A DNA stretch of 64,000 bases from Microbacterium paraoxydans. Its GTDB lineage: Bacteria > Actinomycetota > Actinomycetes > Actinomycetales > Microbacteriaceae. The notes below the pieces were generated by a model. The model did no database searches, was not told the DNA's origin, and saw nothing but the letters and a program-made list of their open reading frames with translations. Below, piece by piece: positions 1 through 64,000 of the stretch. Numbering within the stretch: position 1 is the first letter of the stretch; each line of letters opens with the position of its first letter. A program made the position numbers and the translations under genes. The stretch is from the NCBI RefSeq assembly GCF_900105335.1, contig NZ_LT629770.1, forward strand, positions 3,038,001 through 3,102,000, in the 5' to 3' direction.

Positions 1-48
1 CACGGATGCGGCGAGCGGGTGGAAGTCGGTGGGGGTGGTGACGGTCAC
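1..48 (-). CDS. Possible 5' end of a gene running off the window (partial)
   Basis: A GTG on the reverse strand opens a frame reading VTVTTPTDFHPLAASV up to the window edge. The 16 visible residues have normal high-GC actinobacterial codon use but are too few to recognise a family. A -10-like TAGAGT lies further upstream on the same strand at about 130-135, which would give a leader of roughly 75 nt. No clear Shine-Dalgarno sequence precedes the GTG. The call rests only on the open frame and its divergence from nothing else in 49-180, so it is weak. Confidence 0.3.
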   Translation of the reverse strand, partial: MTVTTPTDFHPLAASV

Positions 49-180
49 GCGGGAGGGCTTTCTGATGGGGGATGGGGTGCGGGCGATCGTGTCGCGCGCG
101 AAAGCAGAGCCGGGTGAGGCGGAGGTTTCACTCTAGCGTCGGCGACGCGGGCCTCCGCGCACGCGGCGGGAGGGCTCGGG

Positions 181-2994
181 TCACCCGGTGTTCTGCAGGC
201 CGGCGGCGACCCCGCTGACGGACAGGAGGAGCAGGCGCTGCTGTTCGGCGTCGGCTCCCGAGCCCTCCGGCTGCTCCGGCGCCGACCGGAGCGCGCGGAG
301 CGCCCGCAGCTGCAGGAGGGAGAGGGCGTCGACGTACGGGCTGCGCAGCTGGACCGCCCGCTGCAGCACGGGCTTGTTCTCCAGCAGTCCCTCGCCTCCC
401 GTGAGGCGGATGACCCAGCGACGGGTGAGGGCGAGCTCGTCGAGCACCAGGGCGGCGAGGTCGTCGCGATCGCCGAGGGCGAGGTACTGCCGGGCGATGC
501 GCTCGTCGGTCTTGGCGAGGCTCATCGCGACGTTGTCGACCATCGTGCGCAGCAGCGGCCACTCGCGGTAGGCCTCCGTGAGCAGTTCCTCGTCGCCGAC
601 GGCCTCGAGCGCGGTGCCGAGTCCGAACCAGCCGGCGAGGTTGATCCGGGCCTGCGTCCACGCGAACACCCAGGGGATGGCCCTGAGGTCTTCCAGCGAC
701 TCCACCGAGAGGCCGCGGCGGGCGGGACGCGAGCCGAGCGCGAGCAGACCGATCTCCTCCATCGGGGTCACGGTCGCGAACCACGGGGCGAAGCCCTCGG
801 CCTTGACGAGCGCGAAGAACCGCTCGCGGGAGGCGGCGTCCATGGTCGCGGCGACATCGGCGTAGCGGGCGGCCGCGCGGCTCGTGCGCTCCTCGACCGT
901 GGGGGAGGAGGCCAGCAGCGTCGCGGCGGCGACCTGGTCGATGTGCCGCATCGCGATCGCGGGCTCGCCGTAGCGGGCGAAGATGACCTCGCCCTGCTCG
1001 GTGAGCTTGAACCGACCGTCGACGGAGTGCGGGGGCTGCGCGAGGATCGCGGAGTTGGCGGGGCCGCCGCCACGGCCGAGCGCCCCGCCGCGGCCGTGGA
1101 AGAGGGTCAGCTCGATGCCGGACTCCTGCGCCCAGCGGGCGATCTTCTCCTGCGCCGTGTACAGCGCGAGGTTCGCGGCGACGGGCCCGACGTCCTTGGA
1201 GGAGTCGGAGTAGCCGAGCATGACCTCCAGCCGGTTGCCGGTCGCGGCCATCCGCTCGCGGAACTCCGGGAAGGTGACGGCCTCGGCGAGGATCCCCGGG
1301 GCCGCCTGGAGGTCGGCGAAGGTCTCGAACAGCGGCACGACGTCGAGCACCGGGGCGTCGTCGCCGAGCGCGTGACGGGCCAGCTCGTACACGTTCGCGA
1401 GGTCGGAGGCCGCCTGCGTGAAGGAGACGACGTAGCGACCCGCGGAGCGCAGTCCGCGGTCGCGCTGGATGTCCGCGATCGCGCGGAACACCTCCAGCAC
1501 CTCCTCGGTCTGCGTGCTGATCGGACCGCCGGCCTCGAGCTCGGCCAGGGCCTTCGCGTGCACCTGGGAGTGCTGACGGACTTCGAGCTCCGTGAGGTGG
1601 AAGCCGTAGGTCTCGACCTGCCAGATCAGATGCTGCACGCCGCCGAACGCGTGGCGGCGGGCTCCGGCGGCGACGAGGGAGGACTGCACGGCGCGCAGGT
1701 CCGCGAGCAGCTCCTCCGGACCCGTGTACCCCTCCTCGTCACCGCGCCGTGTGGCCGCCACGCGGCGGGCCATGACGAGGACGACCCGGCGGTGCGGCTC
1801 GTCAGGGGAGCGGGCCGCCAGCTCGTCGGCGACCGTCGGCTCCGCGGCGGTGAAACGCTCCCAGAGTGCGATGACCTCGGCGCTGGGCGGGGTGTCGTCC
1901 GCGGCGAGCGTGAGGGTGCGGCCGATCCGGTCGAGCGCCCGCTCGAGGCCGCGGAGCACGTGGTCGGAGGCGATCTGCGAGGCCTCACGGGTCACCGCGG
2001 CTGTGACGAACGGGTTGCCGTCGCGGTCGCCGCCGACCCAGGAGCCGATCCGTACGAACGCCGGGACGACCGGGGCGCTGGCGCCGGACTCCTCGCCGCG
2101 GAGGGCGTCGTCGATCCGGCGGTAGACGTGGGGGACCGTGGTGAACAGCGTCTCGTCGAAGACGCCCATGACGGTGCGGACCTCGTCGGTCGGGGAGGGC
2201 TTCTGCGCTCGCAGCGGCGCCGTGCGCCACAGGGTGTCGATCTCCTCGAGCATCCGGCGGCGGGCGCGGTGCTCCTCGGAGCCGCCTGCGCTCGCCGCGT
2301 CGTGCTGGGTGAGCAGCTCGGAGAGGCGGCGGATGCTCGACGAGACCGCGCGGCGCCGGGCCTCGGTCGGGTGGGCCGTGAAGACGGGGTGGAAGCGCAG
2401 ACCGTCCAGACGACGGCGGGCCTCGTCGTCACCGACCTCCTCGCGCAGCCGGGCGTACGCCCCCGCGACCGTGTCCGTCGCCAGGGCCCCTGAGCCCGTC
2501 GAAGGGCCTGACCCCACCTGGTTCCCTGAGCCCGTCGAAGGGCCTGAGCCCACCTGGGTCCCTGAGCCCACCTGGGTCCCTGAGCCCACCTGGGTCCCTG
2601 AGCCTGTCGAAGGGGCCTGCCCCGCCCGCTCCCGGAGCACGCGCACCCGCTGGTGCTCCTCGGCGAGGTTCACGAGGTGGAAGTAGCAGGTGAACGCGCG
2701 GGCGACCTCGTCGGCACGGGCGATCGTGAAGGAGTCGGCGATCGCCGCGGCGCGGTCGAACGCGTCGGAGCTGTGGTCCTCGTAGGCCTGGATCGTCGCG
2801 AGGCGCAGGCGCTCGACGTCCTCGAAGAGGTCGTCGCCGCCGGCCTCGCGGAGCACCTGGCCGAGGAGCTGGCCCAGCATCCGCACGTCGGAGCGCATGG
2901 CATCGGGGATGCCGCGACCGGCTTCGAAACGACCGATCACGCGGATGGCCTCGGTGGGCGTCGGCTCGGAGAAAGCGGGGGAATCGGGGGTCAC
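181..2994 (-). CDS. ppc: Phosphoenolpyruvate carboxylase with an in-frame repeat insertion
   Basis: Cytoplasmic anaplerotic enzyme that carboxylates phosphoenolpyruvate with bicarbonate to oxaloacetate. Family landmarks are present in order: TAHPTE with the catalytic His, GGDRDGNP, the FHGRGGALGRGGGP loop, and the conserved C-terminal QNTG. The GTG at 2994 has a TACTCT hexamer 6 nt upstream, suggesting a leaderless message and a product of 937 residues. An ATG at 2898 (905 residues) aligns better with the usual N-terminus near RSDVRMLG, so the start is uncertain. Between the N-terminal helices and TAHPTE, at about residues 127-169 counted from the GTG, there is a Gly/Ser/Thr-rich run made of TQVGSG and PSTGSG units that homologues lack. 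It is encoded by a nucleotide repeat array. The gene is divergent from nhaA. Confidence 0.95.
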   Translation of the reverse strand: MTPDSPAFSEPTPTEAIRVIGRFEAGRGIPDAMRSDVRMLGQLLGQVLREAGGDDLFEDVERLRLATIQAYEDHSSDAFDRAAAIADSFTIARADEVARAFTCYFHLVNLAEEHQRVRVLRERAGQAPSTGSGTQVGSGTQVGSGTQVGSGPSTGSGNQVGSGPSTGSGALATDTVAGAYARLREEVGDDEARRRLDGLRFHPVFTAHPTEARRRAVSSSIRRLSELLTQHDAASAGGSEEHRARRRMLEEIDTLWRTAPLRAQKPSPTDEVRTVMGVFDETLFTTVPHVYRRIDDALRGEESGASAPVVPAFVRIGSWVGGDRDGNPFVTAAVTREASQIASDHVLRGLERALDRIGRTLTLAADDTPPSAEVIALWERFTAAEPTVADELAARSPDEPHRRVVLVMARRVAATRRGDEEGYTGPEELLADLRAVQSSLVAAGARRHAFGGVQHLIWQVETYGFHLTELEVRQHSQVHAKALAELEAGGPISTQTEEVLEVFRAIADIQRDRGLRSAGRYVVSFTQAASDLANVYELARHALGDDAPVLDVVPLFETFADLQAAPGILAEAVTFPEFRERMAATGNRLEVMLGYSDSSKDVGPVAANLALYTAQEKIARWAQESGIELTLFHGRGGALGRGGGPANSAILAQPPHSVDGRFKLTEQGEVIFARYGEPAIAMRHIDQVAAATLLASSPTVEERTSRAAARYADVAATMDAASRERFFALVKAEGFAPWFATVTPMEEIGLLALGSRPARRGLSVESLEDLRAIPWVFAWTQARINLAGWFGLGTALEAVGDEELLTEAYREWPLLRTMVDNVAMSLAKTDERIARQYLALGDRDDLAALVLDELALTRRWVIRLTGGEGLLENKPVLQRAVQLRSPYVDALSLLQLRALRALRSAPEQPEGSGADAEQQRLLLLSVSGVAAGLQNTG
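2488..2614. repeat. REP-like repeat array inside ppc
   Basis: Three copies of a 19-bp unit, CCCTGAGCCCGTCGAAGGG or its one-base variant with CCTGTCG, lie at 2488-2506, 2524-2542 and 2596-2614. Between the second and third copies an 18-bp unit, CCCTGAGCCCACCTGGGT, is tandemly repeated three times (2543-2595, the first copy one base short). All spacings are multiples of three in the ppc frame, so the array is translated on the reverse strand as TQVGSG and PSTGSG repeats. The core CCCTGAGCC(T/C)GTCGAAGGG resembles a dispersed intergenic repeat that I recall from many high-GC bacteria. No further copy was noticed in this window. Confidence 0.85.
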
Positions 2995-3072
2995 CCTCCG
3001 AGAGTAGCCGGGTGGATCGGGGTGTCCTGCACGCATGACGACCGTGTGACGCCGCGGCCTACGATGGACGGG

Positions 3073-4239
3073 ATGCGCATCACAGCGAACCCCCTCCGCG
3101 GGCAGCAGTTCCCCGCCGTCCTCCTGCTCGTGGCCGCCGGCCTCGGACTCCTCTTCGCGAACCTGCCCACGCACGACGCGATCGCCGGGCTGTTGGAGAC
3201 ACACCTCGCCGTCCCCGGGACGGCGCTGGACCTCTCGATCGCGCACTGGGTGTCGGACGGCCTGCTCGCGATCTTCTTCCTCGTCGTGGCGATCGAGCTG
3301 CGGCACGAGCTCACCCACGGCGAGCTCGACTCCCCGCGGAAGGCCGTGCAGCCCGCCATCGCGGCCACCGGCGGCGTGCTCGTGCCGATCCTCGTGTACC
3401 TGCTGATCGCGGGAGGGCCGGAGACGGCGTCCGGCTGGCCGATCCCGACCGCCACCGACATCGCCTTCGCGCTCGGCGTGCTGGCGATGTTCGGACGAGG
3501 ACTCCCGTCCCGGGTGCGGGTGTTCCTGCTGGCCCTCGCGATCCTCGACGACATCATCGGCATCATCTTCATCGCGGTGCTCTTCGCGCACGACGTGCAG
3601 TGGCTCCTGTTCGGGCTCGCGATCGTCGGGGTGGCGGTGTTCTGGCTGCTGAGCCGCCTGCTGCACGCCACCGGACACACGCTCGTCGCGGTCGCGATGG
3701 CCGTCGTCGGCGTCATCACGTGGGGCCTCGTCGCCTCGTCCGGCATCCACGCGACCATCGCCGGCGTAATGCTCGGCCTCGTCATGGCGCCGGTACCCGC
3801 CGGACGCACCCGGCATGCGCTGGAGCCGACCGTGAACGGCGCGATCCTGCCGCTCTTCGCCTTCGTGGCGGCTTTCGTCGTCATCCCCGCCGTCTCGCCG
3901 ACGGCCCTCTCCCCGGCCTTCTGGGCGATCGTGGTGGCCCTTCCGGTGGGGAAGATCATCGGCATCTCCCTGTTCGGCTGGCTCGCCATGCGCATCCGTC
4001 CGAAGGGGGCCGACCCGGCCCTGCCGTTCGCGGACATCCTCGCCGCCGGCGCCCTGGGCGGCATCGGATTCACCGTCTCGCTCCTGCTCGCGAACCTCGC
4101 GTTCGAGGGCGACGCGGTCATCCGCGACCAGGCGATCCTCGGCGTCCTCGTGGGGTCGCTCCTCGCGCTGATCCTCTCCGGCATCGTCGTCACCCTGCGC
4201 GCCCGGTGGTACCGTCGCGCTGCGCCCATCCCCGCCTGA
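3073..4239 (+). CDS. nhaA: Na+/H+ antiporter NhaA
   Basis: Inner-membrane antiporter that exports Na+ (or Li+) in exchange for protons and contributes to pH and salt homeostasis. The 388-residue product is almost entirely hydrophobic with about 11-12 membrane segments, the usual size for the family. The ion-binding aspartates are visible in ILDDIIGIIFIA (the DD pair) and TATDIAFALGVLA. The GGIGFTVSLL motif near the C-terminus is also typical. I chose the ATG at 3073 because TACGAT lies 7 nt upstream, consistent with a leaderless transcript. The ATG at 3064 would lie inside that hexamer. The gene is divergent from ppc with only 78 bp between them, and mazG follows after 19 bp. Confidence 0.95.
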   Translation: MRITANPLRGQQFPAVLLLVAAGLGLLFANLPTHDAIAGLLETHLAVPGTALDLSIAHWVSDGLLAIFFLVVAIELRHELTHGELDSPRKAVQPAIAATGGVLVPILVYLLIAGGPETASGWPIPTATDIAFALGVLAMFGRGLPSRVRVFLLALAILDDIIGIIFIAVLFAHDVQWLLFGLAIVGVAVFWLLSRLLHATGHTLVAVAMAVVGVITWGLVASSGIHATIAGVMLGLVMAPVPAGRTRHALEPTVNGAILPLFAFVAAFVVIPAVSPTALSPAFWAIVVALPVGKIIGISLFGWLAMRIRPKGADPALPFADILAAGALGGIGFTVSLLLANLAFEGDAVIRDQAILGVLVGSLLALILSGIVVTLRARWYRRAAPIPA

Positions 4240-4258
4240 GCCGGAGCCCGGAGGAAGC

Positions 4259-4921
4259 ATGACCAGCGAGCAGCGAGGCCCCGAGGACATCGACGATCCG
4301 CTGCGCGCGGCCGCGGAGACCATGCGTGCGGTGCGGGAACGGTGCGTGTGGTCGCAGCGCATCACGCACCGCGACCTCGTGCCGTACCTCATCGAGGAAT
4401 CGCACGAGGTGATCGACGCGGTCGAGGACGGCTCGCGCGCCGACCTCCGCGAGGAGCTGGGCGATCTGCTGTGGCAGGTGCTGTTCCATGCCGCGATCGC
4501 GGCACAGGACCCGGACGACCCGTTCGACATCGACGACGTCGCCCGCACGCTCACCGAGAAGATGGTGCGGCGGCATCCACACGTGTTCGGCGACGAGGTC
4601 GCGGAGACGCCGGAGGAGGTGCTCGTGCACTGGAACGCGGCGAAGGCGGCGGAGAAGCGCACCCGCCGCAGCGTGCTCGACGGGATCCCGCGCGCGATGC
4701 CCGCTCTCGCCCGGGCGCAGAAGATGTCGGGTCGTGCCGCCGGCGCCGGCGTGGTGCCCACGCAGCCGTCCGCCCTGCGCCCGTCGTCGGAGGAGGAGCT
4801 CGGCGATGCCCTCCTCGCCCTCGTGGACACCGCTCGGGCCGAGGGCTGGGACGCGGAGCGCGCCCTCCGGGAACGGCTGACGCGCCTGGAGGACGAGGTC
4901 CGCGCCGCCGAGGCCGGTTGA
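4259..4921 (+). CDS. mazG: MazG nucleoside triphosphate pyrophosphohydrolase
   Basis: House-cleaning enzyme that hydrolyses NTPs and dNTPs to monophosphates and pyrophosphate. The metal-binding pattern is present as EESHE (residues 46-50) followed by EELGD (65-69) in a helical MazG fold. At 220 residues it corresponds mainly to one MazG domain plus a helical extension, shorter than the duplicated Escherichia coli protein. A good ribosome-binding site (GGAGG, 4 nt spacer) precedes the ATG. In many actinobacteria mazG sits directly before eno. Here hisS follows instead and eno lies about 9 kb further on. Confidence 0.9.
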   Translation: MTSEQRGPEDIDDPLRAAAETMRAVRERCVWSQRITHRDLVPYLIEESHEVIDAVEDGSRADLREELGDLLWQVLFHAAIAAQDPDDPFDIDDVARTLTEKMVRRHPHVFGDEVAETPEEVLVHWNAAKAAEKRTRRSVLDGIPRAMPALARAQKMSGRAAGAGVVPTQPSALRPSSEEELGDALLALVDTARAEGWDAERALRERLTRLEDEVRAAEAG

Positions 4922-4961
4922 TCGGACACGGACACCGCCGCCGACCTGGGAAGATGGACGG

Positions 4962-6239
4962 GTGGCTACCGTGAACGCGCCGCGCGGCATGCGCGACTTC
5001 CTCCCCGCCGACAAGGCCCGCCGTGAGCGGGTGCTCTCCGTCATCCGCGACCGCTATCGCGCGCACGGATTCGACGAGATCGAGACCCCCGTGGTCGAGG
5101 AGTACGACCGGCTGCATGCCGGCATCGGCGGCGACAACGAGAAGCTGTCGTTCAACATCCTGCGCCGCGGCCTGGATGCGGAGGCCGTCCGCGCCGCCGC
5201 CGACGACCCCGCGGAGCTCTCCGACCTCGGCCTGCGCTACGACCTGACGGTGCCGCTCGCCCGCTTCTACGCGAGCAACAGGGGACAGCTCCCCGGCGTC
5301 TTCCGGTCCATCCAGATCGGTCCCGTCTGGCGGGCCGAGCGTCCGCAGAAGGGGCGCTACCGCCAGTTCGTCCAGTGCGACATCGATATCATCGGCGACG
5401 CGTCCGCGCGCGCCGAGGCCGAGCTGCTGGCCGCGTCGCTCGACGCCGTCGACGCCCTGGGCCTGGAGGGCGCGAGCGTGCGGATCAACGACCGCCGCGT
5501 GCTGGAATGGATGCTGGAGCACTTCGGGTTCACCGAGGACGAGCGCCCGCAGGTGCTGATCACGATCGACAAGCTCGACAAGATCGGGCCGGAGGGTGTG
5601 GCCGCCGAGCTCCGCGAGCGCGGGGCCACGACGACCGCGGTCGACGCGTTCCAGGCCTTCCTCGGTCGTCCGCAGACGCTCGAGTACCACCCGTTCGGTG
5701 ACCGCCAGATCCGCAAGGCGCTCCCGGACGGCGCGCCGGACGAGCTCGTCGCCCACCTCGTCGGCATCGGCGAGGCGGTCGCGGCGGGGCGCGGGCAGGA
5801 CGACATCCCGCTCGTGTTCGACCCGTTCCTGGTCCGCGGCATGGGCTACTACACCGGGACGATCTTCGAGCTCGCGCACCCGTCGGTGACGTATTCGCTC
5901 GGTGGCGGAGGACGGTACGACGGCATGATCGGCCGGTTCCTCCAGCAGGACGTGCCGGCGGTGGGCTTCTCCCTCGGGTTCGAGCGCCTGGTCGACCTCG
6001 TCTCGACGGACCCGGCCACCGCGGCGCAGGCGATCGTGCTGGTCCACGACGCGGCGGTCCCCGTCGCGGAGCTCGTGGCGCACAAGACGGCCCTCGTCGC
6101 GAAGGGGGCGCGGGTGCGACTCGAGCAGCGCACGAAGAACCTCAAGGCGCTGCTGGAACGGTCGGCGGCGGACGGGTACACCCACTTCGCGAGCGTGCGC
6201 CCCGGAGACGACGAGCTCGAGGTCAAGACGCTGGCCTGA
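4962..6239 (+). CDS. hisS: Histidyl-tRNA synthetase
   Basis: Class II aminoacyl-tRNA synthetase that charges tRNA-His. The 425-residue product shows the N-terminal RGMRDFLP motif, the motif 2 region around RAERPQKGRYRQFVQCD, the histidine-binding segment RGMGYYTGTIFE, motif 3 near GGGGRYDGMIG and SLGFERL, and a C-terminal anticodon-binding domain. The GTG start is placed 6 nt after GAAGAT, matching the leaderless arrangement seen at many other genes here. A GC-rich hairpin directly after the stop probably ends the transcript. Confidence 0.95.
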   Translation: MATVNAPRGMRDFLPADKARRERVLSVIRDRYRAHGFDEIETPVVEEYDRLHAGIGGDNEKLSFNILRRGLDAEAVRAAADDPAELSDLGLRYDLTVPLARFYASNRGQLPGVFRSIQIGPVWRAERPQKGRYRQFVQCDIDIIGDASARAEAELLAASLDAVDALGLEGASVRINDRRVLEWMLEHFGFTEDERPQVLITIDKLDKIGPEGVAAELRERGATTTAVDAFQAFLGRPQTLEYHPFGDRQIRKALPDGAPDELVAHLVGIGEAVAAGRGQDDIPLVFDPFLVRGMGYYTGTIFELAHPSVTYSLGGGGRYDGMIGRFLQQDVPAVGFSLGFERLVDLVSTDPATAAQAIVLVHDAAVPVAELVAHKTALVAKGARVRLEQRTKNLKALLERSAADGYTHFASVRPGDDELEVKTLA

Positions 6240-6263
6240 ACGCCCCGTCGGGGCGGGGCGTTC
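6238..6263 (+). terminator. Hairpin after hisS
   Basis: The arms GAACGCCCC and GGGGCGTTC form a 9-bp stem around an 8-nt loop, beginning in the hisS stop codon. There is no T-tract, as is common for actinobacterial terminators. Confidence 0.6.
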
Positions 6264-6298
6264 ACCGGGCGTTCACGGCGGTCCGCTGGAATCGCGCC

Positions 6299-7102
6299 GT
6301 GCGTCGTCTGCCCCTGCTGACCCTGGTCGCGCTCGCCGCCGCGCTCGTCGTGGGTGCACGCACGGTCCTCGACCGGCAGGCCGCCGTCGCGCGTCGGCGC
6401 ATCGGAAAGCCGCTGGGGCAGCAGTCTCTCGACGCCGACCGTGTCTGGCGCCCGGGGCTCGAGGGCGAGCCGCTCGACCTCCTGCTGCTGGGCGACTCCC
6501 TCGCTGCCGGCCTGGGAGCGGCACGGCGGAAGGAGACCCTCGGGGCACGGCTCGCGAAGGCGACGGCACGCCGACTCGGGCGTCCCGTGCGGCTGCGCAC
6601 CGCCGCGGTCGTGGGCGCGGAGTCGCGGGATCTCGACGGGCAGCTCTCCCGCCTCCCCGCGGACTATCGCCCTGACGTCGCCGTGGTCGTGGTCGGCGGC
6701 AACGACGTCACCCATCGCCTCCCGGCAGCGGAGTCGGCCCGCCACCTGCGCGAGGCCATCGTCCGCCTGCAGGCTCGCGGCGCCCGCGTCGTCGTCGGCA
6801 CCTGCCCCGACCTCGGTGCCCTGCGCGCGGTGCCGCAGCCGCTGCGCCGCATCGCCTCCGGTCTGTCCCGACGGCTGGCGGAGGCGCAGGCGGAGGCCGC
6901 GCACCGGGAAGGAGCGGAGACGGTGGACCTGCGGCGGGCTGTCGGCCCGATGTTCTTCGACGAGCCGGAGGAGATGTTCAGCCTCGACCGCTTCCACCCG
7001 AGCGCCCTCGGCTACCGCCGCACCGCGGAGGCGCTGCTGCCGGCCGTCGAGCGGGCCGCCCTGGTCGCGCTCAGCTCCCGGCGGTCTCCGGCGTCGCGCT
7101 GA
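6299..7102 (+). CDS. SGNH/GDSL-family hydrolase, membrane-anchored or exported
   Basis: Serine esterase or lipase fold of the SGNH type. Block I is LLLGDSLAAG with the catalytic Ser, block III is VGGNDVTHR, and block V is DRFHPSALGY with the Asp-x-x-His pair. All catalytic positions are therefore present in a 267-residue protein. A hydrophobic N-terminal stretch (LLTLVALAAALVVGA) indicates a signal peptide or anchor, so it probably acts outside the membrane. The substrate cannot be told. The GTG start lies 6 nt after TGGAAT. The last 32 bp overlap the convergent VOC gene on the other strand. Confidence 0.85.
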   Translation: MRRLPLLTLVALAAALVVGARTVLDRQAAVARRRIGKPLGQQSLDADRVWRPGLEGEPLDLLLLGDSLAAGLGAARRKETLGARLAKATARRLGRPVRLRTAAVVGAESRDLDGQLSRLPADYRPDVAVVVVGGNDVTHRLPAAESARHLREAIVRLQARGARVVVGTCPDLGALRAVPQPLRRIASGLSRRLAEAQAEAAHREGAETVDLRRAVGPMFFDEPEEMFSLDRFHPSALGYRRTAEALLPAVERAALVALSSRRSPASR

Positions 7103-7598
7103 ACGAGGCCGCCCACTCTGCGACTCGTCGTGCGCTCTCCTCGTCGGAGAGGTCCTCCACGCGGGTCATGATCGACCAGCGGACGCCGAACGGGTCGCGG
7201 ATGCTGGCGTAGCGGTCGCCGGAGACGAACAGGGACGGCGCCTCGCGGACGGTCGCCCCCGCCGCGACGGCGCGCGCGACCACGGCGTCCACGTCCGGCA
7301 CATACAGGCCCATCGAGTAGCAGTCATCGTCGCCGGAAGGCGCGGGCACGAGGTGGTACTCGGGGCTGGGCTCGCCGAGCTGGAGCCGTCCGAGCCCGAA
7401 GTCGAGGTCGGCATGCGCGACGACACCGCCGAACTCCGTCACGTCGACCACGCGGGCGCCGAAGACGTCCCGGTAGAACTCGACGGCGCGGGCGGCGTCG
7501 GGGATCGCGAGGAAGGGGGTGAGCGAGGTCGCGCTGTGCGGGCGGCCGTCGGTGGTGTGTGCGCCGGTCACGCCGGCCGGAGGTGTCTGATCGGTCAT
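7071..7598 (-). CDS. VOC-family (glyoxalase/bleomycin-resistance fold) protein
   Basis: Small protein (175 residues) of the vicinal oxygen chelate fold. It resembles the PhnB or YdeM-like group: TPFLAIPDAARAVEFYRDVFGA at the start of the module, and DPFGVRWSIMTRVEDLS near the end. Such proteins are metal-dependent isomerases, dioxygenases or drug-binding proteins, and the substrate cannot be inferred. The ATG start at 7598 follows TACCGT by 6 nt. The gene is divergent from an AraC-type regulator 92 bp away, a common arrangement for regulator and target, and its 3' end overlaps the SGNH hydrolase gene antisense. Confidence 0.85.
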   Translation of the reverse strand: MTDQTPPAGVTGAHTTDGRPHSATSLTPFLAIPDAARAVEFYRDVFGARVVDVTEFGGVVAHADLDFGLGRLQLGEPSPEYHLVPAPSGDDDCYSMGLYVPDVDAVVARAVAAGATVREAPSLFVSGDRYASIRDPFGVRWSIMTRVEDLSDEESARRVAEWAASFSATPETAGS

Positions 7599-7690
7599 GC
7601 GGCCACGGTAGGCGGGGGAGGGCACCCGCCGCTTGAAGATCCGCGACACGTCGCCGACGCCGCGTCGGTGGCGCGTTCTACGCTGGGGCG

Positions 7691-8470
7691 ATGGTCGACC
7701 GGACGCGCGGAGTGCTCTATCCCGCACGGCTGCCCTCGTTCCATCGGCTGCCGCCGCCCGCAGAGGCCGCCGCGCTCGTCGCCTGGTTCTGGATCCCGGA
7801 GTGGAGCCTTCCGGAGGGCGAGGTGTCCCGGCAGGAGATCGTCTCGTATCCGGCCGTCAACCTCGTCGTCGCCCCGGAGGGCGTGTCGATCTCAGGCGCC
7901 ACGACCCGCGCGTCGACCAGGGAGCTGCGGGGGTCGGGGTGGGCTGTCGGCGCTCTGCTCCGCCCTGCCGCGGTCCCTGCCCTCACGGACGACCCTCCGG
8001 CCCTGATCGACGCGGAGCGGGCCTTTGACGCCCCCGATCTGCACGCGGCGGTGACGACGGCGATGCGGACCGCGCCCGAACGCCGGGAGTGCGCCGTCGC
8101 GGTCTTCTCCGCATGGCTGTCGCAGCGCGTGGGCCCGGTCGGCGCGGCGGGCCGGCAGGCCAACGCGATGCTCGACGTGCTGCTGGGGGAGGGGGCGGCG
8201 CTGACGCCGGAGGAAGCGGCGACCCGACTCGCGCTCTCGGTGCGCACGCTGCAGCGGCTCACGCACCGCACCGTCGGGCTCTCGCCGGGCGCGATCATCC
8301 GCCGCCGCCGGCTGCAGGAGGCGGCGCAGCGTCTCCGCGAGGAGCCGGAGACGGACCTGACGGCGCTCGCCGCCGCGCTGGGATACGCCGACCACGCCCA
8401 TCTCACGCGCGACTTCGCGGCCGTCCTCGGCCTGCCGCCGCGCGACTATCGCACCAGGGTCTCCGGCTGA
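7691..8470 (+). CDS. AraC-family transcriptional regulator
   Basis: The 259-residue protein has an N-terminal sensor-like region (YPARLPSFHRLPPP, then EIVSYPAVNLVV, as in proteins with the DUF6597 or cupin-like domain) and a C-terminal AraC double helix-turn-helix at about residues 155-255. The latter includes LSVRTLQRLTHRTVGLSPGAIIRRRRL and the second helix region ALGYADHAHLTRDF. The start follows TACGCT by 6 nt. It is divergent from the VOC gene and is likely to regulate it or itself. The ligand is unknown. Confidence 0.88.
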   Translation: MVDRTRGVLYPARLPSFHRLPPPAEAAALVAWFWIPEWSLPEGEVSRQEIVSYPAVNLVVAPEGVSISGATTRASTRELRGSGWAVGALLRPAAVPALTDDPPALIDAERAFDAPDLHAAVTTAMRTAPERRECAVAVFSAWLSQRVGPVGAAGRQANAMLDVLLGEGAALTPEEAATRLALSVRTLQRLTHRTVGLSPGAIIRRRRLQEAAQRLREEPETDLTALAAALGYADHAHLTRDFAAVLGLPPRDYRTRVSG

Positions 8471-8475
8471 GGCGA

Positions 8476-9720
8476 TCAGCCGCGCTGCTGCTGCCGCCGC
8501 ACCCGCCGCACCCGTAGCGCCCGCCCCGCGACGCCGAGCAGCACGACACCCACGCCGACGAGCGAGGCGAGGGCGGGAAGCGTGCTCACCAGTACGAGAC
8601 AGCAGAGGGCTCCGCCCACCTGCAGCGCTCGGGGGTATCGTCGGGCCGCGCCGTGCTGGCGGAACGCGGCGGCGTTCGCGATGAGGTAGTACAGCAGCAC
8701 GCCGAAGGACGAGAACCCGATCACCTCGCGGAGATCCCCGACGAGCACGAGCGCGATCACGATCACGGCGATGGCGATCTCGGCGCGGCGCGGTACTTGA
8801 TGGCGCTCGTCGATGCGGGCGAGGAACCGCGGCAGGTCCCCCTCGCGCGCCATGGCGAGTGTCGTGCGGCCGATGCCGGTGAGCAGAGCGAGCAGGGCGC
8901 CGAGGGAGGCGGCGGCCGCGGCGACCCGCACGACGGGGACGAACGCCGACCAGCCGGCGGCGGTGAGGACGTCGGCCAGGGGCGCGGCGGCGCCCCGCGC
9001 GTCGCCGCCGAGGACGAGGAGCACCACGACGCCGACTAGCGCGTAGACGACGACGGCGCCGCCGAGGGCGAGCACGATCGCGCGGGGGATCGTGCGCGCG
9101 GGATCCACCACCTCCTCACCCATCGTGGCGATCCGGGCGTAGCCGGCGAAGGCGAAGAACAGCAGTCCGGCGCCCTGGAGCACGCCGTACACGGTCGTGT
9201 CGGGGAGCGGCGCAGGGGAGGCGGTCGGCGCGGCGCCGAGGCCGACCGCGACCACGACCGAGAGCCCGAGCAGCGAGCAGGCCACGAGGATGCGGGTCGC
9301 CAGCGCCGTCCGCGTCACCCCCAGGCAGTTCACGACCGCGAGCGCGGCGACGGCGATCACGGCGACCGGGGCCTGCCACCCCGCGGGAGCGGCGTAGGCG
9401 GCGAAGGTCATGGCCATGGCGGCGCAGCTCGCGATCTTGCCGATCACGAAGCTCCAGCCGGCGACGAAGCCCCACCACGGTCCGATCTCCGCTCGCGCAT
9501 AGGCGTACGTGCCTCCTGCCACGGGGTGGACGGCCGCGAGCTGTGCCGAGGCGGTGGCGTTGGCGTAGGCGATCGCGGCGGCGATTCCGAGGGCGAGGAG
9601 GGTCCCCATGCCGGCGACCTCGACGGCCGGTCCCCAGACCGCGAACACGCCGGCACCGATCATCGAGCCGAGGCCGATGGCGACGGCGTCCGGCAGCGTC
9701 AGGCGGCGGGCGAGGGGCAT
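8476..9720 (-). CDS. APC-superfamily amino-acid permease
   Basis: Membrane transporter of the amino acid-polyamine-organocation superfamily. The 414-residue protein has about 12 hydrophobic segments. TM1 carries the unwound Gly-rich motif IGLGSMIGAGVFA, and the TM6 region has LLFFAFAGYARIATMGEEVVDP, the typical consensus of cationic or neutral amino-acid permeases. The short loops and charged C-terminus (RVRRVRRQQQ) fit an inside C-terminal tail. The ATG at 9720 lies 6 nt after GACGAT. The substrate is not predictable. It ends 5 bp from the convergent AraC gene. Confidence 0.9.
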   Translation of the reverse strand: MPLARRLTLPDAVAIGLGSMIGAGVFAVWGPAVEVAGMGTLLALGIAAAIAYANATASAQLAAVHPVAGGTYAYARAEIGPWWGFVAGWSFVIGKIASCAAMAMTFAAYAAPAGWQAPVAVIAVAALAVVNCLGVTRTALATRILVACSLLGLSVVVAVGLGAAPTASPAPLPDTTVYGVLQGAGLLFFAFAGYARIATMGEEVVDPARTIPRAIVLALGGAVVVYALVGVVVLLVLGGDARGAAAPLADVLTAAGWSAFVPVVRVAAAAASLGALLALLTGIGRTTLAMAREGDLPRFLARIDERHQVPRRAEIAIAVIVIALVLVGDLREVIGFSSFGVLLYYLIANAAAFRQHGAARRYPRALQVGGALCCLVLVSTLPALASLVGVGVVLLGVAGRALRVRRVRRQQQRG

Positions 9721-9761
9721 CCGGTCATCGTCCCACGCCGGGGTGAACGGCCGGTGACGTG

Positions 9762-10232
9762 TCAGCCGCGGGACGCGGTGACGCGCTTCTTCTCGCGGAT
9801 GTAGACCTCGCGGCGCACCTTCGCCACGACGTCTCCGTCGCGATCGGTGATGACCGTCTCGAACCACTCGAGCACCTTCGCGCCGCCGTGGGCGCGCTGC
9901 CGCAGCTCCTGCGCCTTCTCCCGCGTCACCTCGAACTCCGCGGTCAGCACCCCGCGCCCCGGCTTGAGGAACTCGATCTCGCCACGGGTGTCCCACACGA
10001 CGTAGTCCCGCCCGAGCTGATGCATGACGAGCATGAAGAAGTACGGGTCGGTCATCGCCGACATCGATCCGCCGAACGCCGTCTTGACGTAGTTGCGGGT
10101 GAGGAGGTTCACGTGCAGCTCCACGGTCGCGTGGGTCCAGTCGTCGCTGAACCGGCGGACGCGGATGCCGCTGCACAGGTTGGGGATCCAGAGGCTCATG
10201 CCGAGGGCGAGGCGGCGGGGCGTGATGCGCAT
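9762..10232 (-). CDS. DUF4442-type hotdog-fold protein
   Basis: A 156-residue protein matching the DUF4442/PaaI-like thioesterase group: LCSGIRVRRFSDDW, then VELHVNLLTRNYVKTAFGGSMSAMTDPYFFMLV, and a C-terminal strand ending in VRREVYIREKKRV. Family members are thought to be acyl-CoA thioesterases, but the catalytic residues are not conserved clearly enough to confirm activity. It stands alone between the permease and the divergent gntR operon. The ATG at 10232 is the only good start. Confidence 0.8.
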   Translation of the reverse strand: MRITPRRLALGMSLWIPNLCSGIRVRRFSDDWTHATVELHVNLLTRNYVKTAFGGSMSAMTDPYFFMLVMHQLGRDYVVWDTRGEIEFLKPGRGVLTAEFEVTREKAQELRQRAHGGAKVLEWFETVITDRDGDVVAKVRREVYIREKKRVTASRG

Positions 10233-10281
10233 GAGGTCAGTGTGGAGGATGTGCCCGGCGGCGACGAAGACGACTGGAGGG

Positions 10282-10317
10282 TTGGCACAGTTGTTCTAGT
10301 TCACCTAGAATAACTAG
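10282..10317 (+). promoter_or_regulatory. Promoter and palindromic operator of the gntR operon
   Basis: A -35-like TTGGCA (10282-10287) and a -10-like TAGAAT (10306-10311) are separated by 18 bp. Over the -10 lie nested inverted repeats: TTCTAG/CTAGAA with a 5-bp spacer (10294-10310) and CTAGTT/AACTAG (10296-10317). CTAG occurs three times at exact 9-bp intervals (10296, 10305, 10314). A regulator bound here would block the -10, so autorepression by the adjacent GntR protein is likely. Confidence 0.7.
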
Positions 10318-10331
10318 AGAAGGGGGGTGCC

Positions 10332-10739
10332 ATGCTCATCCGCGTCGATGTCGACAGTCCGCACGCGCTCTACGACCAGGTGGCCGCCTCGGTGCGTGCC
10401 GACATCCTCTCCGGTGCTCTCGCGCCCGGCGATCGTCTGCCGGCCGCCCGCGACGTGGCCGCCGCGCTCGATATCAATCAGCACACCGTCCTGCACGCCT
10501 ACCAGCGCCTCCGCGACGAGGGCCTGGTCGACCTCCGGCGGGGGAGGGGCGCCGTGATCGCCGCCTCCGCCGCGCCGCTCGCCGAGCTCGCGCACGAGAT
10601 CGATGGGCTGATCCGGCGGGCCGCGGCCTTGGGTGTCTCCGCCGAGACCCTCGCCGGCATCGTCCGCACGCACCGCGCGGAAGCCGAACCTCCCACCCCC
10701 GCCGCGACCCCCCAGGAGGCCTCCCATGACGACGCCTGA
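10332..10739 (+). CDS. GntR-family (YtrA-type) transcriptional regulator
   Basis: A 135-residue regulator with an N-terminal winged helix: ALYDQVAASVRADILSGALAPGDRLPAARDVAAALDINQHTVLHAYQRLRDEGLVDLRRGRGAV. Only a short helical C-terminal tail follows, the layout of the YtrA subfamily that controls membrane-protein operons. The ATG has a GGGGGG-rich ribosome-binding stretch and lies 21 nt downstream of the -10. Its end overlaps the next gene by 14 bp, so the three-gene set is co-transcribed. Autorepression through the upstream palindrome is inferred. Confidence 0.92.
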   Translation: MLIRVDVDSPHALYDQVAASVRADILSGALAPGDRLPAARDVAAALDINQHTVLHAYQRLRDEGLVDLRRGRGAVIAASAAPLAELAHEIDGLIRRAAALGVSAETLAGIVRTHRAEAEPPTPAATPQEASHDDA

Positions 10740-11781
10740 CCCCACCCGCACCCCTCCAGCCACCCTGCGCCGCGCACGACGGGCCTTCGTCCTCGTGGCG
10801 CTCGTCCTCCCGGTGCTCATCGTCGCGATCTCCGCTCTCGTGCTCACGGCCTGGCTGCCGTCGTTCCCCACCGACGTCGCGATCCACTGGGGCGTCGACG
10901 GGGCGGACGGGTTCGGTCCGGCCGCCACGTACCTCTGGGTGCTCCTCGGCGTCGGTCTCGGCATCCCGGTGCTCCTGGCCGTCACGACGCTGGTCGCCGT
11001 CGGGGCGCACTGGGGCGCGACCGCCCGTCTCCTCGGAGCGACCGCGGCCGGCATGTCGGCGTTCGCGGGCGTGATCTGCCTGGGTTCCCTCGCGATCCAG
11101 CGCGACCTCCCGCCCTCCGGTGACGCCCCGGGCATCGCGGGGGTGATGGCACTGGCCTTCGCGGCTCTCCTCGGCGTGGGCGCGCTGGCGTGGTTCGTGC
11201 AGCCGCGCGTGCAGGCGGTGCCCGGTGCCGCTCTCGAGCCGCGCCACGACGTGCGGGTCGGCGACGGCGAGCGGGTCGTCTGGGTGGGCACCACGACCAT
11301 GCCCACCGGCGCCCTCGTCTTCCTCCTGCTCGTGCTGCTCGGGCTCGTGGCGCTCGCCGTGGCGATGCTCATCACGGGCACCCCGCTGGCCTGGGTCTCG
11401 GGTCTGGTCGCCCTCGTCGTCGGGTTCGCGCTGGCGGCGACCGCGTCGTTCCGGGTGCGCCTCACGCCGGCCGGCATCGACGCGCGTGCCGTGATCGGGT
11501 GGCCTCGGAAGACCATCCCGGTGGCGGATATCGCGTCGGCCAGGGCCGTGCGCATCTCGCCCTTCGGCGAGTTCGGCGGCTGGGGGTGGCGTCTCGCTCC
11601 GGACGGCCGCAGCGGGATCGTGATGCGCCAGGGGCCGGCGATCGAGGTGCATCGCCGCGACCACGGACCGTTCGTCATCACGATCGACGGGGCGGAGGAG
11701 GCGGCCGCACTCCTGCAGGCCTACGTGGACCGATCCGCGGGGTCGGCCGCCGCCGGGGAGACCGGGCGGGTGGCGCCATGA
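10726..11781 (+). CDS. DUF1648-domain membrane protein
   Basis: A 351-residue membrane protein. The first segment is followed by SFPTDVAIHWGVDGADGFGP, the hallmark of the DUF1648 (SdpI-like) domain. Four to six hydrophobic segments follow, and then a soluble C-terminal part. YtrA-type regulators are often followed by this kind of gene. The function is unknown; related domains occur in SdpI, an immunity protein for a membrane-active toxin. The start overlaps gntR by 14 bp and the stop overlaps the next gene by ATGA. Confidence 0.8.
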   Translation: MTTPDPTRTPPATLRRARRAFVLVALVLPVLIVAISALVLTAWLPSFPTDVAIHWGVDGADGFGPAATYLWVLLGVGLGIPVLLAVTTLVAVGAHWGATARLLGATAAGMSAFAGVICLGSLAIQRDLPPSGDAPGIAGVMALAFAALLGVGALAWFVQPRVQAVPGAALEPRHDVRVGDGERVVWVGTTTMPTGALVFLLLVLLGLVALAVAMLITGTPLAWVSGLVALVVGFALAATASFRVRLTPAGIDARAVIGWPRKTIPVADIASARAVRISPFGEFGGWGWRLAPDGRSGIVMRQGPAIEVHRRDHGPFVITIDGAEEAAALLQAYVDRSAGSAAAGETGRVAP

Positions 11782-12749
11782 CCGTCCTGACGACGCCGAC
11801 CCGCGTGCCCTGGCGCGCGGTCCTCATCTTCACCCTCACGGCCTGCGGGCTCGCGGCTCTCGTCTGCCTGCCCCTCTGGCTCGGCGACGGCCTCGCCGAA
11901 CCCTTCGCGGGAGCGCTCCTCCCCGTGATGATGTTCACGCCCGCGGCCGCGGTGCTCGTCGTCATGCTCACCACGGGCGTACCGGAGAAGGGCGACCGGG
12001 CGCGCTTCCTCGGGCTGTGGCCGCTGCGGCCCGCGAAGCGCGTCGTCGGGCTGCTGGTCACGGCCTGGCTCGTGCCGCCGGTGCTCGTCGCCCTCGGCGT
12101 CCTCCTCGCGGCCGCTTTCGGGTGGGTGCGGCTCGACCTCACCTTCTCGGCCTTCGCGGATCAGCTCGCCCAGGCGCTTCCCCCGGGGACGCCGGTGCCG
12201 CCGGTCGGCGTGGTCGTGTTCGCACAGCTCGCCGCGATCCCGGTCGGGGCGCTGGTGAACAGCGTGCTCGCCTTCGGCGAGGAGCTCGGCTGGCGCGGCT
12301 GGCTGCTCCCGGCGCTGCGCCCGCTCGGCACCTGGCCGGCGCTCCTGCTCAGCGGGGCGATCTGGGGACTGTGGCACAGCCCCGTCATCCTCCTCGGCTA
12401 CAACTTCGGCCGGACGGACGTCACCGGCGTGCTGTTCATGATCGGCGGCTGCGTGGCGTGGGGTGTGCTGTTCGGCTGGCTGCGGCTGCGCTCCGGCTCG
12501 CTGTGGCCGGCGGTCGTCGCGCACGGGGCCCTGAACGCCGCCGCGGGCCTGGTCGTGATCGTCGCCGCGGTACAGCCCGACCTCGCCCTCGCCGGAGCGC
12601 TCGGTGTCGCGGGCTGGATCGTCGCCGCCGTCGTGGCCCTCGTCCTCGTGCTCACGGGGCAGTTCCGCCGACAGCCGGCGCTCGCCGTGCCGCGCACCCC
12701 GCCCACCCCGCCGACGCTTGACGGCCGGCCGGCGCCGGGGGTTGGCTGA
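11778..12749 (+). CDS. CPBP-family intramembrane metalloprotease
   Basis: A 323-residue multi-pass membrane protein of the CAAX protease/bacteriocin-processing (Abi, Rce1-like) family. The catalytic motifs are visible: EELGWRGWLLP (EExxxR), a WHSPVILLGYNFG segment (second motif with His), and VVAHGALNAAAG (HxxxN). Members are intramembrane endopeptidases, and bacterial ones are often linked to bacteriocin processing or immunity. The ATG overlaps the previous stop. With gntR and the DUF1648 protein it forms an operon that may respond to membrane-active agents; that role is inference. Confidence 0.88.
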   Translation: MTVLTTPTRVPWRAVLIFTLTACGLAALVCLPLWLGDGLAEPFAGALLPVMMFTPAAAVLVVMLTTGVPEKGDRARFLGLWPLRPAKRVVGLLVTAWLVPPVLVALGVLLAAAFGWVRLDLTFSAFADQLAQALPPGTPVPPVGVVVFAQLAAIPVGALVNSVLAFGEELGWRGWLLPALRPLGTWPALLLSGAIWGLWHSPVILLGYNFGRTDVTGVLFMIGGCVAWGVLFGWLRLRSGSLWPAVVAHGALNAAAGLVVIVAAVQPDLALAGALGVAGWIVAAVVALVLVLTGQFRRQPALAVPRTPPTPPTLDGRPAPGVG

Positions 12750-12753
12750 GCAC

Positions 12754-13413
12754 ATGGAATCCACTCCCGCCGCCTGGGCCCGCGCCGACACCTTCCTCGC
12801 CGACATGCTCGTGGGCACGGATCCGGCTTTGGAGCACGCGCTCGAAGCGCAGCGGGCGGCGGGGCTGCCCGAGATCGAGGTCGCCCCGGTCGCGGGGAAG
12901 CTGCTGAACCTCCTCGTACGGATGAGCGGCGCGCGCCGCGTGCTGGAGATCGGGACCCTCGGCGGCTACTCGACGATCTGGATGGCCCGCGCCGTCGGTC
13001 CCGAGGGGCAGGTGATGACGATCGAGGCGGAGGCCGACAACGCCGCCGTCGCCCGCGCGAGCATCGATGCCGCCGGGGTGGGGGACCGGGTCGACATCCG
13101 CGTCGGACGAGGAGCCGATGTGCTTCCGACCCTCGTCGGCGGCTTCGACCTCGTCTTCATCGACGCCGACAAGGAGTCGAATACCGTGTACCTGGACTGG
13201 GCCGCGAAGCTCGGTCACCCGGGCACCGTGGTCGTGCTCGACAACATCGGCCGCGACGGCGAGATCGTCCGCGACGACTCGACCGACCCCAAGGTGAACG
13301 GCACGCGCGAGGGGCTGCGGATGCTGGGGGAGGACCCGCGCTTCGACGCCACGGCGTTGCAGACGGTCGGGATCAAGGGATGGGACGGCATCGCGCTCGC
13401 CCTCGTCGTCTGA
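12754..13413 (+). CDS. Class I O-methyltransferase (caffeoyl-CoA OMT-like)
   Basis: A 219-residue SAM-dependent methyltransferase. Motif I is VLEIGTLGGYSTIWMA, followed by FDLVFIDADKESNTVYLDWA (metal-binding Asp region) and TVVVLDNIGRDGE, the pattern of the small cation-dependent O-methyltransferases. The substrate is unknown. It starts 4 bp after the CPBP gene with no clear Shine-Dalgarno sequence, so it is probably translated from the same transcript. An alternative is the weak TTGGCT 6 nt upstream. Confidence 0.88.
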   Translation: MESTPAAWARADTFLADMLVGTDPALEHALEAQRAAGLPEIEVAPVAGKLLNLLVRMSGARRVLEIGTLGGYSTIWMARAVGPEGQVMTIEAEADNAAVARASIDAAGVGDRVDIRVGRGADVLPTLVGGFDLVFIDADKESNTVYLDWAAKLGHPGTVVVLDNIGRDGEIVRDDSTDPKVNGTREGLRMLGEDPRFDATALQTVGIKGWDGIALALVV

Positions 13414-13485
13414 CTCCGGCGCCCCGCCCCGCCGGGGATAGACTGGGCGCGGATCGACGACGCTCCACACACCCTTCCATCCTGA

Positions 13486-14781
<1,296 letters not shown>

Positions 14782-14858
14782 GCGCCCGCGACAGCAACGA
14801 CGCCGCATCCGCGGCATGACCGCGCCGCCCGGATGGCGACAGAGACGAAGGAGGAGCC

Positions 14859-15395
14859 GTGACACGACGACCGGCTCCTCCTTCGCCGTCTCCCGGAGCT
14901 GCCGCGCCGCGCCGGGCCGCCTCGACATCGCGGCAGCCCCGGGGTGGCGCGACGGCCGCCCCTCGCGTGGACGTGCGCGAGTGGGCATCGGGCATCCGTC
15001 TCTCCGCCTTCTCGGTGATCATGCTCTCCCTCGTCGTGCTGGGAGCCTGGGTGCTCGTGCCCACGCTCGGCACCTTCATCGACCAGCGGCAGAAGATCGC
15101 CGCGCTGGAGCAGTCGGTGCAGGTGAGCGAGGACGAGATCGCGGCGCTGACCGCGGAGCGTGAGCGGTGGGAGGACCCTGCGTACATCACCACGCAGGCC
15201 CGTGAGCGCCTCTACTACGTGAAGCCCGGCGAGGTCGTGTACCTCATCGACAACGACCTCGATCCGTCCACCCTCCCGCGCGAGCAGGAGCCGGTGAGCG
15301 ACACCCTCGAGGAGAAGCCCGCCGACTGGATGCCGCAGCTGCTGCGCACCCTCGTCTCCGCGGGCTTGAGCGACACGGCCGCCGCCCCCGGCTGA
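14859..15395 (+). CDS. FtsB/DivIC-family septum formation initiator
   Basis: Bitopic cell-division protein of the FtsB/DivIC family that helps assemble the FtsQLB complex at the septum. The 178-residue protein has a long Pro/Ala/Arg-rich cytoplasmic N-terminus, one membrane segment (about residues 50-70), an extracytoplasmic coiled coil (IDQRQKIAALEQSVQVSEDEIAAL), and the conserved RERLYYVKPGEVVYLI segment. The GTG is preceded by AAGGAGGAG. Its place directly after eno is the standard actinobacterial order. Confidence 0.9.
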   Translation: MTRRPAPPSPSPGAAAPRRAASTSRQPRGGATAAPRVDVREWASGIRLSAFSVIMLSLVVLGAWVLVPTLGTFIDQRQKIAALEQSVQVSEDEIAALTAERERWEDPAYITTQARERLYYVKPGEVVYLIDNDLDPSTLPREQEPVSDTLEEKPADWMPQLLRTLVSAGLSDTAAAPG

Positions 15396-15442
15396 ACGCT
15401 CGTTCCGAGCATCCTCCCGGACGGCTCCCCTACGCTGGTGGG

Positions 15443-15985
15443 GTGACCAACCCGCCGTTCCCCGCGCCCACTTCCGCCGAGCTCGCCGTCGTGTCGACCC
15501 AGCTCGGACGACCCGCACGCGGCGTCGTCGGCATCGCGGCGCGCTGCCGCTGTGGCAACCCCACGGTGGTGGCCACCACTCCGCGGCTGCCGGACGGGAC
15601 GCCGTTCCCCACGTTCTACTACCTCACGCATCCGGCGGCGACCGCGGCGATGTCGACGCTCGAAGCGAACCAGGTCATGCCCGAGCTCGCGGCGCTGCTC
15701 GCGGAGGACGAGGCCGTGGCCGCGGCGTATCGGTCCGCCCACGAGGCGTACCTCGCGGACCGCGCGCAGTTCGGCGAGGTGCCCGAGATCGACGGGATCT
15801 CCGCCGGGGGCATGCCGACGCGAGTGAAGTGCCTGCACGCCCTCGCCGGGCACGCCCTGGCGGCGGGTGCCGGCGTGAACCCGATCGGTGACGCCGCTCT
15901 CGCTCGCAGCTCCTGGTCGCCCGAGGTCTGCCGCTGCGAGGAGCCCGGAGCCGCCCTCCGCGACGATCCGGCACGCTCGGCATGA
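15443..15985 (+). CDS. DUF501-family protein
   Basis: A 180-residue protein found next to eno and divIC across actinobacteria. The recognised segments are VSTQLGRPARGVVGIAARC at the N-terminus, PFPTFYYLTHP, and the C-terminal VKCLHALAGHALAAG with NPIGD. Several cysteines (CRCG, CRCEE) could bind metal, but the function of the family is not established. The GTG start lies 6 nt after TACGCT, so it may have its own leaderless message despite its operon position. It overlaps the protease gene by ATGA. Confidence 0.88.
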   Translation: MTNPPFPAPTSAELAVVSTQLGRPARGVVGIAARCRCGNPTVVATTPRLPDGTPFPTFYYLTHPAATAAMSTLEANQVMPELAALLAEDEAVAAAYRSAHEAYLADRAQFGEVPEIDGISAGGMPTRVKCLHALAGHALAAGAGVNPIGDAALARSSWSPEVCRCEEPGAALRDDPARSA

Positions 15986-17301
15986 CGCGGCGACGGATGC
16001 TGCGCGGCGCCGTCGCCCTCGTGGCGGTGGCGGCATCCGTCCTGCTCCTCGGGTCGACTGCGACCCCGACCCCGACGCCGCCGCCGGTCGCCGACGACCC
16101 CGCGGACCCGGTCCGTGCGGCGGAGTACTGGCTGGACGGTGCAGGGATCAGGGACGCATGGCAGACGACGCGCGGAGAAGGCGTCACCATCGCCGTCATC
16201 GACACCGGTATCGGCAAGGTCCCGGAGGTCTTCGGGGACGCGGTGGTCGGCGGGACCGACGTCTCTGGTGCCGGCACCCCGGACGGCCGCACGCCGCTGG
16301 GCGCGGTGGACGGCAACCACGGATCCTGGGTGGCTTCCCTCGCGGCGGGGCGCGGCAAGGCTGACGGCACGGGCATGATCGGCGTCGCGCCGGAGGCCGA
16401 CCTGCTGTCGGTCTCGGTGGGCTTCGGCGCCGCGGCAGCCGTGCCGTTCACCGAGCAGGTGGCCAAGGGCATCCGATGGGCGGTCGATCACGGTGCCGAC
16501 ATCATCAACCTGTCGTTCACGACGAACACCCTCGACTGGGACGAGAGCTGGGACGACGCGTTCCTGTACGCCTTCGAGCACGATGTCGTCGTGGTCGTCG
16601 CCGCCGGCAACCGGGGGAGTGGCACGAACATCATCGGAGCGCCCGCCACGATCCCCGGCGTGCTCACGGTCGGCGGTGTCGACCAGACCGGCACGGCCAG
16701 CATCGAGGCATCGACGCAGGGCATCACCATCGGGATCTCGGCGCCGAGCGAGGGGCTGCTCGGGGTGTCGGCGGACGGCGAGGTCGTCTCGTGGAGCGGA
16801 ACCAGCGGTGCGGCTCCGATCGTGGCAGGTGTCGCGGCGCTGATCCGCTCGGCGCATCCCGACATCTCGGCGAACGACGTCATCAACCGCATCATCAAGA
16901 CGGCCATGCCGGTGGCCGACGCACAGAAGCCGCGAGACCCGCTCTACGGCTTCGGGCTCGTGGACGCGGACGCGGCGATCTCGGCGAACATCCCCTCCGT
17001 GAGCGAGAACCCGATGGGAGATCTGGCGGAATGGGTGCGGCTGTTCCGTCGTGCAGACAGCGTGCCCACGCCGGAACCGTCTCTCGGCCCGGTGGAGATC
17101 CCGCCGCTGCCGGACGCGGACGCCCCGACCGAGGCCGGTTCACCGCTGCTTCCCAGCGCCGATTCCCTGCGCTACGGTACCCTGCCGCTCATCGCCCTCA
17201 CCGTCCCTGGTATCCTGGTAGCGCTTGGCGTCACCGCAGCTGCCCGGCGCATCCGATCGGCGCGCGTTCCCGTACGCCACAATCCCGACTCCGAGGAGTA
17301 G
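15982..17301 (+). CDS. S8 subtilisin-like serine protease, exported and membrane-anchored
   Basis: A 439-residue subtilase. It has a signal peptide (residues 1-30), catalytic Asp74 in AVIDTGIG, His113 in NHGSWVASLAAG, oxyanion Asn210 in AAGNRG, and Ser275 in SGTSGAAP. After a Pro-rich linker a single membrane segment (about 400-420) and a basic tail anchor it to the membrane, an architecture like mycosins. No ESX (type VII) genes are nearby, so a mycosin role is not supported here. The start overlaps the DUF501 stop. Confidence 0.9.
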   Translation: MTRRRMLRGAVALVAVAASVLLLGSTATPTPTPPPVADDPADPVRAAEYWLDGAGIRDAWQTTRGEGVTIAVIDTGIGKVPEVFGDAVVGGTDVSGAGTPDGRTPLGAVDGNHGSWVASLAAGRGKADGTGMIGVAPEADLLSVSVGFGAAAAVPFTEQVAKGIRWAVDHGADIINLSFTTNTLDWDESWDDAFLYAFEHDVVVVVAAGNRGSGTNIIGAPATIPGVLTVGGVDQTGTASIEASTQGITIGISAPSEGLLGVSADGEVVSWSGTSGAAPIVAGVAALIRSAHPDISANDVINRIIKTAMPVADAQKPRDPLYGFGLVDADAAISANIPSVSENPMGDLAEWVRLFRRADSVPTPEPSLGPVEIPPLPDADAPTEAGSPLLPSADSLRYGTLPLIALTVPGILVALGVTAAARRIRSARVPVRHNPDSEE

Positions 17302-17308
17302 TTCTTCT

Positions 17309-18856
17309 GTGCCTCAGAACAGCACTGTGCCCAAGATCCTGATCGTCGGCGGAGGGTACGCAGGTTTCTACACCGCGTGGAAGCTCGAGAAGCATCTGCG
17401 CAAGGGCGAGGCCGACGTGACCATGGTCGACCCGCTGCCGTACATGACGTACCAGCCGTTCCTCCCCGAGGTCGCCGCGGGCTCCATCGAGGCCCGTCAC
17501 TCGGTGGTCGCGCACCGCCGTCACCTCAAGCGCACCCACGTGCTCACCGCCAAGGTGACCAACATCAACCACGCGCAGAAGGTCGCCACCATCACGCCGC
17601 CCGTCGGCGAGCCGTACGAGTTCGCGTACGACCAGATCGTCGTCACCGCGGGCGCCGTCTCGCGCACGTTCCCGATCCCCGGCATCGCCGATAACGCCAT
17701 CGGGCTCAAGACGATCGAAGAGGCCGTCGCCATCCGTGACAAGGTCATGTCGAACTTCGACAAGGCTGCCTCCCTCCCCGCCGGTCCCGAGCGCGACCGC
17801 CTGCTGACCGTCGTCGTCGTCGGCGGCGGCTTCGCCGGCATCGAGGTCTTCGCGGAGCTCCGCTCCCTCGCGTCCTCGCTGGTGAGCAAGTACCCGCAGC
17901 TGTCCTTCGAGGACACCCACTTCCACCTCATCGAGGCCATGGGGCGGATCATGCCCGAGGTCTCGTTGAAGACGAGCGAGTGGGTGCTGAAGGACCTCGC
18001 CAAGCGCGGGGCCAACGTCCACCTCGACACCCAGGTCACGGGTGCCGTCGACGGCAACGTCGAGCTCTCCACCGGCGAGGTCATCCCGACGGACGTCATC
18101 GTGTGGACCGCCGGTGTCATGGCCAACCCGACCGTCGTGCGCGGCGGTGATCTGCCGGTGGAGGAGCGCGGTCGCATCCAGACCCGCGCGGACCTTCGCG
18201 TCGGCACGCCCGAGGCGTTCGTCGAGGGTGCCTGGGCCGCGGGTGACGTCTCGGCCGTTCCCGACCTCTCGGGCGGCGGCGTCGGCGGCTTCTGCGTCCC
18301 GAACGCACAGCACGCCGTGCGCCAGGCGAAGCTCCTGGCCAAGAACGTCGTCGCCGTGCTCCGCGGCGAGGACCCCAAGGAGTACTTCCACAAGAACCTC
18401 GGCGCTGTCGCAGGTCTCGGCCTGTACAACGGTGTCTTCCAGTCCGGCAAGATCGCGCTGAAGGGCTTCATCGCCTGGCTCGCGCACCGTGGCTACCACG
18501 GTCTCGCCATGCCGACGTGGGAGCGCAAGTGGCGCGTGCTCTGGGGCTGGTGGAACAACCTGTGGCTGGGCCGCGACCTCGTGAACCTGCAGACGGTGCA
18601 GAACCCGCGGTACGTCTTCGAGGAGTTCGCCGCTCGCCCGCGTCCCGCGGCACCTGCGGACGCGGCCCCCGCGTCGGCCGCTCCGGCCGCGAAGGCGCCG
18701 CGCGCCGAGAAGCCGGCTGCTGCGCCTGCGGCGGAGACGCCGGCGGAGATCAAGAAGCCGGCGGCCAAGAAGCCGGCGGCCAAGAAGGCTCCGGCCGCCA
18801 AGAAGGCTCCGGCCGCGTCGGCGGATGACTCGGTGGAGACCGCCGCGGTGAAGTGA
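17309..18856 (+). CDS. ndh: Type II NADH dehydrogenase with a Lys/Ala/Pro-rich C-terminal tail
   Basis: Single-subunit, non-proton-pumping NADH:quinone oxidoreductase at the inner face of the membrane. Two dinucleotide-binding motifs are present: VGGGYAGFYTAWKLE near the N-terminus for FAD, and VVVGGGFAGIEVFAEL in the middle for NADH. AWAAGDVSAVPDLS and the substrate-side segment around PNAQHAVRQAKLLAKN are also typical. The GTG start has a GAGGAG site 11 nt upstream. The 515-residue product is longer than the usual 390-460 because the last 75 residues are a low-complexity Ala/Pro/Lys tail with KKPAAKKPAAKKAPAAKK-type repeats resembling histone H1 tails. A hairpin follows the stop. Confidence 0.93.
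   Translation: MPQNSTVPKILIVGGGYAGFYTAWKLEKHLRKGEADVTMVDPLPYMTYQPFLPEVAAGSIEARHSVVAHRRHLKRTHVLTAKVTNINHAQKVATITPPVGEPYEFAYDQIVVTAGAVSRTFPIPGIADNAIGLKTIEEAVAIRDKVMSNFDKAASLPAGPERDRLLTVVVVGGGFAGIEVFAELRSLASSLVSKYPQLSFEDTHFHLIEAMGRIMPEVSLKTSEWVLKDLAKRGANVHLDTQVTGAVDGNVELSTGEVIPTDVIVWTAGVMANPTVVRGGDLPVEERGRIQTRADLRVGTPEAFVEGAWAAGDVSAVPDLSGGGVGGFCVPNAQHAVRQAKLLAKNVVAVLRGEDPKEYFHKNLGAVAGLGLYNGVFQSGKIALKGFIAWLAHRGYHGLAMPTWERKWRVLWGWWNNLWLGRDLVNLQTVQNPRYVFEEFAARPRPAAPADAAPASAAPAAKAPRAEKPAAAPAAETPAEIKKPAAKKPAAKKAPAAKKAPAASADDSVETAAVK
18752..18816 (+). repeat. Tandem repeat in the ndh tail
   Basis: A 15-bp unit AAGAAGCCGGCGGCC occurs twice in tandem (18752-18781), followed by two related 18-bp units beginning AAGAAGGCTCCGGCC. 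All are in frame and encode KKPAA and KKAPAA repeats. Confidence 0.75.
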
Positions 18857-18876
18857 CCGCACGGTTCTGAGAGGAG

Positions 18877-18903
18877 GGCCCCGAGCGCACGAGCGCCGGG
18901 GCC
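18877..18903 (+). terminator. Hairpin after ndh
   Basis: GGCCCCG-GCGC pairs with GCGC-CGGGGCC around an ACGA loop with one bulged A, giving an 11-bp stem. It is followed by TTCTCCGTTCC. It lies 21 bp after the ndh stop codon. Confidence 0.65.
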
Positions 18904-18929
18904 TTCTCCGTTCCCGGCCGGAGCGCGAG

Positions 18930-18959
18930 TTGGCGACGTAACATCTCACATTGTACGCT
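18930..18959 (+). promoter_or_regulatory. Sigma-A-type promoter
   Basis: TTGGCG (18930-18935) and TACGCT (18954-18959) are separated by 18 bp, pointing at the gene that starts at 19021. The implied leader is about 55 nt and contains the ribosome-binding site GGGAGGAGG. Confidence 0.55.
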
Positions 18960-19020
18960 CGCAGAGTGCTCGGGAGGGGCGTCTACCACGCAACCCCGGA
19001 CGACGCTGGGAGGAGGTCCG

Positions 19021-20094
19021 GTGAGCGCGCAGGGGGGAGAGCCGCCGACGGTCAGTGTGTCGATCCGGGCGGCTTCGGGCCAGGAGAGGCGCGCAGAGCA
19101 GCTCGCGGAACAACTCGACGGTGCTTTCGTCCGCATCTGCCGAACGGGGGCGGATGCCGGAGCCTTCGCCGAGGCGTGGCAGCCGTGGACCCGACGGGCG
19201 ACCCACCACATGGTCCTGGACGCCGCAGTGCGCCCGCACCCGCGTCTCGTCGCGCAGGTGCACGAAGCCGTGGGAGGACGGCCCAGGGCCGCCCTGCGGT
19301 TCTTCACCCCCGGAGACGGCTATGCCTCGCACGCCCTCCGGCTGGCGGCTTTCGCCGGCTATCCGTGGCTCCTGCCGCCCGGACCCGATCCGACGTCGAT
19401 CGCCGTGGTGCTGCCGATTCCCGAGGCGGCGGAGTTCGCCCGTTCCGTCCCGGCGGGCGACGACACTCCTGAGGGCGTGCTGCTCCAGCGGTTCGCGGAG
19501 GAGCGAGGACTCGCCCTGCTCGCGAGCACAGCCGATCTCGTGCAACGCGACGGGCCGGGGGCGCACGCTCCGGCCACCGCCTTCCTGCCCGCCGCGGTCG
19601 CCCCCGCGGAGTGGTGGCGACGGGACACGCTCCAGGCGCCATCGCTGATCCCTGTGGTGCATCTGCGAGACGGGCAGCCGCTGTCGTACGAGGCTGTGCC
19701 GGGTACGTCGGACGGCTGGCGGCTTCGTCCGCGCCGAGATGTGCCGACACCGCACGCCCGCCGGTTCGCGCGGGTGATGCACGAACGGCTTCTGGGCACG
19801 GAGGTCGCTCGCAGCCACCTCCGGGCGGCGGCTGTACTCCTCGGCGTGGCGGGAGTGTTGCGCGACCAGCTCCTCCTCGCAGCGGCGTGGGGGCGGCCGT
19901 CCGAGGGGTTCGGCGCGGCCGTAGCCCGGGAATCGGCGGCGACCCTCGCACTCGGGACGCTGGCGGAGGCCGTTCCGGCAGCGCGTCGTCCGGACGGTGC
20001 GGCGGAGCTCCGGGAGACGTTCGAGGCGCTGTACGAGGAGATGACCGCCATCCTCCGCGGATCGCCCCGGCCGGAGCATGGAGCCGATCCATAG
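19021..20094 (+). CDS. Uncharacterised protein, possibly related to GT-A-type glycosyltransferases
   Basis: A 357-residue soluble protein that I cannot assign firmly. Its first 110 residues read like the start of a GT-A-type fold: VSVSIRAASGQERRAEQLAEQL, then ATHHMVLDAAVRPHPRLVAQVHEAVGGRPRAALRFF. In related actinobacterial proteins this position usually has an acidic DD pair after the VL. Here it is DAA, so any metal-dependent transfer chemistry is doubtful. The C-terminal half is helical. The GTG has a strong GGGAGGAGG site and a good upstream promoter. It is followed by the manganese riboswitch, which belongs to the next gene. Confidence 0.6.
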   Translation: MSAQGGEPPTVSVSIRAASGQERRAEQLAEQLDGAFVRICRTGADAGAFAEAWQPWTRRATHHMVLDAAVRPHPRLVAQVHEAVGGRPRAALRFFTPGDGYASHALRLAAFAGYPWLLPPGPDPTSIAVVLPIPEAAEFARSVPAGDDTPEGVLLQRFAEERGLALLASTADLVQRDGPGAHAPATAFLPAAVAPAEWWRRDTLQAPSLIPVVHLRDGQPLSYEAVPGTSDGWRLRPRRDVPTPHARRFARVMHERLLGTEVARSHLRAAAVLLGVAGVLRDQLLLAAAWGRPSEGFGAAVARESAATLALGTLAEAVPAARRPDGAAELRETFEALYEEMTAILRGSPRPEHGADP

Positions 20095-20115
20095 GCCGCC
20101 TCACTAGCGTGTGGA

Positions 20116-20216
20116 GGGCAAGGGGAGTACTCCCGTCTGCAGCGAGGTCGTCATGACGGGCATGTCATCGTGCCCCGGCCCGCTGGCCCGCGAGGGTGGA
20201 GGAGACCTTGGCGCCC
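20116..20216 (+). ncRNA. yybP-ykoY manganese riboswitch
   Basis: The element matches the Mn2+ aptamer in sequence and structure. P1 is formed by GGGC (20116-20119) plus AAGG (20120-20123) with CCTT (20206-20209) plus GCCC (20213-20216). The signature GGGGAGTA lies at 20122-20129 and the partner loop AGACCTT at 20203-20209. P3 pairs CAGCG and GGTC (20140-20149, one bulged A) with GGCC and CGCTG (20177-20185). The inner hairpin GGGCA/TGCCC (20158-20175) sits between GTCATGAC and CCGG, as in the Lactococcus lactis aptamer. A -10-like TAGCGT at 20105-20110 would start transcription at about 20117. It precedes the gene at 20292 by 75 nt. Confidence 0.9.
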
Positions 20217-20291
20217 GCATCGCGGGCTGCCCGGAACCTTGCGTCGACCGACGTCGCGGAGAACGGCGGCCCGTCCCACGAACGGACCCCC

Positions 20292-21164
20292 ATGTCGAAA
20301 CTCTCCCGCCTGATCCGCCTCGCCACCGACGCCCTCGATGCGAAGGGTGCGAGCCCCGCCGCGAGGGGCGGGGAGGGCTCCCGTTCCTCGACGGATTGGA
20401 GCGGGATGATCCGTGGCGCCGTGGATGCCGTCCGTGGCCCCGGTGCCGAGGGGCCGCGCCCGAACGCCCCGTCTCCCGCCTCGTCGTCGGCCGGCGGCCC
20501 TGCCGCGGGGCGACCGTCGACCTCGTACGCGCCGCCGCCTGCCCCCGGTTCCGGTGGTCGGCCGGACACCTCCGCGGCGGACCGTGCGGCCATCGCCCGG
20601 TACGACTACCTCCTGCAGACGGCGGACCCGCACCGCGTCGAGCAGATCCATCGCGAGGCCTTCGCCCGTCTCACGCCGTCGCAGCGGGAGCAGGTCGAGG
20701 CCCGCATGCGAGCCGAGCTCCCCGCCGAAGAGCGACCGCGCTCCTCCTCCGCGGACGACCTCGCCCGCGCGGCGGGCCGCGCCGAGGCGATGCAGCCGGG
20801 CCGTCTGCGCGGCCTCCTCTCCCGGGTCCGGGGCGCCGGCGCGGGTGGGGCCGCGGTCGCCGCCGGCGGTGCGGCGGTCGGCCTGCTGGGTGTGGTGGCC
20901 GGCGGGGCCGTCCTGAGCACCGTGGCGGCACCCCTCCTGGAACAGGCTGCAGGCCTCGGGGTGGACTTCGACGCATGGGCGCAGGGCATCGACATCGACG
21001 CCCTCGCCTCCGGCGTCGACGTCGATGCGCTGGCCGGTGGCGCCGACGAGATGCTCGGCTCGGCCGGCGAGGCCGTCTCGGGACTCGGCGAGACGGCGAC
21101 CGGCTGGGGAGAGCGGCTCGGCGATCTCGGCATCCCGGGGATCGGCGACATCCTCGGCCGCTGA
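20292..21164 (+). CDS. Uncharacterised protein downstream of the Mn2+ riboswitch
   Basis: A 290-residue protein of unknown function. It has a basic N-terminus (MSKLSRLIRLATDALDAKG), a long Pro/Gly/Ser-rich linker to about residue 95, and a conserved-looking helical block RYDYLLQTADPHRVEQIHREAFARL...EQVEARMRAELP. A Gly/Ala-rich hydrophobic segment follows (about 185-220, likely one membrane hairpin), then a Gly/Asp-rich C-terminus with DIDALASGVDVDALAGG. Relatives in actinobacteria are sometimes labelled cation-transporting ATPase, but no ATPase motif is present. Control by manganese implies a role in Mn2+ handling, which is inference. I chose the ATG at 20292 because the frame upstream runs through the riboswitch. 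Confidence 0.7.
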   Translation: MSKLSRLIRLATDALDAKGASPAARGGEGSRSSTDWSGMIRGAVDAVRGPGAEGPRPNAPSPASSSAGGPAAGRPSTSYAPPPAPGSGGRPDTSAADRAAIARYDYLLQTADPHRVEQIHREAFARLTPSQREQVEARMRAELPAEERPRSSSADDLARAAGRAEAMQPGRLRGLLSRVRGAGAGGAAVAAGGAAVGLLGVVAGGAVLSTVAAPLLEQAAGLGVDFDAWAQGIDIDALASGVDVDALAGGADEMLGSAGEAVSGLGETATGWGERLGDLGIPGIGDILGR

Positions 21165-21168
21165 CGGG

Positions 21169-21241
21169 TGCCCCCGCTGGGACTCGAACCCAGACTGAAG
21201 CGATTTTAAGTCGCCTGCCTCTGCCATTGGGCTACGGGGGC
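21169..21241 (-). tRNA. tRNA with anticodon UAA (Leu by codon), short variable arm
   Basis: The 73-nt cloverleaf is complete on the reverse strand. It has a perfect 7-bp acceptor stem (GCCCCCG/CGGGGGC), a D arm with GG in the loop, anticodon stem GGCGA/TCGCT around the loop CTTAAAA, a 5-nt variable region TCAGT, a T arm CTGGG-TTCGAGT-CCCAG, and discriminator A. The anticodon at positions 34-36 is TAA (21208-21206), reading the leucine codon UUA. Bacterial leucine tRNAs normally have a long variable arm, which this one lacks. CCA is not encoded. It begins 5 bp from the convergent stop of the preceding gene. Confidence 0.88.
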
Positions 21242-21306
21242 CGCGCCGCCAGCCTATCGTCGGCGGGGTCGTGACCCGGGCGGGGCTCAGGCCGTAGGGT
21301 GGGGGA

Positions 21307-22551
21307 GTGCTCGACCTCACCGACGAACTGAGCCCCGTCCCGGGTGGCCCTGTGGTCGCCCCCGAATGGGAGGACCCGGGCCGCTACTGGCCGCGCTTGT
21401 CGGCCGCGACCGGGCATCTTCCGGCCCCGGTCGCCGTCATCGATCGGGAGGCGCTGCGCTACAACGCCATGGATCTGCTCGTCCGTGCCGGCGGTCTGCC
21501 GATCCGGGTGGCGTCGAAATCGGTGCGGGTGCGTGCCGTCCTCGATGCCGTGCTGCGCCTCCCCGGATTCCGCGGCATCCTCGCCTTCACGCTCGAGGAA
21601 GCCCTCTGGCTCGCCGAGACGCACGACGACATCGTGCTGGGCTATCCGACCGTGGACCGGGCCGCCCTCGAACGGCTCTGCGCCGACGAAGAGGCCGCTC
21701 AGCGCATCACCCTCATGATCGACGACCCCGTGCACCTCGACGTCGTCGACAGCGTGGTGGCCCCCTCGGCGCGCCTGGAGCTCCGGGTGGCGATCGACGT
21801 CGACGCGTCCTGGCGATCGCCGCTGCTCGGGCACATCGGCGTCCGCCGGTCGGCTCTCTTCTCCGCAGGCGAGGTCGCGGCGTTCGCGCGGAAGGTCGTG
21901 GCACGCCCCGGCTTCCGCCTCGTGGGATTGCAGATGTATGACGCCCAGATCGCCGGACAGGGGGACGCCGGCCCCGATGGGCCGCTGATCCGCCGCGTTC
22001 AGGCCCGCTCGCGCGAAGAGCTGCGGGAGCGGCGGGCGCAGATCGTCGCCGCGGTCGGTGCGGTGACGTCCCTCGAGTTCCTCAACGGCGGGGGTACCGG
22101 CTCCCTCGAGTTCAGCGGCAGCGACGAGTCCCTCACCGAGGCCAGCGCGGGCAGCGGCCTGCTCGGAGGGCACCTGTTCGACGGCTACCGATCCTTCCAC
22201 CCGGCGCCGGCTGCGGCTTTCGCCTTCGACGTCGTGCGCCGTCCTGCGGCCGACATCGCCACGGTGCTGGGCGGCGGCTGGATCGCCTCCGGGCCCGCGG
22301 TCGCCTCGCGGCAGCCGCGCCCGGTATGGCCGGCGAACCTCCGCACGCTTCCGCGGGAGGCGGCAGGCGAGGTGCAGACGCCGCTGCAAGGACCGAGCGC
22401 CGCGACGCTCGGCGTCGGCGATCGCGTCTGGTTCCGTCATGCGAAGAGCGGCGAACCGGCCGAGCGCATCGCCGCCTACCATCTCGTGTCCGGCGACGAG
22501 GTCATCGACGAGCTGCCGACGTACCGCGGCGAGGGGAAGGCGTTCCTGTGA
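21307..22551 (+). CDS. Fold-type III PLP enzyme (amino-acid deaminase/aldolase, alanine racemase-like N-domain)
   Basis: A 414-residue PLP enzyme of the alanine racemase/D-threonine aldolase fold. The PLP lysine is in LPIRVASKSVRVRAV, followed by GILAFTLEEALWLAETHDDIVLGYP and the phosphate-binding LEFLNGGGTGSLE. Actinobacterial relatives are annotated as amino acid deaminase/aldolase, but the substrate is not known. The GTG start follows TAGGGT by 6 nt. The stop overlaps the next gene by GTGA, so the two enzymes form an operon. Confidence 0.85.
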   Translation: MLDLTDELSPVPGGPVVAPEWEDPGRYWPRLSAATGHLPAPVAVIDREALRYNAMDLLVRAGGLPIRVASKSVRVRAVLDAVLRLPGFRGILAFTLEEALWLAETHDDIVLGYPTVDRAALERLCADEEAAQRITLMIDDPVHLDVVDSVVAPSARLELRVAIDVDASWRSPLLGHIGVRRSALFSAGEVAAFARKVVARPGFRLVGLQMYDAQIAGQGDAGPDGPLIRRVQARSREELRERRAQIVAAVGAVTSLEFLNGGGTGSLEFSGSDESLTEASAGSGLLGGHLFDGYRSFHPAPAAAFAFDVVRRPAADIATVLGGGWIASGPAVASRQPRPVWPANLRTLPREAAGEVQTPLQGPSAATLGVGDRVWFRHAKSGEPAERIAAYHLVSGDEVIDELPTYRGEGKAFL

Positions 22552-23861
22552 CGAGAATCGGCGGCACCTGGCAGAACTGGGGCCGGTCGGCGTCGGTGCG
22601 CCCGGTCCGAGTCGAGCGGCCGCGCAGTCCTGAGGGCGTGCAACGTGCCGTGCGGGCAGCGGTGCGACAGGGACTCACGGTCAAAGCGGTCGGCGCCGGT
22701 CACAGCTTCACAGGGATCGCCGTCGCTCCCGGTGTCCTCCTGGAGCTCGACGACCTGCAGGGACTCGTATCCGCGGACGCAGCGAGCGGGCGTGTCACGC
22801 TCCTCGCCGGCACCCGGCTGCACCGTATCCCCGGGCTGCTGGCGCGCTATGGACTCGCGATGGAGAACCTCGGCGACATCGACCGGCAGTCCATCGCCGG
22901 GGCGATCTCCACAGGCACCCATGGGACCGGCGCGGGCTTCGGCGGGCTCGCCACGCAGGTGGTCGGGGTGACTCTGATCACCGCGGACGGCGAGTTCCTC
23001 CGCATCGACGAAGCCCACAGCCCCGAGCTGCTGCCCGCGGTCGCCGTGGGGCTGGGAGCGCTCGGCATCATCGTCGAGGTGACGTTGCAGTGCGTGCCGA
23101 CGTTCGTGATGCATGCGATCGACGAACCCGTGCCGATGGAGGAGGTCCTCTCCACGATCGATGAGCGCGTCGCCGCGGCCGATCACTTCGAGTTCTACTG
23201 GTTCCCGCACACCGACGTCGCGCTGACCAAGCGCCAAACGCGTCTGCCGGAGTCGACGCGACGCCGGCCCCTTTCTCCCGTGGGCCGATGGGTGGACGAG
23301 ACGCTGCTCGCGAACGGCGTGTATCGCGTCGTCTGTGCGGCGGGACGGGCTGTTCCGGCGATCACGCCTCCGTTCAACCGGCTCGCGGTACGACTCACCG
23401 GGGACCGCGAGTACACCGACCTGTCGAACCGCGTGCTCACCCAGAGCAGGACGGTGCGATTCCGTGAGATGGAGTACGCGCTCCCGGCGGCGGACGTCGT
23501 GCCCGCGTTCCGCGCTCTCCAGGACCTCATCGACCAGCGCGGCTGGCGGATCGAGTTCCCGGTGGAGGTGCGGTTCGCGGCGGCCGACGACCGCTGGCTC
23601 TCGACCGCGTACGGTCGCGAGACCGCCTACATCGCGGTCCACCGGTACTGGCGGGCGGACCCGACCGCCTACTTCGGGGCGGTGGAGGAGATCATGAGCG
23701 CGCACGGCGGTCGCCCGCATTGGGGGAAGCTGCACACGCTCACGCACGAGACGCTGCGGGAGCGGTATCCGCGCTTCGAGGACTTCGTGGCGCTGCGCGA
23801 CCGCCTCGATCCGGACCGCCGATTCTCGAACCGTCACCTGGAACGCGTGCTCGGGCGCTGA
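22548..23861 (+). CDS. FAD-linked sugar-1,4-lactone oxidase (D-arabinono-1,4-lactone oxidase family)
   Basis: A 437-residue flavoprotein of the VAO/PCMH fold with an ALO-type C-terminus. The N-terminal FAD domain shows VKAVGAGHSFTGIAVAPGVLLELDDL and the loop SIAGAISTGTHGTGAGFGGLATQVVG. The C-terminus has the family signature around PHWGKLHTLTHETLRERYPRFEDFVALRDRLDPDRRFSNRHLERVLG. Relatives oxidise aldonolactones or alditols with O2, but the substrate here is unknown. It is translationally coupled to the preceding PLP enzyme by a GTGA overlap, and that pairing recurs in actinobacteria. Confidence 0.9.
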   Translation: MTRIGGTWQNWGRSASVRPVRVERPRSPEGVQRAVRAAVRQGLTVKAVGAGHSFTGIAVAPGVLLELDDLQGLVSADAASGRVTLLAGTRLHRIPGLLARYGLAMENLGDIDRQSIAGAISTGTHGTGAGFGGLATQVVGVTLITADGEFLRIDEAHSPELLPAVAVGLGALGIIVEVTLQCVPTFVMHAIDEPVPMEEVLSTIDERVAAADHFEFYWFPHTDVALTKRQTRLPESTRRRPLSPVGRWVDETLLANGVYRVVCAAGRAVPAITPPFNRLAVRLTGDREYTDLSNRVLTQSRTVRFREMEYALPAADVVPAFRALQDLIDQRGWRIEFPVEVRFAAADDRWLSTAYGRETAYIAVHRYWRADPTAYFGAVEEIMSAHGGRPHWGKLHTLTHETLRERYPRFEDFVALRDRLDPDRRFSNRHLERVLGR

Positions 23862-23948
23862 TCGAGTGGGGCCGGAGACTCTCGTCCCCAGTCCACGTGC
23901 AGGCACCGCGTCTAGGATGAGAGAAATACGGGAAAGGGTGGGGCACTG

Positions 23949-24515
23949 ATGGAATGGCTCGTGCCGGTACTGATCGTCGTCGGGGTGATCCTGCTCGTCG
24001 GCGTGTATCTCTGGGCGACGTACAACTCGCTGGTGCAGCTGAACGTCCGTGTGGACGAAGCCTGGAGCGGCATCACCGTCCAGCTCAAGCGCCGGGCCGA
24101 CCTCATCCCGAATCTCATCGAGACGGTCAAGGGCTACGCCTCGCACGAGAAGGCGGTGTTCGAGAACGTCACCCGCGCCCGCGCCGAGACCCTCTCCGCC
24201 GGCAGTCCCGGCGAGGCGGGGATCGCCGAGGGGCACCTGCAGCAGGCCCTGCGCAGCCTCTTCGCGGTGGCCGAGGCCTACCCGCAGCTGCAGGCCAGCC
24301 AGAACTTCCTCCAGCTTCAGCAGGCCGTCGTCGACACCGAGGACAAGATCCAGGCCGCGCGGCGCTTCTACAACGGCGGCGTCCGCGAGCTCAACACCAA
24401 GATCAAGGTGTTCCCCAACAACCTCTTCGCCAAGGGGCTCGGCTTCACCGAGCGCGAGTTCTTCGAGGTCGCCGACAGCGGCGCCATCTCCGAGCCTCCG
24501 CGCGTGCAGTTCTGA
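23949..24515 (+). CDS. LemA-family membrane protein
   Basis: A 188-residue protein with one N-terminal membrane segment (about residues 5-25) followed by the all-helical LemA domain. Conserved segments are YNSLVQLNVRVDEAWSGITVQLKRRADLIPNLIETVKGYASHE, LRSLFAVAEAYPQLQASQNFLQLQ, and the C-terminal ARRFYNGGVRELNTKIKVFPNNLFA. The function of LemA proteins is not settled. A TAGGAT hexamer at 23914-23919 lies about 30 nt upstream. No TPM-domain or htpX partner is adjacent. The transcript ends in a hairpin shared with the convergent gene. Confidence 0.92.
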   Translation: MEWLVPVLIVVGVILLVGVYLWATYNSLVQLNVRVDEAWSGITVQLKRRADLIPNLIETVKGYASHEKAVFENVTRARAETLSAGSPGEAGIAEGHLQQALRSLFAVAEAYPQLQASQNFLQLQQAVVDTEDKIQAARRFYNGGVRELNTKIKVFPNNLFAKGLGFTEREFFEVADSGAISEPPRVQF

Positions 24516-24517
24516 TC

Positions 24518-24545
24518 CTCGCCCTCACCACACGGTGAGGGCGAG
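24518..24545. terminator. Bidirectional hairpin between lemA and the convergent gene
   Basis: CTCGCCCTCACC (24518-24529) and GGTGAGGGCGAG (24534-24545) form a perfect 12-bp stem with an ACAC loop. The stem contains the last codons and stop of the reverse-strand gene ending at 24525. Confidence 0.75.
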
Positions 24546-25424
24546 TTCGTCTGCGGTGATGTCCACGCCACCGCGCACGCTCCACGCGGTGCTGCGGTAG
24601 GTGACCGTGCGCGCGTCGCCGTCCTGGCCGGTGCCGGTCACGGTCGCCTCGAGGATGCCGTCGTCCGCGGAGAACGCGGTCGGGGTGAGCACCACCGCAG
24701 GGAACCGTTCGACACGGAACGCGATGTCGGAGATCTCTCGGAACTCCGTCCCCCACGGGATCCGGATGCCGCAGTCGTCGGGGACCGCGGTGCCGTCGGC
24801 GGTGCAGGTCTTCAGGTAGGCCTCGAGCTGGGTCTGCGCGGCCTCCGTCGCCTCCGGCCGGAGCTCGGCGGTCACGCTCGCGGTCGCGTCATCCCCGGGG
24901 AGCACGACGGCGTCGGTCGTGCCGGTCAGCAGGGTCCGAGGCGCGGCCGTCACGGGGTACACGCCGGGGAGCAGCGCGGCGTCTTCGTCCACCGGGAGGA
25001 CTGCACCGCCGACCTGCACAGCCGTCCCGATCGTGGTCGTGGTGCGGAGGGCGCCGAGGCCGGAGCCATCGACGGCCCACCCGCCGCTGCCCGGCGTCAG
25101 CCGGAGGTCCGCCTCGTGCTCGTCCCCGTCGAGCCGGAAGCGCACCGTCGCGGACGCGCCACCGTCTCCCTCGCGGACATCGGTGACCTCGGCATCCTGG
25201 ATGGTCGACGACGCTCCGGCGAACGCGGTGAGGGCGGCGTCGGACACCGCGGTCCCGGTCGCCGCGACCGCCTCGGGATCGCCCGACTCCAGTGCGTGGA
25301 GATAGGCCAGCGTTGCTTCCTCCGCCGTGGGCGAGCGGAGCGCGGACAGCCCGAACCACACCGCCCCCGCGACAGCGACGGCTACGATGGCACCGCCCAC
25401 GAGCCACCAGCGACGACGGCTCAC
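24525..25424 (-). CDS. Uncharacterised membrane-anchored extracytoplasmic protein
   Basis: A 299-residue protein with a basic N-terminus and one membrane segment (VGGAIVAVAVAGAVWFGL, about residues 9-26), so the remainder lies outside. The region TAEEATLAYLHALESGDPEAVAATGTAVSD resembles NTF2-like or DUF4878-type modules found in cell-envelope proteins. Two cysteines (TCTADG, DDCGI) may form a disulphide. I do not recognise a function. The GTG start overlaps the stop of the YcaQ-type glycosylase gene by 4 bp, so it is the second gene of that operon, although the products seem unrelated in location. Confidence 0.75.
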   Translation of the reverse strand: MSRRRWWLVGGAIVAVAVAGAVWFGLSALRSPTAEEATLAYLHALESGDPEAVAATGTAVSDAALTAFAGASSTIQDAEVTDVREGDGGASATVRFRLDGDEHEADLRLTPGSGGWAVDGSGLGALRTTTTIGTAVQVGGAVLPVDEDAALLPGVYPVTAAPRTLLTGTTDAVVLPGDDATASVTAELRPEATEAAQTQLEAYLKTCTADGTAVPDDCGIRIPWGTEFREISDIAFRVERFPAVVLTPTAFSADDGILEATVTGTGQDGDARTVTYRSTAWSVRGGVDITADELALTVW

Positions 25425-26680
25425 GCGACGCCCTCCCGGACGTGGACATGACGACGCACCGTGTCCGGGGCGGTGGAGGCGAGTGCGGTGTGGACGGCCG
25501 CGGTCGCATCGCCCCATCCGGAGACCGACACCTGTTCGAGACCCTGCCACTGCGCGGCGCGCAGGAGCTCCGCCGCGATAGCCTCGGCGTCACCGGGACG
25601 CGCCTGCGGCTCCCACCATGCCGACTGCACCTGCAGCGTGGACGTGCCGCGGTCGGCCTTGAGGTCGACCCGTGCCACGATCCGGTCGCCGACGAGGACG
25701 GGCAGCGAGTAGTAGCCGTACCGGCGCTTCGCCGCCGGCACGTAGATCTCGATACGGTAATCGAGCTCGAACGCCCGCAGCGCACGTTCCCGGAACCACA
25801 CCACGGGATCGAACGGGGTCAACAGGGCGGCGGTCTCGACCCGGCGCGGAAGAACCGCGTCGCGATGCCGCCAGGCGGGCAGGGGCCGGCCGCCGCGTTC
25901 CCAGCCGCGGACGGTCACGGGTTGCACTTCGCCGGCGTCGACGAGCTCGGCGATCGCCCCGGTCACCGCGGCACGGTCGCGGAGGCGGTAATAGTCGGCC
26001 AGGTCGGCCGCCGTCCCGACGCCGCTGGACCGCGCGGCGCGTCGGACGAGCTCGCGGACGGCGTCCTCGCGCGGGATCTGGCGGGACCGGATGCGCTCGG
26101 GGATGACCTGCTCGGCGAGGGCGTAGGTGCGCTCGAACCCCCGGCGTCCGCTCACAGCGACGTCGCCCGTGCGCCACAGGTGCTCGAGGGCGAGCTTGAC
26201 CTCGTCCCAGTCCCACCAGGTGCCGCGCTCGCGCGGGGCGTCGGCACGGAGATCGACCGGACGGAGCGGTCCCCGCGCACGGAGCTCGTCCTGCACCCAC
26301 TGCACCGTCCGGGCATTCGTGCGGAGCCAGGAGTCCTCCGCGGACCAGCGCCGCCGGAAGTCGTCCATGCGGAACCGCCACAGGGGCCAGTCCTCGACGG
26401 GGATGAAGGTCGCCTCGTGAGCGAGGTACTCCACATAGTGGGTCGTGCGCGACAGGAAGAGGCGGTCGAGGAGTGCGGGATCGTAGGCGCCGAGCCGGGA
26501 GAACAGCGGGACGTAGTGCGACCGGGCGAACACGTTGACCGAGTCGATCTGCAGCACGCCGAGCCGGTCCATCACCCGGTGCAGATGGCGACCGGAGACG
26601 GTGGTCGGGCGCGCGCGGGTGAAGCCCTGCGCGGCGAGGGCGATCCGTCGTGCCTGGGCGGGACTGAGGGTGTCGGTCAC
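25421..26680 (-). CDS. YcaQ/AlkX-family DNA glycosylase (HTH_42 winged-helix protein)
   Basis: A 419-residue protein of the winged-helix HTH_42 family whose studied members (E. coli YcaQ, Streptomyces AZL) are DNA glycosylases that unhook interstrand crosslinks. The catalytic QxD motif is visible as LGVLQIDSVNVFARSHYVPLFSRLG, with Gln44 and Asp46. Further family segments are YVEYLAHEATFIP and the C-terminal PFDPVVWFRERALRAFELDYRIEIYVPAAKRRYGYYSLPVL. The GTG at 26680 follows TACGCT by 6 nt. It is divergent from the AI-2E exporter gene. A crosslink-repair role is inferred from the family. Confidence 0.9.
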   Translation of the reverse strand: MTDTLSPAQARRIALAAQGFTRARPTTVSGRHLHRVMDRLGVLQIDSVNVFARSHYVPLFSRLGAYDPALLDRLFLSRTTHYVEYLAHEATFIPVEDWPLWRFRMDDFRRRWSAEDSWLRTNARTVQWVQDELRARGPLRPVDLRADAPRERGTWWDWDEVKLALEHLWRTGDVAVSGRRGFERTYALAEQVIPERIRSRQIPREDAVRELVRRAARSSGVGTAADLADYYRLRDRAAVTGAIAELVDAGEVQPVTVRGWERGGRPLPAWRHRDAVLPRRVETAALLTPFDPVVWFRERALRAFELDYRIEIYVPAAKRRYGYYSLPVLVGDRIVARVDLKADRGTSTLQVQSAWWEPQARPGDAEAIAAELLRAAQWQGLEQVSVSGWGDATAAVHTALASTAPDTVRRHVHVREGVA

Positions 26681-26765
26681 GCCGCCAGCGTATCCCCGCT
26701 CTCCGACATCGTCCTGGCGTGCAGGATGCGTCGAACGGCATACGGCATGACCGTAGACTGAGGCG

Positions 26766-27962
26766 ATGAGCGAGGACCAGCGACCCCGGCTGCGCGATCT
26801 GTTCCGTCCGCGCCCCGTGGTGACCGATCGGACCGTGACCACCGAAGCCGACGAGGCGGTGCCGCTGCCCCTGCGCATCACGGCCAGCTACGCCTGGCGC
26901 CTGCTGCTCATCGCCGCGGCGGCCGGCGTCTTCATCTGGCTGGTGATGCTGCTCAAGCTCCTCGTCATCCCGCTGATGGTGGGCATCCTCATCACCGCCC
27001 TGCTGTGGCCGGCGTTCTCCTGGATGCTGCGTCACGGATTCCCGCGCTGGCTCGCGATCGCTGTCTCCCTCATCGGCACGATCGCCATCGTCACGGGGCT
27101 GATGTGGCTCGTGGTCTGGCAGGTGCGCGCCCAGCTCCCGGACGTGCAGCAGCGCACGACCGAGGCCTTCGACCAGTTCCAGGTGTGGCTGCACGACGGT
27201 CCGCTGAACCTGTCGGACACGCAGATCGCGAACTACCTACAGCAGGGCCTCGACTTCATCAGCGAGCAGGCGCAGGTCCTCTGGACGGGGGCCCTCGCGA
27301 TCGGGACGACCGTCGGGCACGTCGCCACCGGCGCGCTGCTGTCGCTGTTCATCCTCATCTGCCTCCTCGCCGACGGCGCCGGCATCTGGCGCTGGACGCT
27401 GCGGATCTTCCCCCGGAAGGCCCGTCCCGCCGTCGACGGCGCCGCGCGCAACGGCTGGACGACGATCGTCAACTACGCCAGGACGCAGCTGTTCGTGGCG
27501 ACGATCGACGCGATCGGCATCGGCCTCGGCGCGTTCCTGCTCCAGGTGCCGCTCGCGCTGCCCGTCGCGGTCCTCGTGTTCCTCGGCTCGTTCATCCCCA
27601 TCGTCGGTGCGGTCGTGACCGGTGCCGTGGCCGTCTTCCTCGCACTCGTCTACAACGGGCCGTGGATCGCCCTCTGGATGCTCGTCGTCGTCCTCGCCGT
27701 CCAGCAGATCGAGGGCCACATCCTGCAGCCGATCATGATGGGCTCCGCCGTCAAGGTGCACCCCCTCGCCGTCGTCCTCGTGGTCGCGGGCGGCGCGATG
27801 ATCGCGGGCATCCCGGGTGCCCTGTTCGCCGTCCCGCTGGCCGCGTTCGTGAACGTGGCGGCGGTGACCATCAGCTCGGGATCCTGGCGCACCGGCGTCG
27901 GGCCGAGCGGAGACCTGATCTGGAGCACAGTTCCGCGCGAGCGGAGACGGAGGAATCGATGA
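26766..27962 (+). CDS. AI-2E family (PerM-like) transporter
   Basis: A 398-residue membrane protein of the autoinducer-2 exporter/PerM family with about 7-8 hydrophobic segments. Typical parts are LLKLLVIPLMVGILITALLWPAFSW at the start of the domain, a long periplasmic helical stretch (QVRAQLPDVQQRTTEAF...), and the conserved LGSFIPIVGAVVTGAVAVFLAL and VQQIEGHILQPIMMGSAVKVHPLAV blocks. The exported substrate is not known; some relatives act as Na+(Li+)/H+ antiporters. The start follows TAGACT by 6 nt. The stop overlaps ilvA by ATGA. Confidence 0.92.
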   Translation: MSEDQRPRLRDLFRPRPVVTDRTVTTEADEAVPLPLRITASYAWRLLLIAAAAGVFIWLVMLLKLLVIPLMVGILITALLWPAFSWMLRHGFPRWLAIAVSLIGTIAIVTGLMWLVVWQVRAQLPDVQQRTTEAFDQFQVWLHDGPLNLSDTQIANYLQQGLDFISEQAQVLWTGALAIGTTVGHVATGALLSLFILICLLADGAGIWRWTLRIFPRKARPAVDGAARNGWTTIVNYARTQLFVATIDAIGIGLGAFLLQVPLALPVAVLVFLGSFIPIVGAVVTGAVAVFLALVYNGPWIALWMLVVVLAVQQIEGHILQPIMMGSAVKVHPLAVVLVVAGGAMIAGIPGALFAVPLAAFVNVAAVTISSGSWRTGVGPSGDLIWSTVPRERRRRNR

Positions 27963-29188
27963 GCGCAGTCCCCAGCCTGACCGAGTTCCAGGACGCGGCT
28001 CGAAGTCTGGCTGAGGTGATCTCGCACACCCCGACGCTGCCCTCCCGGGCGCTGTCCGACGCGCTCGGTGCCCCGGTGCTGCTGAAGATGGAGAACCTGC
28101 AGCGCACGGGCTCCTTCAAGATCCGCGGCGCGGCGTACCGGCTCTCCCGGCTCAGCGCGGAGGAGCGCTCCCGTGGCGTCGTGGCGGCCTCGGCCGGGAA
28201 CCACGCGCAGGGCGTCGCGCTGGCCGCCCAGGCGCTCGGCATCCCCGCGACGATCTTCATGCCGCTCGGGGTCCCCGTGCCGAAGCTCCTCGCCACCCGC
28301 GGCTACGGGGCCGAGGTGGTGCTCGAGGGGGAGACGGTCGCCACGTCGCTGCGCCTGGCCGCCGAGTTCGCGGAGCGCACCGGCGCCGTGCTCATCCACC
28401 CGTTCGACCACCGCGACATCGTGATCGGGCAGGGCACCCTCGGTCTGGAGCTGCTGGAGGATGCGCCCGAGATCGACACCGTCGTCCTCGGCATCGGCGG
28501 CGGAGGACTGATCGCCGGGGTCGCCGCCGCGGTCAAGGCCAAGGCCGCCGAGCTCGGACGGACGATCCGCGTGATCGGCGTCCAGGCGGAGAACGCGGCC
28601 GCGGTGCCGCCGTCGCTCGCGGCCGGGGAGCCGGTCGACATCGTCACGCGCCCCACCATCGCCGACGGCATCCTCGTCGCGCGCCCGGGAGCTGTGCCGT
28701 TCGAGATCATCAAGGACCTCGTCGATGAGGTGGTGACCGTCTCGGACGACGACCTCGCGCGCGCCATGCTCGTCCTCCTGGAGCAGGCCAAAGTCGTCGT
28801 GGAGCCCGCCGGTGCGGCGGGCGTCGCCGCGATCCTCTCCGGACGTGTGTCGGCGACCGGCACGACGATGGCCGTGCTGTCCGGCGGCAACATCGACCCT
28901 CTCCTGCTGCAGCGCGTGGTGTCGCACGGCCTCGCCGCCTCCGGCCGGTACCTCACGATCCGCATCCCGCTGCCCGACCGTCCCGGCCAGCTCGCCCGCG
29001 TGTCCGAGCTCATCGCGGAGGCGGGAGCGAACGTCATCGAGGCGATGCACACGCGTCACGGCCACGGACTGCAGATCAGCGAGGTCATCCTCGAGCTCAG
29101 CGTCGAGACCCGCGGCGCGGACCACTCGGCCCACACGCTCGACACTCTCCGTCGCGCCGGCTTCGCACCCATCGTCGTCCAGGACTGA
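27959..29188 (+). CDS. ilvA: Threonine ammonia-lyase with ACT domain
   Basis: PLP enzyme deaminating threonine to 2-oxobutanoate. The fold-type II core shows the PLP lysine in KMENLQRTGSFKIRGAA, SAGNHAQGVALAAQ, the phosphate loop GIGGGGLIAGVAAAVK, and VVVEPAGAAG. A C-terminal ACT domain (about residues 330-409, RYLTIRIPLPDRPGQLARVSELIAEAGANVIEAMHTRH) provides allosteric control. At 409 residues with one ACT domain it has the short architecture, which occurs in both biosynthetic and catabolic enzymes. It is translationally coupled to the exporter upstream, and GGAGG in that gene is its ribosome-binding site. Confidence 0.94.
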   Translation: MSAVPSLTEFQDAARSLAEVISHTPTLPSRALSDALGAPVLLKMENLQRTGSFKIRGAAYRLSRLSAEERSRGVVAASAGNHAQGVALAAQALGIPATIFMPLGVPVPKLLATRGYGAEVVLEGETVATSLRLAAEFAERTGAVLIHPFDHRDIVIGQGTLGLELLEDAPEIDTVVLGIGGGGLIAGVAAAVKAKAAELGRTIRVIGVQAENAAAVPPSLAAGEPVDIVTRPTIADGILVARPGAVPFEIIKDLVDEVVTVSDDDLARAMLVLLEQAKVVVEPAGAAGVAAILSGRVSATGTTMAVLSGGNIDPLLLQRVVSHGLAASGRYLTIRIPLPDRPGQLARVSELIAEAGANVIEAMHTRHGHGLQISEVILELSVETRGADHSAHTLDTLRRAGFAPIVVQD

Positions 29189-29198
29189 CCCCCGGACG

Positions 29199-29239
29199 CG
29201 AGACACCCCCTCGACCGTGGCGGTCGAGGGGGTGTCTCG
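29199..29239. terminator. Bidirectional terminator between ilvA and greA
   Basis: CGAGACACCCCCTCGACCG (29199-29217) and its exact reverse complement (29221-29239) form a perfect 19-bp stem with the 3-nt loop TGG. It lies 11 bp after ilvA and 13 bp after the end of greA on the other strand. There is no T-tract on either side. Confidence 0.8.
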
Positions 29240-29251
29240 TGGTGGCGGGCG

Positions 29252-29743
29252 TCAGCCCGTGTAGGTCTCCACCTTCACGATCTCGACGCTGATCGAGCGG
29301 CCGTTGGGTGCCTCGTACGACGAGGACTCGCCGACCTTGAGGCCCAGGATCGCCTGGCCCAGCGGGCTGGCCTCGCTGTAGACGTCGAGGTCGCTGCCGG
29401 CGGCGGCGATCTCACGGCTGCCGAGGAGGAAGACCTCCTCGCCGCCCGCGACGATCGCGGTCACGACGGTGCCCGGCTCGACGATGCCCCGGCTGGCAGG
29501 GGCCTCGCCGACCTTGGCGGTCTTCAGCAGCGCCTCCAGGGTGCGGATGCGCGCCTCCTGCTTCCCCTGCTCGTCCTTCGCCGCGTGGTAGCCGCCGTTC
29601 TCCTTGAGGTCGCCCTCCTCGCGGGCCGCCTCGATGCGCTTGGCGATCTCGTCGCGACCGACGGTGGAGAGGTGTTCCAGCTCGGCGACGAGCCGGTCGT
29701 AGGCTTCCTGCGTGAGGAAGGGGACCTGAGCATCGGTGGACAT
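29252..29743 (-). CDS. greA: Transcription elongation factor GreA
   Basis: Cytoplasmic factor that enters the RNA polymerase secondary channel and stimulates transcript cleavage to rescue backtracked complexes. The 163-residue product has the N-terminal coiled coil (EAYDRLVAELEHLSTVGRDEIAKRIEAAREEGDLKENGGYHAAKDEQGKQEARI) with the acidic tip residues, and a C-terminal FKBP-like domain ending SPLGQAILGLKVGESSSYEAPNGRSISVEIVKV. The ATG has AGGAG about 7 nt upstream. It lies downstream of the DUF4307 gene, the usual neighbourhood in actinobacteria. Confidence 0.96.
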   Translation of the reverse strand: MSTDAQVPFLTQEAYDRLVAELEHLSTVGRDEIAKRIEAAREEGDLKENGGYHAAKDEQGKQEARIRTLEALLKTAKVGEAPASRGIVEPGTVVTAIVAGGEEVFLLGSREIAAAGSDLDVYSEASPLGQAILGLKVGESSSYEAPNGRSISVEIVKVETYTG

Positions 29744-29796
29744 GACGAAGCTCCTTCTATCGGGATCCCGCCGAGATACCGCGGGGGATATGCCAA

Positions 29797-29823
29797 GACG
29801 CCCCGGCACGGTGCCGGGGCGTC
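29797..29823 (-). terminator. Hairpin between the DUF4307 gene and greA
   Basis: GACGCCCCGGCA and TGCCGGGGCGTC form a 12-bp perfect stem with a CGG loop. It lies 18 bp after the DUF4307 stop and 54 bp before the greA start, so it should reduce read-through into greA. Confidence 0.7.
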
Positions 29824-29840
29824 GTCTGTCTGGCATCAGT

Positions 29841-30227
29841 CTAGGCGACCCAGCAGGTGTTCACCAAACCTGTCGTGGCCTCCGCGACGGTCGGGATGCG
29901 CTCCGCACGGGTGAGCGCATGGGCATCTCCCGCCGGGATCTCCACGATCTTCCAGCCCACGACGCCGAACTCCTCGTCGAGGGCCTCGAGCACGCACACG
30001 ACGTCCTTGCCCTGGACGCCGGTCACCTGGAAGCGCACGTCGACGGCGTGCTCGTCCACGAGCTCGAAGCCCAGATCATCGGCGTCGACCGCGCTCAGCG
30101 ACTGGCCCACGATGGACCACGCGAGGGCGGCGAGGAGGAGGAGCGCGACGGCCCCGGCGAGGAACCATGGCCACCGACGGCGGCGGGTGCGGCCATAGCG
30201 TTCGTCGAGCTGGAGGGCGGTCGTCAC
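29841..30227 (-). CDS. DUF4307-family membrane protein
   Basis: A 128-residue protein with an Arg-rich start (LDERYGRTRRRRWPWFLAG), one membrane segment (about residues 23-42) and a small extracytoplasmic domain. The domain contains VRFQVTGVQGKDVVCVLEALDEEFGVVGWKIVEIP and a C-terminal Cys. This is the DUF4307 pattern, a conserved actinobacterial family usually next to greA and the mycothiol conjugate amidase gene mca. No mca is present here. The function is unknown. The start is GTG at 30227, divergent from the small membrane protein at 30296. Confidence 0.88.
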   Translation of the reverse strand: MTTALQLDERYGRTRRRRWPWFLAGAVALLLLAALAWSIVGQSLSAVDADDLGFELVDEHAVDVRFQVTGVQGKDVVCVLEALDEEFGVVGWKIVEIPAGDAHALTRAERIPTVAEATTGLVNTCWVA

Positions 30228-30295
30228 AGGTGGGGTCTTCCGGTCGTTAGGCTGGTGATACCAGGTTATGCGACCTGCGTACGAAAGGCCGATTC

Positions 30296-30574
30296 ATGCG
30301 CTTCCTCTCCGAGACCCCGATGCCGACACCGTCGATGACGGTGGCTCCGGAGTCGGTCACGCCGGGCTTCGCCGGCTTCGCGGTGATCGTCATCGTGCTC
30401 GTCGCCGTGATCCTGCTGATCTGGGACATGAACCGCCGGATCCGCCGCGTGCGGTACCGGGAAGAGGTCCGCGAGGAGCTCGATGCGGAGGAGGCCGCCC
30501 GCGCCGCCGAAGACGCCCAGGACCAGGGTCGCGCCGCACCGGAAGCGCCCGACGAGGAGCCGCGCGAGCGCTGA
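30296..30574 (+). CDS. Small single-pass membrane protein
   Basis: A 92-residue protein with a short extracytoplasmic N-terminus, one strongly hydrophobic segment (FAGFAVIVIVLVAVILLIWDM, about 25-45), a basic junction (NRRIRRVRYREE) and a highly acidic, Ala/Glu-rich cytoplasmic tail. GAAAGG precedes the ATG and a TAGGCT hexamer lies at 30248-30253. It occupies a conserved slot between DUF4307 and hemolysin III in related genomes. The function is unknown. Confidence 0.8.
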   Translation: MRFLSETPMPTPSMTVAPESVTPGFAGFAVIVIVLVAVILLIWDMNRRIRRVRYREEVREELDAEEAARAAEDAQDQGRAAPEAPDEEPRER

Positions 30575-30581
30575 CCCCCGC

Positions 30582-31313
30582 TCAGGGCGCGCCGAGCGAC
30601 GGCGACAGCGGGTGCAGGGCGATCAGCAGGCACGCGGTCCAGTGGCACAGGAAGGCGAGGACCGTGCACACGTGGAAGATCTCGTGGAAGCCGAAGTGGC
30701 CCGGCCAGGGGTTCGGCTTCTTCAGCGCGTAGACGATGGCGCCGCCCGTGTAGAGCAGACCGCCGACGATCACGAGCACCATCATGGCGACGTTGGCGTT
30801 GAGCAGGTCGACGATGTACATCACCGCGGCCCAGCCGAGCAGCAGATACAGCGCGACGTAGAGCCAGCGCGGCGCGTGGATCCAGAACACCCGGAAGAGG
30901 ATGCCGACCAGGGCACCGCTCCAGACCAGGGTCAGCAACAGCACGCCCTTCTCCGGCGGCAGCGCCAGGGTCGCGAGCGGGGTGTACGTGCCGGCGATGA
31001 GCAGCAGGATGTTGGCGTGGTCGATCCGCTTGAGGATGCCCTTCACCCGGGGCCGCCAGTTGAAGCGGTGGTATACGGCGGAGTTGCCGAACAGCAGCAG
31101 CGAGGTGGCCATGAAGACCGCCGCCGCCCACTTCGCCGCCGCCCCCTGGGACACGGCGATGAGGACGATGCCCGCGGCGATCGCGAGGGGGAACGTGCCG
31201 GCGTGGATCCACCCGCGCCAGGTCGGTTTGATCTCGGCCGCCGCGTCGACGGCCGCCGCTTCGAGCAGCGGCAGCTTCGGGAGGTCGGCGCCGGTCTGGT
31301 CGGAAGTGCTCAC
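30582..31313 (-). CDS. Hemolysin III/TrhA-family membrane protein
   Basis: A 243-residue protein with seven membrane segments, of the PAQR-related hemolysin III family. Conserved residues are in LLFGNSAVYHRFNW (His), KRIDHANILLLIAGTYTPL and GHFGFHEIFHVCTVLAFLCHW (His-rich last helices, putative metal site). Members are implicated in membrane homeostasis rather than true haemolysis. The GTG start follows TAGAGT by 6 nt. It is divergent from uppS, a conserved neighbour pair. Confidence 0.93.
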   Translation of the reverse strand: MSTSDQTGADLPKLPLLEAAAVDAAAEIKPTWRGWIHAGTFPLAIAAGIVLIAVSQGAAAKWAAAVFMATSLLLFGNSAVYHRFNWRPRVKGILKRIDHANILLLIAGTYTPLATLALPPEKGVLLLTLVWSGALVGILFRVFWIHAPRWLYVALYLLLGWAAVMYIVDLLNANVAMMVLVIVGGLLYTGGAIVYALKKPNPWPGHFGFHEIFHVCTVLAFLCHWTACLLIALHPLSPSLGAP

Positions 31314-31406
31314 GTGCTCACTCTAAGCGGGAGCGCATGCCCGTCCCCGTACATGTCCCCAGCTTCTGCACCGGCGCGGAAGGGCGGGGCAGGGTAGCGT
31401 AGGTGG

Positions 31407-32189
31407 GTGATGTCACGCGAGAGCCCGGGGCGGGGACCGCTGTACCGGCTGTACACCAGCCGGCTGCGTCGCCACCTCGATCCGGCCTCCGTTCCGCACC
31501 ACGTCGCCATGATGATCGACGGCAACCGCCGGTGGGCGCGGCAGCTCGGGTTCGACACCCCGGCCGAAGGGCACCGTGCAGGCGCCGCCAAGATGCAGGA
31601 GTTCCTCGGCTGGTGCGACGAACTCGGAGTGCGTGTGGTCTCGCTCTACCTCCTCTCCAGCGACAACCTCCGCAAACGGGACTCGGCGGAGCTCGCCGAC
31701 CTCATCGAGATCATCGCGGAGCTCGCCGAGGCGCTGTCGCAGAAGGGGAACTGGCGGGTCAAACACGTCGGCCGCTCCGACATCCTCCCGGCGGAGCTGG
31801 CGCGTGTGCTCGCCGATGCGGAGGAGCGCACGAAGGACCACACGGGTCTGCACGTGAACCTCGCGGTCGGGTACGGCGGCCGGAACGAGATCGTGGACGC
31901 GGTGCGCAGCATCATCACCGCACACGAGGCGTCCGGCGGCACGCTGGAGGACCTCGCGGCGCAGCTCACTCCGGAGATGATCGGGGAGCACCTCTACACG
32001 GGCGGCCAGCCGGATCCCGACCTCGTGATCCGCACGAGCGGCGAGCAGCGGCTCAGCGACTTCCTGCTGTGGCAGAGCGCGCACAGCGAGTTCTACTTCG
32101 TCGAGGCGCTGGGGCCGGACCTCCGTCAGGTCGACTTCCTCCGTGCGATCCGCGACTACGCCGACCGCGACCGCCGCTTCGGACGCTGA
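31407..32189 (+). CDS. uppS: Isoprenyl (undecaprenyl/decaprenyl-type) diphosphate synthase
   Basis: Cis-prenyltransferase that elongates allylic diphosphates with IPP to give the polyprenyl carrier for cell-wall synthesis. The 260-residue product has the catalytic HVAMMIDGNRRWARQ motif with its Asp, EGHRAGAAKM, SLYLLSSDNLRKR, and the C-terminal PDPDLVIRTSGEQRLSDFLLWQSAHSEFYF. Actinobacteria often carry two such enzymes, one making short Z-farnesyl products, and chain length cannot be told from sequence alone. The GTG at 31407 follows TAGCGT by 6 nt; an ATG comes 3 nt later. Confidence 0.94.
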   Translation: MMSRESPGRGPLYRLYTSRLRRHLDPASVPHHVAMMIDGNRRWARQLGFDTPAEGHRAGAAKMQEFLGWCDELGVRVVSLYLLSSDNLRKRDSAELADLIEIIAELAEALSQKGNWRVKHVGRSDILPAELARVLADAEERTKDHTGLHVNLAVGYGGRNEIVDAVRSIITAHEASGGTLEDLAAQLTPEMIGEHLYTGGQPDPDLVIRTSGEQRLSDFLLWQSAHSEFYFVEALGPDLRQVDFLRAIRDYADRDRRFGR

Positions 32190-32223
32190 TCCGAGGGGCG
32201 CGGGCGCGTGTCACAATGACGCA

Positions 32224-33354
32224 GTGAGCACTTTCGACGACTACCTCGGCACCTTCGACGCGGAGCCAGGCTATCTGAACTGGGCGGCTTTCGGTCCCGT
32301 GTCGCCCTCCGTCCGGGCCGAGGTCTTCGCGGACGCGGACCTCCTCGGGAACGGCCGGCCGTCGTCGCTGGCGCTCGTGGGGGAGCGGATCGGGCAGGCG
32401 CAGGAGGTCGTCGCCGAGCTCCTCGGAGCCGATGCCGCGGACGTCACGTTGCAACCGTCGTCGACCCACGGCCTCATGCAGGCGCTCTACGGGGCCACCG
32501 GCACGGTCGTCGCGAGCACGGCGGAGTTCCCGAGCGTGAGCCTCACCCTGGAGCGCGCCGCGGCCGCGTCACAGCACGCGGTCACGCCTCGCTGGATCAC
32601 CCCCGACGACGGACGGGTCACCCCCGACGCCGTCGCTGCCGTCCTCGACGACGATGTCGTGGCGCTCGCCGTCAGCCACGTCGACTTCCGCACCGGCTAT
32701 CGGGCCGACCTCGCCGCGCTGCGGGACGTCCTCGGCCCCGACCGCCTCCTCATCGTCGATGCCGTGCAGTCCGTCGGCGTGGTCGACGCGGACTACAGCG
32801 TCGCCGACGTCGTCGTCGGACATGGCTACAAATGGCTGCGCGCGGGCCGGGGCACCGGGTTCGCCTGGTTCTCGCCGTACGCACGGGAGCGCATCGCGCC
32901 GGTGCTCTCCGGCATCACCGGGACGGCGGCGAGCGGGCTGGTCGTCGACGAGCTGCCCGCCCCGGCACCGGACGCGAGGGCCTACACGATCAGCATGCCG
33001 GACACGCTCGCCGCCGGCCGGCTCGCGATCGGCGCTCGGGACGTCAGGGACGCCGGGGTCGCGGCGATCGAGGAGCGGGTGGCCGCGCATGTGGACGCGG
33101 TCATCGCCACGGCCGACCACCACGGGATCGCCGTCGTCTCCCCACGCGAGCGCACCGAACGCGCCGGGATCGTCGCACTCGCACCGGAGGAACCGGCGCG
33201 GCTCGCTGCGGCTCTCGCCAACGCCGGACTCGTCGTCACCGCTCGGGGCGGATCCATCCGCATCGCGCCGCACGCCGGAACCGACGCCGAGACCCTCGGC
33301 CTGCTCGACGAGGCGCTCGGGGCGTTCGGCAGGGAATCGTTCATCGTCCCGTAA
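32224..33354 (+). CDS. Aminotransferase class V-fold PLP enzyme
   Basis: A 376-residue fold-type I PLP protein. Visible parts are [18 protein letters not shown] at the N-terminus, the Asp and Gln cofactor contacts in [39 protein letters not shown], where the Lys is the Schiff base, and a C-terminal [22 protein letters not shown]. This group includes cysteine desulfurase-like and isopenicillin N epimerase-like proteins, and the activity is not predictable. The GTG start follows CACAAT by 6 nt. It sits 34 bp after uppS. Confidence 0.87.
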
Positions 33355-33512
33355 CGAATCGCTGGCGTGTCGAGTCCGTGGAAAACCCTCGGGCGGCCGT
33401 ACCTTCAAGGCATCGGGCAAGGCGCCCGGTCGGGTCGGCCTCAGGTTCGCGACTCGTGACCCCCTGGTCGACTCGTTCGAATAGCCGGGAATCCCCGGGT
33501 CGGGAGTGGGTC

Positions 33513-34895
33513 GTGACCACACGTACAGCGCAGCAGTCCACCAGCACCGCGCAGCAGTCCACCCGTCAGACGCCGAGTCAGGCCGCGGCCGCAGAACCGG
33601 ATCAGGATCTGCGCACCTACGTCCTCGACACCTCGGTCCTGCTGAGCGATCCGCAGGCGCTCTTCCGGTTCGCGGAGCATTCCGTGGTGCTCCCGGTCGT
33701 CGTCATCACCGAACTCGAGGGCAAGCGGCACGACCCGGAGATCGGCTACTTCGCCCGCCAGGCGCTGCGTCACCTCGACGACCTCCGCGTCGAGCACGGC
33801 CGCCTCGACTTCCCGGTGGAGGTCGGCGAGGGGGGCACTCTCCGCGTCGAGCTCGGCAACGCCGACCTCTCGGTGCTCCCGGCCGGTATCCGCCTCAGCG
33901 ACAACGACAGCCGCATCCTCTCCGTCGCGATGCACCTCGCGCAAGACGGCCAGGCCGTGACCATCGTGTCGAAGGACCTGCCGATGCGGGTGAAGGCCGC
34001 GTCCCTCGGGCTGCGTGCCGAGGAGTACCTCGCGGAGCAGGCCGTGGACTCGGGCTGGACCGGCATCGCCACTGTCGATCTCTCCGGTGACGACATCAGC
34101 GACCTCTACGAGAGCGAGGTCGGGCTCAGCGAGGATGTGCACGGGCTTCCCGTCAACACCGGCCTGATCATCCACTCCGAGCGCGGGTCCGCACTGGGTC
34201 GGGTCACCGGTGACGGCGAGTTCCGGCTCGTCCGCGGTGACCGGGACATCTTCGGCATGCACGGGCGTTCCGCCGAGCAGCGTATCGCGATCGACCTGCT
34301 CCTCGACCCGGAGGTGGGCATCGTGTCCCTGGGCGGGCGTGCGGGTACCGGCAAGTCGGCGCTCGCGCTGTGCGCGGGGCTGGAGGCCGTGCTGGAGCGC
34401 CAGCAGCAGAAGAAGATCATCGTCTTCCGTCCGCTGTTCGCCGTGGGTGGCCAGGAGCTCGGCTACCTCCCGGGCGACCAGGGCGAGAAGATGAACCCCT
34501 GGGGTCAGGCGGTGTACGACACGCTCGGCTCCGTGGTCTCGGGGAATGTCATCGACGAGGTGGTCGAGCGCGGGCTCCTGGAGGTGATGCCCCTCACCCA
34601 CATCCGCGGACGGTCCCTGCACGACGCCTTCGTGATCGTGGACGAGGCGCAGTCCCTGGAGCGGAACGTGCTGCTCACGGTGCTCAGCCGGATGGGCCAG
34701 AACTCCCGCGTGATCCTCACCCACGACGTCGGGCAGCGCGACAACCTCCGCGTCGGCAGGCACGACGGCATCGCGAGCGTCATCGAGACCCTCAAGGGAC
34801 ACGGCCTCTTCGGTCACGTCACCCTGACCCGCTCGGAGCGCTCCGCCATCGCCGCCCTCGTCACCGACCTCCTGGAGGGTGGCGAACTCAGCTGA
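33513..34895 (+). CDS. PhoH2-type protein: PIN nuclease domain fused to PhoH ATPase
   Basis: A 460-residue two-domain protein. The N-terminal PIN domain (about 30-165) keeps the acidic residues in [32 protein letters not shown] and [10 protein letters not shown]. The C-terminal PhoH ATPase has Walker [35 protein letters not shown], and Walker [12 protein letters not shown]. Studied PhoH2 proteins are RNA helicase-nucleases. In mycobacteria a small upstream gene acts as antitoxin, and none is visible here. The 158 bp upstream (33355-33512) hold no convincing gene, only a weak TACCTT. GTG start; a hairpin follows the stop. Confidence 0.93.
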
Positions 34896-34928
34896 CCCGT
34901 CACCGGCACGATCCGGAGCCGGAGACGA

Positions 34929-34964
34929 CGGATGCCGCGAGGGCCGAAGCCCCCGCGGCATCCG
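34929..34964. terminator. Bidirectional hairpin between phoH2 and fumC
   Basis: CGGATGCCGCG (34929-34939) pairs with CGCGGCATCCG (34954-34964), and an inner GGGC/GCCC extends the stem around a CGAA loop. It separates the convergent phoH2 and fumC genes. Confidence 0.75.
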
Positions 34965-34977
34965 TGTCAGGCGTGGA

Positions 34978-36368
<1,391 letters not shown>

Positions 36369-36372
<4 letters not shown>

Positions 36373-37043
36373 TCCGAACCCTCCTTGGTTGCGGGGTCGA
36401 TCCCCTCGGCTTCGATGCCGACCGTGATGACGGGCGCTGCCTCACCCTCGGCCAGACGGTAGTTGGCGCCGACGATGCCGAGACGGCCTTCGGCGACGGC
36501 GTTGCTGATGATCTCGGACGACTGCAGCAGGTCGTTGACGGTGTTGCGCAGGTGCTCGCGTCCGACGAGCTCCGCATCGATGTCGGCCACCGTGCCGCCG
36601 CCGCTCTCCGCGAGGACCTTGCGCGCGGCAGGGACGATCGGCGCGATGAGCTTCCAGATGTGCGGGGGGAGCGGGTCGGCATCGATGGCGGTGCCGTCGA
36701 TGGCGGCGCGCACCGCACCGCAAGAGTCGTGTGCGAGCACCACGATGAGCGGCACCTCGAGAACGGCGACCGCGTACTCCAGGCTCGCCACGATGGACTC
36801 GCCGATCACCTGTCCGGCGTTGCGCACCACGAAGAGGTCACCGAGGCCGAGGTCGAAGATGATCTCCGCGGCGAGGCGGGAGTCCGAGCAGCCGAACAGC
36901 GTCGCGACGGGGTGCTGGGCCGCGGTGAGGTCCTTGCGGCGGTCGACGTTCTGGTTCGGGTGCTGGGGCTCGTCGCGGACGAAGCGACGGTTGCCGTCCT
37001 GCATCTGCTTCCAGGCGGCGGCGGGGGTCAGCGGGTGGGTCAT
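36369..37043 (-). CDS. Beta-class carbonic anhydrase
   Basis: Zinc enzyme interconverting CO2 and bicarbonate. The 224-residue protein has the zinc ligands and Asp-Arg dyad in [12 protein letters not shown] (Cys, Asp, Arg) and the His-x-x-Cys pair in [13 protein letters not shown], with [22 protein letters not shown] between them. All catalytic positions are intact. It could feed bicarbonate to ppc and to carboxylases of fatty-acid synthesis (inference). Both ends overlap the neighbours by ATGA. Confidence 0.95.
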
Positions 37044-37684
37044 CGGGCCTCCGAGACGGTGCGGATCTGGGGGATGAGCGACTCCGCGAGCTCCGCGGTG
37101 GAGTCCGCGGAGCGCGAGCCGTAGAGGAGCACGTAGTCGTCGCCGGCCTGGGTGCCGAGGGCATAGGTGACGTTCGCGTCGGCGCCGGCGGAGCCGGGTC
37201 GATAGACGTCCCACTCCCGGCCGCCGATACGCACGGTGTCGGTCGGGGCGACGCCGTTCAGCCGCTGCGGGGCCCACGAGGCGTCGGCGTCGAAGGCCTG
37301 GGCGAGCTTGATGAACCCGCGCTCGTCCTGTGCCGCGGGGGCGAGGGTGACCTCCCAGACCACGGGCGCTCCGCTCTGCAGTTCGGCGGCGTTCACCCGC
37401 CAGAAGTCGTCCGTCTCGGGGACGATCGCCGGGCTGCCCATGGACGACTCGACGTCCGCGGCGATGGCGGCCACGTCGATCGGCTTCGCGGCGACCGGCT
37501 CGCCCCGGGGGACGAGCGCGATGATGACGACGACCACCGCGAGGGTCACCACGAGCGCGGCGACGAGGTTGCGGACCGTCTGGCTCGACCGGTAGGCCTT
37601 GCTCGACGCGGCCTTGCGTGCCGCGGTCTCGTCCGGCGTCTCCGGTCGACCGAGGTCGGCATTGATCGCTGGACCCTTGCTCAT
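37040..37684 (-). CDS. DUF4245-family membrane protein
   Basis: A 214-residue protein with a cytoplasmic N-terminus, one membrane segment (about 38-58) and an extracytoplasmic domain. The domain has segments [39 protein letters not shown] and [24 protein letters not shown]. This is the DUF4245 pattern, conserved in actinobacteria between xseB and the glpX/fumC genes. The function is unknown. It overlaps both neighbours by 4 bp. Confidence 0.88.
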
Positions 37685-37914
37685 GACGCGTCGCTCTCGT
37701 CGGTGGTGGCGGTGCGCGCGGCTTCGAGGCGACGCTTCGCGCCGAGCAGCCACTCCTCGCAGCGGGCGGCCAGAGCCTCACCGCGCTCCCAGAGTGCCAG
37801 CGAGTGCTCGAGGGTCGGTGCCCCCTGCTCGAGCTCGGCGACGACCCGCACGAGTTCGTCACGGGCGGCCTCGAACGACAGCGTGTCCACAGGGGTGTCG
37901 TTCACGGCGCTCAC
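37681..37914 (-). CDS. xseB: Exodeoxyribonuclease VII small subunit
   Basis: A 77-residue helical protein ([45 protein letters not shown]) that pairs with XseA to form exonuclease VII, a single-strand-specific nuclease in DNA repair. The GTG start lies 6 nt after TAGGAT on the reverse strand, so the gene may be transcribed separately from xseA as a leaderless message. xseA ends 36 bp upstream. It overlaps the DUF4245 gene by ATGA. Confidence 0.94.
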
Positions 37915-37950
37915 TCCTCCATCCTACGTCGTGCCCCGGACGCCGCCTGC

Positions 37951-39228
37951 TCAGGCGCCTTCCGCGATCTCGCCCTCCGAGCGCACCGCGAGCGACCCGC
38001 GATCCACCGTGAGGGTCAGGGCGCTTCCCGCGGGTGCATCGGACGCATCGCGGAGGATCACGCCGCCTTCGAGGTGGGCGATCGCATAGCCGCGGGCCAG
38101 AGTGGCGGCCGGGGAGAGAGCGCGCAGCGAGGCTCGCAGTTCGCTCGTCCGCCGGCCGGCGTCGTCGAGCTGCCTGGTCACCGCGTCGCGGCCGCGGGCG
38201 AGGAGCAGGAAGGTCTCCTGGGCGCGCGTGTCGATGATCGGATCGGGGGAGCGCAGCACCGGACGGGATCGCAGCTGCTCGAGCTGGGCGATGTCGTGCG
38301 TGAGGCGCTGGGTGAGGCGGGTGGTGGCCCGGGACCGGAGCTGCGCGATGAGCGCGCGCTGCTCCCCGACATCGGGGACGACGCGCTTGGCGGCATCGGT
38401 CGGCGTCGACGCGCGCAGGTCGGCGACGTCGTCGAGGAGAGGGTGGTCGTTCTCATGGCCGATGGCGCTGACCACGGGTGTGGAGACCGCGGCGACCGCC
38501 CGGACGAGACGCTCGTCGCTGAAGCCGAGGAGGGTCTGCGGGTCGCCGCCGCCGCGCGCGATGATGATGACGTCGACCTCGGGGTCTGCGTCCAAACGGG
38601 CGAGAGCCGCGAGCGTGTCCGGCACGCAGCGATCGCCCTGCACCGCGGCGTACGCGGTCTTGAACCGCACCTGCGGCCAGCGCAGCTCAGCGTTGCGGTG
38701 CACGTCCTTCTCGGCGTCGGAGCGCTCGCCGGTGATGAGTCCGATGACGTGGGGGAGGAACGGCAGGCGTTTCTTGCGGGCGGGATCGAAGAGGCCCTCC
38801 TGTCGGAGCTGGACCCGCAGCCGCTCCAGGCGCTCGAGCTGGTCGCCGAGCCCGACGTGCTTCATGGCCGAGACCGCGAAGCTGAAGTCCCCGGAGCGGA
38901 CGAAGTAGTCGGCCTTCACGGCGGCGACCACGTGATCGCCCACGCCCAGGTCGGCGGGGATCCGGCCGCGCACGCTCGACCAGACGCGGATGGAGATCTG
39001 CGCGTCGGAGCGGGTGTCCTTGAGACGGGCGAAGACGTTGCCGGCGCGGACGTTCCAGGAGGTGATCTCGCCCTCGACCCACACCGTGTTCCACCGTGCG
39101 ACGAAGTCGCGGATGGTGGCGTTCAGCCGAGCGACCGAGGTCGGCGCCTGCGCGGTGGAGTCGCGGGGGGCGACGGCATCCGCCGGCGGGGTTTCACCCG
39201 GTCCCGTCGTCGCTTCGAAGACTGTCAT
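37951..39228 (-). CDS. xseA: Exodeoxyribonuclease VII large subunit
   Basis: Catalytic subunit of exonuclease VII. The 425-residue product has the N-terminal OB-fold (VEGEITSWNVRAGNVFARLKD), the catalytic-domain motif IIIARGGGDPQTLLGFSDERLVRAVAA, VVSAIGHENDHPLLDDVADLRASTPTDAA, and then a long coiled-coil region that binds XseB. The length and order are standard. It is divergent from ispH with 64 bp between the starts, a widespread actinobacterial arrangement. Confidence 0.96.
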   Translation of the reverse strand: MTVFEATTGPGETPPADAVAPRDSTAQAPTSVARLNATIRDFVARWNTVWVEGEITSWNVRAGNVFARLKDTRSDAQISIRVWSSVRGRIPADLGVGDHVVAAVKADYFVRSGDFSFAVSAMKHVGLGDQLERLERLRVQLRQEGLFDPARKKRLPFLPHVIGLITGERSDAEKDVHRNAELRWPQVRFKTAYAAVQGDRCVPDTLAALARLDADPEVDVIIIARGGGDPQTLLGFSDERLVRAVAAVSTPVVSAIGHENDHPLLDDVADLRASTPTDAAKRVVPDVGEQRALIAQLRSRATTRLTQRLTHDIAQLEQLRSRPVLRSPDPIIDTRAQETFLLLARGRDAVTRQLDDAGRRTSELRASLRALSPAATLARGYAIAHLEGGVILRDASDAPAGSALTLTVDRGSLAVRSEGEIAEGA

Positions 39229-39292
39229 CTGCTCCCGTTCCTGCTCGCGCGCTCACCGGCCCCGTCCAGCCGGGCGACGGTAGAATCGAGGG

Positions 39293-40375
39293 GTGACTTC
39301 GACTGCCGTTCATCTTCCCGCTCCTCGCATCCCACGAGTGCGCGCCGCGGCCGGGCGGCTTCAGGATAACCCGGTGCCCGGACACAAGCGCGTCCTGCTC
39401 GCCGCCCCCCGCGGCTACTGTGCTGGGGTGGACCGTGCGGTGGTCGCTGTGGAGAAGGCGCTGGAGCGCTACGGCGCCCCGGTCTATGTGCGAAAGCAGA
39501 TCGTGCACAACATCCACGTCGTGACGGAGCTCGAGGCCAAGGGCGCGATCTTCGTGGAGGAGGTCGACGAGGTGCCGGAGGGCGCGCACGTCGTCTTCAG
39601 TGCGCACGGCGTCTCCCCGGCGGTCGTGAACGCCGCCTCCGACCGCGGTCTGCATGCGATCGACGCCACCTGCCCGCTCGTCACCAAGGTCCACCGCGAG
39701 GCCGTGCGCTTCGCGCGGGACGACTTCGAGATCCTGCTCATCGGCCACGACGGACATGAGGAGGTCGAGGGCACCGCAGGCGAGGCTCCCGATCACGTCA
39801 CGGTCGTCAACTCTCCGGAAGAAGCCGACACCGTGCAGGTGAAGGACCCGTCCAAGGTGGTGTGGCTGTCGCAGACGACGCTCTCCGTCGACGAGACGAT
39901 GGAGACGGTGAACCGACTGCGCACCCGCTTCCCCGAGCTGCACAATCCCCCGTCCGACGACATCTGCTATGCGACGCAGAACCGGCAGGTCGCGATCAAG
40001 AAGGTCGCGCAGGGCGCTGATCTCGTCATCGTGGTCGGCTCTGCCAACTCCTCCAACAGCGTGCGTCTCGTCGAGGTCGCCCTCGAGTACGGAGCCAAGG
40101 CCGCGTACCGCGTGGACTACGCCGAGGAGATCCGCCAGGAGTGGCTCGACGGCGTGGAGACGGTGGGCGTCACCAGCGGCGCGTCCGTCCCGGAGGTTCT
40201 CGTGCGCGAGGTGCTCGACGCGATCGGCGACGCCGGGTACCGCGACGTGGAAGAGGTCAAGACGGCGGAGGAGGACCTCATGTTCTCCCTGCCGAAGGAG
40301 CTCCGTCAGGACGCCTCGGGTCAGCGCGACGCGCGTGCCCTCGGCGGCCGCGCCTCCGCTGGAGGGGGTGCGTAG
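39293..40375 (+). CDS. ispH: 4-hydroxy-3-methylbut-2-enyl diphosphate reductase
   Basis: Last enzyme of the MEP pathway, an iron-sulphur protein giving IPP and DMAPP. Its three cluster cysteines are in [24 protein letters not shown] and [11 protein letters not shown]. Substrate-binding segments [18 protein letters not shown] and [14 protein letters not shown] are also present. The 360-residue length is normal with a short N-terminal extension. The GTG start lies 6 nt after TAGAAT. It supplies precursors for the uppS product. An IclR-family gene follows after 2 bp. Confidence 0.97.
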
Positions 40376-40377
40376 CG

Positions 40378-41169
40378 GTGAACGCCGCGGAGGCGGAGCC
40401 GACCCTCATCGGGTCCGTGCAACGCGCGCTCCGCCTGGTCGACATCGTCGCCAACTCCCCGCGGCCGCTTCCGGCCAAGATGCTCTCGTCGATCACGGGG
40501 CTCACCCCGGGAACGACCTACAACCTCGTCCGCACGCTCGTGCACGAGGGGTACCTCAGTGCCGAACCGGACGGGCTCGTGCTGGGCGGACGCTTCCCCG
40601 CGTTCCAGCAGCAGATCGACTCTCGCGGGGTGTTCCTGGCTCGGGTGCGCGCCGCTCTGCGCGCGGTCACCGAGGACGTGGGCGCCACGGCCTACCTCTC
40701 CCGGTATGCGGACGGGGAGATGCATCTCGTCGACATCGTGGACGCCGTGCGGAATCCGCGCATCGAGCTCTGGGTCGGGCTGCACGCCAGCGCTCACGCG
40801 ACCGCTCTCGGCAAGCAGATCCTCGCGGCGCTCTCCGAGGAGGATCGCCTGGACTACCTCTCCCGGCACCGGCTCGAGGAGCTCACGCCTCGGACGATCA
40901 GCGATCGCCGGACGCTTCTCACCCAGCTTGAGCAGACACCGGGGTGGGCGATAGACCGGGAGGAGTATGCGATCGGAGCCACCTGTGTCGCGGTTCCGGT
41001 CGTCGCCCCCGGGGTGACCGCGTCGCTGGCCGTCTCCCTGCCCGCAGACCGGGCGGTGGTCAACCGCCGTCTCGTGTCGAACCTGCAGCGCACGGCGCGG
41101 CGGCTCTCCCTGCAGCTCGGGGCGGATGCCCTGGACACCGACGGCCCGGACGCCGAGTTCACCATCTGA
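40378..41169 (+). CDS. IclR-family transcriptional regulator
   Basis: A 263-residue regulator with an N-terminal winged helix (GSVQRALRLVDIVANSPRPLPAKMLSSITGLTPGTTYNLVRTLVHEGYL) and a C-terminal IclR effector-binding domain. The latter includes TAYLSRYADGEMHLVDIVDA, LHASAHATALGKQILAAL and YAIGATCVAVPV. The effector and targets are unknown. The GTG starts 2 bp after the ispH stop, so it is probably co-transcribed with ispH, an odd pairing of a core pathway gene with a regulator. Confidence 0.92.
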   Translation: MNAAEAEPTLIGSVQRALRLVDIVANSPRPLPAKMLSSITGLTPGTTYNLVRTLVHEGYLSAEPDGLVLGGRFPAFQQQIDSRGVFLARVRAALRAVTEDVGATAYLSRYADGEMHLVDIVDAVRNPRIELWVGLHASAHATALGKQILAALSEEDRLDYLSRHRLEELTPRTISDRRTLLTQLEQTPGWAIDREEYAIGATCVAVPVVAPGVTASLAVSLPADRAVVNRRLVSNLQRTARRLSLQLGADALDTDGPDAEFTI

Positions 41170-41203
41170 ATTCGTGGCCCTGGTGTGGGCATCGCGGGTT
41201 CCC

Positions 41204-41209
41204 TATGAT
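41204..41209 (+). promoter_or_regulatory. -10 element in front of the putative C-loop RNA
   Basis: TATGAT is the best -10 hexamer in the intergenic region 41170-41404 and would start transcription at about 41216, at the base of the first hairpin. No good -35 is visible at the expected place (TGGTGT). Confidence 0.4.
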
Positions 41210-41216
41210 CGAAGGC

Positions 41217-41339
41217 GTAGTGGCTGACAACGCCCTACTGATCGCCTACGGCGTCCCCAGCGCCGGCGACCAACGGGATGAGGAGCGTCCCCAGCGCTCC
41301 ACGTCCGCGGCCCCGAGAAGTCCCCACTTCTCCGGGGCC
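41217..41339 (+). ncRNA. Putative small RNA with three UCCCCA-loop hairpins
   Basis: The 235-bp interval between iclR and the next gene holds four successive hairpins. The first (41217-41238) has arms GTAGtGGC/GCCCTAC. The second (41249-41265) has stem CGGCG/CGCCG with loop TCCCCAG. The third (41282-41300) has stem GGAGCG/CGCTCC with the identical loop. The fourth (41309-41339) has a 12-bp stem with one bulge and loop TCCCCA; it could also serve as terminator. Just downstream, TTGGGGAC (41348-41355) is complementary to the loops. The repeated accessible C-rich loop recalls the actinobacterial 6C RNAs, which have two C6 loops, but this is not that consensus. The strand is inferred from the -10 and the terminator-like last stem. 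Confidence 0.6.
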
Positions 41340-41404
41340 GCTATCGGTTGGGGACCCGGTTTCCCTGAACGGGTGGGCTGAGCCTCGGCAGATACGATGG
41401 CGGG

Positions 41405-41932
41405 ATGACCGACCAGCGCCCTCGATACGGGGAACTCGCCACACCAGAGGAGCAGCGGCTGGCCGCGGGCCTGCCCCCGGTGGCGGAGGTGATCGCCCCG
41501 GCCGCTCCGGCGCCGTCTTCGCCTCCCGCGTCGGCCGCCGCGAGTCCCGCACGCCCTCATCCGGTGGATCGGATCGCGACGATCGCGCTGCTCGCCTACG
41601 GCCTCGTGAACGTCGTCGTCACCGGCCTGTCCTACCTCGACATCGTCCCCGTGATGAATCAGACCATGGGGATGCTGGGCATCGAGGGCGAGTTCACCAA
41701 CTACGCCGCGGGCCGCACGTGGGGCACGATCGCGGCCGTCGTGCTGGCGGTCGGCTGGTGCGTCACGGCAGCCCTGTCGATCCGTCGCCTGCGTCGTGGC
41801 CGCCTCACCTGGTGGCTCCCGCTCGTCGGAGCCGTCATCACGCTGGGCATCGCCTCGTTCTGCCTCGTCGTGCCGATGATGGGCGACCCGGCCTTCATCG
41901 CCTACCTCGACCAGGCGACCGGGGTGCGTTGA
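41405..41932 (+). CDS. DUF6264-type membrane protein
   Basis: A 175-residue protein. Its N-terminus (RPRYGELATPEEQRLAAGLPP) and Ala/Pro-rich linker are typical of Microbacteriaceae DUF6264 proteins. Three membrane segments follow (about 56-80, 105-125, 137-160), with a conserved-looking outer loop containing MNQTMGMLGIEGEFTNYAAG. The function is unknown. The ATG lies 6 nt after TACGAT, so the gene has its own leaderless promoter and need not be part of the upstream RNA transcript. A strong bidirectional hairpin follows. Confidence 0.8.
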   Translation: MTDQRPRYGELATPEEQRLAAGLPPVAEVIAPAAPAPSSPPASAAASPARPHPVDRIATIALLAYGLVNVVVTGLSYLDIVPVMNQTMGMLGIEGEFTNYAAGRTWGTIAAVVLAVGWCVTAALSIRRLRRGRLTWWLPLVGAVITLGIASFCLVVPMMGDPAFIAYLDQATGVR

Positions 41933-41947
41933 CCCCGAGCACGCAGA

Positions 41948-41982
41948 CGAAAGGGGCCCGGCATGATGCCGGGCCCCTTTCG
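41948..41982. terminator. Bidirectional terminator between the DUF6264 gene and fbaA
   Basis: CGAAAGGGGCCCGGCA (41948-41963) and TGCCGGGCCCCTTTCG (41967-41982) form a perfect 16-bp stem with a TGA loop. It ends in CTTTCG on the forward strand and lies between convergent genes. Confidence 0.85.
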
Positions 41983-41996
41983 CGTGTCTGGTGGTG

Positions 41997-43025
<1,029 letters not shown>

Positions 43026-43212
43026 GAGAACTCCTGCGGTAGGTGAAGCCGGGACAGCTGCCACTCTATCGGGGCGGGTGTCCGGCTTCGGCAGGAGGAG
43101 TCGCGCGTCGGTGGTCGCCGTCCTTCGGTGGTGTTAAGAACCGCGATTTCTTCCTCGCGTGCGGGCGGAAAACGAGCCGAACGATCCCCTGCTCGCGGAT
43201 AGGCTGGGGATC

Positions 43213-44199
43213 ATGGTGAGTCTGACTGCCGACCTGAGCCCGCTGCGTCCCGACCGTAACCTCGCGATGGAGTTGGTGCGCGCGACCGAGGCGGCGGCGA
43301 TCCGTGCCGTTCCGTTCATCGGTCGCGGTGCGAAGGAGGCCGCCGACGGCGCCGCCGTCGACGCCATGCGGGCGTTCCTCGGGACGGTCGACTTCCAGGG
43401 ACGCGTGGTGATCGGCGAGGGCGAGAAGGACAACGCCCCGATGCTGTTCAACGGCGAGGTCGTCGGGACCGGACGGGGGCCGCTCTGCGACATCGCGGTG
43501 GACCCGATCGACGGCACGTCGCTGACCGCGGCCGGCCGGCAGAACGCGCTCTCCGTGATCGCCGTGTCCGACCGTGACACGATGCTCGACGCCTCCAGCG
43601 TCTTCTACATGGACAAGCTCGTCACGGGGCCTGCGGGCGTCGGCGTGGTCGACATCCGCCTGCCCATCGGCGAGAACATCCGCAAGCTCGCCGGCGCGCT
43701 GGACAAGCCCGTCGACGAGATCGTCGTCTCGGTGCTCAACCGTCCGCGGCACGAGCAACTCATCCAGGAGATCCGGGACGCCGGGGCCGGAACCCGTCTC
43801 ATGAGCGACGGCGATGTCGCCGGCGGGATCAACGCCGCACGCCACGACGCCCGCACCGACATGTGCGTGGGCGTCGGCGGCAGCCCGGAGGGCATCGTCA
43901 CCGCGTGCGCGATCAAGGCTCTCGGCGGCCACATCCAGGGTCGGCTCTGGCCCCGCGACGACGACGAGCGTCAGCGTGGCATCGACGCAGGTCTCGACAT
44001 GGACAAGGTCTATGAGGCGGACGACCTCGTGCAGGGCAACAACACGATCTTCGTCGCGACGGGTGTCACGGACGGCCAGCTCGTCGCCGGTGTGCGCCGC
44101 GAGCGCGGTTACGTCTATACCGAGAGCGTGGTCCTGCGGGGCGCCTCCGGAACCCTCCGGCGGATCGCGTCCGAGCACCTCGTCTCGAAGTGGCTGTGA
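43213..44199 (+). CDS. glpX: Class II fructose-1,6-bisphosphatase
   Basis: Gluconeogenic phosphatase of the GlpX type. The 328-residue product has VIGEGEKDNAPMLFNGE and the metal/phosphate motif DIAVDPIDGTSLTAAG, plus RPRHEQLIQEIRDAGAG and SPEGIVTACAIKALGG. The ATG at 43213 follows TAGGCT by 7 nt and I prefer it to upstream in-frame codons. In mycobacteria glpX lies beside fumC and DUF4245. Here it is 6.8 kb away, next to fbaA. Confidence 0.95.
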   Translation: MVSLTADLSPLRPDRNLAMELVRATEAAAIRAVPFIGRGAKEAADGAAVDAMRAFLGTVDFQGRVVIGEGEKDNAPMLFNGEVVGTGRGPLCDIAVDPIDGTSLTAAGRQNALSVIAVSDRDTMLDASSVFYMDKLVTGPAGVGVVDIRLPIGENIRKLAGALDKPVDEIVVSVLNRPRHEQLIQEIRDAGAGTRLMSDGDVAGGINAARHDARTDMCVGVGGSPEGIVTACAIKALGGHIQGRLWPRDDDERQRGIDAGLDMDKVYEADDLVQGNNTIFVATGVTDGQLVAGVRRERGYVYTESVVLRGASGTLRRIASEHLVSKWL

Positions 44200-44206
44200 C
44201 GGCTCT

Positions 44207-44230
44207 CCTGCCGGCATGATCGCGGGCAGG
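44207..44230 (+). terminator. Hairpin after glpX
   Basis: CCTGCC (44207-44212) pairs with GGCAGG (44225-44230), with GC/GC pairs possible inside the 12-nt loop region. It lies 8 bp after the glpX stop. Confidence 0.45.
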
Positions 44231-44370
44231 AATCTCGCCATCGTTACCGACCCGGTATCGCCTCCTCCACGGGTCGGCCCCGGTCCGGCCGGCTGCCGTG
44301 TCACAATTGTCACTGGGTTTGTCGCCGTCGACGGAGCCGCCAGGCACCGCAGGCACAGGAGGGCGAACGC

Positions 44371-44658
44371 ATGACAACGCAGCACACGAGCGGCTCGAAG
44401 AGCGCCGCGCCGACCAAGATCATCACGACGAACACCGGACGCATCCTCCGGGTGAGCGCCGATGCGGAGGCGGCAGCCGTAGCCCCGCCGGCACCGGTCG
44501 CGCAGCCGGCCGTCGATCCGGCTCGCCGCGCCGACGTGCTGTTCCGCGTCCGTCGCGCCGAGGGGCACGAGGTGAGTGCCTGGTGGATGATCGGCGCCTT
44601 CCTCGCCACGAGCGGCCTCGTCATCGTGCTGCTCAGCGGCGTGCCCGGCGTCGCCTGA
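44371..44658 (+). CDS. Small C-terminal-anchored membrane protein
   Basis: A 95-residue protein with a polar, Ala/Pro-rich N-terminal region and one hydrophobic segment near the C-terminus (WWMIGAFLATSGLVIVLLSGV, about 70-90). AGGAGGGCG precedes the ATG. The 170 bp upstream contain an 8-bp palindrome ACAATTGT inside TGTCACAATTGTCAC (about 44300-44312), which could be an operator. I do not recognise the family. Confidence 0.7.
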   Translation: MTTQHTSGSKSAAPTKIITTNTGRILRVSADAEAAAVAPPAPVAQPAVDPARRADVLFRVRRAEGHEVSAWWMIGAFLATSGLVIVLLSGVPGVA

Positions 44659-44694
44659 CGCACGCACGGTCGGAACATCCGGTCGCTCTCGTCG

Positions 44695-45963
44695 TCACTG
44701 CTCCCGGTCGTGGAGCGCGGCGGCGTGGTCCAGTCGCGCGCGGACCTCGCCGACGTCGGCCTGCATCGCGTCGGCGGCCTCTTCGGCTTCGGTCGGGGCC
44801 AGAAGCTCCGGAGCGGTGAAGCGCCGCCCGTCCGCGGTGATCGGCGACGCCGGTGCCAGGGCCTCCGCATCGACGCCGGGGAACTGCCGGGCGGTCACGA
44901 GCACCCGCGACTCCAGGGACCCGGCGAAGCGGTTGTAGCTGTCGACCGTGCGCTCGATCGCCCGCCGCAGGTCGTCGGCGTGGCCCGCGAGGGTGCCGAG
45001 GCGCTCGTACAGCTGCGTGCCGAGCGCCAGCAGACTCCTGGCCTCGGTGGACACCTCTTGCTGGGTCCATGTGTAGGCGACCGTCTTGAGAACCGCCCAG
45101 AGGTTGACGGGGGAGGCGAGGGCCACGCGGCGGCTGAAGGCGTAGTCGAGCAACGTGGGGTCCTCGTCGATGGCTGCCGCCAGCAGCGACTCGCTCGGCA
45201 GGAAGCAGATGACGAACTCGGGGCTCGCGTCGAGGCCCGACCAGTAAGCCTTCTTGGCGAGGGCGTCGACGTGGGCGCGGACGGCGCGGACGTGCTTCTG
45301 CATGTGGGCGCGACGCTGGGATTCGTGGGTATCGCCGAGGGGGAGCGCCGAGGCCTCGAGGTACGCGTCGAGGGGAACCTTCGCGTCGACGGCGATCGAC
45401 GTGCCGCCCGGAAGGCGGACGACCATGTCCGGGCGCCCTTGGCCGCGGTCGGAGGTGATCGTCGCCTGGAGATCGAAGTCGACGTGTCTGGTCAGCCCCG
45501 CCGCCTCGACGACGCGCCGCAGCTGCGTCTCGCCCCAGACACCGCGCGTGGACGTGGAGCGCAGCGCGCCCGCCAGTGACTCGGTCGTCGCGCGGAGCGC
45601 CTCATCCGACTCCTGGGCGCGCCGAAGCTGCTCGGCGAGCGTGCCGAACTGTGCCTGCCGCTCGCTCTCGATCGCGGCGACCTTGGACTGCATCTGCTGG
45701 AGACTCTCGCGGACCGGCGCCAGAGCCTGCAGCACGGCGTTCTGCTGCTGGACGCGCTGTGCCTCCGCCCGCTGCTCGGAGCGGGCGTGCTCGACCGCGT
45801 CCCGATAGAGGTCGTACTGGCGATCGCGGTCGTCTCGCGCGGCCGCGAGCTCCGCCTGCGTGCGTGCGATGTCGGCGGCGCTGCGTCCGGCTCGCAGGAA
45901 CCAGCCGAGAGCGACGCCCGCGGCGAGGGCCACGAGCAGGGGAACGATCGACAGGGCATCCAT
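44695..45963 (-). CDS. rmuC: RmuC-family DNA recombination protein
   Basis: A 422-residue protein with an N-terminal membrane anchor (about 5-25), a long coiled coil (about 35-130) and the RmuC nuclease-like domain. The domain has TRGVWGETQLRRVVEAAGLTRHVDF, GRPDMVVRLPGGTSIAVDAKVPLDAYLEA and VICFLPSESLLAAAIDEDPTLLDYAFSRRVALASPVNLWAVL. RmuC limits inversion at short inverted repeats; the domain is a PD-(D/E)xK-like fold. The ATG at 45963 is preceded by CATCAT 6 nt upstream. Confidence 0.93.
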   Translation of the reverse strand: MDALSIVPLLVALAAGVALGWFLRAGRSAADIARTQAELAAARDDRDRQYDLYRDAVEHARSEQRAEAQRVQQQNAVLQALAPVRESLQQMQSKVAAIESERQAQFGTLAEQLRRAQESDEALRATTESLAGALRSTSTRGVWGETQLRRVVEAAGLTRHVDFDLQATITSDRGQGRPDMVVRLPGGTSIAVDAKVPLDAYLEASALPLGDTHESQRRAHMQKHVRAVRAHVDALAKKAYWSGLDASPEFVICFLPSESLLAAAIDEDPTLLDYAFSRRVALASPVNLWAVLKTVAYTWTQQEVSTEARSLLALGTQLYERLGTLAGHADDLRRAIERTVDSYNRFAGSLESRVLVTARQFPGVDAEALAPASPITADGRRFTAPELLAPTEAEEAADAMQADVGEVRARLDHAAALHDREQ

Positions 45964-46014
45964 GGCTCCATGATGCCGGGGGCGTCCGACATCGCCGGGA
46001 GGACGCCAGGTGCG

Positions 46015-46608
46015 TCAGGCGACGGCGCGCTCCAGTGCCGGCACGGCGGGCTCGGTCACGCGGAGGCCGAGGGCGTCGGCGAGCCCGAAGACATCCGCGG
46101 CTCCGGCTCGCGCGGCCGCGTCCACGATGATCTGGGCACAGGCGAGGGCATCCGCCAGCGCGTCGTGATGCGAGAACTCCGCGTATCCTGCCGCCGCGGC
46201 GGCGAGAGGCAGACGGTAGGAGTCGAGCTGGTAGGTCTTCCGTGCCACCTGGAGGCTGCACAGCGACCGGTACGGCGGGCAGATCTGACCGGTGACCTCG
46301 GTCGCCCGCCGCAGGACGTTGAGGTCGAAGCCGGCGTTGTGGGCCACGAGCACGTCGGCACCCGCGAAGCCGCACAGACGGTCGAACTGATCGACCCACG
46401 TCGCCGCCGACAGCACGTGCTCGGGGCGGATGCCGTGGATGCGGACGTTCCACTCCTGGAACTCGTCATGGCCGGGCGGAGGCTGGATCAGCCAGTTCGC
46501 GGTGGCGACGACCTCCCCGTCCCGCACCCGCACGAGTCCCACGGAACACGCGGAGGCCGGGCTGGAGTTCGCGGTCTCGAAGTCGATCGCAGTGAAGTCC
46601 AGTGGCAC
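46015..46608 (-). CDS. DnaQ-like 3'-5' exonuclease
   Basis: A 197-residue DEDDh exonuclease of the DNA polymerase III epsilon type. Exo I is FTAIDFETANSSPASACSVGLV (Asp, Glu), Exo II is VLVAHNAGFDLNVL (Asp), and Exo III is SHHDALADALACAQI (His, Asp). It lacks any UvrC or BRCT extension, so it is probably a repair or RNA-processing exonuclease rather than the replicase subunit. The GTG start has a GTGAGGAC site. It ends 51 bp before rmuC begins, with the same orientation. Confidence 0.9.
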   Translation of the reverse strand: MPLDFTAIDFETANSSPASACSVGLVRVRDGEVVATANWLIQPPPGHDEFQEWNVRIHGIRPEHVLSAATWVDQFDRLCGFAGADVLVAHNAGFDLNVLRRATEVTGQICPPYRSLCSLQVARKTYQLDSYRLPLAAAAAGYAEFSHHDALADALACAQIIVDAAARAGAADVFGLADALGLRVTEPAVPALERAVA

Positions 46609-46667
46609 GTCCTCACTCTCTCCCGGGCCTCCGACGTCGCTGTGCAGGCTCGCCGTATGCTGGCCAC

Positions 46668-47408
46668 ATGGCGGACGAACTCGCGAGATCCTTCGGTGCG
46701 GCGGCCGGGAGCTACGAGGCCGGACGACCCGAGTACCCCTTCGAGGCCGTCGCCTGGATGCTGGAGCCGATGGCGGACGGTGCGCGTCGGGTCGCCGATG
46801 TCGGCGCCGGTACCGGCAAGCTCACGCGGGCGCTCGTCGCGGCTGCCGACGCCGAGGTGGTGGCGATCGACCCGGACCCCGCGATGCTCGCGGCCCTTCG
46901 CGACGCCGTCCCCGGGGTGCCCACGTTCGTCGGGACCGCTGAGGAGCTGCCGCTTCCGGACGCGAGCGTGGATGCCGTCGTGCTGGGCCAGGCGTGGCAC
47001 TGGGTCGAGCCGGTCGCCGCCTCGGCGGAGATCGGTCGCGCGATGCGCCCGGGCGGTGTGCTCGGGCTCGTCTGGAACCTCCGCGACGAGCGCGTCGACT
47101 GGGTGCGCCGGCTCACCGACATCATGCACGGCAGCAACGCCGAGATCATGCTCGCCGCGGGCGACCCCGTGGTGGCGGAGCCCTTCGGCGCCCTGGCGCA
47201 GGAGCGCTGGGAGTGGTCGCGCCCCGTGACGCGGGAGCTCCTGCATCGTATGGCCGCCTCCCGCAGCGCCGTGATCACCGCCGACGAGGCCGAGAAGGCA
47301 CGGATCCGCCGCGAGATGGACGCCCTGTTCGACGAGCTCGGCCTGCACGGGGACGGTGTGATCGAGGTGCCCTATGTGACGAGGGCCTTCCGCGCGGTCC
47401 GCGACTGA
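46668..47408 (+). CDS. Class I SAM-dependent methyltransferase
   Basis: A 246-residue methyltransferase of the type-11 group. Motif I is VADVGAGTGKLTRALV, followed by VVAIDPDPAMLAALRD, the motif IV region DAVVLGQAWHWVEPV, and AMRPGGVLGLVWNLRD. The substrate is unknown. The N-terminal RSFGAAAGSYEAGRPEYP is typical of small-molecule methyltransferases. The ATG lies 6 nt after TATGCT. It is divergent from the exonuclease gene. Confidence 0.92.
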   Translation: MADELARSFGAAAGSYEAGRPEYPFEAVAWMLEPMADGARRVADVGAGTGKLTRALVAAADAEVVAIDPDPAMLAALRDAVPGVPTFVGTAEELPLPDASVDAVVLGQAWHWVEPVAASAEIGRAMRPGGVLGLVWNLRDERVDWVRRLTDIMHGSNAEIMLAAGDPVVAEPFGALAQERWEWSRPVTRELLHRMAASRSAVITADEAEKARIRREMDALFDELGLHGDGVIEVPYVTRAFRAVRD

Positions 47409-47521
47409 CAGGCGTCCGCGCCGCATCAGGCACTTGTCCCACCCTGCCGCCTGACCCCGCGTGGGTGCCTGCCCTCGCGAGCGTGAGGTGGGGGAGAGCG
47501 GCGCAGGTAGACTCATACCCC

Positions 47522-48595
47522 GTGGCTCTCACTATCGGTATCGTCGGCCTGCCCAACGTCGGCAAGTCCACCCTCTTCAACGCTCTCACCAAGAACGACG
47601 TGCTCGCGGCGAACTACCCGTTCGCGACGATCGAGCCGAACGTCGGCGTGGTGAACCTGCCCGACCCGCGGCTCCAGAAGCTCGCGGAGATCTTCGGGAG
47701 CGAGCGCATCCTGCCCGCCGCCGTGTCGTTCGTCGACATCGCCGGCATCGTGCGCGGGGCGAGCGAGGGGGAGGGGCTGGGCAACCAGTTCCTCGCGAAC
47801 ATCCGAGAGGCCGACGCGATCGCCCAGGTGGTGCGCGGGTTCTCCGACGACGACGTGGTCCACGTGGACGGTGCCGTGAACCCGGCGTCGGACATGGAGA
47901 CCATCAACGCGGAGCTCATGCTCGCCGACCTGCAGACCGTCGAGAAGGCCATCACGCGGTACGAGAAGGAGGTCCGCGGTAAGAAGATCGACCCGTCGGT
48001 CCTCGAAGCCGCGAAGGCCGCCAAGGACGCCCTGGAGCGCGGCATCCTCCTCTCCACGAGCGGCCTCCACCTCGAGCCGATCCGTGAGCTCGGGCTCCTG
48101 ACCGTCAAGCCCGTCATCTTCGTCTTCAACGTCGACGAGTCCGTGCTGACCGACGACGCCCGCAAGGCCGAGCTCGCCGCGCTCGTCGCACCGGCGCAGG
48201 CGATCTTCCTCGACGCGAAGATCGAGTCCGAGCTCAAGGATCTCGACCCCGAGGACGCCGCCGAGCTCCTCGCATCGACGGGACAGGACGAGTCGGGTCT
48301 CGACCAGCTCGCCCGCATCGGCTTCGACACGCTCGGCCTGCAGACCTATCTCACCGCCGGCCCCAAGGAAGCCCGCGCCTGGACCATCCCCAAGGGATCG
48401 AAGGCCCCGCAGGCCGCCGGCGTCATCCACACGGACTTCGAGAAGGGCTTCATCAAGGCCGAGATCGTGTCGTTCGACGACCTCGTGGAGACCGGATCCG
48501 TGCAGGAGGCCCGTGCCAAGGGCAAGGCACGTCTCGAAGGCAAGGACTATGTCATGCAGGACGGCGACGTCGTGGAGTTCCGCTTCAACAACTGA
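47522..48595 (+). CDS. ychF: Redox-regulated ATPase YchF
   Basis: A 357-residue Obg-like P-loop protein that binds ribosomes and prefers ATP. It has G1 IVGLPNVGKSTLFNAL, G3 VDIAGIVRGASEGEGLGNQFL, a non-canonical NVDE at the G4 position that explains ATP preference, a helical hairpin domain (about 130-200) and a C-terminal TGS domain (AWTIPKGSKAPQAAGVIHTDFEKGFIKAEIV). The GTG start lies 8 nt after TAGACT. A gene of foreign composition follows. Confidence 0.96.
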   Translation: MALTIGIVGLPNVGKSTLFNALTKNDVLAANYPFATIEPNVGVVNLPDPRLQKLAEIFGSERILPAAVSFVDIAGIVRGASEGEGLGNQFLANIREADAIAQVVRGFSDDDVVHVDGAVNPASDMETINAELMLADLQTVEKAITRYEKEVRGKKIDPSVLEAAKAAKDALERGILLSTSGLHLEPIRELGLLTVKPVIFVFNVDESVLTDDARKAELAALVAPAQAIFLDAKIESELKDLDPEDAAELLASTGQDESGLDQLARIGFDTLGLQTYLTAGPKEARAWTIPKGSKAPQAAGVIHTDFEKGFIKAEIVSFDDLVETGSVQEARAKGKARLEGKDYVMQDGDVVEFRFNN

Positions 48596-48671
48596 ACTCC
48601 GCTCCAGTACGGTGAGGTGACCACGGCTTCGATCGCCGCGGGTCTGCCGGGGCAAAGGAGCGCAAAGAACC

Positions 48672-50114
48672 ATGAGCGGCGTCGATGACGTGGACTACAC
48701 GAGCTGGGATTGGCTGCCGCGGGCGGCGAACGAAGCCGAGAACTACGTACGGCGTCTCCTCGCCGAGTCGAGCATCCAGCCACATGACGTCTCTGCGCGG
48801 GCTAAGTCCATCGCCTCGTTTCAGCGCAAGCAACGGTTGAAGCAGTATGACGATCCGATGGCGCAGATCACGGACATCGTCGCCCTTCGTATCATCACGT
48901 ACTCCAACACCGACCGAGATCGAGTCCGTGAACTCATCCGGACCCGCTTTGCCGTCCTGCCAGGCGAAGACCGAAATCCTGGCCGCGAGAAACCGGACCA
49001 CCTGCGAGGCTACGATTGCCTTCACATCGTGGTGTCGGGCGAATCCGAGGAGAGGGACTCAGACTGGATAGTGTCGGGCGGAGACCTCGAACGATACTTC
49101 ACTGCCTTCGGGGGTCTCGAAGTCCAGATCCGCACCGTCGCGGGACACGCGTGGGCTGAGTTTGAGCATGCGCGGCGATACAAAGGCGCCGCGTACCATT
49201 CGATCAGCGCGCAGGACAGGGAAACGATCGATCGACTGTTCGGCGCCGCGTCTGACGCACGAAGCGCGCTTGACGAGACGTTCGTAGCGATCGATCGCAT
49301 CCTTGCGCGACCGACGATCGATATCGAGGTGTCGCGCGTCGAGGAGCGACCAGTTCGCGATTCGGCGTCATCGGAAGCGCCTTCGGACCTCGACATCGAG
49401 AATCTCGCCCGCTTTCTCGCGTCGCGGTTCTCTGATGACGCGGAGGGAAGCGCAAAGGGGGTCGAGTTCGGGCTCGAACTCGTCCGGGCGTGCGGTTTGC
49501 AGAGCATCGACCAGCTGGAAGCGACATTGGAAGACGTCGATAGCGACCAAGTGCGTGCGCTGATGGACTCCGGCGTGCCGGTAACGCGCGTGCGACGCCT
49601 GGACGATGAGCTCCTGGCTCATTTCGGACAGGAGTACATCGAGCTGACGAAGTCGGCCGGAAACGGCAAGCATCGCGCGCTGCAGCTGGAGTGGCGATAC
49701 GACCGGCTGCGAGGAAAGACGCGTTACCGCACTTATCTTCTGTCCAGCCGTGCCCCGTCGGCTACCTTCGATGCGGGGCCTTACACCGCTGTCGGCGCCC
49801 TGCGCGAGGTCGTAAGGATGATCGCCGGTGCTCGCGGACGAGAAGCTGTCGTCACCGACGGGCTCATCAACGTGAGCCCTGATCTCCCCCCGGGGACACG
49901 TGCGAAGGAAGTTCTTGTAGACGGTCACGGGGCGGTGTGGGTCGCTTCCAACCTCAATCGGGAGGCATCGGAGAGGCTGATGGCTGAGCTGCTGCGGCGA
50001 GCACAGCCGTTCGATCTGCGTGTGCAACGAGGCGACGTCGTTGTCGCTGATGGTCTGGATGGATCTCCAGTCTTAGGTCAAGAGCGTCTCGACGAGGCTG
50101 AACGCCCTCGCTAG
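48672..50114 (+). CDS. Stand-alone RelA/SpoT-domain protein with unknown C-terminal half (possible toxSAS-type)
   Basis: A 480-residue protein. Residues about 20-200 form a RelA/SpoT nucleotidyltransferase domain with its key positions kept: R43-K45-S46 in SARAKSIASFQRK, D68 in QITDIVALRII, RGYDCLH (112-118), EVQIRT (150-155) and WAEFEH (161-166). There is no HD hydrolase, TGS or ACT domain, so it is not the housekeeping Rel. The C-terminal 280 residues, with EWRYDRLRGKTRYRTYLLSS and GALREVVRMIAGARG, match nothing I know. The gene is visibly less GC-rich than its neighbours and has a TTA codon at 50073-50075, suggesting transfer. It has an AAGGAG site. The role may be (p)ppGpp synthesis or, as in toxSAS proteins, toxicity in phage defence; this is undecided. 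Confidence 0.8.
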   Translation: MSGVDDVDYTSWDWLPRAANEAENYVRRLLAESSIQPHDVSARAKSIASFQRKQRLKQYDDPMAQITDIVALRIITYSNTDRDRVRELIRTRFAVLPGEDRNPGREKPDHLRGYDCLHIVVSGESEERDSDWIVSGGDLERYFTAFGGLEVQIRTVAGHAWAEFEHARRYKGAAYHSISAQDRETIDRLFGAASDARSALDETFVAIDRILARPTIDIEVSRVEERPVRDSASSEAPSDLDIENLARFLASRFSDDAEGSAKGVEFGLELVRACGLQSIDQLEATLEDVDSDQVRALMDSGVPVTRVRRLDDELLAHFGQEYIELTKSAGNGKHRALQLEWRYDRLRGKTRYRTYLLSSRAPSATFDAGPYTAVGALREVVRMIAGARGREAVVTDGLINVSPDLPPGTRAKEVLVDGHGAVWVASNLNREASERLMAELLRRAQPFDLRVQRGDVVVADGLDGSPVLGQERLDEAERPR

Positions 50115-50395
50115 TGCCGTACACCCGCGTCCGGCCCGTGGCGATCCTCGAACGCACGGAGCGCGCGCCTGGCGCGGCGGGTCTCGACGATACCGACGAC
50201 GATCCCGGCGGCGAACACGATGATGCTGAGAACGCGCCACAACCCGGCGGGCGCATCGAGGAGGAACGCGACCGTCCAGCCCACCGTCATCACCGAGGAG
50301 AACACGATCGCGTAGACGCCCCAGTTCCGCCGCCGTTCCAGTGCCATGCGCTGCTGGATGAGCGACGGCTCAGGTCCGCCCGCGGGCTCGCTCAT
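50111..50395 (-). CDS. Small two-segment membrane protein of the BLUF operon
   Basis: A 94-residue protein with a polar N-terminus, two hydrophobic segments (WGVYAIVFSSVMTVGWTVAFLL and LWRVLSIIVFAAGIVVGIV) and a basic C-terminal tail. The ATG overlaps the BLUF gene stop by ATGA, so it is the last gene of that operon. Its own stop overlaps the convergent RelA/SpoT-domain gene by 4 bp. The function is unknown; coupling to a photosensor is suggestive only. Confidence 0.75.
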   Translation of the reverse strand: MSEPAGGPEPSLIQQRMALERRRNWGVYAIVFSSVMTVGWTVAFLLDAPAGLWRVLSIIVFAAGIVVGIVETRRARRALRAFEDRHGPDAGVRH

Positions 50396-50886
50396 ACCCG
50401 GAGCGAGGTACCCGCGCCGCTCGCGGCCGGAACCGGGACCGCAGCGCCGGAGCGGGTGCGGAACCACAGGGTGAGCTCGAACAGGGCGCGCTCCATGGTG
50501 GAGGTGTCCGCGCCGTCGACGAGGTCGTCGAAGGAGTCGCGGAAGCCCGTGGGGGCGGCGGTGCTCCCCGTACGGAACGACCGGTAGCCCATCGACCAGT
50601 CGGAGAAGAGCCGGGCGGTGATCGGCGTCTCCAGCAGGATGCGCATCGCGCGGTGTCGTGGATCGTCGGCGATCGAGTCGACGAGTCGGCGCACGGCCTC
50701 GACCGGTCCTTCGAGGATCTGGAGGAAGCGCCCGTCGCGGAAGAGGAGGAGGCCCGTGATGTCGCGCGCCGCGTTCGACCGGCGGCACTGCTCGAGGAGC
50801 TGCTCCAGAGCGGTCTCACGGAACGGCTGTGCCGCCGTGCTGGTGTAGACGAGGCGGAGCAGCCCGTCGGCCCTGGCCGCCGTCAC
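50392..50886 (-). CDS. BLUF-domain blue-light sensor protein
   Basis: A 164-residue protein consisting mainly of a BLUF flavin-binding domain. The photocycle residues align exactly in spacing with AppA: Tyr14 in RLVYTS, Asn38 in RSNAARDITGLL, Gln56 in GRFLQILEG, then Trp97 and Met99 in DWSMGYRSF. No output domain is attached, only about 60 C-terminal residues, so it must signal through a partner, perhaps the genes it overlaps on both sides (GTGA upstream, ATGA downstream). FAD binding and a blue-light response are inferred from the intact residues. Confidence 0.93.
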   Translation of the reverse strand: MTAARADGLLRLVYTSTAAQPFRETALEQLLEQCRRSNAARDITGLLLFRDGRFLQILEGPVEAVRRLVDSIADDPRHRAMRILLETPITARLFSDWSMGYRSFRTGSTAAPTGFRDSFDDLVDGADTSTMERALFELTLWFRTRSGAAVPVPAASGAGTSLRV

Positions 50887-51140
50887 CCCTGCACCAGCTC
50901 CGGGGTGCCGAGGGCGGCGTCGCCCTCCGAGGGGCCGGCGTGGGCGACGACCTCCGTGGTCGCGTCGCTCAGCGTGGCGTGCAGACCGAGCGGCTGCGCG
51001 GACGCGGAGAACGCGGCGAAGCGGCCGTCGGGCTGACGGTCGACGTAGCCGAGGAAGTCTCCGCCGCGGCTTCCGACATGGAAGCCGTCCTCGACGCACG
51101 CCCAAAGGACATCCGATGCGGGGTGGGGGGAATCAGGCAC
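50883..51140 (-). CDS. Small uncharacterised protein heading the BLUF operon
   Basis: An 85-residue soluble protein (ASDVLWACVEDGFHVGSRGGDFLGYVDRQPDGRFAAFSAS and following) with a compact beta-rich look and one Cys. I do not recognise its family. The GTG start follows TAGGGT by 6 nt, so the three-gene operon probably begins here as a leaderless message. The stop overlaps the BLUF start by GTGA. Confidence 0.75.
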   Translation of the reverse strand: MPDSPHPASDVLWACVEDGFHVGSRGGDFLGYVDRQPDGRFAAFSASAQPLGLHATLSDATTEVVAHAGPSEGDAALGTPELVQG

Positions 51141-51224
51141 GGCTCCACCCTACGGCGGGCGGCCGACATCGCCTCGGGCCTTGCGCTGACCCGCCTCGAT
51201 ATGGCACACGCACCGAACGCCGCC

Positions 51225-53585
51225 TCAGTCGCCGGCGCGCGGTCGTCCCGGCTCCCGCCAGCGCGGCGGCACCGGGGCCGGGGTGAGCGGCTCGACGCGG
51301 TCCGGCGTCGGCAGGCTCGACGGAACGCCGGCATGCAGGACGAGCTCCTCGCCGGCGTGCCGGATCGTCACCGGTTCGCCGGCGCTCAGCCGGTAGGTCG
51401 TCTCCGCCGGCGTGATGTCGACGTGCAGGATGCACCCGTGCAGCCGCACCCCGAACGCGAGACGGGTCACCCCGTCCGGGAGCTGGGGCCGGAAGGACAG
51501 GCCGTCGTCTCCCTCCCGCATGCCTCCGTAGCCGGCCGTGACTCCCGTCCAGATGCCGGCGAGGGCCGCGATGTGCAGTCCCTCGTCCGTGTTGCCGTGG
51601 AGGTCGTCCAGATCGAGGGCCGCGAGCTCCGCGAGGTACGCCGATGCCAGCTCGAGGTGACCGACCTCGGCGGCGATCACGGCCTGCGCCGCCGCGGAGA
51701 GGGACGAGTCGCGCACGGTGAGGGCGTCGTAGTAGGCGAACGCCCGCGCCTTCTCCTCCCAGGTGAACTCCTCGTGAGAGGTGTAGAGCGCCAGAACGAG
51801 GTCGGCCTGCTTCAGCACCTGCTTGCGATAGAGGTCGAAGTAGGGGAAGTGACTGTGCAGCGGATACTCGTCGGGGCCGGTGGCGTCGAAGTCCCAGCGG
51901 GCGTGCGCGGTGAACCCCGCCGACTGGGAGTGCACCTGCCGCTCCTTGTCGTAGAGGACGGTCATGGCATCGGCAGCGGACTCCCACTCGGCGATCTCCT
52001 CGTCGTCCGCACCGAGATGGGCGGCGACGTCCGGGTGTCGTCGCGCGGCCGCCGCCGCGCCGCGGAGGTTCCGGCGCGCGGAGAGGTTGGTGTAGACGTT
52101 GTCGTCGACCACGGCGGTGTACTCGTCCGGACCGGTGACACCATCGATGTGGAAGCCGCCGGTCTCGTCCCACCGCCCGAGGGACGCCCACAGACGAGCC
52201 GTCTCGACGAGGATCTCGGTTCCCGCCTCCCTCTCGAAGTCGCGGTCGCCCGTCGTGCGGACGTAGTGCATCACGGCGCCCGCGACGGCGGCGTTGATGT
52301 GGAAGGCGGCCGTACTCGCGGGCCAGTATCCGGAGCTCTCGCGTCCGTCGATCGTGCGCCAGGCGAAGGACGCGCCGCGCAGGCCGAGCGTGCGCGCCCG
52401 CTCCCTGGCGTGATCCAGCGTCGCGTGACGCCACCGCAGTGCCTGGAGCGCGGCATCGGGAGCGGTCGAGGTGAGCACGGGGAGCACGAACGCCTCGAAG
52501 TCCCAGAACGTGTGGCCCTCGTAGCCGGAACCCGTCAGGCCCTTCCCCGGTACGGAGCGGGATTCGGCTCTCGCCGATGCCTGGAAGACCTGGAACAAAG
52601 CGAAGCGGACGGCCTGCTGCAGCCGCGCATCGCCGTCGATACGGACGTCGCCGCACTCCCAGTACCGATCGAGGACGGCACGCTGTCCCGCAACGAGCGC
52701 GTCCCACCCCAGGCGAGCCGCTTCCTCCACGGCCTCCTCCGCGCGGTCACGCAGCGTCTGCGGTGCGAGGGATGCCGACCACTCGTGTCCGACGAGTTTG
52801 ACGACCTCGAGCTCCTCGCCGGGGGCGAGGTCGACGCGGATGCGGGTCCGCGACAAGTCGTCGTCGACCTCGGTCGTCACCTCAGGAGCGCCCTGCCCGG
52901 AAGCCTGCACGAGATGGTCCGTGCTCACCGCCACATGCAGACCGCTGCGGCGGGTGCGGTGCAGCAGCGTGCTCCGTGCGCCGCGCTCCGATGCCGCGAC
53001 GGTCTCCAGCGGACGGGCGAGGAGTTCCTGCACCCGCGGATCGTCATGGGTCACGGGAAGCGGCTCGTTCGCGAGCACCTCGGACAGCACGGTGATCGCG
53101 AGCGGGGCGTCGAGCGCCTGCACCCGGTAGCGCACGGCGGCCAACGACCGGTGCTCGAGAGAGACCAGACGGGTCGTGGCGATGTGCACCCGACGCCCCT
53201 CCGCGGACTCCCAGTCGACCTCCCGGTGCAGCGTACCTTCGCGAAGGTCGAGGCGGCGGGCGTGGGCGTGGACCGTCCCATGCTCGACGTCGAACGGCTC
53301 GTCGCCGACCAGCAGGCGGATGAGCTGCCCGTTCGGCACGTTGATCACCGTCTGGCCGGTCTCGGGGTACCCGTAGCCGTCCTCGGCATGCGGCATCGGA
53401 TGTTCCTCGAACACGCCGTTGAGGTAGCTGCCGGCGACACCCCGCGGATCGCCCTCATCGAGATTGCCCCGCCAGCCGATGTGGCCGTTGGAGAGACCGA
53501 AGACGGACTCCTCCTGCGCGAGATGGGCCGCGTCGACGCTCTCGATGCCGACCGCCCACGGCTCGACCGTGAAGCGCGCCGTCAT
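51225..53585 (-). CDS. Glycoside hydrolase family 65 phosphorylase
   Basis: A 786-residue protein of the maltose/trehalose/kojibiose phosphorylase family, which cleaves alpha-glucosides with inorganic phosphate to give beta-glucose 1-phosphate. The N-terminal beta-sandwich starts RFTVEPWAVGIESVDAAHLAQEESVFGLSNGHIGWRGN. The catalytic (alpha/alpha)6 barrel has GYEGHTFWDFEAFVLPVL, and the general-acid Glu in HIDGVTGPDEYTAVVDDNVYTN. HGNTDEGLHIAALAGIWTGVTAGYGGMR near the C-terminus is also diagnostic. The disaccharide specificity cannot be read. The usual partner, beta-phosphoglucomutase, is not adjacent. Confidence 0.93.
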   Translation of the reverse strand: MTARFTVEPWAVGIESVDAAHLAQEESVFGLSNGHIGWRGNLDEGDPRGVAGSYLNGVFEEHPMPHAEDGYGYPETGQTVINVPNGQLIRLLVGDEPFDVEHGTVHAHARRLDLREGTLHREVDWESAEGRRVHIATTRLVSLEHRSLAAVRYRVQALDAPLAITVLSEVLANEPLPVTHDDPRVQELLARPLETVAASERGARSTLLHRTRRSGLHVAVSTDHLVQASGQGAPEVTTEVDDDLSRTRIRVDLAPGEELEVVKLVGHEWSASLAPQTLRDRAEEAVEEAARLGWDALVAGQRAVLDRYWECGDVRIDGDARLQQAVRFALFQVFQASARAESRSVPGKGLTGSGYEGHTFWDFEAFVLPVLTSTAPDAALQALRWRHATLDHARERARTLGLRGASFAWRTIDGRESSGYWPASTAAFHINAAVAGAVMHYVRTTGDRDFEREAGTEILVETARLWASLGRWDETGGFHIDGVTGPDEYTAVVDDNVYTNLSARRNLRGAAAAARRHPDVAAHLGADDEEIAEWESAADAMTVLYDKERQVHSQSAGFTAHARWDFDATGPDEYPLHSHFPYFDLYRKQVLKQADLVLALYTSHEEFTWEEKARAFAYYDALTVRDSSLSAAAQAVIAAEVGHLELASAYLAELAALDLDDLHGNTDEGLHIAALAGIWTGVTAGYGGMREGDDGLSFRPQLPDGVTRLAFGVRLHGCILHVDITPAETTYRLSAGEPVTIRHAGEELVLHAGVPSSLPTPDRVEPLTPAPVPPRWREPGRPRAGD

Positions 53586-53730
53586 CGGCGCGCCCCAGCC
53601 CCGAGGCTTCTGTCCGAGGAGGAGCTGAGGATGCCGAGGAGCATGGAGTTCCCTTCTGCCGGAGACCGTGTACCTCGACGGTATCCGCGCCGATGCACCG
53701 GCACGAGGGAGTTGCGCCGCGTCGACCCGG

Positions 53731-54783
53731 TCAGGTAGGCGGTCGGCGACGCGAGCGGCGCCAGGGCGCGAGCACCGCGCCGAGGAGGCCGACGACCGCT
53801 GCGGTCCGCCACCCCGGGTGCACCCGCAGCCAGGTGCTGACGCTGCCGCGTCCGCGGTGCGGCAGCCCGCCGCGCTGCTCGGTGTCGCGGAGCGGACCGA
53901 CGAGGTTCCCGAACTGCTCCGGAGCGGCGTCGGCTGTGTGCATCATCCGCGGCCCGAACCGGCCGAGGGCGGCATCGAGCACGCCCGGCATGACACGCTG
54001 GACCCCGGTGAGCAGCAGGGCGCCGCCACCGACGTGGACGGTGCGTGCGGGATGCGCGGCGGCATGGAGGATCGCTCGTGCCACGGACCGCGGACGGTAA
54101 TGCGGATGCGGCCCGCTCGGCCGAAACGCCATCCGGCTGCGGGCATGACGGTAGATCGGTGTGTCGATGACGGCGGGTCGGACCACCGTGATCGTGACCG
54201 GCGCGCGCTCGGCACGCAGTTCACGGCGCAGCGCGTCGATCGCTCCTTCCAGCGCGTGCTTGGAGGCGGCATACGCGCCGTGCCACGGCATCGCCACCAC
54301 GGCCTCGGCCGAGCTCACGACGATGATCGTCCCTCCCGAGCGCCGGAGCGCCGGCAGTGCCGCCTGGACGCCGTTGAGCTGTCCGATGACGTTGATGTCG
54401 AGGACGCGACGGAACTCCTCCGGCGAGGTGTTGGCGACCGGGGCGTAGAGGAGCACACCCGCGTTGCCGACCCAGGTGTCGATCCGGCCGAACGCGTGCG
54501 TGATCTGGTCGACCGCGTCCTGCACCGCCCGGCGGTCGGAGACGTCGCACACGATCCCGCGGACGTCCCCGCCTTCCGCGGCGATCTCCTCGACCGTCTC
54601 GGTCAGCGCCTGCTCACCGCGGGCGAGCAGGACGACGGATGCCCCCGCTCGCGCGAAGCCGAGGACCGCCTCCCGGCCGATGCCGCGGGAGCCGCCGGTG
54701 ACGACGACCACCTGGGCGTCGAGGGGCGGCCGCCGTGCGCGTATGCGCGGCGACCGCCCCTTCCGCGAGATCGATGGCGGCAT
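53731..54783 (-). CDS. SDR-family oxidoreductase with C-terminal membrane segment
   Basis: A 350-residue short-chain dehydrogenase. The NAD(P) motif is VVVTGGSRGIGREAVLGFARAG, followed by NAGVLLYAPVANT, the catalytic Ser in IIVVSSAEAVVAMPWHGAYAASKHALEG (Tyr and Lys as YAASK) and RPAVIDTPIYRHA. About 90 extra residues follow the core and include a hydrophobic stretch (TAAVVGLLGAVLA) and an Arg-rich end, so it may be membrane-associated. The ATG starts 1 nt after the manganese catalase stop, so the two are co-transcribed. The substrate is unknown. Confidence 0.9.
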   Translation of the reverse strand: MPPSISRKGRSPRIRARRPPLDAQVVVVTGGSRGIGREAVLGFARAGASVVLLARGEQALTETVEEIAAEGGDVRGIVCDVSDRRAVQDAVDQITHAFGRIDTWVGNAGVLLYAPVANTSPEEFRRVLDINVIGQLNGVQAALPALRRSGGTIIVVSSAEAVVAMPWHGAYAASKHALEGAIDALRRELRAERAPVTITVVRPAVIDTPIYRHARSRMAFRPSGPHPHYRPRSVARAILHAAAHPARTVHVGGGALLLTGVQRVMPGVLDAALGRFGPRMMHTADAAPEQFGNLVGPLRDTEQRGGLPHRGRGSVSTWLRVHPGWRTAAVVGLLGAVLAPWRRSRRRPPT

Positions 54784-54784
54784 C

Positions 54785-55666
54785 TCACTCCTTGTGGAGC
54801 GCGTCCTGCGCGGCGCCGGCCACCTTCTCCACGACGTTCGGCAGCTCGGTCGTGCCGTAGAAGCGCGCGTCGGGGTGGGTAGGCGGAGGCATCTCGGCCG
54901 TGGTCGTGGGGCCCTCGTGGTAGCTGAACTCGCCGTATCCGTCCGGCGTCGGTCCGGATGCCCACGTTCCCTCCGCGGCGGCAGGGCCGTCGCTGAAGTT
55001 GAGGTACTGGTACGACACGTCGCGGTGCTCCTTGGACAGCGGGAAGTTGCTGGGCACGGGCAGCTTCTCGGCGCCCTCGGCCTTGAGCTCCTCCGCGGCG
55101 GCGAGCCACTGGTTCTGGTGCATGGTGTCGCGCGCCAGCAGGAAGCTCAGCAGATCGCGCACGCCATGGTCGTCGGTCATGTGGTAGAGCCGGGCGACCT
55201 GCACCCTGCCCTGCATCTCGGCGTTCGCATTGGCCATGAAGTCGGCGAGGAGGTTGCCGCTCGCGGTGATGTACGAGCCCTGCCACGGGTTGCCGTTGCT
55301 GTCCACCGGGCGGGCGCCGGCACCGGCGACGATGCCCTGCTGCACGTCCGTGCCGCCGACGATCGCCGCGACCGTCGGGTCGTCCTGCACGGCATCCTCC
55401 GTGATGCCGAGCGGGGACTTCTCGAGGAGCTGCGCGATCATGACCGCGAGCATCTCGACGTGGCCCATCTCCTCGGCCCCGATGCCGAAGACCAGGTCGC
55501 GGTACTTGCCGGGGATGTGCATGTTCCATGCCTGGAACTGGTACTGCAGGGCGACGGTGATCTCGCCGTACTGCCCGCCGAGGACCTCCTGCAGCTTGCG
55601 GGCGTACACGGCGTCCGGGGCCTCGGGCGTCGCGGAGAATTGGAGCTCCTGTCGATGGAAGAACAT
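54785..55666 (-). CDS. Manganese catalase (KatN type)
   Basis: A 293-residue dimanganese catalase that dismutates hydrogen peroxide. The ferritin-like four-helix core has ligands in GGQYGEITVALQYQFQAWN (Glu), FGIGAEEMGHVEMLAVM (Glu, His), and LLSFLLARDTMHQNQWLAAAEEL (His). GNPWQGSYITASGNLLADFMANANAE is the conserved stretch between them. A GAGAGG site precedes the ATG. The shared 194-bp upstream region (55667-55860) has no clear sigma-A promoter on this strand. A GTTT-N15-GGATCG arrangement could be a stress-sigma promoter (weak). It is an operon with the SDR gene. Confidence 0.94.
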   Translation of the reverse strand: MFFHRQELQFSATPEAPDAVYARKLQEVLGGQYGEITVALQYQFQAWNMHIPGKYRDLVFGIGAEEMGHVEMLAVMIAQLLEKSPLGITEDAVQDDPTVAAIVGGTDVQQGIVAGAGARPVDSNGNPWQGSYITASGNLLADFMANANAEMQGRVQVARLYHMTDDHGVRDLLSFLLARDTMHQNQWLAAAEELKAEGAEKLPVPSNFPLSKEHRDVSYQYLNFSDGPAAAEGTWASGPTPDGYGEFSYHEGPTTTAEMPPPTHPDARFYGTTELPNVVEKVAGAAQDALHKE

Positions 55667-55860
55667 ATCGAGCCTCTCTCTTCTGGGGATGGGCTGGCCA
55701 TGCAACGCCCGGTCGGCCGATCCACTCAGGGCCTTTCCAAACCCGGAGTCGCCTGGGACAATCACACTCGGCACGTGAGGTGCCGCGCCGGTGTTAGCCG
55801 GTCGGCGGCAGCGCCGTCAACCCCCGCCCTCCTCGGCGTCCCCCCGGGCATGCTGTGGGC

Positions 55861-57258
55861 ATGGGGGATCAGACGGCAGCCGCGGACGACGCGATCGGCG
55901 CGTTCCTCGAAGCCCGTCGGGACGAGATGGTCGACCGACTCTCCGCCTGGGTCGAGATCCCTTCCGTGTCGGCGGACCCCGAGCGTCGCATCGACGGCGT
56001 GCGGTCTGCCCACTGGATCGCCGCCGAACTGCGGGACGCGGGCTTCACGACGACGCTGCTCCCCGCGGGCGATGCGGTGACCGTCTTCGCCGAGCGGGAG
56101 GGCGCGCCCGGGGCGCCCACCGTGCTCGTCTACACCCACCACGACGTCCGTCATGCGAAGCCGGAGGAGTGGAGCGAGACGGCGCCGTTCGTGCCGGTGC
56201 TCCGAGAAGGACGGCTCTACGGGCGCGGGGCGTCGGACGCGAAGGGTCAGGCGCTCGCGCACGTCTGGGCCCAGCGGGCGCTCGCCGCCGTGGACGGCCC
56301 CGATGCGGGGGTGCATCTCAAGCTGCTCGTCGACGGTGAGGAGGAGATCGGCTCCCCGCACCTCAAGAACCTCCTGGAGGCCGACCCCGATCGGTTCGCG
56401 TGCGACCTCGTGGTCTTCTCGGACACACTGCAGTGGGAGGTCGACTCCCCGGCTCCGGTGACCTCGATGCGCGGGACGCTGACCGCGACGCTCACGGTGC
56501 AGGGGCCCGACCGGGACGTGCACAGCGGCGCCGCCTCCGGCGTGACCGTGAATCCGGCCCTCGTCCTGTCCCGGGTGCTCGCGCAGCTGCACGACGAGGA
56601 CGGAGGCATCGCGATCCCCGGCTTCCATGACGGCGTGGCCCCGCTCAGCGACGAGCGGGCCGCGGAGCTCGACGCGCTGCCGTTCGACCCGGACGACTGG
56701 ACGCGGCGTACCGAGACCAGGGTCATCGTGGGGGAGAAGGGGTTCACCCCGAAGGAGCGCCTGTGGGTGCGCCCGGCCATCGAGGTGATCTCGCTGCTCG
56801 CCGGTGACCCGGAGGGTATCGAGCGCTCCGTCATCCCGCGGGAGGCCAGGGCCTCGCTGAGCATCCGGACCGTCGCCAACCAGCGCAACCATGACGTCGC
56901 TGACGCGCTCCGCGCCTTCATCGCCGACGTCATGCCCCGGGAGGCGACGTACCGTCTGGAGCTCGACGAGGACATCGCACAGGAGCCGTATGTCTCTCCT
57001 CCGGGGCCGTATCGGGATGCGCTGGAGCGCGCTCTCGCCCTCGGGCACGGCCGGCCGATCCAGGGGCGGATGGGCAATGCCGGGGGAGGACCGGCCGAGC
57101 TGCTGTCCCGGGAACTCGACGCCCCGGTCGTCTTCCTCGGAACGGGGCTGGCCGAGGACCACTGGCATGCGAGCGACGAGAGCATCGATCTGCGCATGCT
57201 CGTCCGCGGCGCCGCGACCCTCGCGCATCTGTGGCGCGAGCTCGCCGCCGCCTCATGA
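55861..57258 (+). CDS. M20-family dipeptidase
   Basis: A 465-residue zinc peptidase of the M20 (carnosinase/PepV-like) group. Metal ligands are in VLVYTHHDVRH (His-x-Asp), YGRGASDAKGQALAH (bridging Asp), KLLVDGEEEIGSPHL (catalytic and ligand Glu), LVVFSDTLQW (Asp) and LGTGLAEDHWHASDESIDL (His). The dimerisation lid domain lies at about 190-350. It likely cleaves dipeptides in the cytoplasm. I use the ATG at 55861, which follows CATGCT by 6 nt; an in-frame GTG at 55855 abuts that hexamer. Confidence 0.92.
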   Translation: MGDQTAAADDAIGAFLEARRDEMVDRLSAWVEIPSVSADPERRIDGVRSAHWIAAELRDAGFTTTLLPAGDAVTVFAEREGAPGAPTVLVYTHHDVRHAKPEEWSETAPFVPVLREGRLYGRGASDAKGQALAHVWAQRALAAVDGPDAGVHLKLLVDGEEEIGSPHLKNLLEADPDRFACDLVVFSDTLQWEVDSPAPVTSMRGTLTATLTVQGPDRDVHSGAASGVTVNPALVLSRVLAQLHDEDGGIAIPGFHDGVAPLSDERAAELDALPFDPDDWTRRTETRVIVGEKGFTPKERLWVRPAIEVISLLAGDPEGIERSVIPREARASLSIRTVANQRNHDVADALRAFIADVMPREATYRLELDEDIAQEPYVSPPGPYRDALERALALGHGRPIQGRMGNAGGGPAELLSRELDAPVVFLGTGLAEDHWHASDESIDLRMLVRGAATLAHLWRELAAAS

Positions 57259-57402
57259 CTCCGCCGGGGGATGCGAGGAGGAGGCTCGTCCCCCGGCGGG
57301 CTACGCTGGACGCAGGCGCCACCGCCCGGTGCCCGGTCGCAGGAGCCCGGCGCGGACGACGCCTGCGAACCTGACACCGACGGCTTGAGGAGAACGACGC
57401 CG

Positions 57403-57972
57403 ATGACCGACACCCAGACCTTCGAGCCCGAGGGCCGCGCCATCCCGTTCGTCGACGAGGGCGACGGGCCGGTCAAGCTCGTGCTCATCCAGGAGCGTGG
57501 CCTGGCCGCCGACGTGCTCGGTGTGGTCGGTCACTACCTGGCCGAGGAGGCCGGATTCCACGTCGTGCGGATCGGCCATCGCGCGGATGACGCCGACACG
57601 TCGATCGAGGACCGCGTCGCGGACGCGCTCGCCGTCATCGACCACATCGGCCTCGGCGACACGTGGATCGGCGGACACGGCTTCGGCGGCACGATCGCGC
57701 GGTCGTTCGCGGTGGCTCATCCGGAGCGCGTGAACGGTCTCGCACTCCTCGGCGTGGAAGAGGTGGAGACGCCCCTCGCCCCGGTGATCCCGGTGCTGCT
57801 GATCCAGGGGACGGCCGACGAGGTCACCCCGCCCGCGAACGCCGAGAGCCTGCGCGCCACGGCTCCGGAGCGCGCCAGCATCAAGGTCGTCGAGGGCGGG
57901 GATCACCTCTTCCCGATGACGCACCCCATCGAGACGGCCGTCGTGCTCGAGGAGTACCTGGACTGGGACTGA
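57403..57972 (+). CDS. Alpha/beta-hydrolase-fold protein lacking the nucleophile serine
   Basis: A 189-residue protein with the alpha/beta-hydrolase layout. The nucleophile elbow reads WIGGHGFGGTIARSFAVAHPERVNGLALLG, where Gly93 replaces the Ser normally found in GHSFGG. The acid (QGTADEVTP) and His (GGDHLFPM) positions remain. The cap is absent and the protein is shorter than typical (about 250-290). It is probably a non-catalytic binding or regulatory protein, or an enzyme with altered chemistry; this is inference. The ATG has a GAGGAG site about 11 nt upstream and lies 144 bp after the peptidase. Confidence 0.78.
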   Translation: MTDTQTFEPEGRAIPFVDEGDGPVKLVLIQERGLAADVLGVVGHYLAEEAGFHVVRIGHRADDADTSIEDRVADALAVIDHIGLGDTWIGGHGFGGTIARSFAVAHPERVNGLALLGVEEVETPLAPVIPVLLIQGTADEVTPPANAESLRATAPERASIKVVEGGDHLFPMTHPIETAVVLEEYLDWD

Positions 57973-57987
57973 GGGTGACGCCGCGGG

Positions 57988-58650
57988 TCAGAGGTCGCTG
58001 AAGTCGTTCGCGGGGACCATGATCTGCGTGACGGTGTCGCCGTCGAGCACGAACATCGTGTAGATGATCCCGGTGGAGCCCGGGCGGGTCAGGGACTCGG
58101 TGTCCGGGACCTCGCGCCCGCCGAGCCCGAGCTCGCTCGCGGTCTCCGGGTCCTCCGCATCCGTCAGCGCCCAGGCATCGGCGGCGCGGAGCTCGGCGCG
58201 GGTGCTGCCGACGCGGAATCCGTCCTCGGTCGTGATCGGGAGGCCCGCGACCTCGGCGGCGGTGACGGAGACGCTGGCCGGGGCCTCGCCCGTGCTGTCG
58301 GCCAGGACGCGCAGCCCCTCCCAGTCGTACGCCTCAAGCGTGGAGGCCTCGCCGGGGAAGATCTCCACGCCCTCCGGCTCGGGAAGCTCGCCGGTGACCT
58401 CCTGGAGGAGCTCGAGGATGGCGGCGGAATCCGTGTAGTCAGCGCTCCGCTCTTCCGCGCCGGTGACCGTCAGACCGTCCAGCGACACGACGATGTGCGC
58501 GGAGGCGGTCTCTGTCGGCGTCGGCGATGCGCTGGTGGTCTCCGAGGGACGAGGGGACGCGGACGGCTCGGCTGAGGTCGCCGGAGCGCAGGCCGTCACG
58601 GCGAGCGCGGTGGCGGCGAGGGCGAGAAGGAGGGAAGAGGGTCGTCGCAT
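57988..58650 (-). CDS. Lipoprotein of unknown function
   Basis: A 220-residue exported lipoprotein. The signal peptide ends in a lipobox LAVTAC (Cys at about residue 21), followed by a Ser/Thr/Pro-rich linker (about 22-50). The extracytoplasmic domain contains HIVVSLDGLTVTGAEERSADYTDSAAILELLQEVTG, ITTEDGFRVGSTRAEL and a C-terminal STGIIYTMFVLDGDTVTQI. The middle resembles repeats seen in other actinobacterial lipoproteins of unknown role. The ATG lies 7 nt after TAGCAT. Confidence 0.82.
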   Translation of the reverse strand: MRRPSSLLLALAATALAVTACAPATSAEPSASPRPSETTSASPTPTETASAHIVVSLDGLTVTGAEERSADYTDSAAILELLQEVTGELPEPEGVEIFPGEASTLEAYDWEGLRVLADSTGEAPASVSVTAAEVAGLPITTEDGFRVGSTRAELRAADAWALTDAEDPETASELGLGGREVPDTESLTRPGSTGIIYTMFVLDGDTVTQIMVPANDFSDL

Positions 58651-58727
58651 GGTCCCGATGCTAGAGCGCTCGGGGCCGCCGCCGAAGGTGGCGCGGTTCT
58701 CGTTATCGGACCGTGCTCGGAGACGGA

Positions 58728-58760
58728 CGGACGCCGCGGCCGAGGCGGCCGCGGCGTCCG
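58728..58760 (-). terminator. Hairpin after the HesB-like gene
   Basis: CGGACGCCGCGGCC (58728-58741) and GGCCGCGGCGTCCG (58747-58760) form a perfect 14-bp stem with a GAGGC loop, 12 bp downstream of the stop of the reverse-strand gene at 58773. Confidence 0.7.
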
Positions 58761-58772
58761 AAGTCTGAGGTC

Positions 58773-59072
58773 TCAGGCGACCTGAGGGAGCACGGCGAAG
58801 GACACGGAGCCCTCGTCGTCCACGCCCGCGTCGAGGACCTTGTCGTCGAGCGCGGAGGCGGCGGCCTCGTCGAGGAACAGGCGCGTGCCCGAAAGCTCGA
58901 CGACCTGGTCGGCGGGCTCCGGATCGGCGGTCACGGCGACGGCGAGACGGGCCGCGCCCGTGTCGTCCTGCGCCTCGGCGGTGTGGATGCGCAGCCCGGC
59001 GGCCGGCGCGTCGTTCTGCCGACTCACGAGGGTCGACACGATGGCGGTGGCGTTGTCGGTGAGGGTGAGCAC
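58773..59072 (-). CDS. HesB/IscA-like protein without cysteines
   Basis: A 99-residue protein resembling the A-type iron-sulphur carrier (HesB/IscA) fold: MLTLTDNATAIVSTLVSRQ, AGLRIHTAE, LAVAVTADPEPADQVVELSGTRLFLDEAAASALDDKVLDAG. IscA proteins bind clusters through three conserved cysteines, and this one contains none. It is therefore unlikely to carry a cluster, although actinobacterial copies are often annotated as HesB. The true role is unknown. GTG start. Confidence 0.75.
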   Translation of the reverse strand: MLTLTDNATAIVSTLVSRQNDAPAAGLRIHTAEAQDDTGAARLAVAVTADPEPADQVVELSGTRLFLDEAAASALDDKVLDAGVDDEGSVSFAVLPQVA

Positions 59073-59180
59073 GAGCTCTCCTTTCCGGTTGGGGCATGAC
59101 GCGGTCGCGACATGTCCCGGCTACGATTCCCCATCGCCCCGGATCCCCTCGACCCCCTTGCGCAGACGGGGGCGCTGCCC

Positions 59181-59669
59181 TTAACCTCGCAGCGGCTTGC
59201 GGAGGAACACCTGGGCGGTGCCGTCGCCCTGCGGCACCCGTTCGCGCTCCTCGTAGCCGCAGGACTCGTACAGCCGGATGTTCGCTTCGCTGAGGCTTCC
59301 GGTGAAGAGCTCGGCCTCGCGGGCGTCGGAGGCCTGCTCCGCCGCCTCGAGGAGCTTCCGGCCGATGCCCTCGCCCTGCATGTCGGGAGCGATCGCGATC
59401 CGTCCGATCAGGAGCAGGTCGTCGTCCTCGACGAACCGGATGGCTCCGACCAGGCGGCCGTCGATCCGGGCACCCAGGCCGCGCTCCGAGGTGAGCTCGG
59501 CCTCCATCTCGGCGAGCGTCTGGGTCAGGGGCGGCATGTCGACGCTCCCGTAGATCGCCGCCTCCGACACGAAGGCCGCCCGCTGGATCGTGAGCACCTC
59601 GCCGGCATCCGCCGCGGTCAGAGGGGCGACGACCACCTCGGGTCGATCCTCCTGTGCTGCTGTTCCCAC
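59181..59669 (-). CDS. GNAT-family N-acetyltransferase
   Basis: A 162-residue acetyl-CoA-dependent acyltransferase. The N-terminal half has LTAADAGEVLTIQRAAFVSEA. The acetyl-CoA loop is IGRIAIAPDMQGEGIGRKLLEAAEQ (Q-x-x-G-x-G), and the C-terminal strand is NIRLYESCGYEERERV. The substrate is unknown. I prefer the GTG at 59669, which has an AAGGCGG site. An in-frame start at 59735 would add 22 polar residues. Confidence 0.87.
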   Translation of the reverse strand: MGTAAQEDRPEVVVAPLTAADAGEVLTIQRAAFVSEAAIYGSVDMPPLTQTLAEMEAELTSERGLGARIDGRLVGAIRFVEDDDLLLIGRIAIAPDMQGEGIGRKLLEAAEQASDAREAELFTGSLSEANIRLYESCGYEERERVPQGDGTAQVFLRKPLRG

Positions 59670-59788
59670 TGTTCCGCCTTTCTCGATGGCCTTGTCGCCT
59701 TCCTCACGTTCAGGGGTGCGACCGGCGGGTGTCAACCCCCTCGGAACGGGCCGCGCTGCGGGCTACCGTGCCGGGAGGAGGTCACACC

Positions 59789-60349
59789 ATGGCAGACACG
59801 AAGACCAAGAAGTCCGGCAGCTCCAGCAGCAAGAACGGGGCGGCGAAGGCGGGCGTCAAGACCACCCGCCAGCAGAACGCGGAGAAGGGGTTCACGGCAT
59901 CCCCGACCCTCGCGGCGAACCTGCAGGCCGTGCTCGTCGATCTGCTCGAACTCTCGCTGCAGGGCAAGCAGGCGCACTGGAACGTCGTCGGACGCAACTT
60001 CCGCGACACCCACCGTCAGCTCGACGAGATCATCGAGGACGCCCGGACGTTCAGCGACACCATCGCGGAGCGCATGCGCGCGCTGCACGCCGTCCCCGAC
60101 GGCCGCAGCGCCACGATCGCGAAGACGACCACGCTGCCGGAGTTCCCGACCGGCGAGGTGTCCACGACGGAGACCATCGACCTCGTCACCGCGCGCCTCG
60201 AGGCCGCGGTCGGGACGATGCGCGACGTGCACGACGCCGTCGACGAAGAGGACCCGACGTCCGCCGATCTGCTGCACGCCGTCATCGAGCGGCTGGAGCA
60301 GTTCGCCTGGATGGTGAGCGCGGAGAACCGCAGCCCCGCCGGTCGCTGA
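59789..60349 (+). CDS. dps: Dps-family DNA-protection protein
   Basis: A 186-residue ferritin-like miniferritin that stores iron, detoxifies peroxide and can bind DNA. The ferroxidase ligands are in LSLQGKQAHWNVVGRNFRDTHRQLDEIIEDARTFSDTIAERM (His, Asp, Glu). A Lys-rich N-terminal tail (MADTKTKKSGSSSSKNGAAKAGVKTTRQQ) could bind DNA. GGGAGGAGG lies in front of the ATG, and TACCGT about 25 nt upstream is a candidate -10. It fits a stress set with the manganese catalase nearby. Confidence 0.94.
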   Translation: MADTKTKKSGSSSSKNGAAKAGVKTTRQQNAEKGFTASPTLAANLQAVLVDLLELSLQGKQAHWNVVGRNFRDTHRQLDEIIEDARTFSDTIAERMRALHAVPDGRSATIAKTTTLPEFPTGEVSTTETIDLVTARLEAAVGTMRDVHDAVDEEDPTSADLLHAVIERLEQFAWMVSAENRSPAGR

Positions 60350-60383
60350 TCGACCCGCTGTCGGACCGCCGCCCTCGTCGCGC

Positions 60384-60929
60384 TCACGCCGACGGGGGCG
60401 GCGGTCCGTCGTGTGACCGCGCCCGGGATCGGGCGCGCCGCAGCAGGCCGGGCAGCGCCATCCACAGTCCGACGACGAGCACGAGGGACGCGATGAGCGC
60501 GACGATCCCGGCGGTCCGGCTGACCGTGAAGTCGACGATGAGGGTCGTGACGCCGATCGTGAGGGCGCCGATCACGAACAGATCGATCTTCACCAACCGC
60601 GCCGCCGTCCGGACGAGCTCGGGCTTCAGCCTGCTGCCGAACAGGGCCCGGTGGATGCCGACGGGGGCGAGGGCGAGGATCGTCGCGAGAGCGGCGAGGG
60701 CCACGAGCACGACGTACAGATCGCGCTGGAACTCGTCCATATCGGTGAAGCGCGGCTGGAACGCGACCGCCAGGAGGAAGCCGGTGAGGATCTGCGTGCC
60801 GGTCTGCATGACCCGCAGCTCCTGCAGCAGCTCCTCCCAGTTGCGGTCCGCGCGCTCATTCGGGGTCTCGTCGCGACCGTCATCGCGGTCGTCGCGCTCG
60901 TCCGCGTCGCCACGGGGTTCTGCTCTCAT
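60384..60929 (-). CDS. DUF6328-type membrane protein
   Basis: A 181-residue protein with an acidic, Asp/Arg-rich N-terminus, then NWEELLQELRVMQTGTQILTGFLLAVAFQPRF and four membrane segments (about 45-60, 72-92, 112-132, 138-158). The conserved RVMQTGTQILTGFLL block identifies the DUF6328 family of actinobacteria. The function is unknown. The start is ATG at 60929, with GAGACT 6 nt upstream. Confidence 0.82.
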   Translation of the reverse strand: MRAEPRGDADERDDRDDGRDETPNERADRNWEELLQELRVMQTGTQILTGFLLAVAFQPRFTDMDEFQRDLYVVLVALAALATILALAPVGIHRALFGSRLKPELVRTAARLVKIDLFVIGALTIGVTTLIVDFTVSRTAGIVALIASLVLVVGLWMALPGLLRRARSRARSHDGPPPPSA

Positions 60930-61009
60930 GGCGATAGTCTCGTGGGCACGATCCGCCGCTGTCCAGGACCTTGCGCGGCCCGGCGGACAGGCCTCAGGAA
61001 AGGACCCCG

Positions 61010-61213
61010 ATGACGCTACCCCCGATCGACGAATGGTGGCCGGAGCTGTCCGACGAGGCGCGCCGAGCGGTCATCGGCAGCGGCTCGCGGCACCTCGATG
61101 AGGATGTCCGCGAGGAGATCCGGGAGATCACCGGAGCGGTGGTCGGGATGATCGAGTCGCTGTCCGACGACGACCTCGCGTACGCCCGAGACCACGCGCC
61201 CGCGGAGGAGTGA
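61010..61213 (+). CDS. Small acidic protein
   Basis: A 67-residue soluble, acidic protein (PPIDEWWPELSDEARRAVIGSGSRHLDEDVREEIREITG and following), predicted helical, with a good AGGAAAGGA site before the ATG. I do not recognise it. The regular codon use and RBS support a real gene. It ends 4 bp before the convergent acyltransferase stop. Confidence 0.7.
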   Translation: MTLPPIDEWWPELSDEARRAVIGSGSRHLDEDVREEIREITGAVVGMIESLSDDDLAYARDHAPAEE

Positions 61214-61217
61214 GGCG

Positions 61218-61802
61218 TCAGCCCTCCGGCCGCTCGGCCGTCTCCTCGCGCAGCCGCGGCTCCGTGCGGCGCTCCGGACGCACGCCGTGCTTGTCGGCGT
61301 AGAACGCGCGGATCCGGTCCATGTCGGCGGCCACGTCTCCCGTGAGGTCGATCGTCGGCCCGAGGCCGGTCGTCATGGTGTGGCGGTCGACGAAGCCGAG
61401 GGTGACCGGCATGCCGGTGGCACGCGCGATCCGGTAGAAGCCGCTCTTCCAGTACTCGTTGCCGCCGCGGGTGCCGTCGGGGGTGACGACGAGGCCGAAC
61501 ACGGTCCCGGCGTGCACCTGCTCCACGACCTCGCCGACGATGCGCGCCGGATCCGCCCGGTCGACGGCGATGCCGCCGAGGCCGCGCATGATCGGGCCGC
61601 GCCAGCCGCGGAACAGACTCTTCTTACCCAGCCAGTGGACCTCGATGCCCAGCCGCCAGGCGATCGCGAGCATGAGCACGAAGTCCCAGTTCGAGGTGTG
61701 CGGGGCGCCGATCAGGACGGTCGGACGCGTGGGGGCGGCGTCGGCGACGAGGGTCCACCGGCTGACGGCCCAGTACACGCGGGCGAGGAATCGTCGGAGC
61801 AT
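61218..61802 (-). CDS. 1-acyl-sn-glycerol-3-phosphate acyltransferase-like protein
   Basis: A 194-residue PlsC-fold acyltransferase. The catalytic HxxxxD motif is GAPHTSNWDFVLML and the substrate motif is VVTPDGTRGGNEYWKSGFYRIA. It is shorter than PlsC, with one amphipathic or membrane N-terminal helix, and belongs to the glycerol acyltransferase group with P(D/E)GTR. The acyl acceptor is unknown. The ATG follows TAATCT by 6 nt. Confidence 0.88.
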   Translation of the reverse strand: MLRRFLARVYWAVSRWTLVADAAPTRPTVLIGAPHTSNWDFVLMLAIAWRLGIEVHWLGKKSLFRGWRGPIMRGLGGIAVDRADPARIVGEVVEQVHAGTVFGLVVTPDGTRGGNEYWKSGFYRIARATGMPVTLGFVDRHTMTTGLGPTIDLTGDVAADMDRIRAFYADKHGVRPERRTEPRLREETAERPEG

Positions 61803-61825
61803 CCGTCCAGATTAAGGGGAGCGGC

Positions 61826-62419
61826 CTATCGATCGCCTGGCGGGCCGGCCGCGGAGGCGTGCGTGAGCGCCGCGGCGAGTGCGGGATCCAGCCCGGGGAC
61901 GTCCTCGACGGGGACGGCGAGCGCGAGCAGTGCCCTGCTGAAGTAGTTGCGCGCCGCCGCCGCCAGGGTGATGTCCACGATCTGCCGGTCGCTGAACCCG
62001 GCCTCGCGCAGCTCCTGCGTCTCCGCATCGGTCATCGCCGACGGATCGGTCGACAGGCGTGCGGCGAAGCGGATCACGACCTGCTCCTGCTCCGTGAAAC
62101 CGCTGTCGTCTCCGGCGGCGAAGGCGGCGAGTCCTTCCTCGTCGACGACTCCGGCGCGGAGGGAGCGGCGGCCGTGGGCGAGCAGACAGTGCGCGGATCC
62201 GAGGGCCCGCGCCGCCCCGAGGGTCGCGGCCTCGTACACGCGGACGCCGATCGACGGGACGACCGCACGGACGAGCGCCTCGAACGCGGCGTGGGCTTCG
62301 GGGTTCACGGCCATGGCCCTGGTGTGTGCGAACACGATGCCGTCGTCGGCGAGGTCGCTCTCGTACATCGCGGCGACGTGGCCGGTCGCGGTGGCCCGCT
62401 CGGGAGGGTGGATGATCAT
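61826..62419 (-). CDS. Carboxymuconolactone decarboxylase-family (AhpD-like) protein
   Basis: A 197-residue helical protein. The family segment is VYEAATLGAARALGSAHCLLAHGRR, with the Glu, Cys and His of the AhpD-like relay. The first cysteine of the CxxC pair is replaced, so a disulphide reductase role is uncertain. The C-terminal part (FSDRQIVDITLAAAARNYFSRALLAL) is typical. It may act in peroxide or hydroxyl-radical detoxification (inference). Confidence 0.88.
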   Translation of the reverse strand: MIIHPPERATATGHVAAMYESDLADDGIVFAHTRAMAVNPEAHAAFEALVRAVVPSIGVRVYEAATLGAARALGSAHCLLAHGRRSLRAGVVDEEGLAAFAAGDDSGFTEQEQVVIRFAARLSTDPSAMTDAETQELREAGFSDRQIVDITLAAAARNYFSRALLALAVPVEDVPGLDPALAAALTHASAAGPPGDR

Positions 62420-62546
62420 GGCGCCTCCTCGGCTCCGGGAGGCGCGGCGAGGGTGCGCACCCCCTCGCCGGGAACGATACGCCGCTCTCGGGTCGGAGAG
62501 AAGAACGTGCGGCGCCCGGCGCTCCTGGCAGGCGTACGATCGAGGG

Positions 62547-62693
62547 ATGACCGAATCGAAGCAGGAGAACACCGGGCAGGACGCGCCGCTCGGGCTGCAG
62601 CCGCTGCCGGGTGCGATCGAGCTGCTCGACGGCGATGCCGCCGGCTACTGCAGCAACGGCGTCTGCCACATCCCCGCTCCCAAGGAGCGGTGA
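62547..62693 (+). CDS. Small cysteine-pair peptide (48 residues)
   Basis: A 48-residue soluble peptide with a polar N-terminus, LGLQPLPGAIELLDGDAAG and a C-terminal GYCSNGVCHIPAPKER. The paired cysteines in CSNGVC followed by His suggest a metal or disulphide site. The ATG lies 6 nt after TACGAT, the same leaderless arrangement as the larger genes, which supports expression. I do not recognise the family. It is convergent with the MFS gene. Confidence 0.65.
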   Translation: MTESKQENTGQDAPLGLQPLPGAIELLDGDAAGYCSNGVCHIPAPKER

Positions 62694-62723
62694 GCAGCAG
62701 ACGCCGTCGGTGTCTCTGCGCGG

Positions 62724-64000
62724 TCAGTGACCGCCGTGCGCCGCATCGCCGATGTCGTCGGCGGGCTTGCGCACCAGCGGGCTGAGCGCGACCGCCGCGA
62801 GCGAGATGATCGCCGCGATGAGGAACGCCGTCCGCGCACCGGGGGCACCCGCCACCGCCCGCGACAGGCCCTCGTCCTCGCCGGCGTGCAGGATGGCCGA
62901 GTACGTGACCGTGAGCAGCGCGACACCGGCCGCGCCGCCGACCTGCTGCAGCGTGTTCAGCACCGCGGAGCCGTGCGAGTACAGCGAGCGGTGCAGCGAC
63001 CCCAGCGACGAGGAGAACAGCGGCGTGAACGACATCGCGAGGCCGACCGACATGGCCGCCTGTACGACGATCAGCAGCCACCACACGGTGTGCTCGCCGA
63101 CCGTCGAGTAGAAGAAGAGCGAGGCCGAGACGAGGATCGTGCCGGGGATGAGCAGCGGTCGGGTGCCCTTCGCGTCGTACACACGACCCATGATCGGTCC
63201 GAGGAGGCCCATCAGCACCGAACCGGGGAGCAGGATGAGGCCCGACTCCAGAGCGCTGAGTCCGGCGACGTTCTGCAGGTACTGCGGCAGCAGCGTGAGC
63301 GTGCCGAACATCGACAGGGCCAGGATCGTCATGATGATGACGGCCAGCGAGAAGTTCGCCGAACGGAACACGCGCAGGTCGAGCAGCGCGTCGTCCACCC
63401 GCTGCAGCACGAGCTGGCGCCAGACGAAGAGGGCGAGCGAGACGGCGCCGACGACCAGGGCGATGACGCCAGTCGTGCCGCCCGCACCGCCTTCGCCGCC
63501 GAACTGGCTGAGGCCGAAGACGATGCCGCCGAAACCCAGCGCCGCGAGCGGGATGGACAGCACGTCGAGCGGAGCCTTGCGGGTCTCGCCGAGGTTCGTC
63601 ATCCACTTCGCACCCATGCCGAGCGAGATCAGGGCGATGGGCAGCACGATCGCGAACAGCGCACGCCAGTTGAACGCGTCGAGCACGGCGCCCGCGAGCG
63701 TCGGGCCGATGGCGGGCGCGAGCGAGATGACGAGGCCGACGCGGCCCATCATGCGGCCGCGCGACTGCGCCGGCACGACGTTCATGATCGTCGTCATCAG
63801 CAGCGGCATCATGATGCCGGTGCCCGCCGCCTGGATCACGCGGCCCGCGAGCAGCACGGAGAAGCCGGGCGCCACGAGCGCCACGAGCGTGCCGAGCGAG
63901 AAGGCCGTCATCGCGGCGATGAAGACCTGCCGCGTCGTGAAGCGCTGCAGGATGAAGCCGGTGGTCGGGATGACCACCGCCATGGTGAGCATGAAAGCAT
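62724..64000 (-). CDS. MFS drug exporter, DHA2 type (5' end outside the window)
   Basis: About 425 C-terminal residues of a 14-segment EmrB/QacA-type multidrug exporter. Visible parts are the RVIQAAGTGIMMPLLMTTIMNVVP and GRMMGRVGLVISLAPAIGPTLAGAVLD (antiporter motif C, GxxxGPxxGG-like) regions, NWRALFAIVLP, and later segments to the C-terminal RKPADDIGDAAHGGH. The N-terminal segments lie beyond position 64000. The export substrate is unknown. Confidence 0.9.
   Translation of the reverse strand, partial: AFMLTMAVVIPTTGFILQRFTTRQVFIAAMTAFSLGTLVALVAPGFSVLLAGRVIQAAGTGIMMPLLMTTIMNVVPAQSRGRMMGRVGLVISLAPAIGPTLAGAVLDAFNWRALFAIVLPIALISLGMGAKWMTNLGETRKAPLDVLSIPLAALGFGGIVFGLSQFGGEGGAGGTTGVIALVVGAVSLALFVWRQLVLQRVDDALLDLRVFRSANFSLAVIIMTILALSMFGTLTLLPQYLQNVAGLSALESGLILLPGSVLMGLLGPIMGRVYDAKGTRPLLIPGTILVSASLFFYSTVGEHTVWWLLIVVQAAMSVGLAMSFTPLFSSSLGSLHRSLYSHGSAVLNTLQQVGGAAGVALLTVTYSAILHAGEDEGLSRAVAGAPGARTAFLIAAIISLAAVALSPLVRKPADDIGDAAHGGH

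Follow-up and report, generated by a model that had tools for sequence, protein, structure and literature searches.

Riboswitches of the yybP-ykoY class (RF00080) are the closest described counterparts of the leader RNA analysed here, and the targets of the class named in the available parts of PMC9495176 and PMC13274385 are transporters or membrane exporters. In the accessible text of PMC9190785, the manganese site of the L. lactis aptamer is described with residues G9, U39, C40, A41, U44 and C45. According to the corresponding part of a review (PMC9495176), a pneumococcal yybP-ykoY aptamer binds Ca2+ more tightly than Mn2+, and in V. parahaemolyticus a terC gene under the same RNA class is manganese-induced, as stated in the available part of PMC13274385, which also lists Alx, YkoY and YceF among the members of the TerC family. 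For an actinobacterium, the accessible part of PMC3890552 reports that C. glutamicum terC has an RF00080 leader whose transcript was observed by RNA-seq, and that of the three leaders predicted in that organism the two besides that of terC were not observed.

The window (the whole 64,000-nt stretch of DNA that was analysed) contains a structured leader that is kept by evolution, is found before terC genes and is tied in one genus, Microbacterium, to an orphan gene. Most likely, a compact manganese-type riboswitch controls an undescribed protein that belongs to the TerC regulon and is probably associated with the membrane, with Mn2+ as the presumed ligand, ON as the presumed direction of switching and manganese handling as the presumed function. 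The sequence-only reading had proposed such a riboswitch and had set a match to the RF00080 covariance model as the test, with the lack of a match as a refutation; it was found that RF00080 (Rfam 15) gave no match to the leader at E ≤ 10, which taken literally goes against the proposal. Because RF00080 scores nothing on the leader, a covariance model built from the leaders of the orphan gene themselves (R1) was needed. The features of the locus are as follows.

20105 to 20110, plus strand: TAGCGT, probable -10 hexamer, with the start of transcription at about 20117; T, A and the final T almost unchanged across 28 aligned leaders.
20117 to 20212, plus strand: putative compact manganese-type (yybP-ykoY-like) riboswitch aptamer; covariation, and 110.4 bits with R1, to whose training set the window belongs.
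20119 to 20123, plus strand: P1 5′ strand CAAGG, partner CCTTG at 20206 to 20210; 91% of the helix cells paired.
20122 to 20129, plus strand: L1 loop GGGGAGTA; invariant in 31 leaders.
20130 to 20133, plus strand: P1.2 5′ strand CTCC, partner GGAG at 20198 to 20201; covariation.
20140 to 20144, plus strand: P3 5′ strand, partner at 20181 to 20185; covarying, with changes on both sides in 5 of 9 pairs.
20150 to 20158, plus strand: L3 loop GTCANNACG; invariant columns.
20158 to 20175, plus strand: inner hairpin (20158 to 20164 with 20169 to 20175); covarying, with changes on both sides in 6 of 7 pairs.
20186 to 20197, plus strand: short hairpin CCC-GCGA-GGG with closing pair G20186-T20197; from the leader alignment and fold.
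20203 to 20210, plus strand: AGACCTTG, the 3′ side of L1 and the P1 3′ strand; alignment and covariation.
20214 to 20226, plus strand: hairpin H2 (CCCGC/GCGGG), 3′ of the aptamer; covarying in 24 leaders.
20292 to 21164, plus strand: orphan 290-aa protein with an N-terminal helix, a linker, a helical core, a Gly/Ala-rich helix (197 to 221) and an Asp-rich tail; from conservation and AlphaFold2.

The fold of the leader was evaluated in an alignment of 31 sequences, namely the window and 30 homologous loci; of 32 homologous loci, only L028 and L030 were without the leader. The aligned leaders share P1, P1.2, a long arm with the inner hairpin and a short hairpin with a GCGA cap, all within a compact 96 nt. 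For the covariation statistics, identical rows were merged, leaving 29 distinct leaders, in which pairing was kept in 97.9% of cells and 13 of 29 pairs had changed on both sides, a number that was as high in 0 of 500 shuffles. The covariation score was 0.256 compared to 0.141 in the shuffles, 0 of 500 reaching the value of the leader, and in slid controls at most 2 pairs had changed on both sides. An example of a compensatory change is P1.2 of L029, which reads TTCC/GGAA. Both loops and AGACCTT (20203 to 20209) were all found in the leader, and so the yybP-ykoY-type loops, P1, P3 and inner hairpin of the sequence-only reading are present as sequence elements, in a fold that covaries. The -10 hexamer, which had been placed so that transcription starts at P1, was partly borne out: TAGCGT is at the right distance with three near-invariant positions, but a sigma-70 consensus scan found no promoter site there. 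A CAYAGG element (20090 to 20095 in the window, where it shares bases with the stop codon of the preceding ORF) is kept 9 to 10 nt 5′ of the -10 in most of the 28 aligned leaders, in some as CACAGG; its spacing from the -10 does not match a -35 position.

The failure of RF00080 was not particular to the leader. There was nothing over the gathering threshold of 45 bits in the window, no match in the window's own genome (0 of 1) or in 10 related loci, and a negative result for 16 R1-bearing loci. Among 296 genomes of the class (class and order here being the groups around the window's genome), RF00080 at E ≤ 0.001 gave places in 7, and in none over the cut-off (0/296, with the stricter filters); all 7 of these sub-threshold places coincide with R1 matches, 6 of them at E ≤ 1.2e-5 and one (L112) weak at 0.0034. 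The E. coli mntP leader, when scored by RF00080, itself reached 41.6 against the cut-off of 45. Because the model is over its cut-off in 0 of 296 class genomes and even falls short on E. coli mntP, we read the miss as low sensitivity of the model for these leaders. Searched with R1 at E ≤ 10, the E. coli mntP leader gave no match.

The distribution of R1 at E ≤ 0.001 was 94 of 150 genomes of the family Microbacteriaceae, 124 of 149 genomes of Microbacterium, 76 of 149 genomes of the order and 174 of 296 genomes of the class (stricter filters). Compared to the 0 of 296 over the cut-off with RF00080 under the same filters, the last number points to a common actinobacterial manganese-type leader that is missed by Rfam 15; RF00080 detects very few leaders of the R1 type, and the Rfam family could be extended. 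The window's own genome has three R1 copies, of which the other two precede PF03741 TerC genes. Among 77 R1 loci that were inspected (a non-random set of the best matches plus 19 manual choices), a terC gene lay at most 400 nt downstream in 68, both other copies of the window's own genome among them, the orphan gene in 5 and neither in 4, and 13 more strong R1 matches that were hand-picked in the genus (L156 to L168) all precede terC. From these sequence comparisons we conclude that R1 represents an actinobacterial branch of the yybP-ykoY class, and the leader would be a compact actinobacterial form of the manganese riboswitch, with Mn2+ as its putative ligand. Two of the inspected leaders deserve mention. 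At L076 (1501 to 1966), an R1 leader stands ahead of a small-protein ORF with an LPGPGLVV stretch rather than terC, and its P1 3′ strand CCTTGTG is complementary to CACAAGG before the start; at L110 (2556 to 2790), the R1 leader is followed by the apparent start of a broken terC.

With regard to the ligand, the positions were mapped on the L. lactis sequence. On this mapping, we take A20153 to be the equivalent of the Mn-sensing A41, and five of the six named residues, G9, U39, C40, A41 and C45, are presumably matched by bases that are invariant in the 31 leaders, the position of U44 presumably being an A. We infer that Mn2+ is the ligand of the leader RNA. It is improbable, in our estimation, that the aptamer senses another input, for example pH or a different divalent metal: the base at position 44 differs from that of L. 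lactis, and the Ca2+ preference reported for the pneumococcal aptamer in the available part of PMC9495176 is a precedent, but none of the 31 leaders varies in L1 or in the GTCA core that holds the A41 equivalent, the element precedes terC, and the terC gene of V. parahaemolyticus under the same RNA class is, in the accessible text of PMC13274385, induced by manganese.

The longest ORF downstream opens at a GTG at 20196, within the aptamer; conservation begins at the ATG at 20292, and therefore the protein is taken as 290 residues, encoded by 20292 to 21164. A tRNA-Leu (taa) gene on the minus strand (21167 to 21241 in the window) begins 3 bases past its stop codon. The protein had no match in Pfam, even at E ≤ 10, or in NCBIfam, whereas in the Pfam control the TerC genes of the same genome matched PF03741. 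Therefore, it is not a recognizable MntP, TerC or P-type ATPase, which agrees with the sequence-only reading that the gene resembles none of the known targets. AlphaFold2 was confident only at about residues 111 to 170, within a helical stretch from 95 to 181, and gave low confidence to the Gly/Ala-rich helix and the Asp-rich tail; a fold search gave no match. The Gly/Ala-rich hydrophobic stretch suggests that the protein is probably membrane-anchored.

Among 32 named homologous records, 31 were from Microbacterium and 1 from a Microbacteriaceae bacterium, the nearest with 97% identity, and the 120 homologues listed of 506 are, where named, either "cation-transporting ATPase" or hypothetical. 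One record (P0080), filed under the fungus Penicillium discolor, has 86% identity over 62% of the query and is probably bacterial contamination. The ATPase name stands in many NCBI records, but a protein of only 290 aa in which neither Pfam at E ≤ 10 nor NCBIfam finds a domain, where an ATPase domain should show, has next to no chance of being a cation-transporting ATPase. A larger family of short forms has the same core motif; for one of these forms, at least 4693 homologues were counted, and one short-form record is named DUF2076 domain-containing. Judging by titles and the openings of abstracts, the literature search yielded no report of the orphan gene or of a riboswitch-linked homologue.

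The linkage of leader and gene was evaluated in 149 Microbacterium genomes, in which protein matches of at least 160 bits were counted as the long form and R1 less than 400 nt upstream on the same strand as direct linkage; the count covers R1 matches to about E 3e-9 with part of the weaker ones, and 89 of 101 protein matches. Among these listed matches, 57 of 63 long forms had R1 directly upstream, 2 had it 1.1 and 2.1 kb upstream, and 4 were without it; the inclusion of a frame-broken copy behind a leader in genome G489 makes the direct number 58 of 64. The four leaderless loci (L152 to L155) were searched again for R1 and were still negative. Short paralogues with the leader numbered 0 of 25 among the matches listed.

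In a family sample of 19 protein matches of at least 144 bits (L119 to L137), of which the 1.5-kb flanks were searched with R1, a strong R1 match was present in 6 loci, directly upstream in 2, both Microbacterium, and with terC in between in 4; R1 was absent from the 1.5-kb flanks of the other 13. Outside the genus, therefore, 4 of 17 long forms in this sample had R1 within the flank and 13 were unlinked, and two long forms in another family of the order were both unlinked to R1. Across the Microbacteriaceae, direct linkage thus holds within the genus (57/63 among the matches listed), but linkage extends to only 4 of 17 long forms outside it. The order riboswitch-terC-gene was found at L121, L123, L126 and L127, in three other genera, and at L150 in Microbacterium. 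At L149 (1578 to 1892), two riboswitches diverge from each other on opposite strands, one toward terC and the other toward the orphan gene, and at L151 a riboswitch and terC are followed by the orphan gene 1.1 kb further on. In a tree of the short leader RNAs, which bears on terC loss as opposed to riboswitch duplication, the gene's 30 distinct leaders did not form a single supported clade.

The genus linkage, among the matches listed, and the riboswitch-terC-gene orders support the orphan gene as a probable undescribed target of a manganese riboswitch. Because leaders of this type mostly precede terC, and because the gene adjoins terC in some relatives, it may also contribute to manganese handling in a way so far undescribed; these neighbours strengthen the link that the sequence-only reading had drawn, but the role itself stays an inference. 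A riboswitch that works in front of a membrane or envelope protein merely needed at high Mn2+, and not a manganese-handling factor, would fit the 13 of 17 unlinked long forms outside the genus and the large, leaderless family of short-form paralogues (at least 4693 homologues of one form; 0 of 25 linked among the matches listed). However, without a shared role it would be difficult to account for the riboswitch-terC-gene order, seen in three further genera and once within Microbacterium itself, or for the divergent riboswitch pair, and we regard a mere need at high Mn2+ as rather unlikely.

The expression platform was sought in both groups of leaders. A P1 3′ strand complementary to the Shine-Dalgarno region is a feature of many terC leaders, most of them from outside the family of the window; in L069 the complement is 10 nt long and ends four bases ahead of the start codon. 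Averaged over 76 terC leaders, the longest complement had a mean of 5.4 nt compared to 3.4 nt in mononucleotide shuffles, with 35 of 76 at p ≤ 0.05 (per single leader and uncorrected); the start codons were picked partly for their Shine-Dalgarno sequences, four genes were counted twice, and the terC leader L092 of the window's own genome was missed by the search pattern and left out. Since the P1 3′ strand is complementary to the Shine-Dalgarno region in these terC leaders, P1 stabilized by Mn2+ would free the site, giving a translational ON switch. In the orphan gene's own leaders, an anti-Shine-Dalgarno role found no support for the P1 3′ strand (4.2 compared to 4.5 shuffled, in 31 leaders) or for the P1 5′ strand (4.35 compared to 4.50). 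In most of them the spacer is longer instead and contains a hairpin, for which covariation was seen in 24 aligned leaders. Shine-Dalgarno hairpins evaluated by minimum free energy, with a crude choice of site, gave a mixed outcome, and no intrinsic terminator was found in the window leader. Therefore, with neither a P1/Shine-Dalgarno complement nor a terminator, the aptamer is well supported but the expression platform is not.

The lack of a clear platform in the gene's leaders, together with the riboswitch-terC-gene order kept in relatives, would fit a decaying remnant that no longer regulates the gene after the loss of terC from the operon. Yet decay is at odds with compensation in 13 of the 29 pairs, invariant loops and a leader retained by 57 of 63 genes among the matches listed, and we hold this explanation to be very improbable.

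Our preferred explanation, which we consider fairly probable as a whole, is that the leader is a compact yybP-ykoY form switched ON by Mn2+ and that the 290-aa protein belongs to the TerC regulon and aids manganese handling. Through the leader, the protein would share a manganese-responsive regulon with TerC; at high Mn2+, L1 and L3 would dock, the docked loops would stabilize P1, and the gene would be switched on. The protein would then probably assist TerC-linked manganese handling at the membrane. A more specific version, possible but on balance doubtful, is that the protein serves TerC as a dedicated partner anchored in the membrane, such as an Mn2+ buffer or delivery factor acting through its Asp-rich tail and switched on by Mn2+ through a compact aptamer form that the Rfam 15 model misses across Actinomycetes; if true, Mn2+ efflux or metalation would have a component not described before. 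A retained target of an unknown kind, sometimes beside terC, offers a way into the question of how TerC proteins are partnered in these bacteria.

Compared to described yybP-ykoY riboswitches, the leader shares P1, the L1 sequence GGGGAGUA with AGACC, invariant in 31 leaders, the putative Mn-sensing adenosine in the GUCA of L3 and a position ahead of terC; it differs in its compactness, in its L3 (GUCANNACG), in being unscored by the Rfam 15 model and in a downstream gene that is not a known target. The crystallized yybP-ykoY aptamer is a four-way junction, according to the available part of PMC11087558, whereas the helices are fewer here, where P1 encloses a junction of P1.2, P3 with the inner hairpin and one side hairpin, which covary. 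The C. glutamicum cg2157 terC leader is similar by its description in the accessible part of PMC3890552 as an actinobacterial manganese-type leader, and its transcript was observed there; it differs in scoring 49.1 bits with the older RF00080 used in that paper and in driving terC. The TerC family (PF03741) shares the leader type with the orphan gene and is its neighbour, or the other half of a divergent pair, in some relatives, whereas the protein here is not a TerC and is without a Pfam match. Finally, the short-form actinobacterial homologues share the core motif ..RYxYLLxTAxPxxxEQxHxEAFAxLTPxQR.. and a Gly-rich hydrophobic stretch with the 290-aa protein, but they are shorter, have another tail, often GGGDFGGGDF-like, and, among the matches listed, have no riboswitch upstream.
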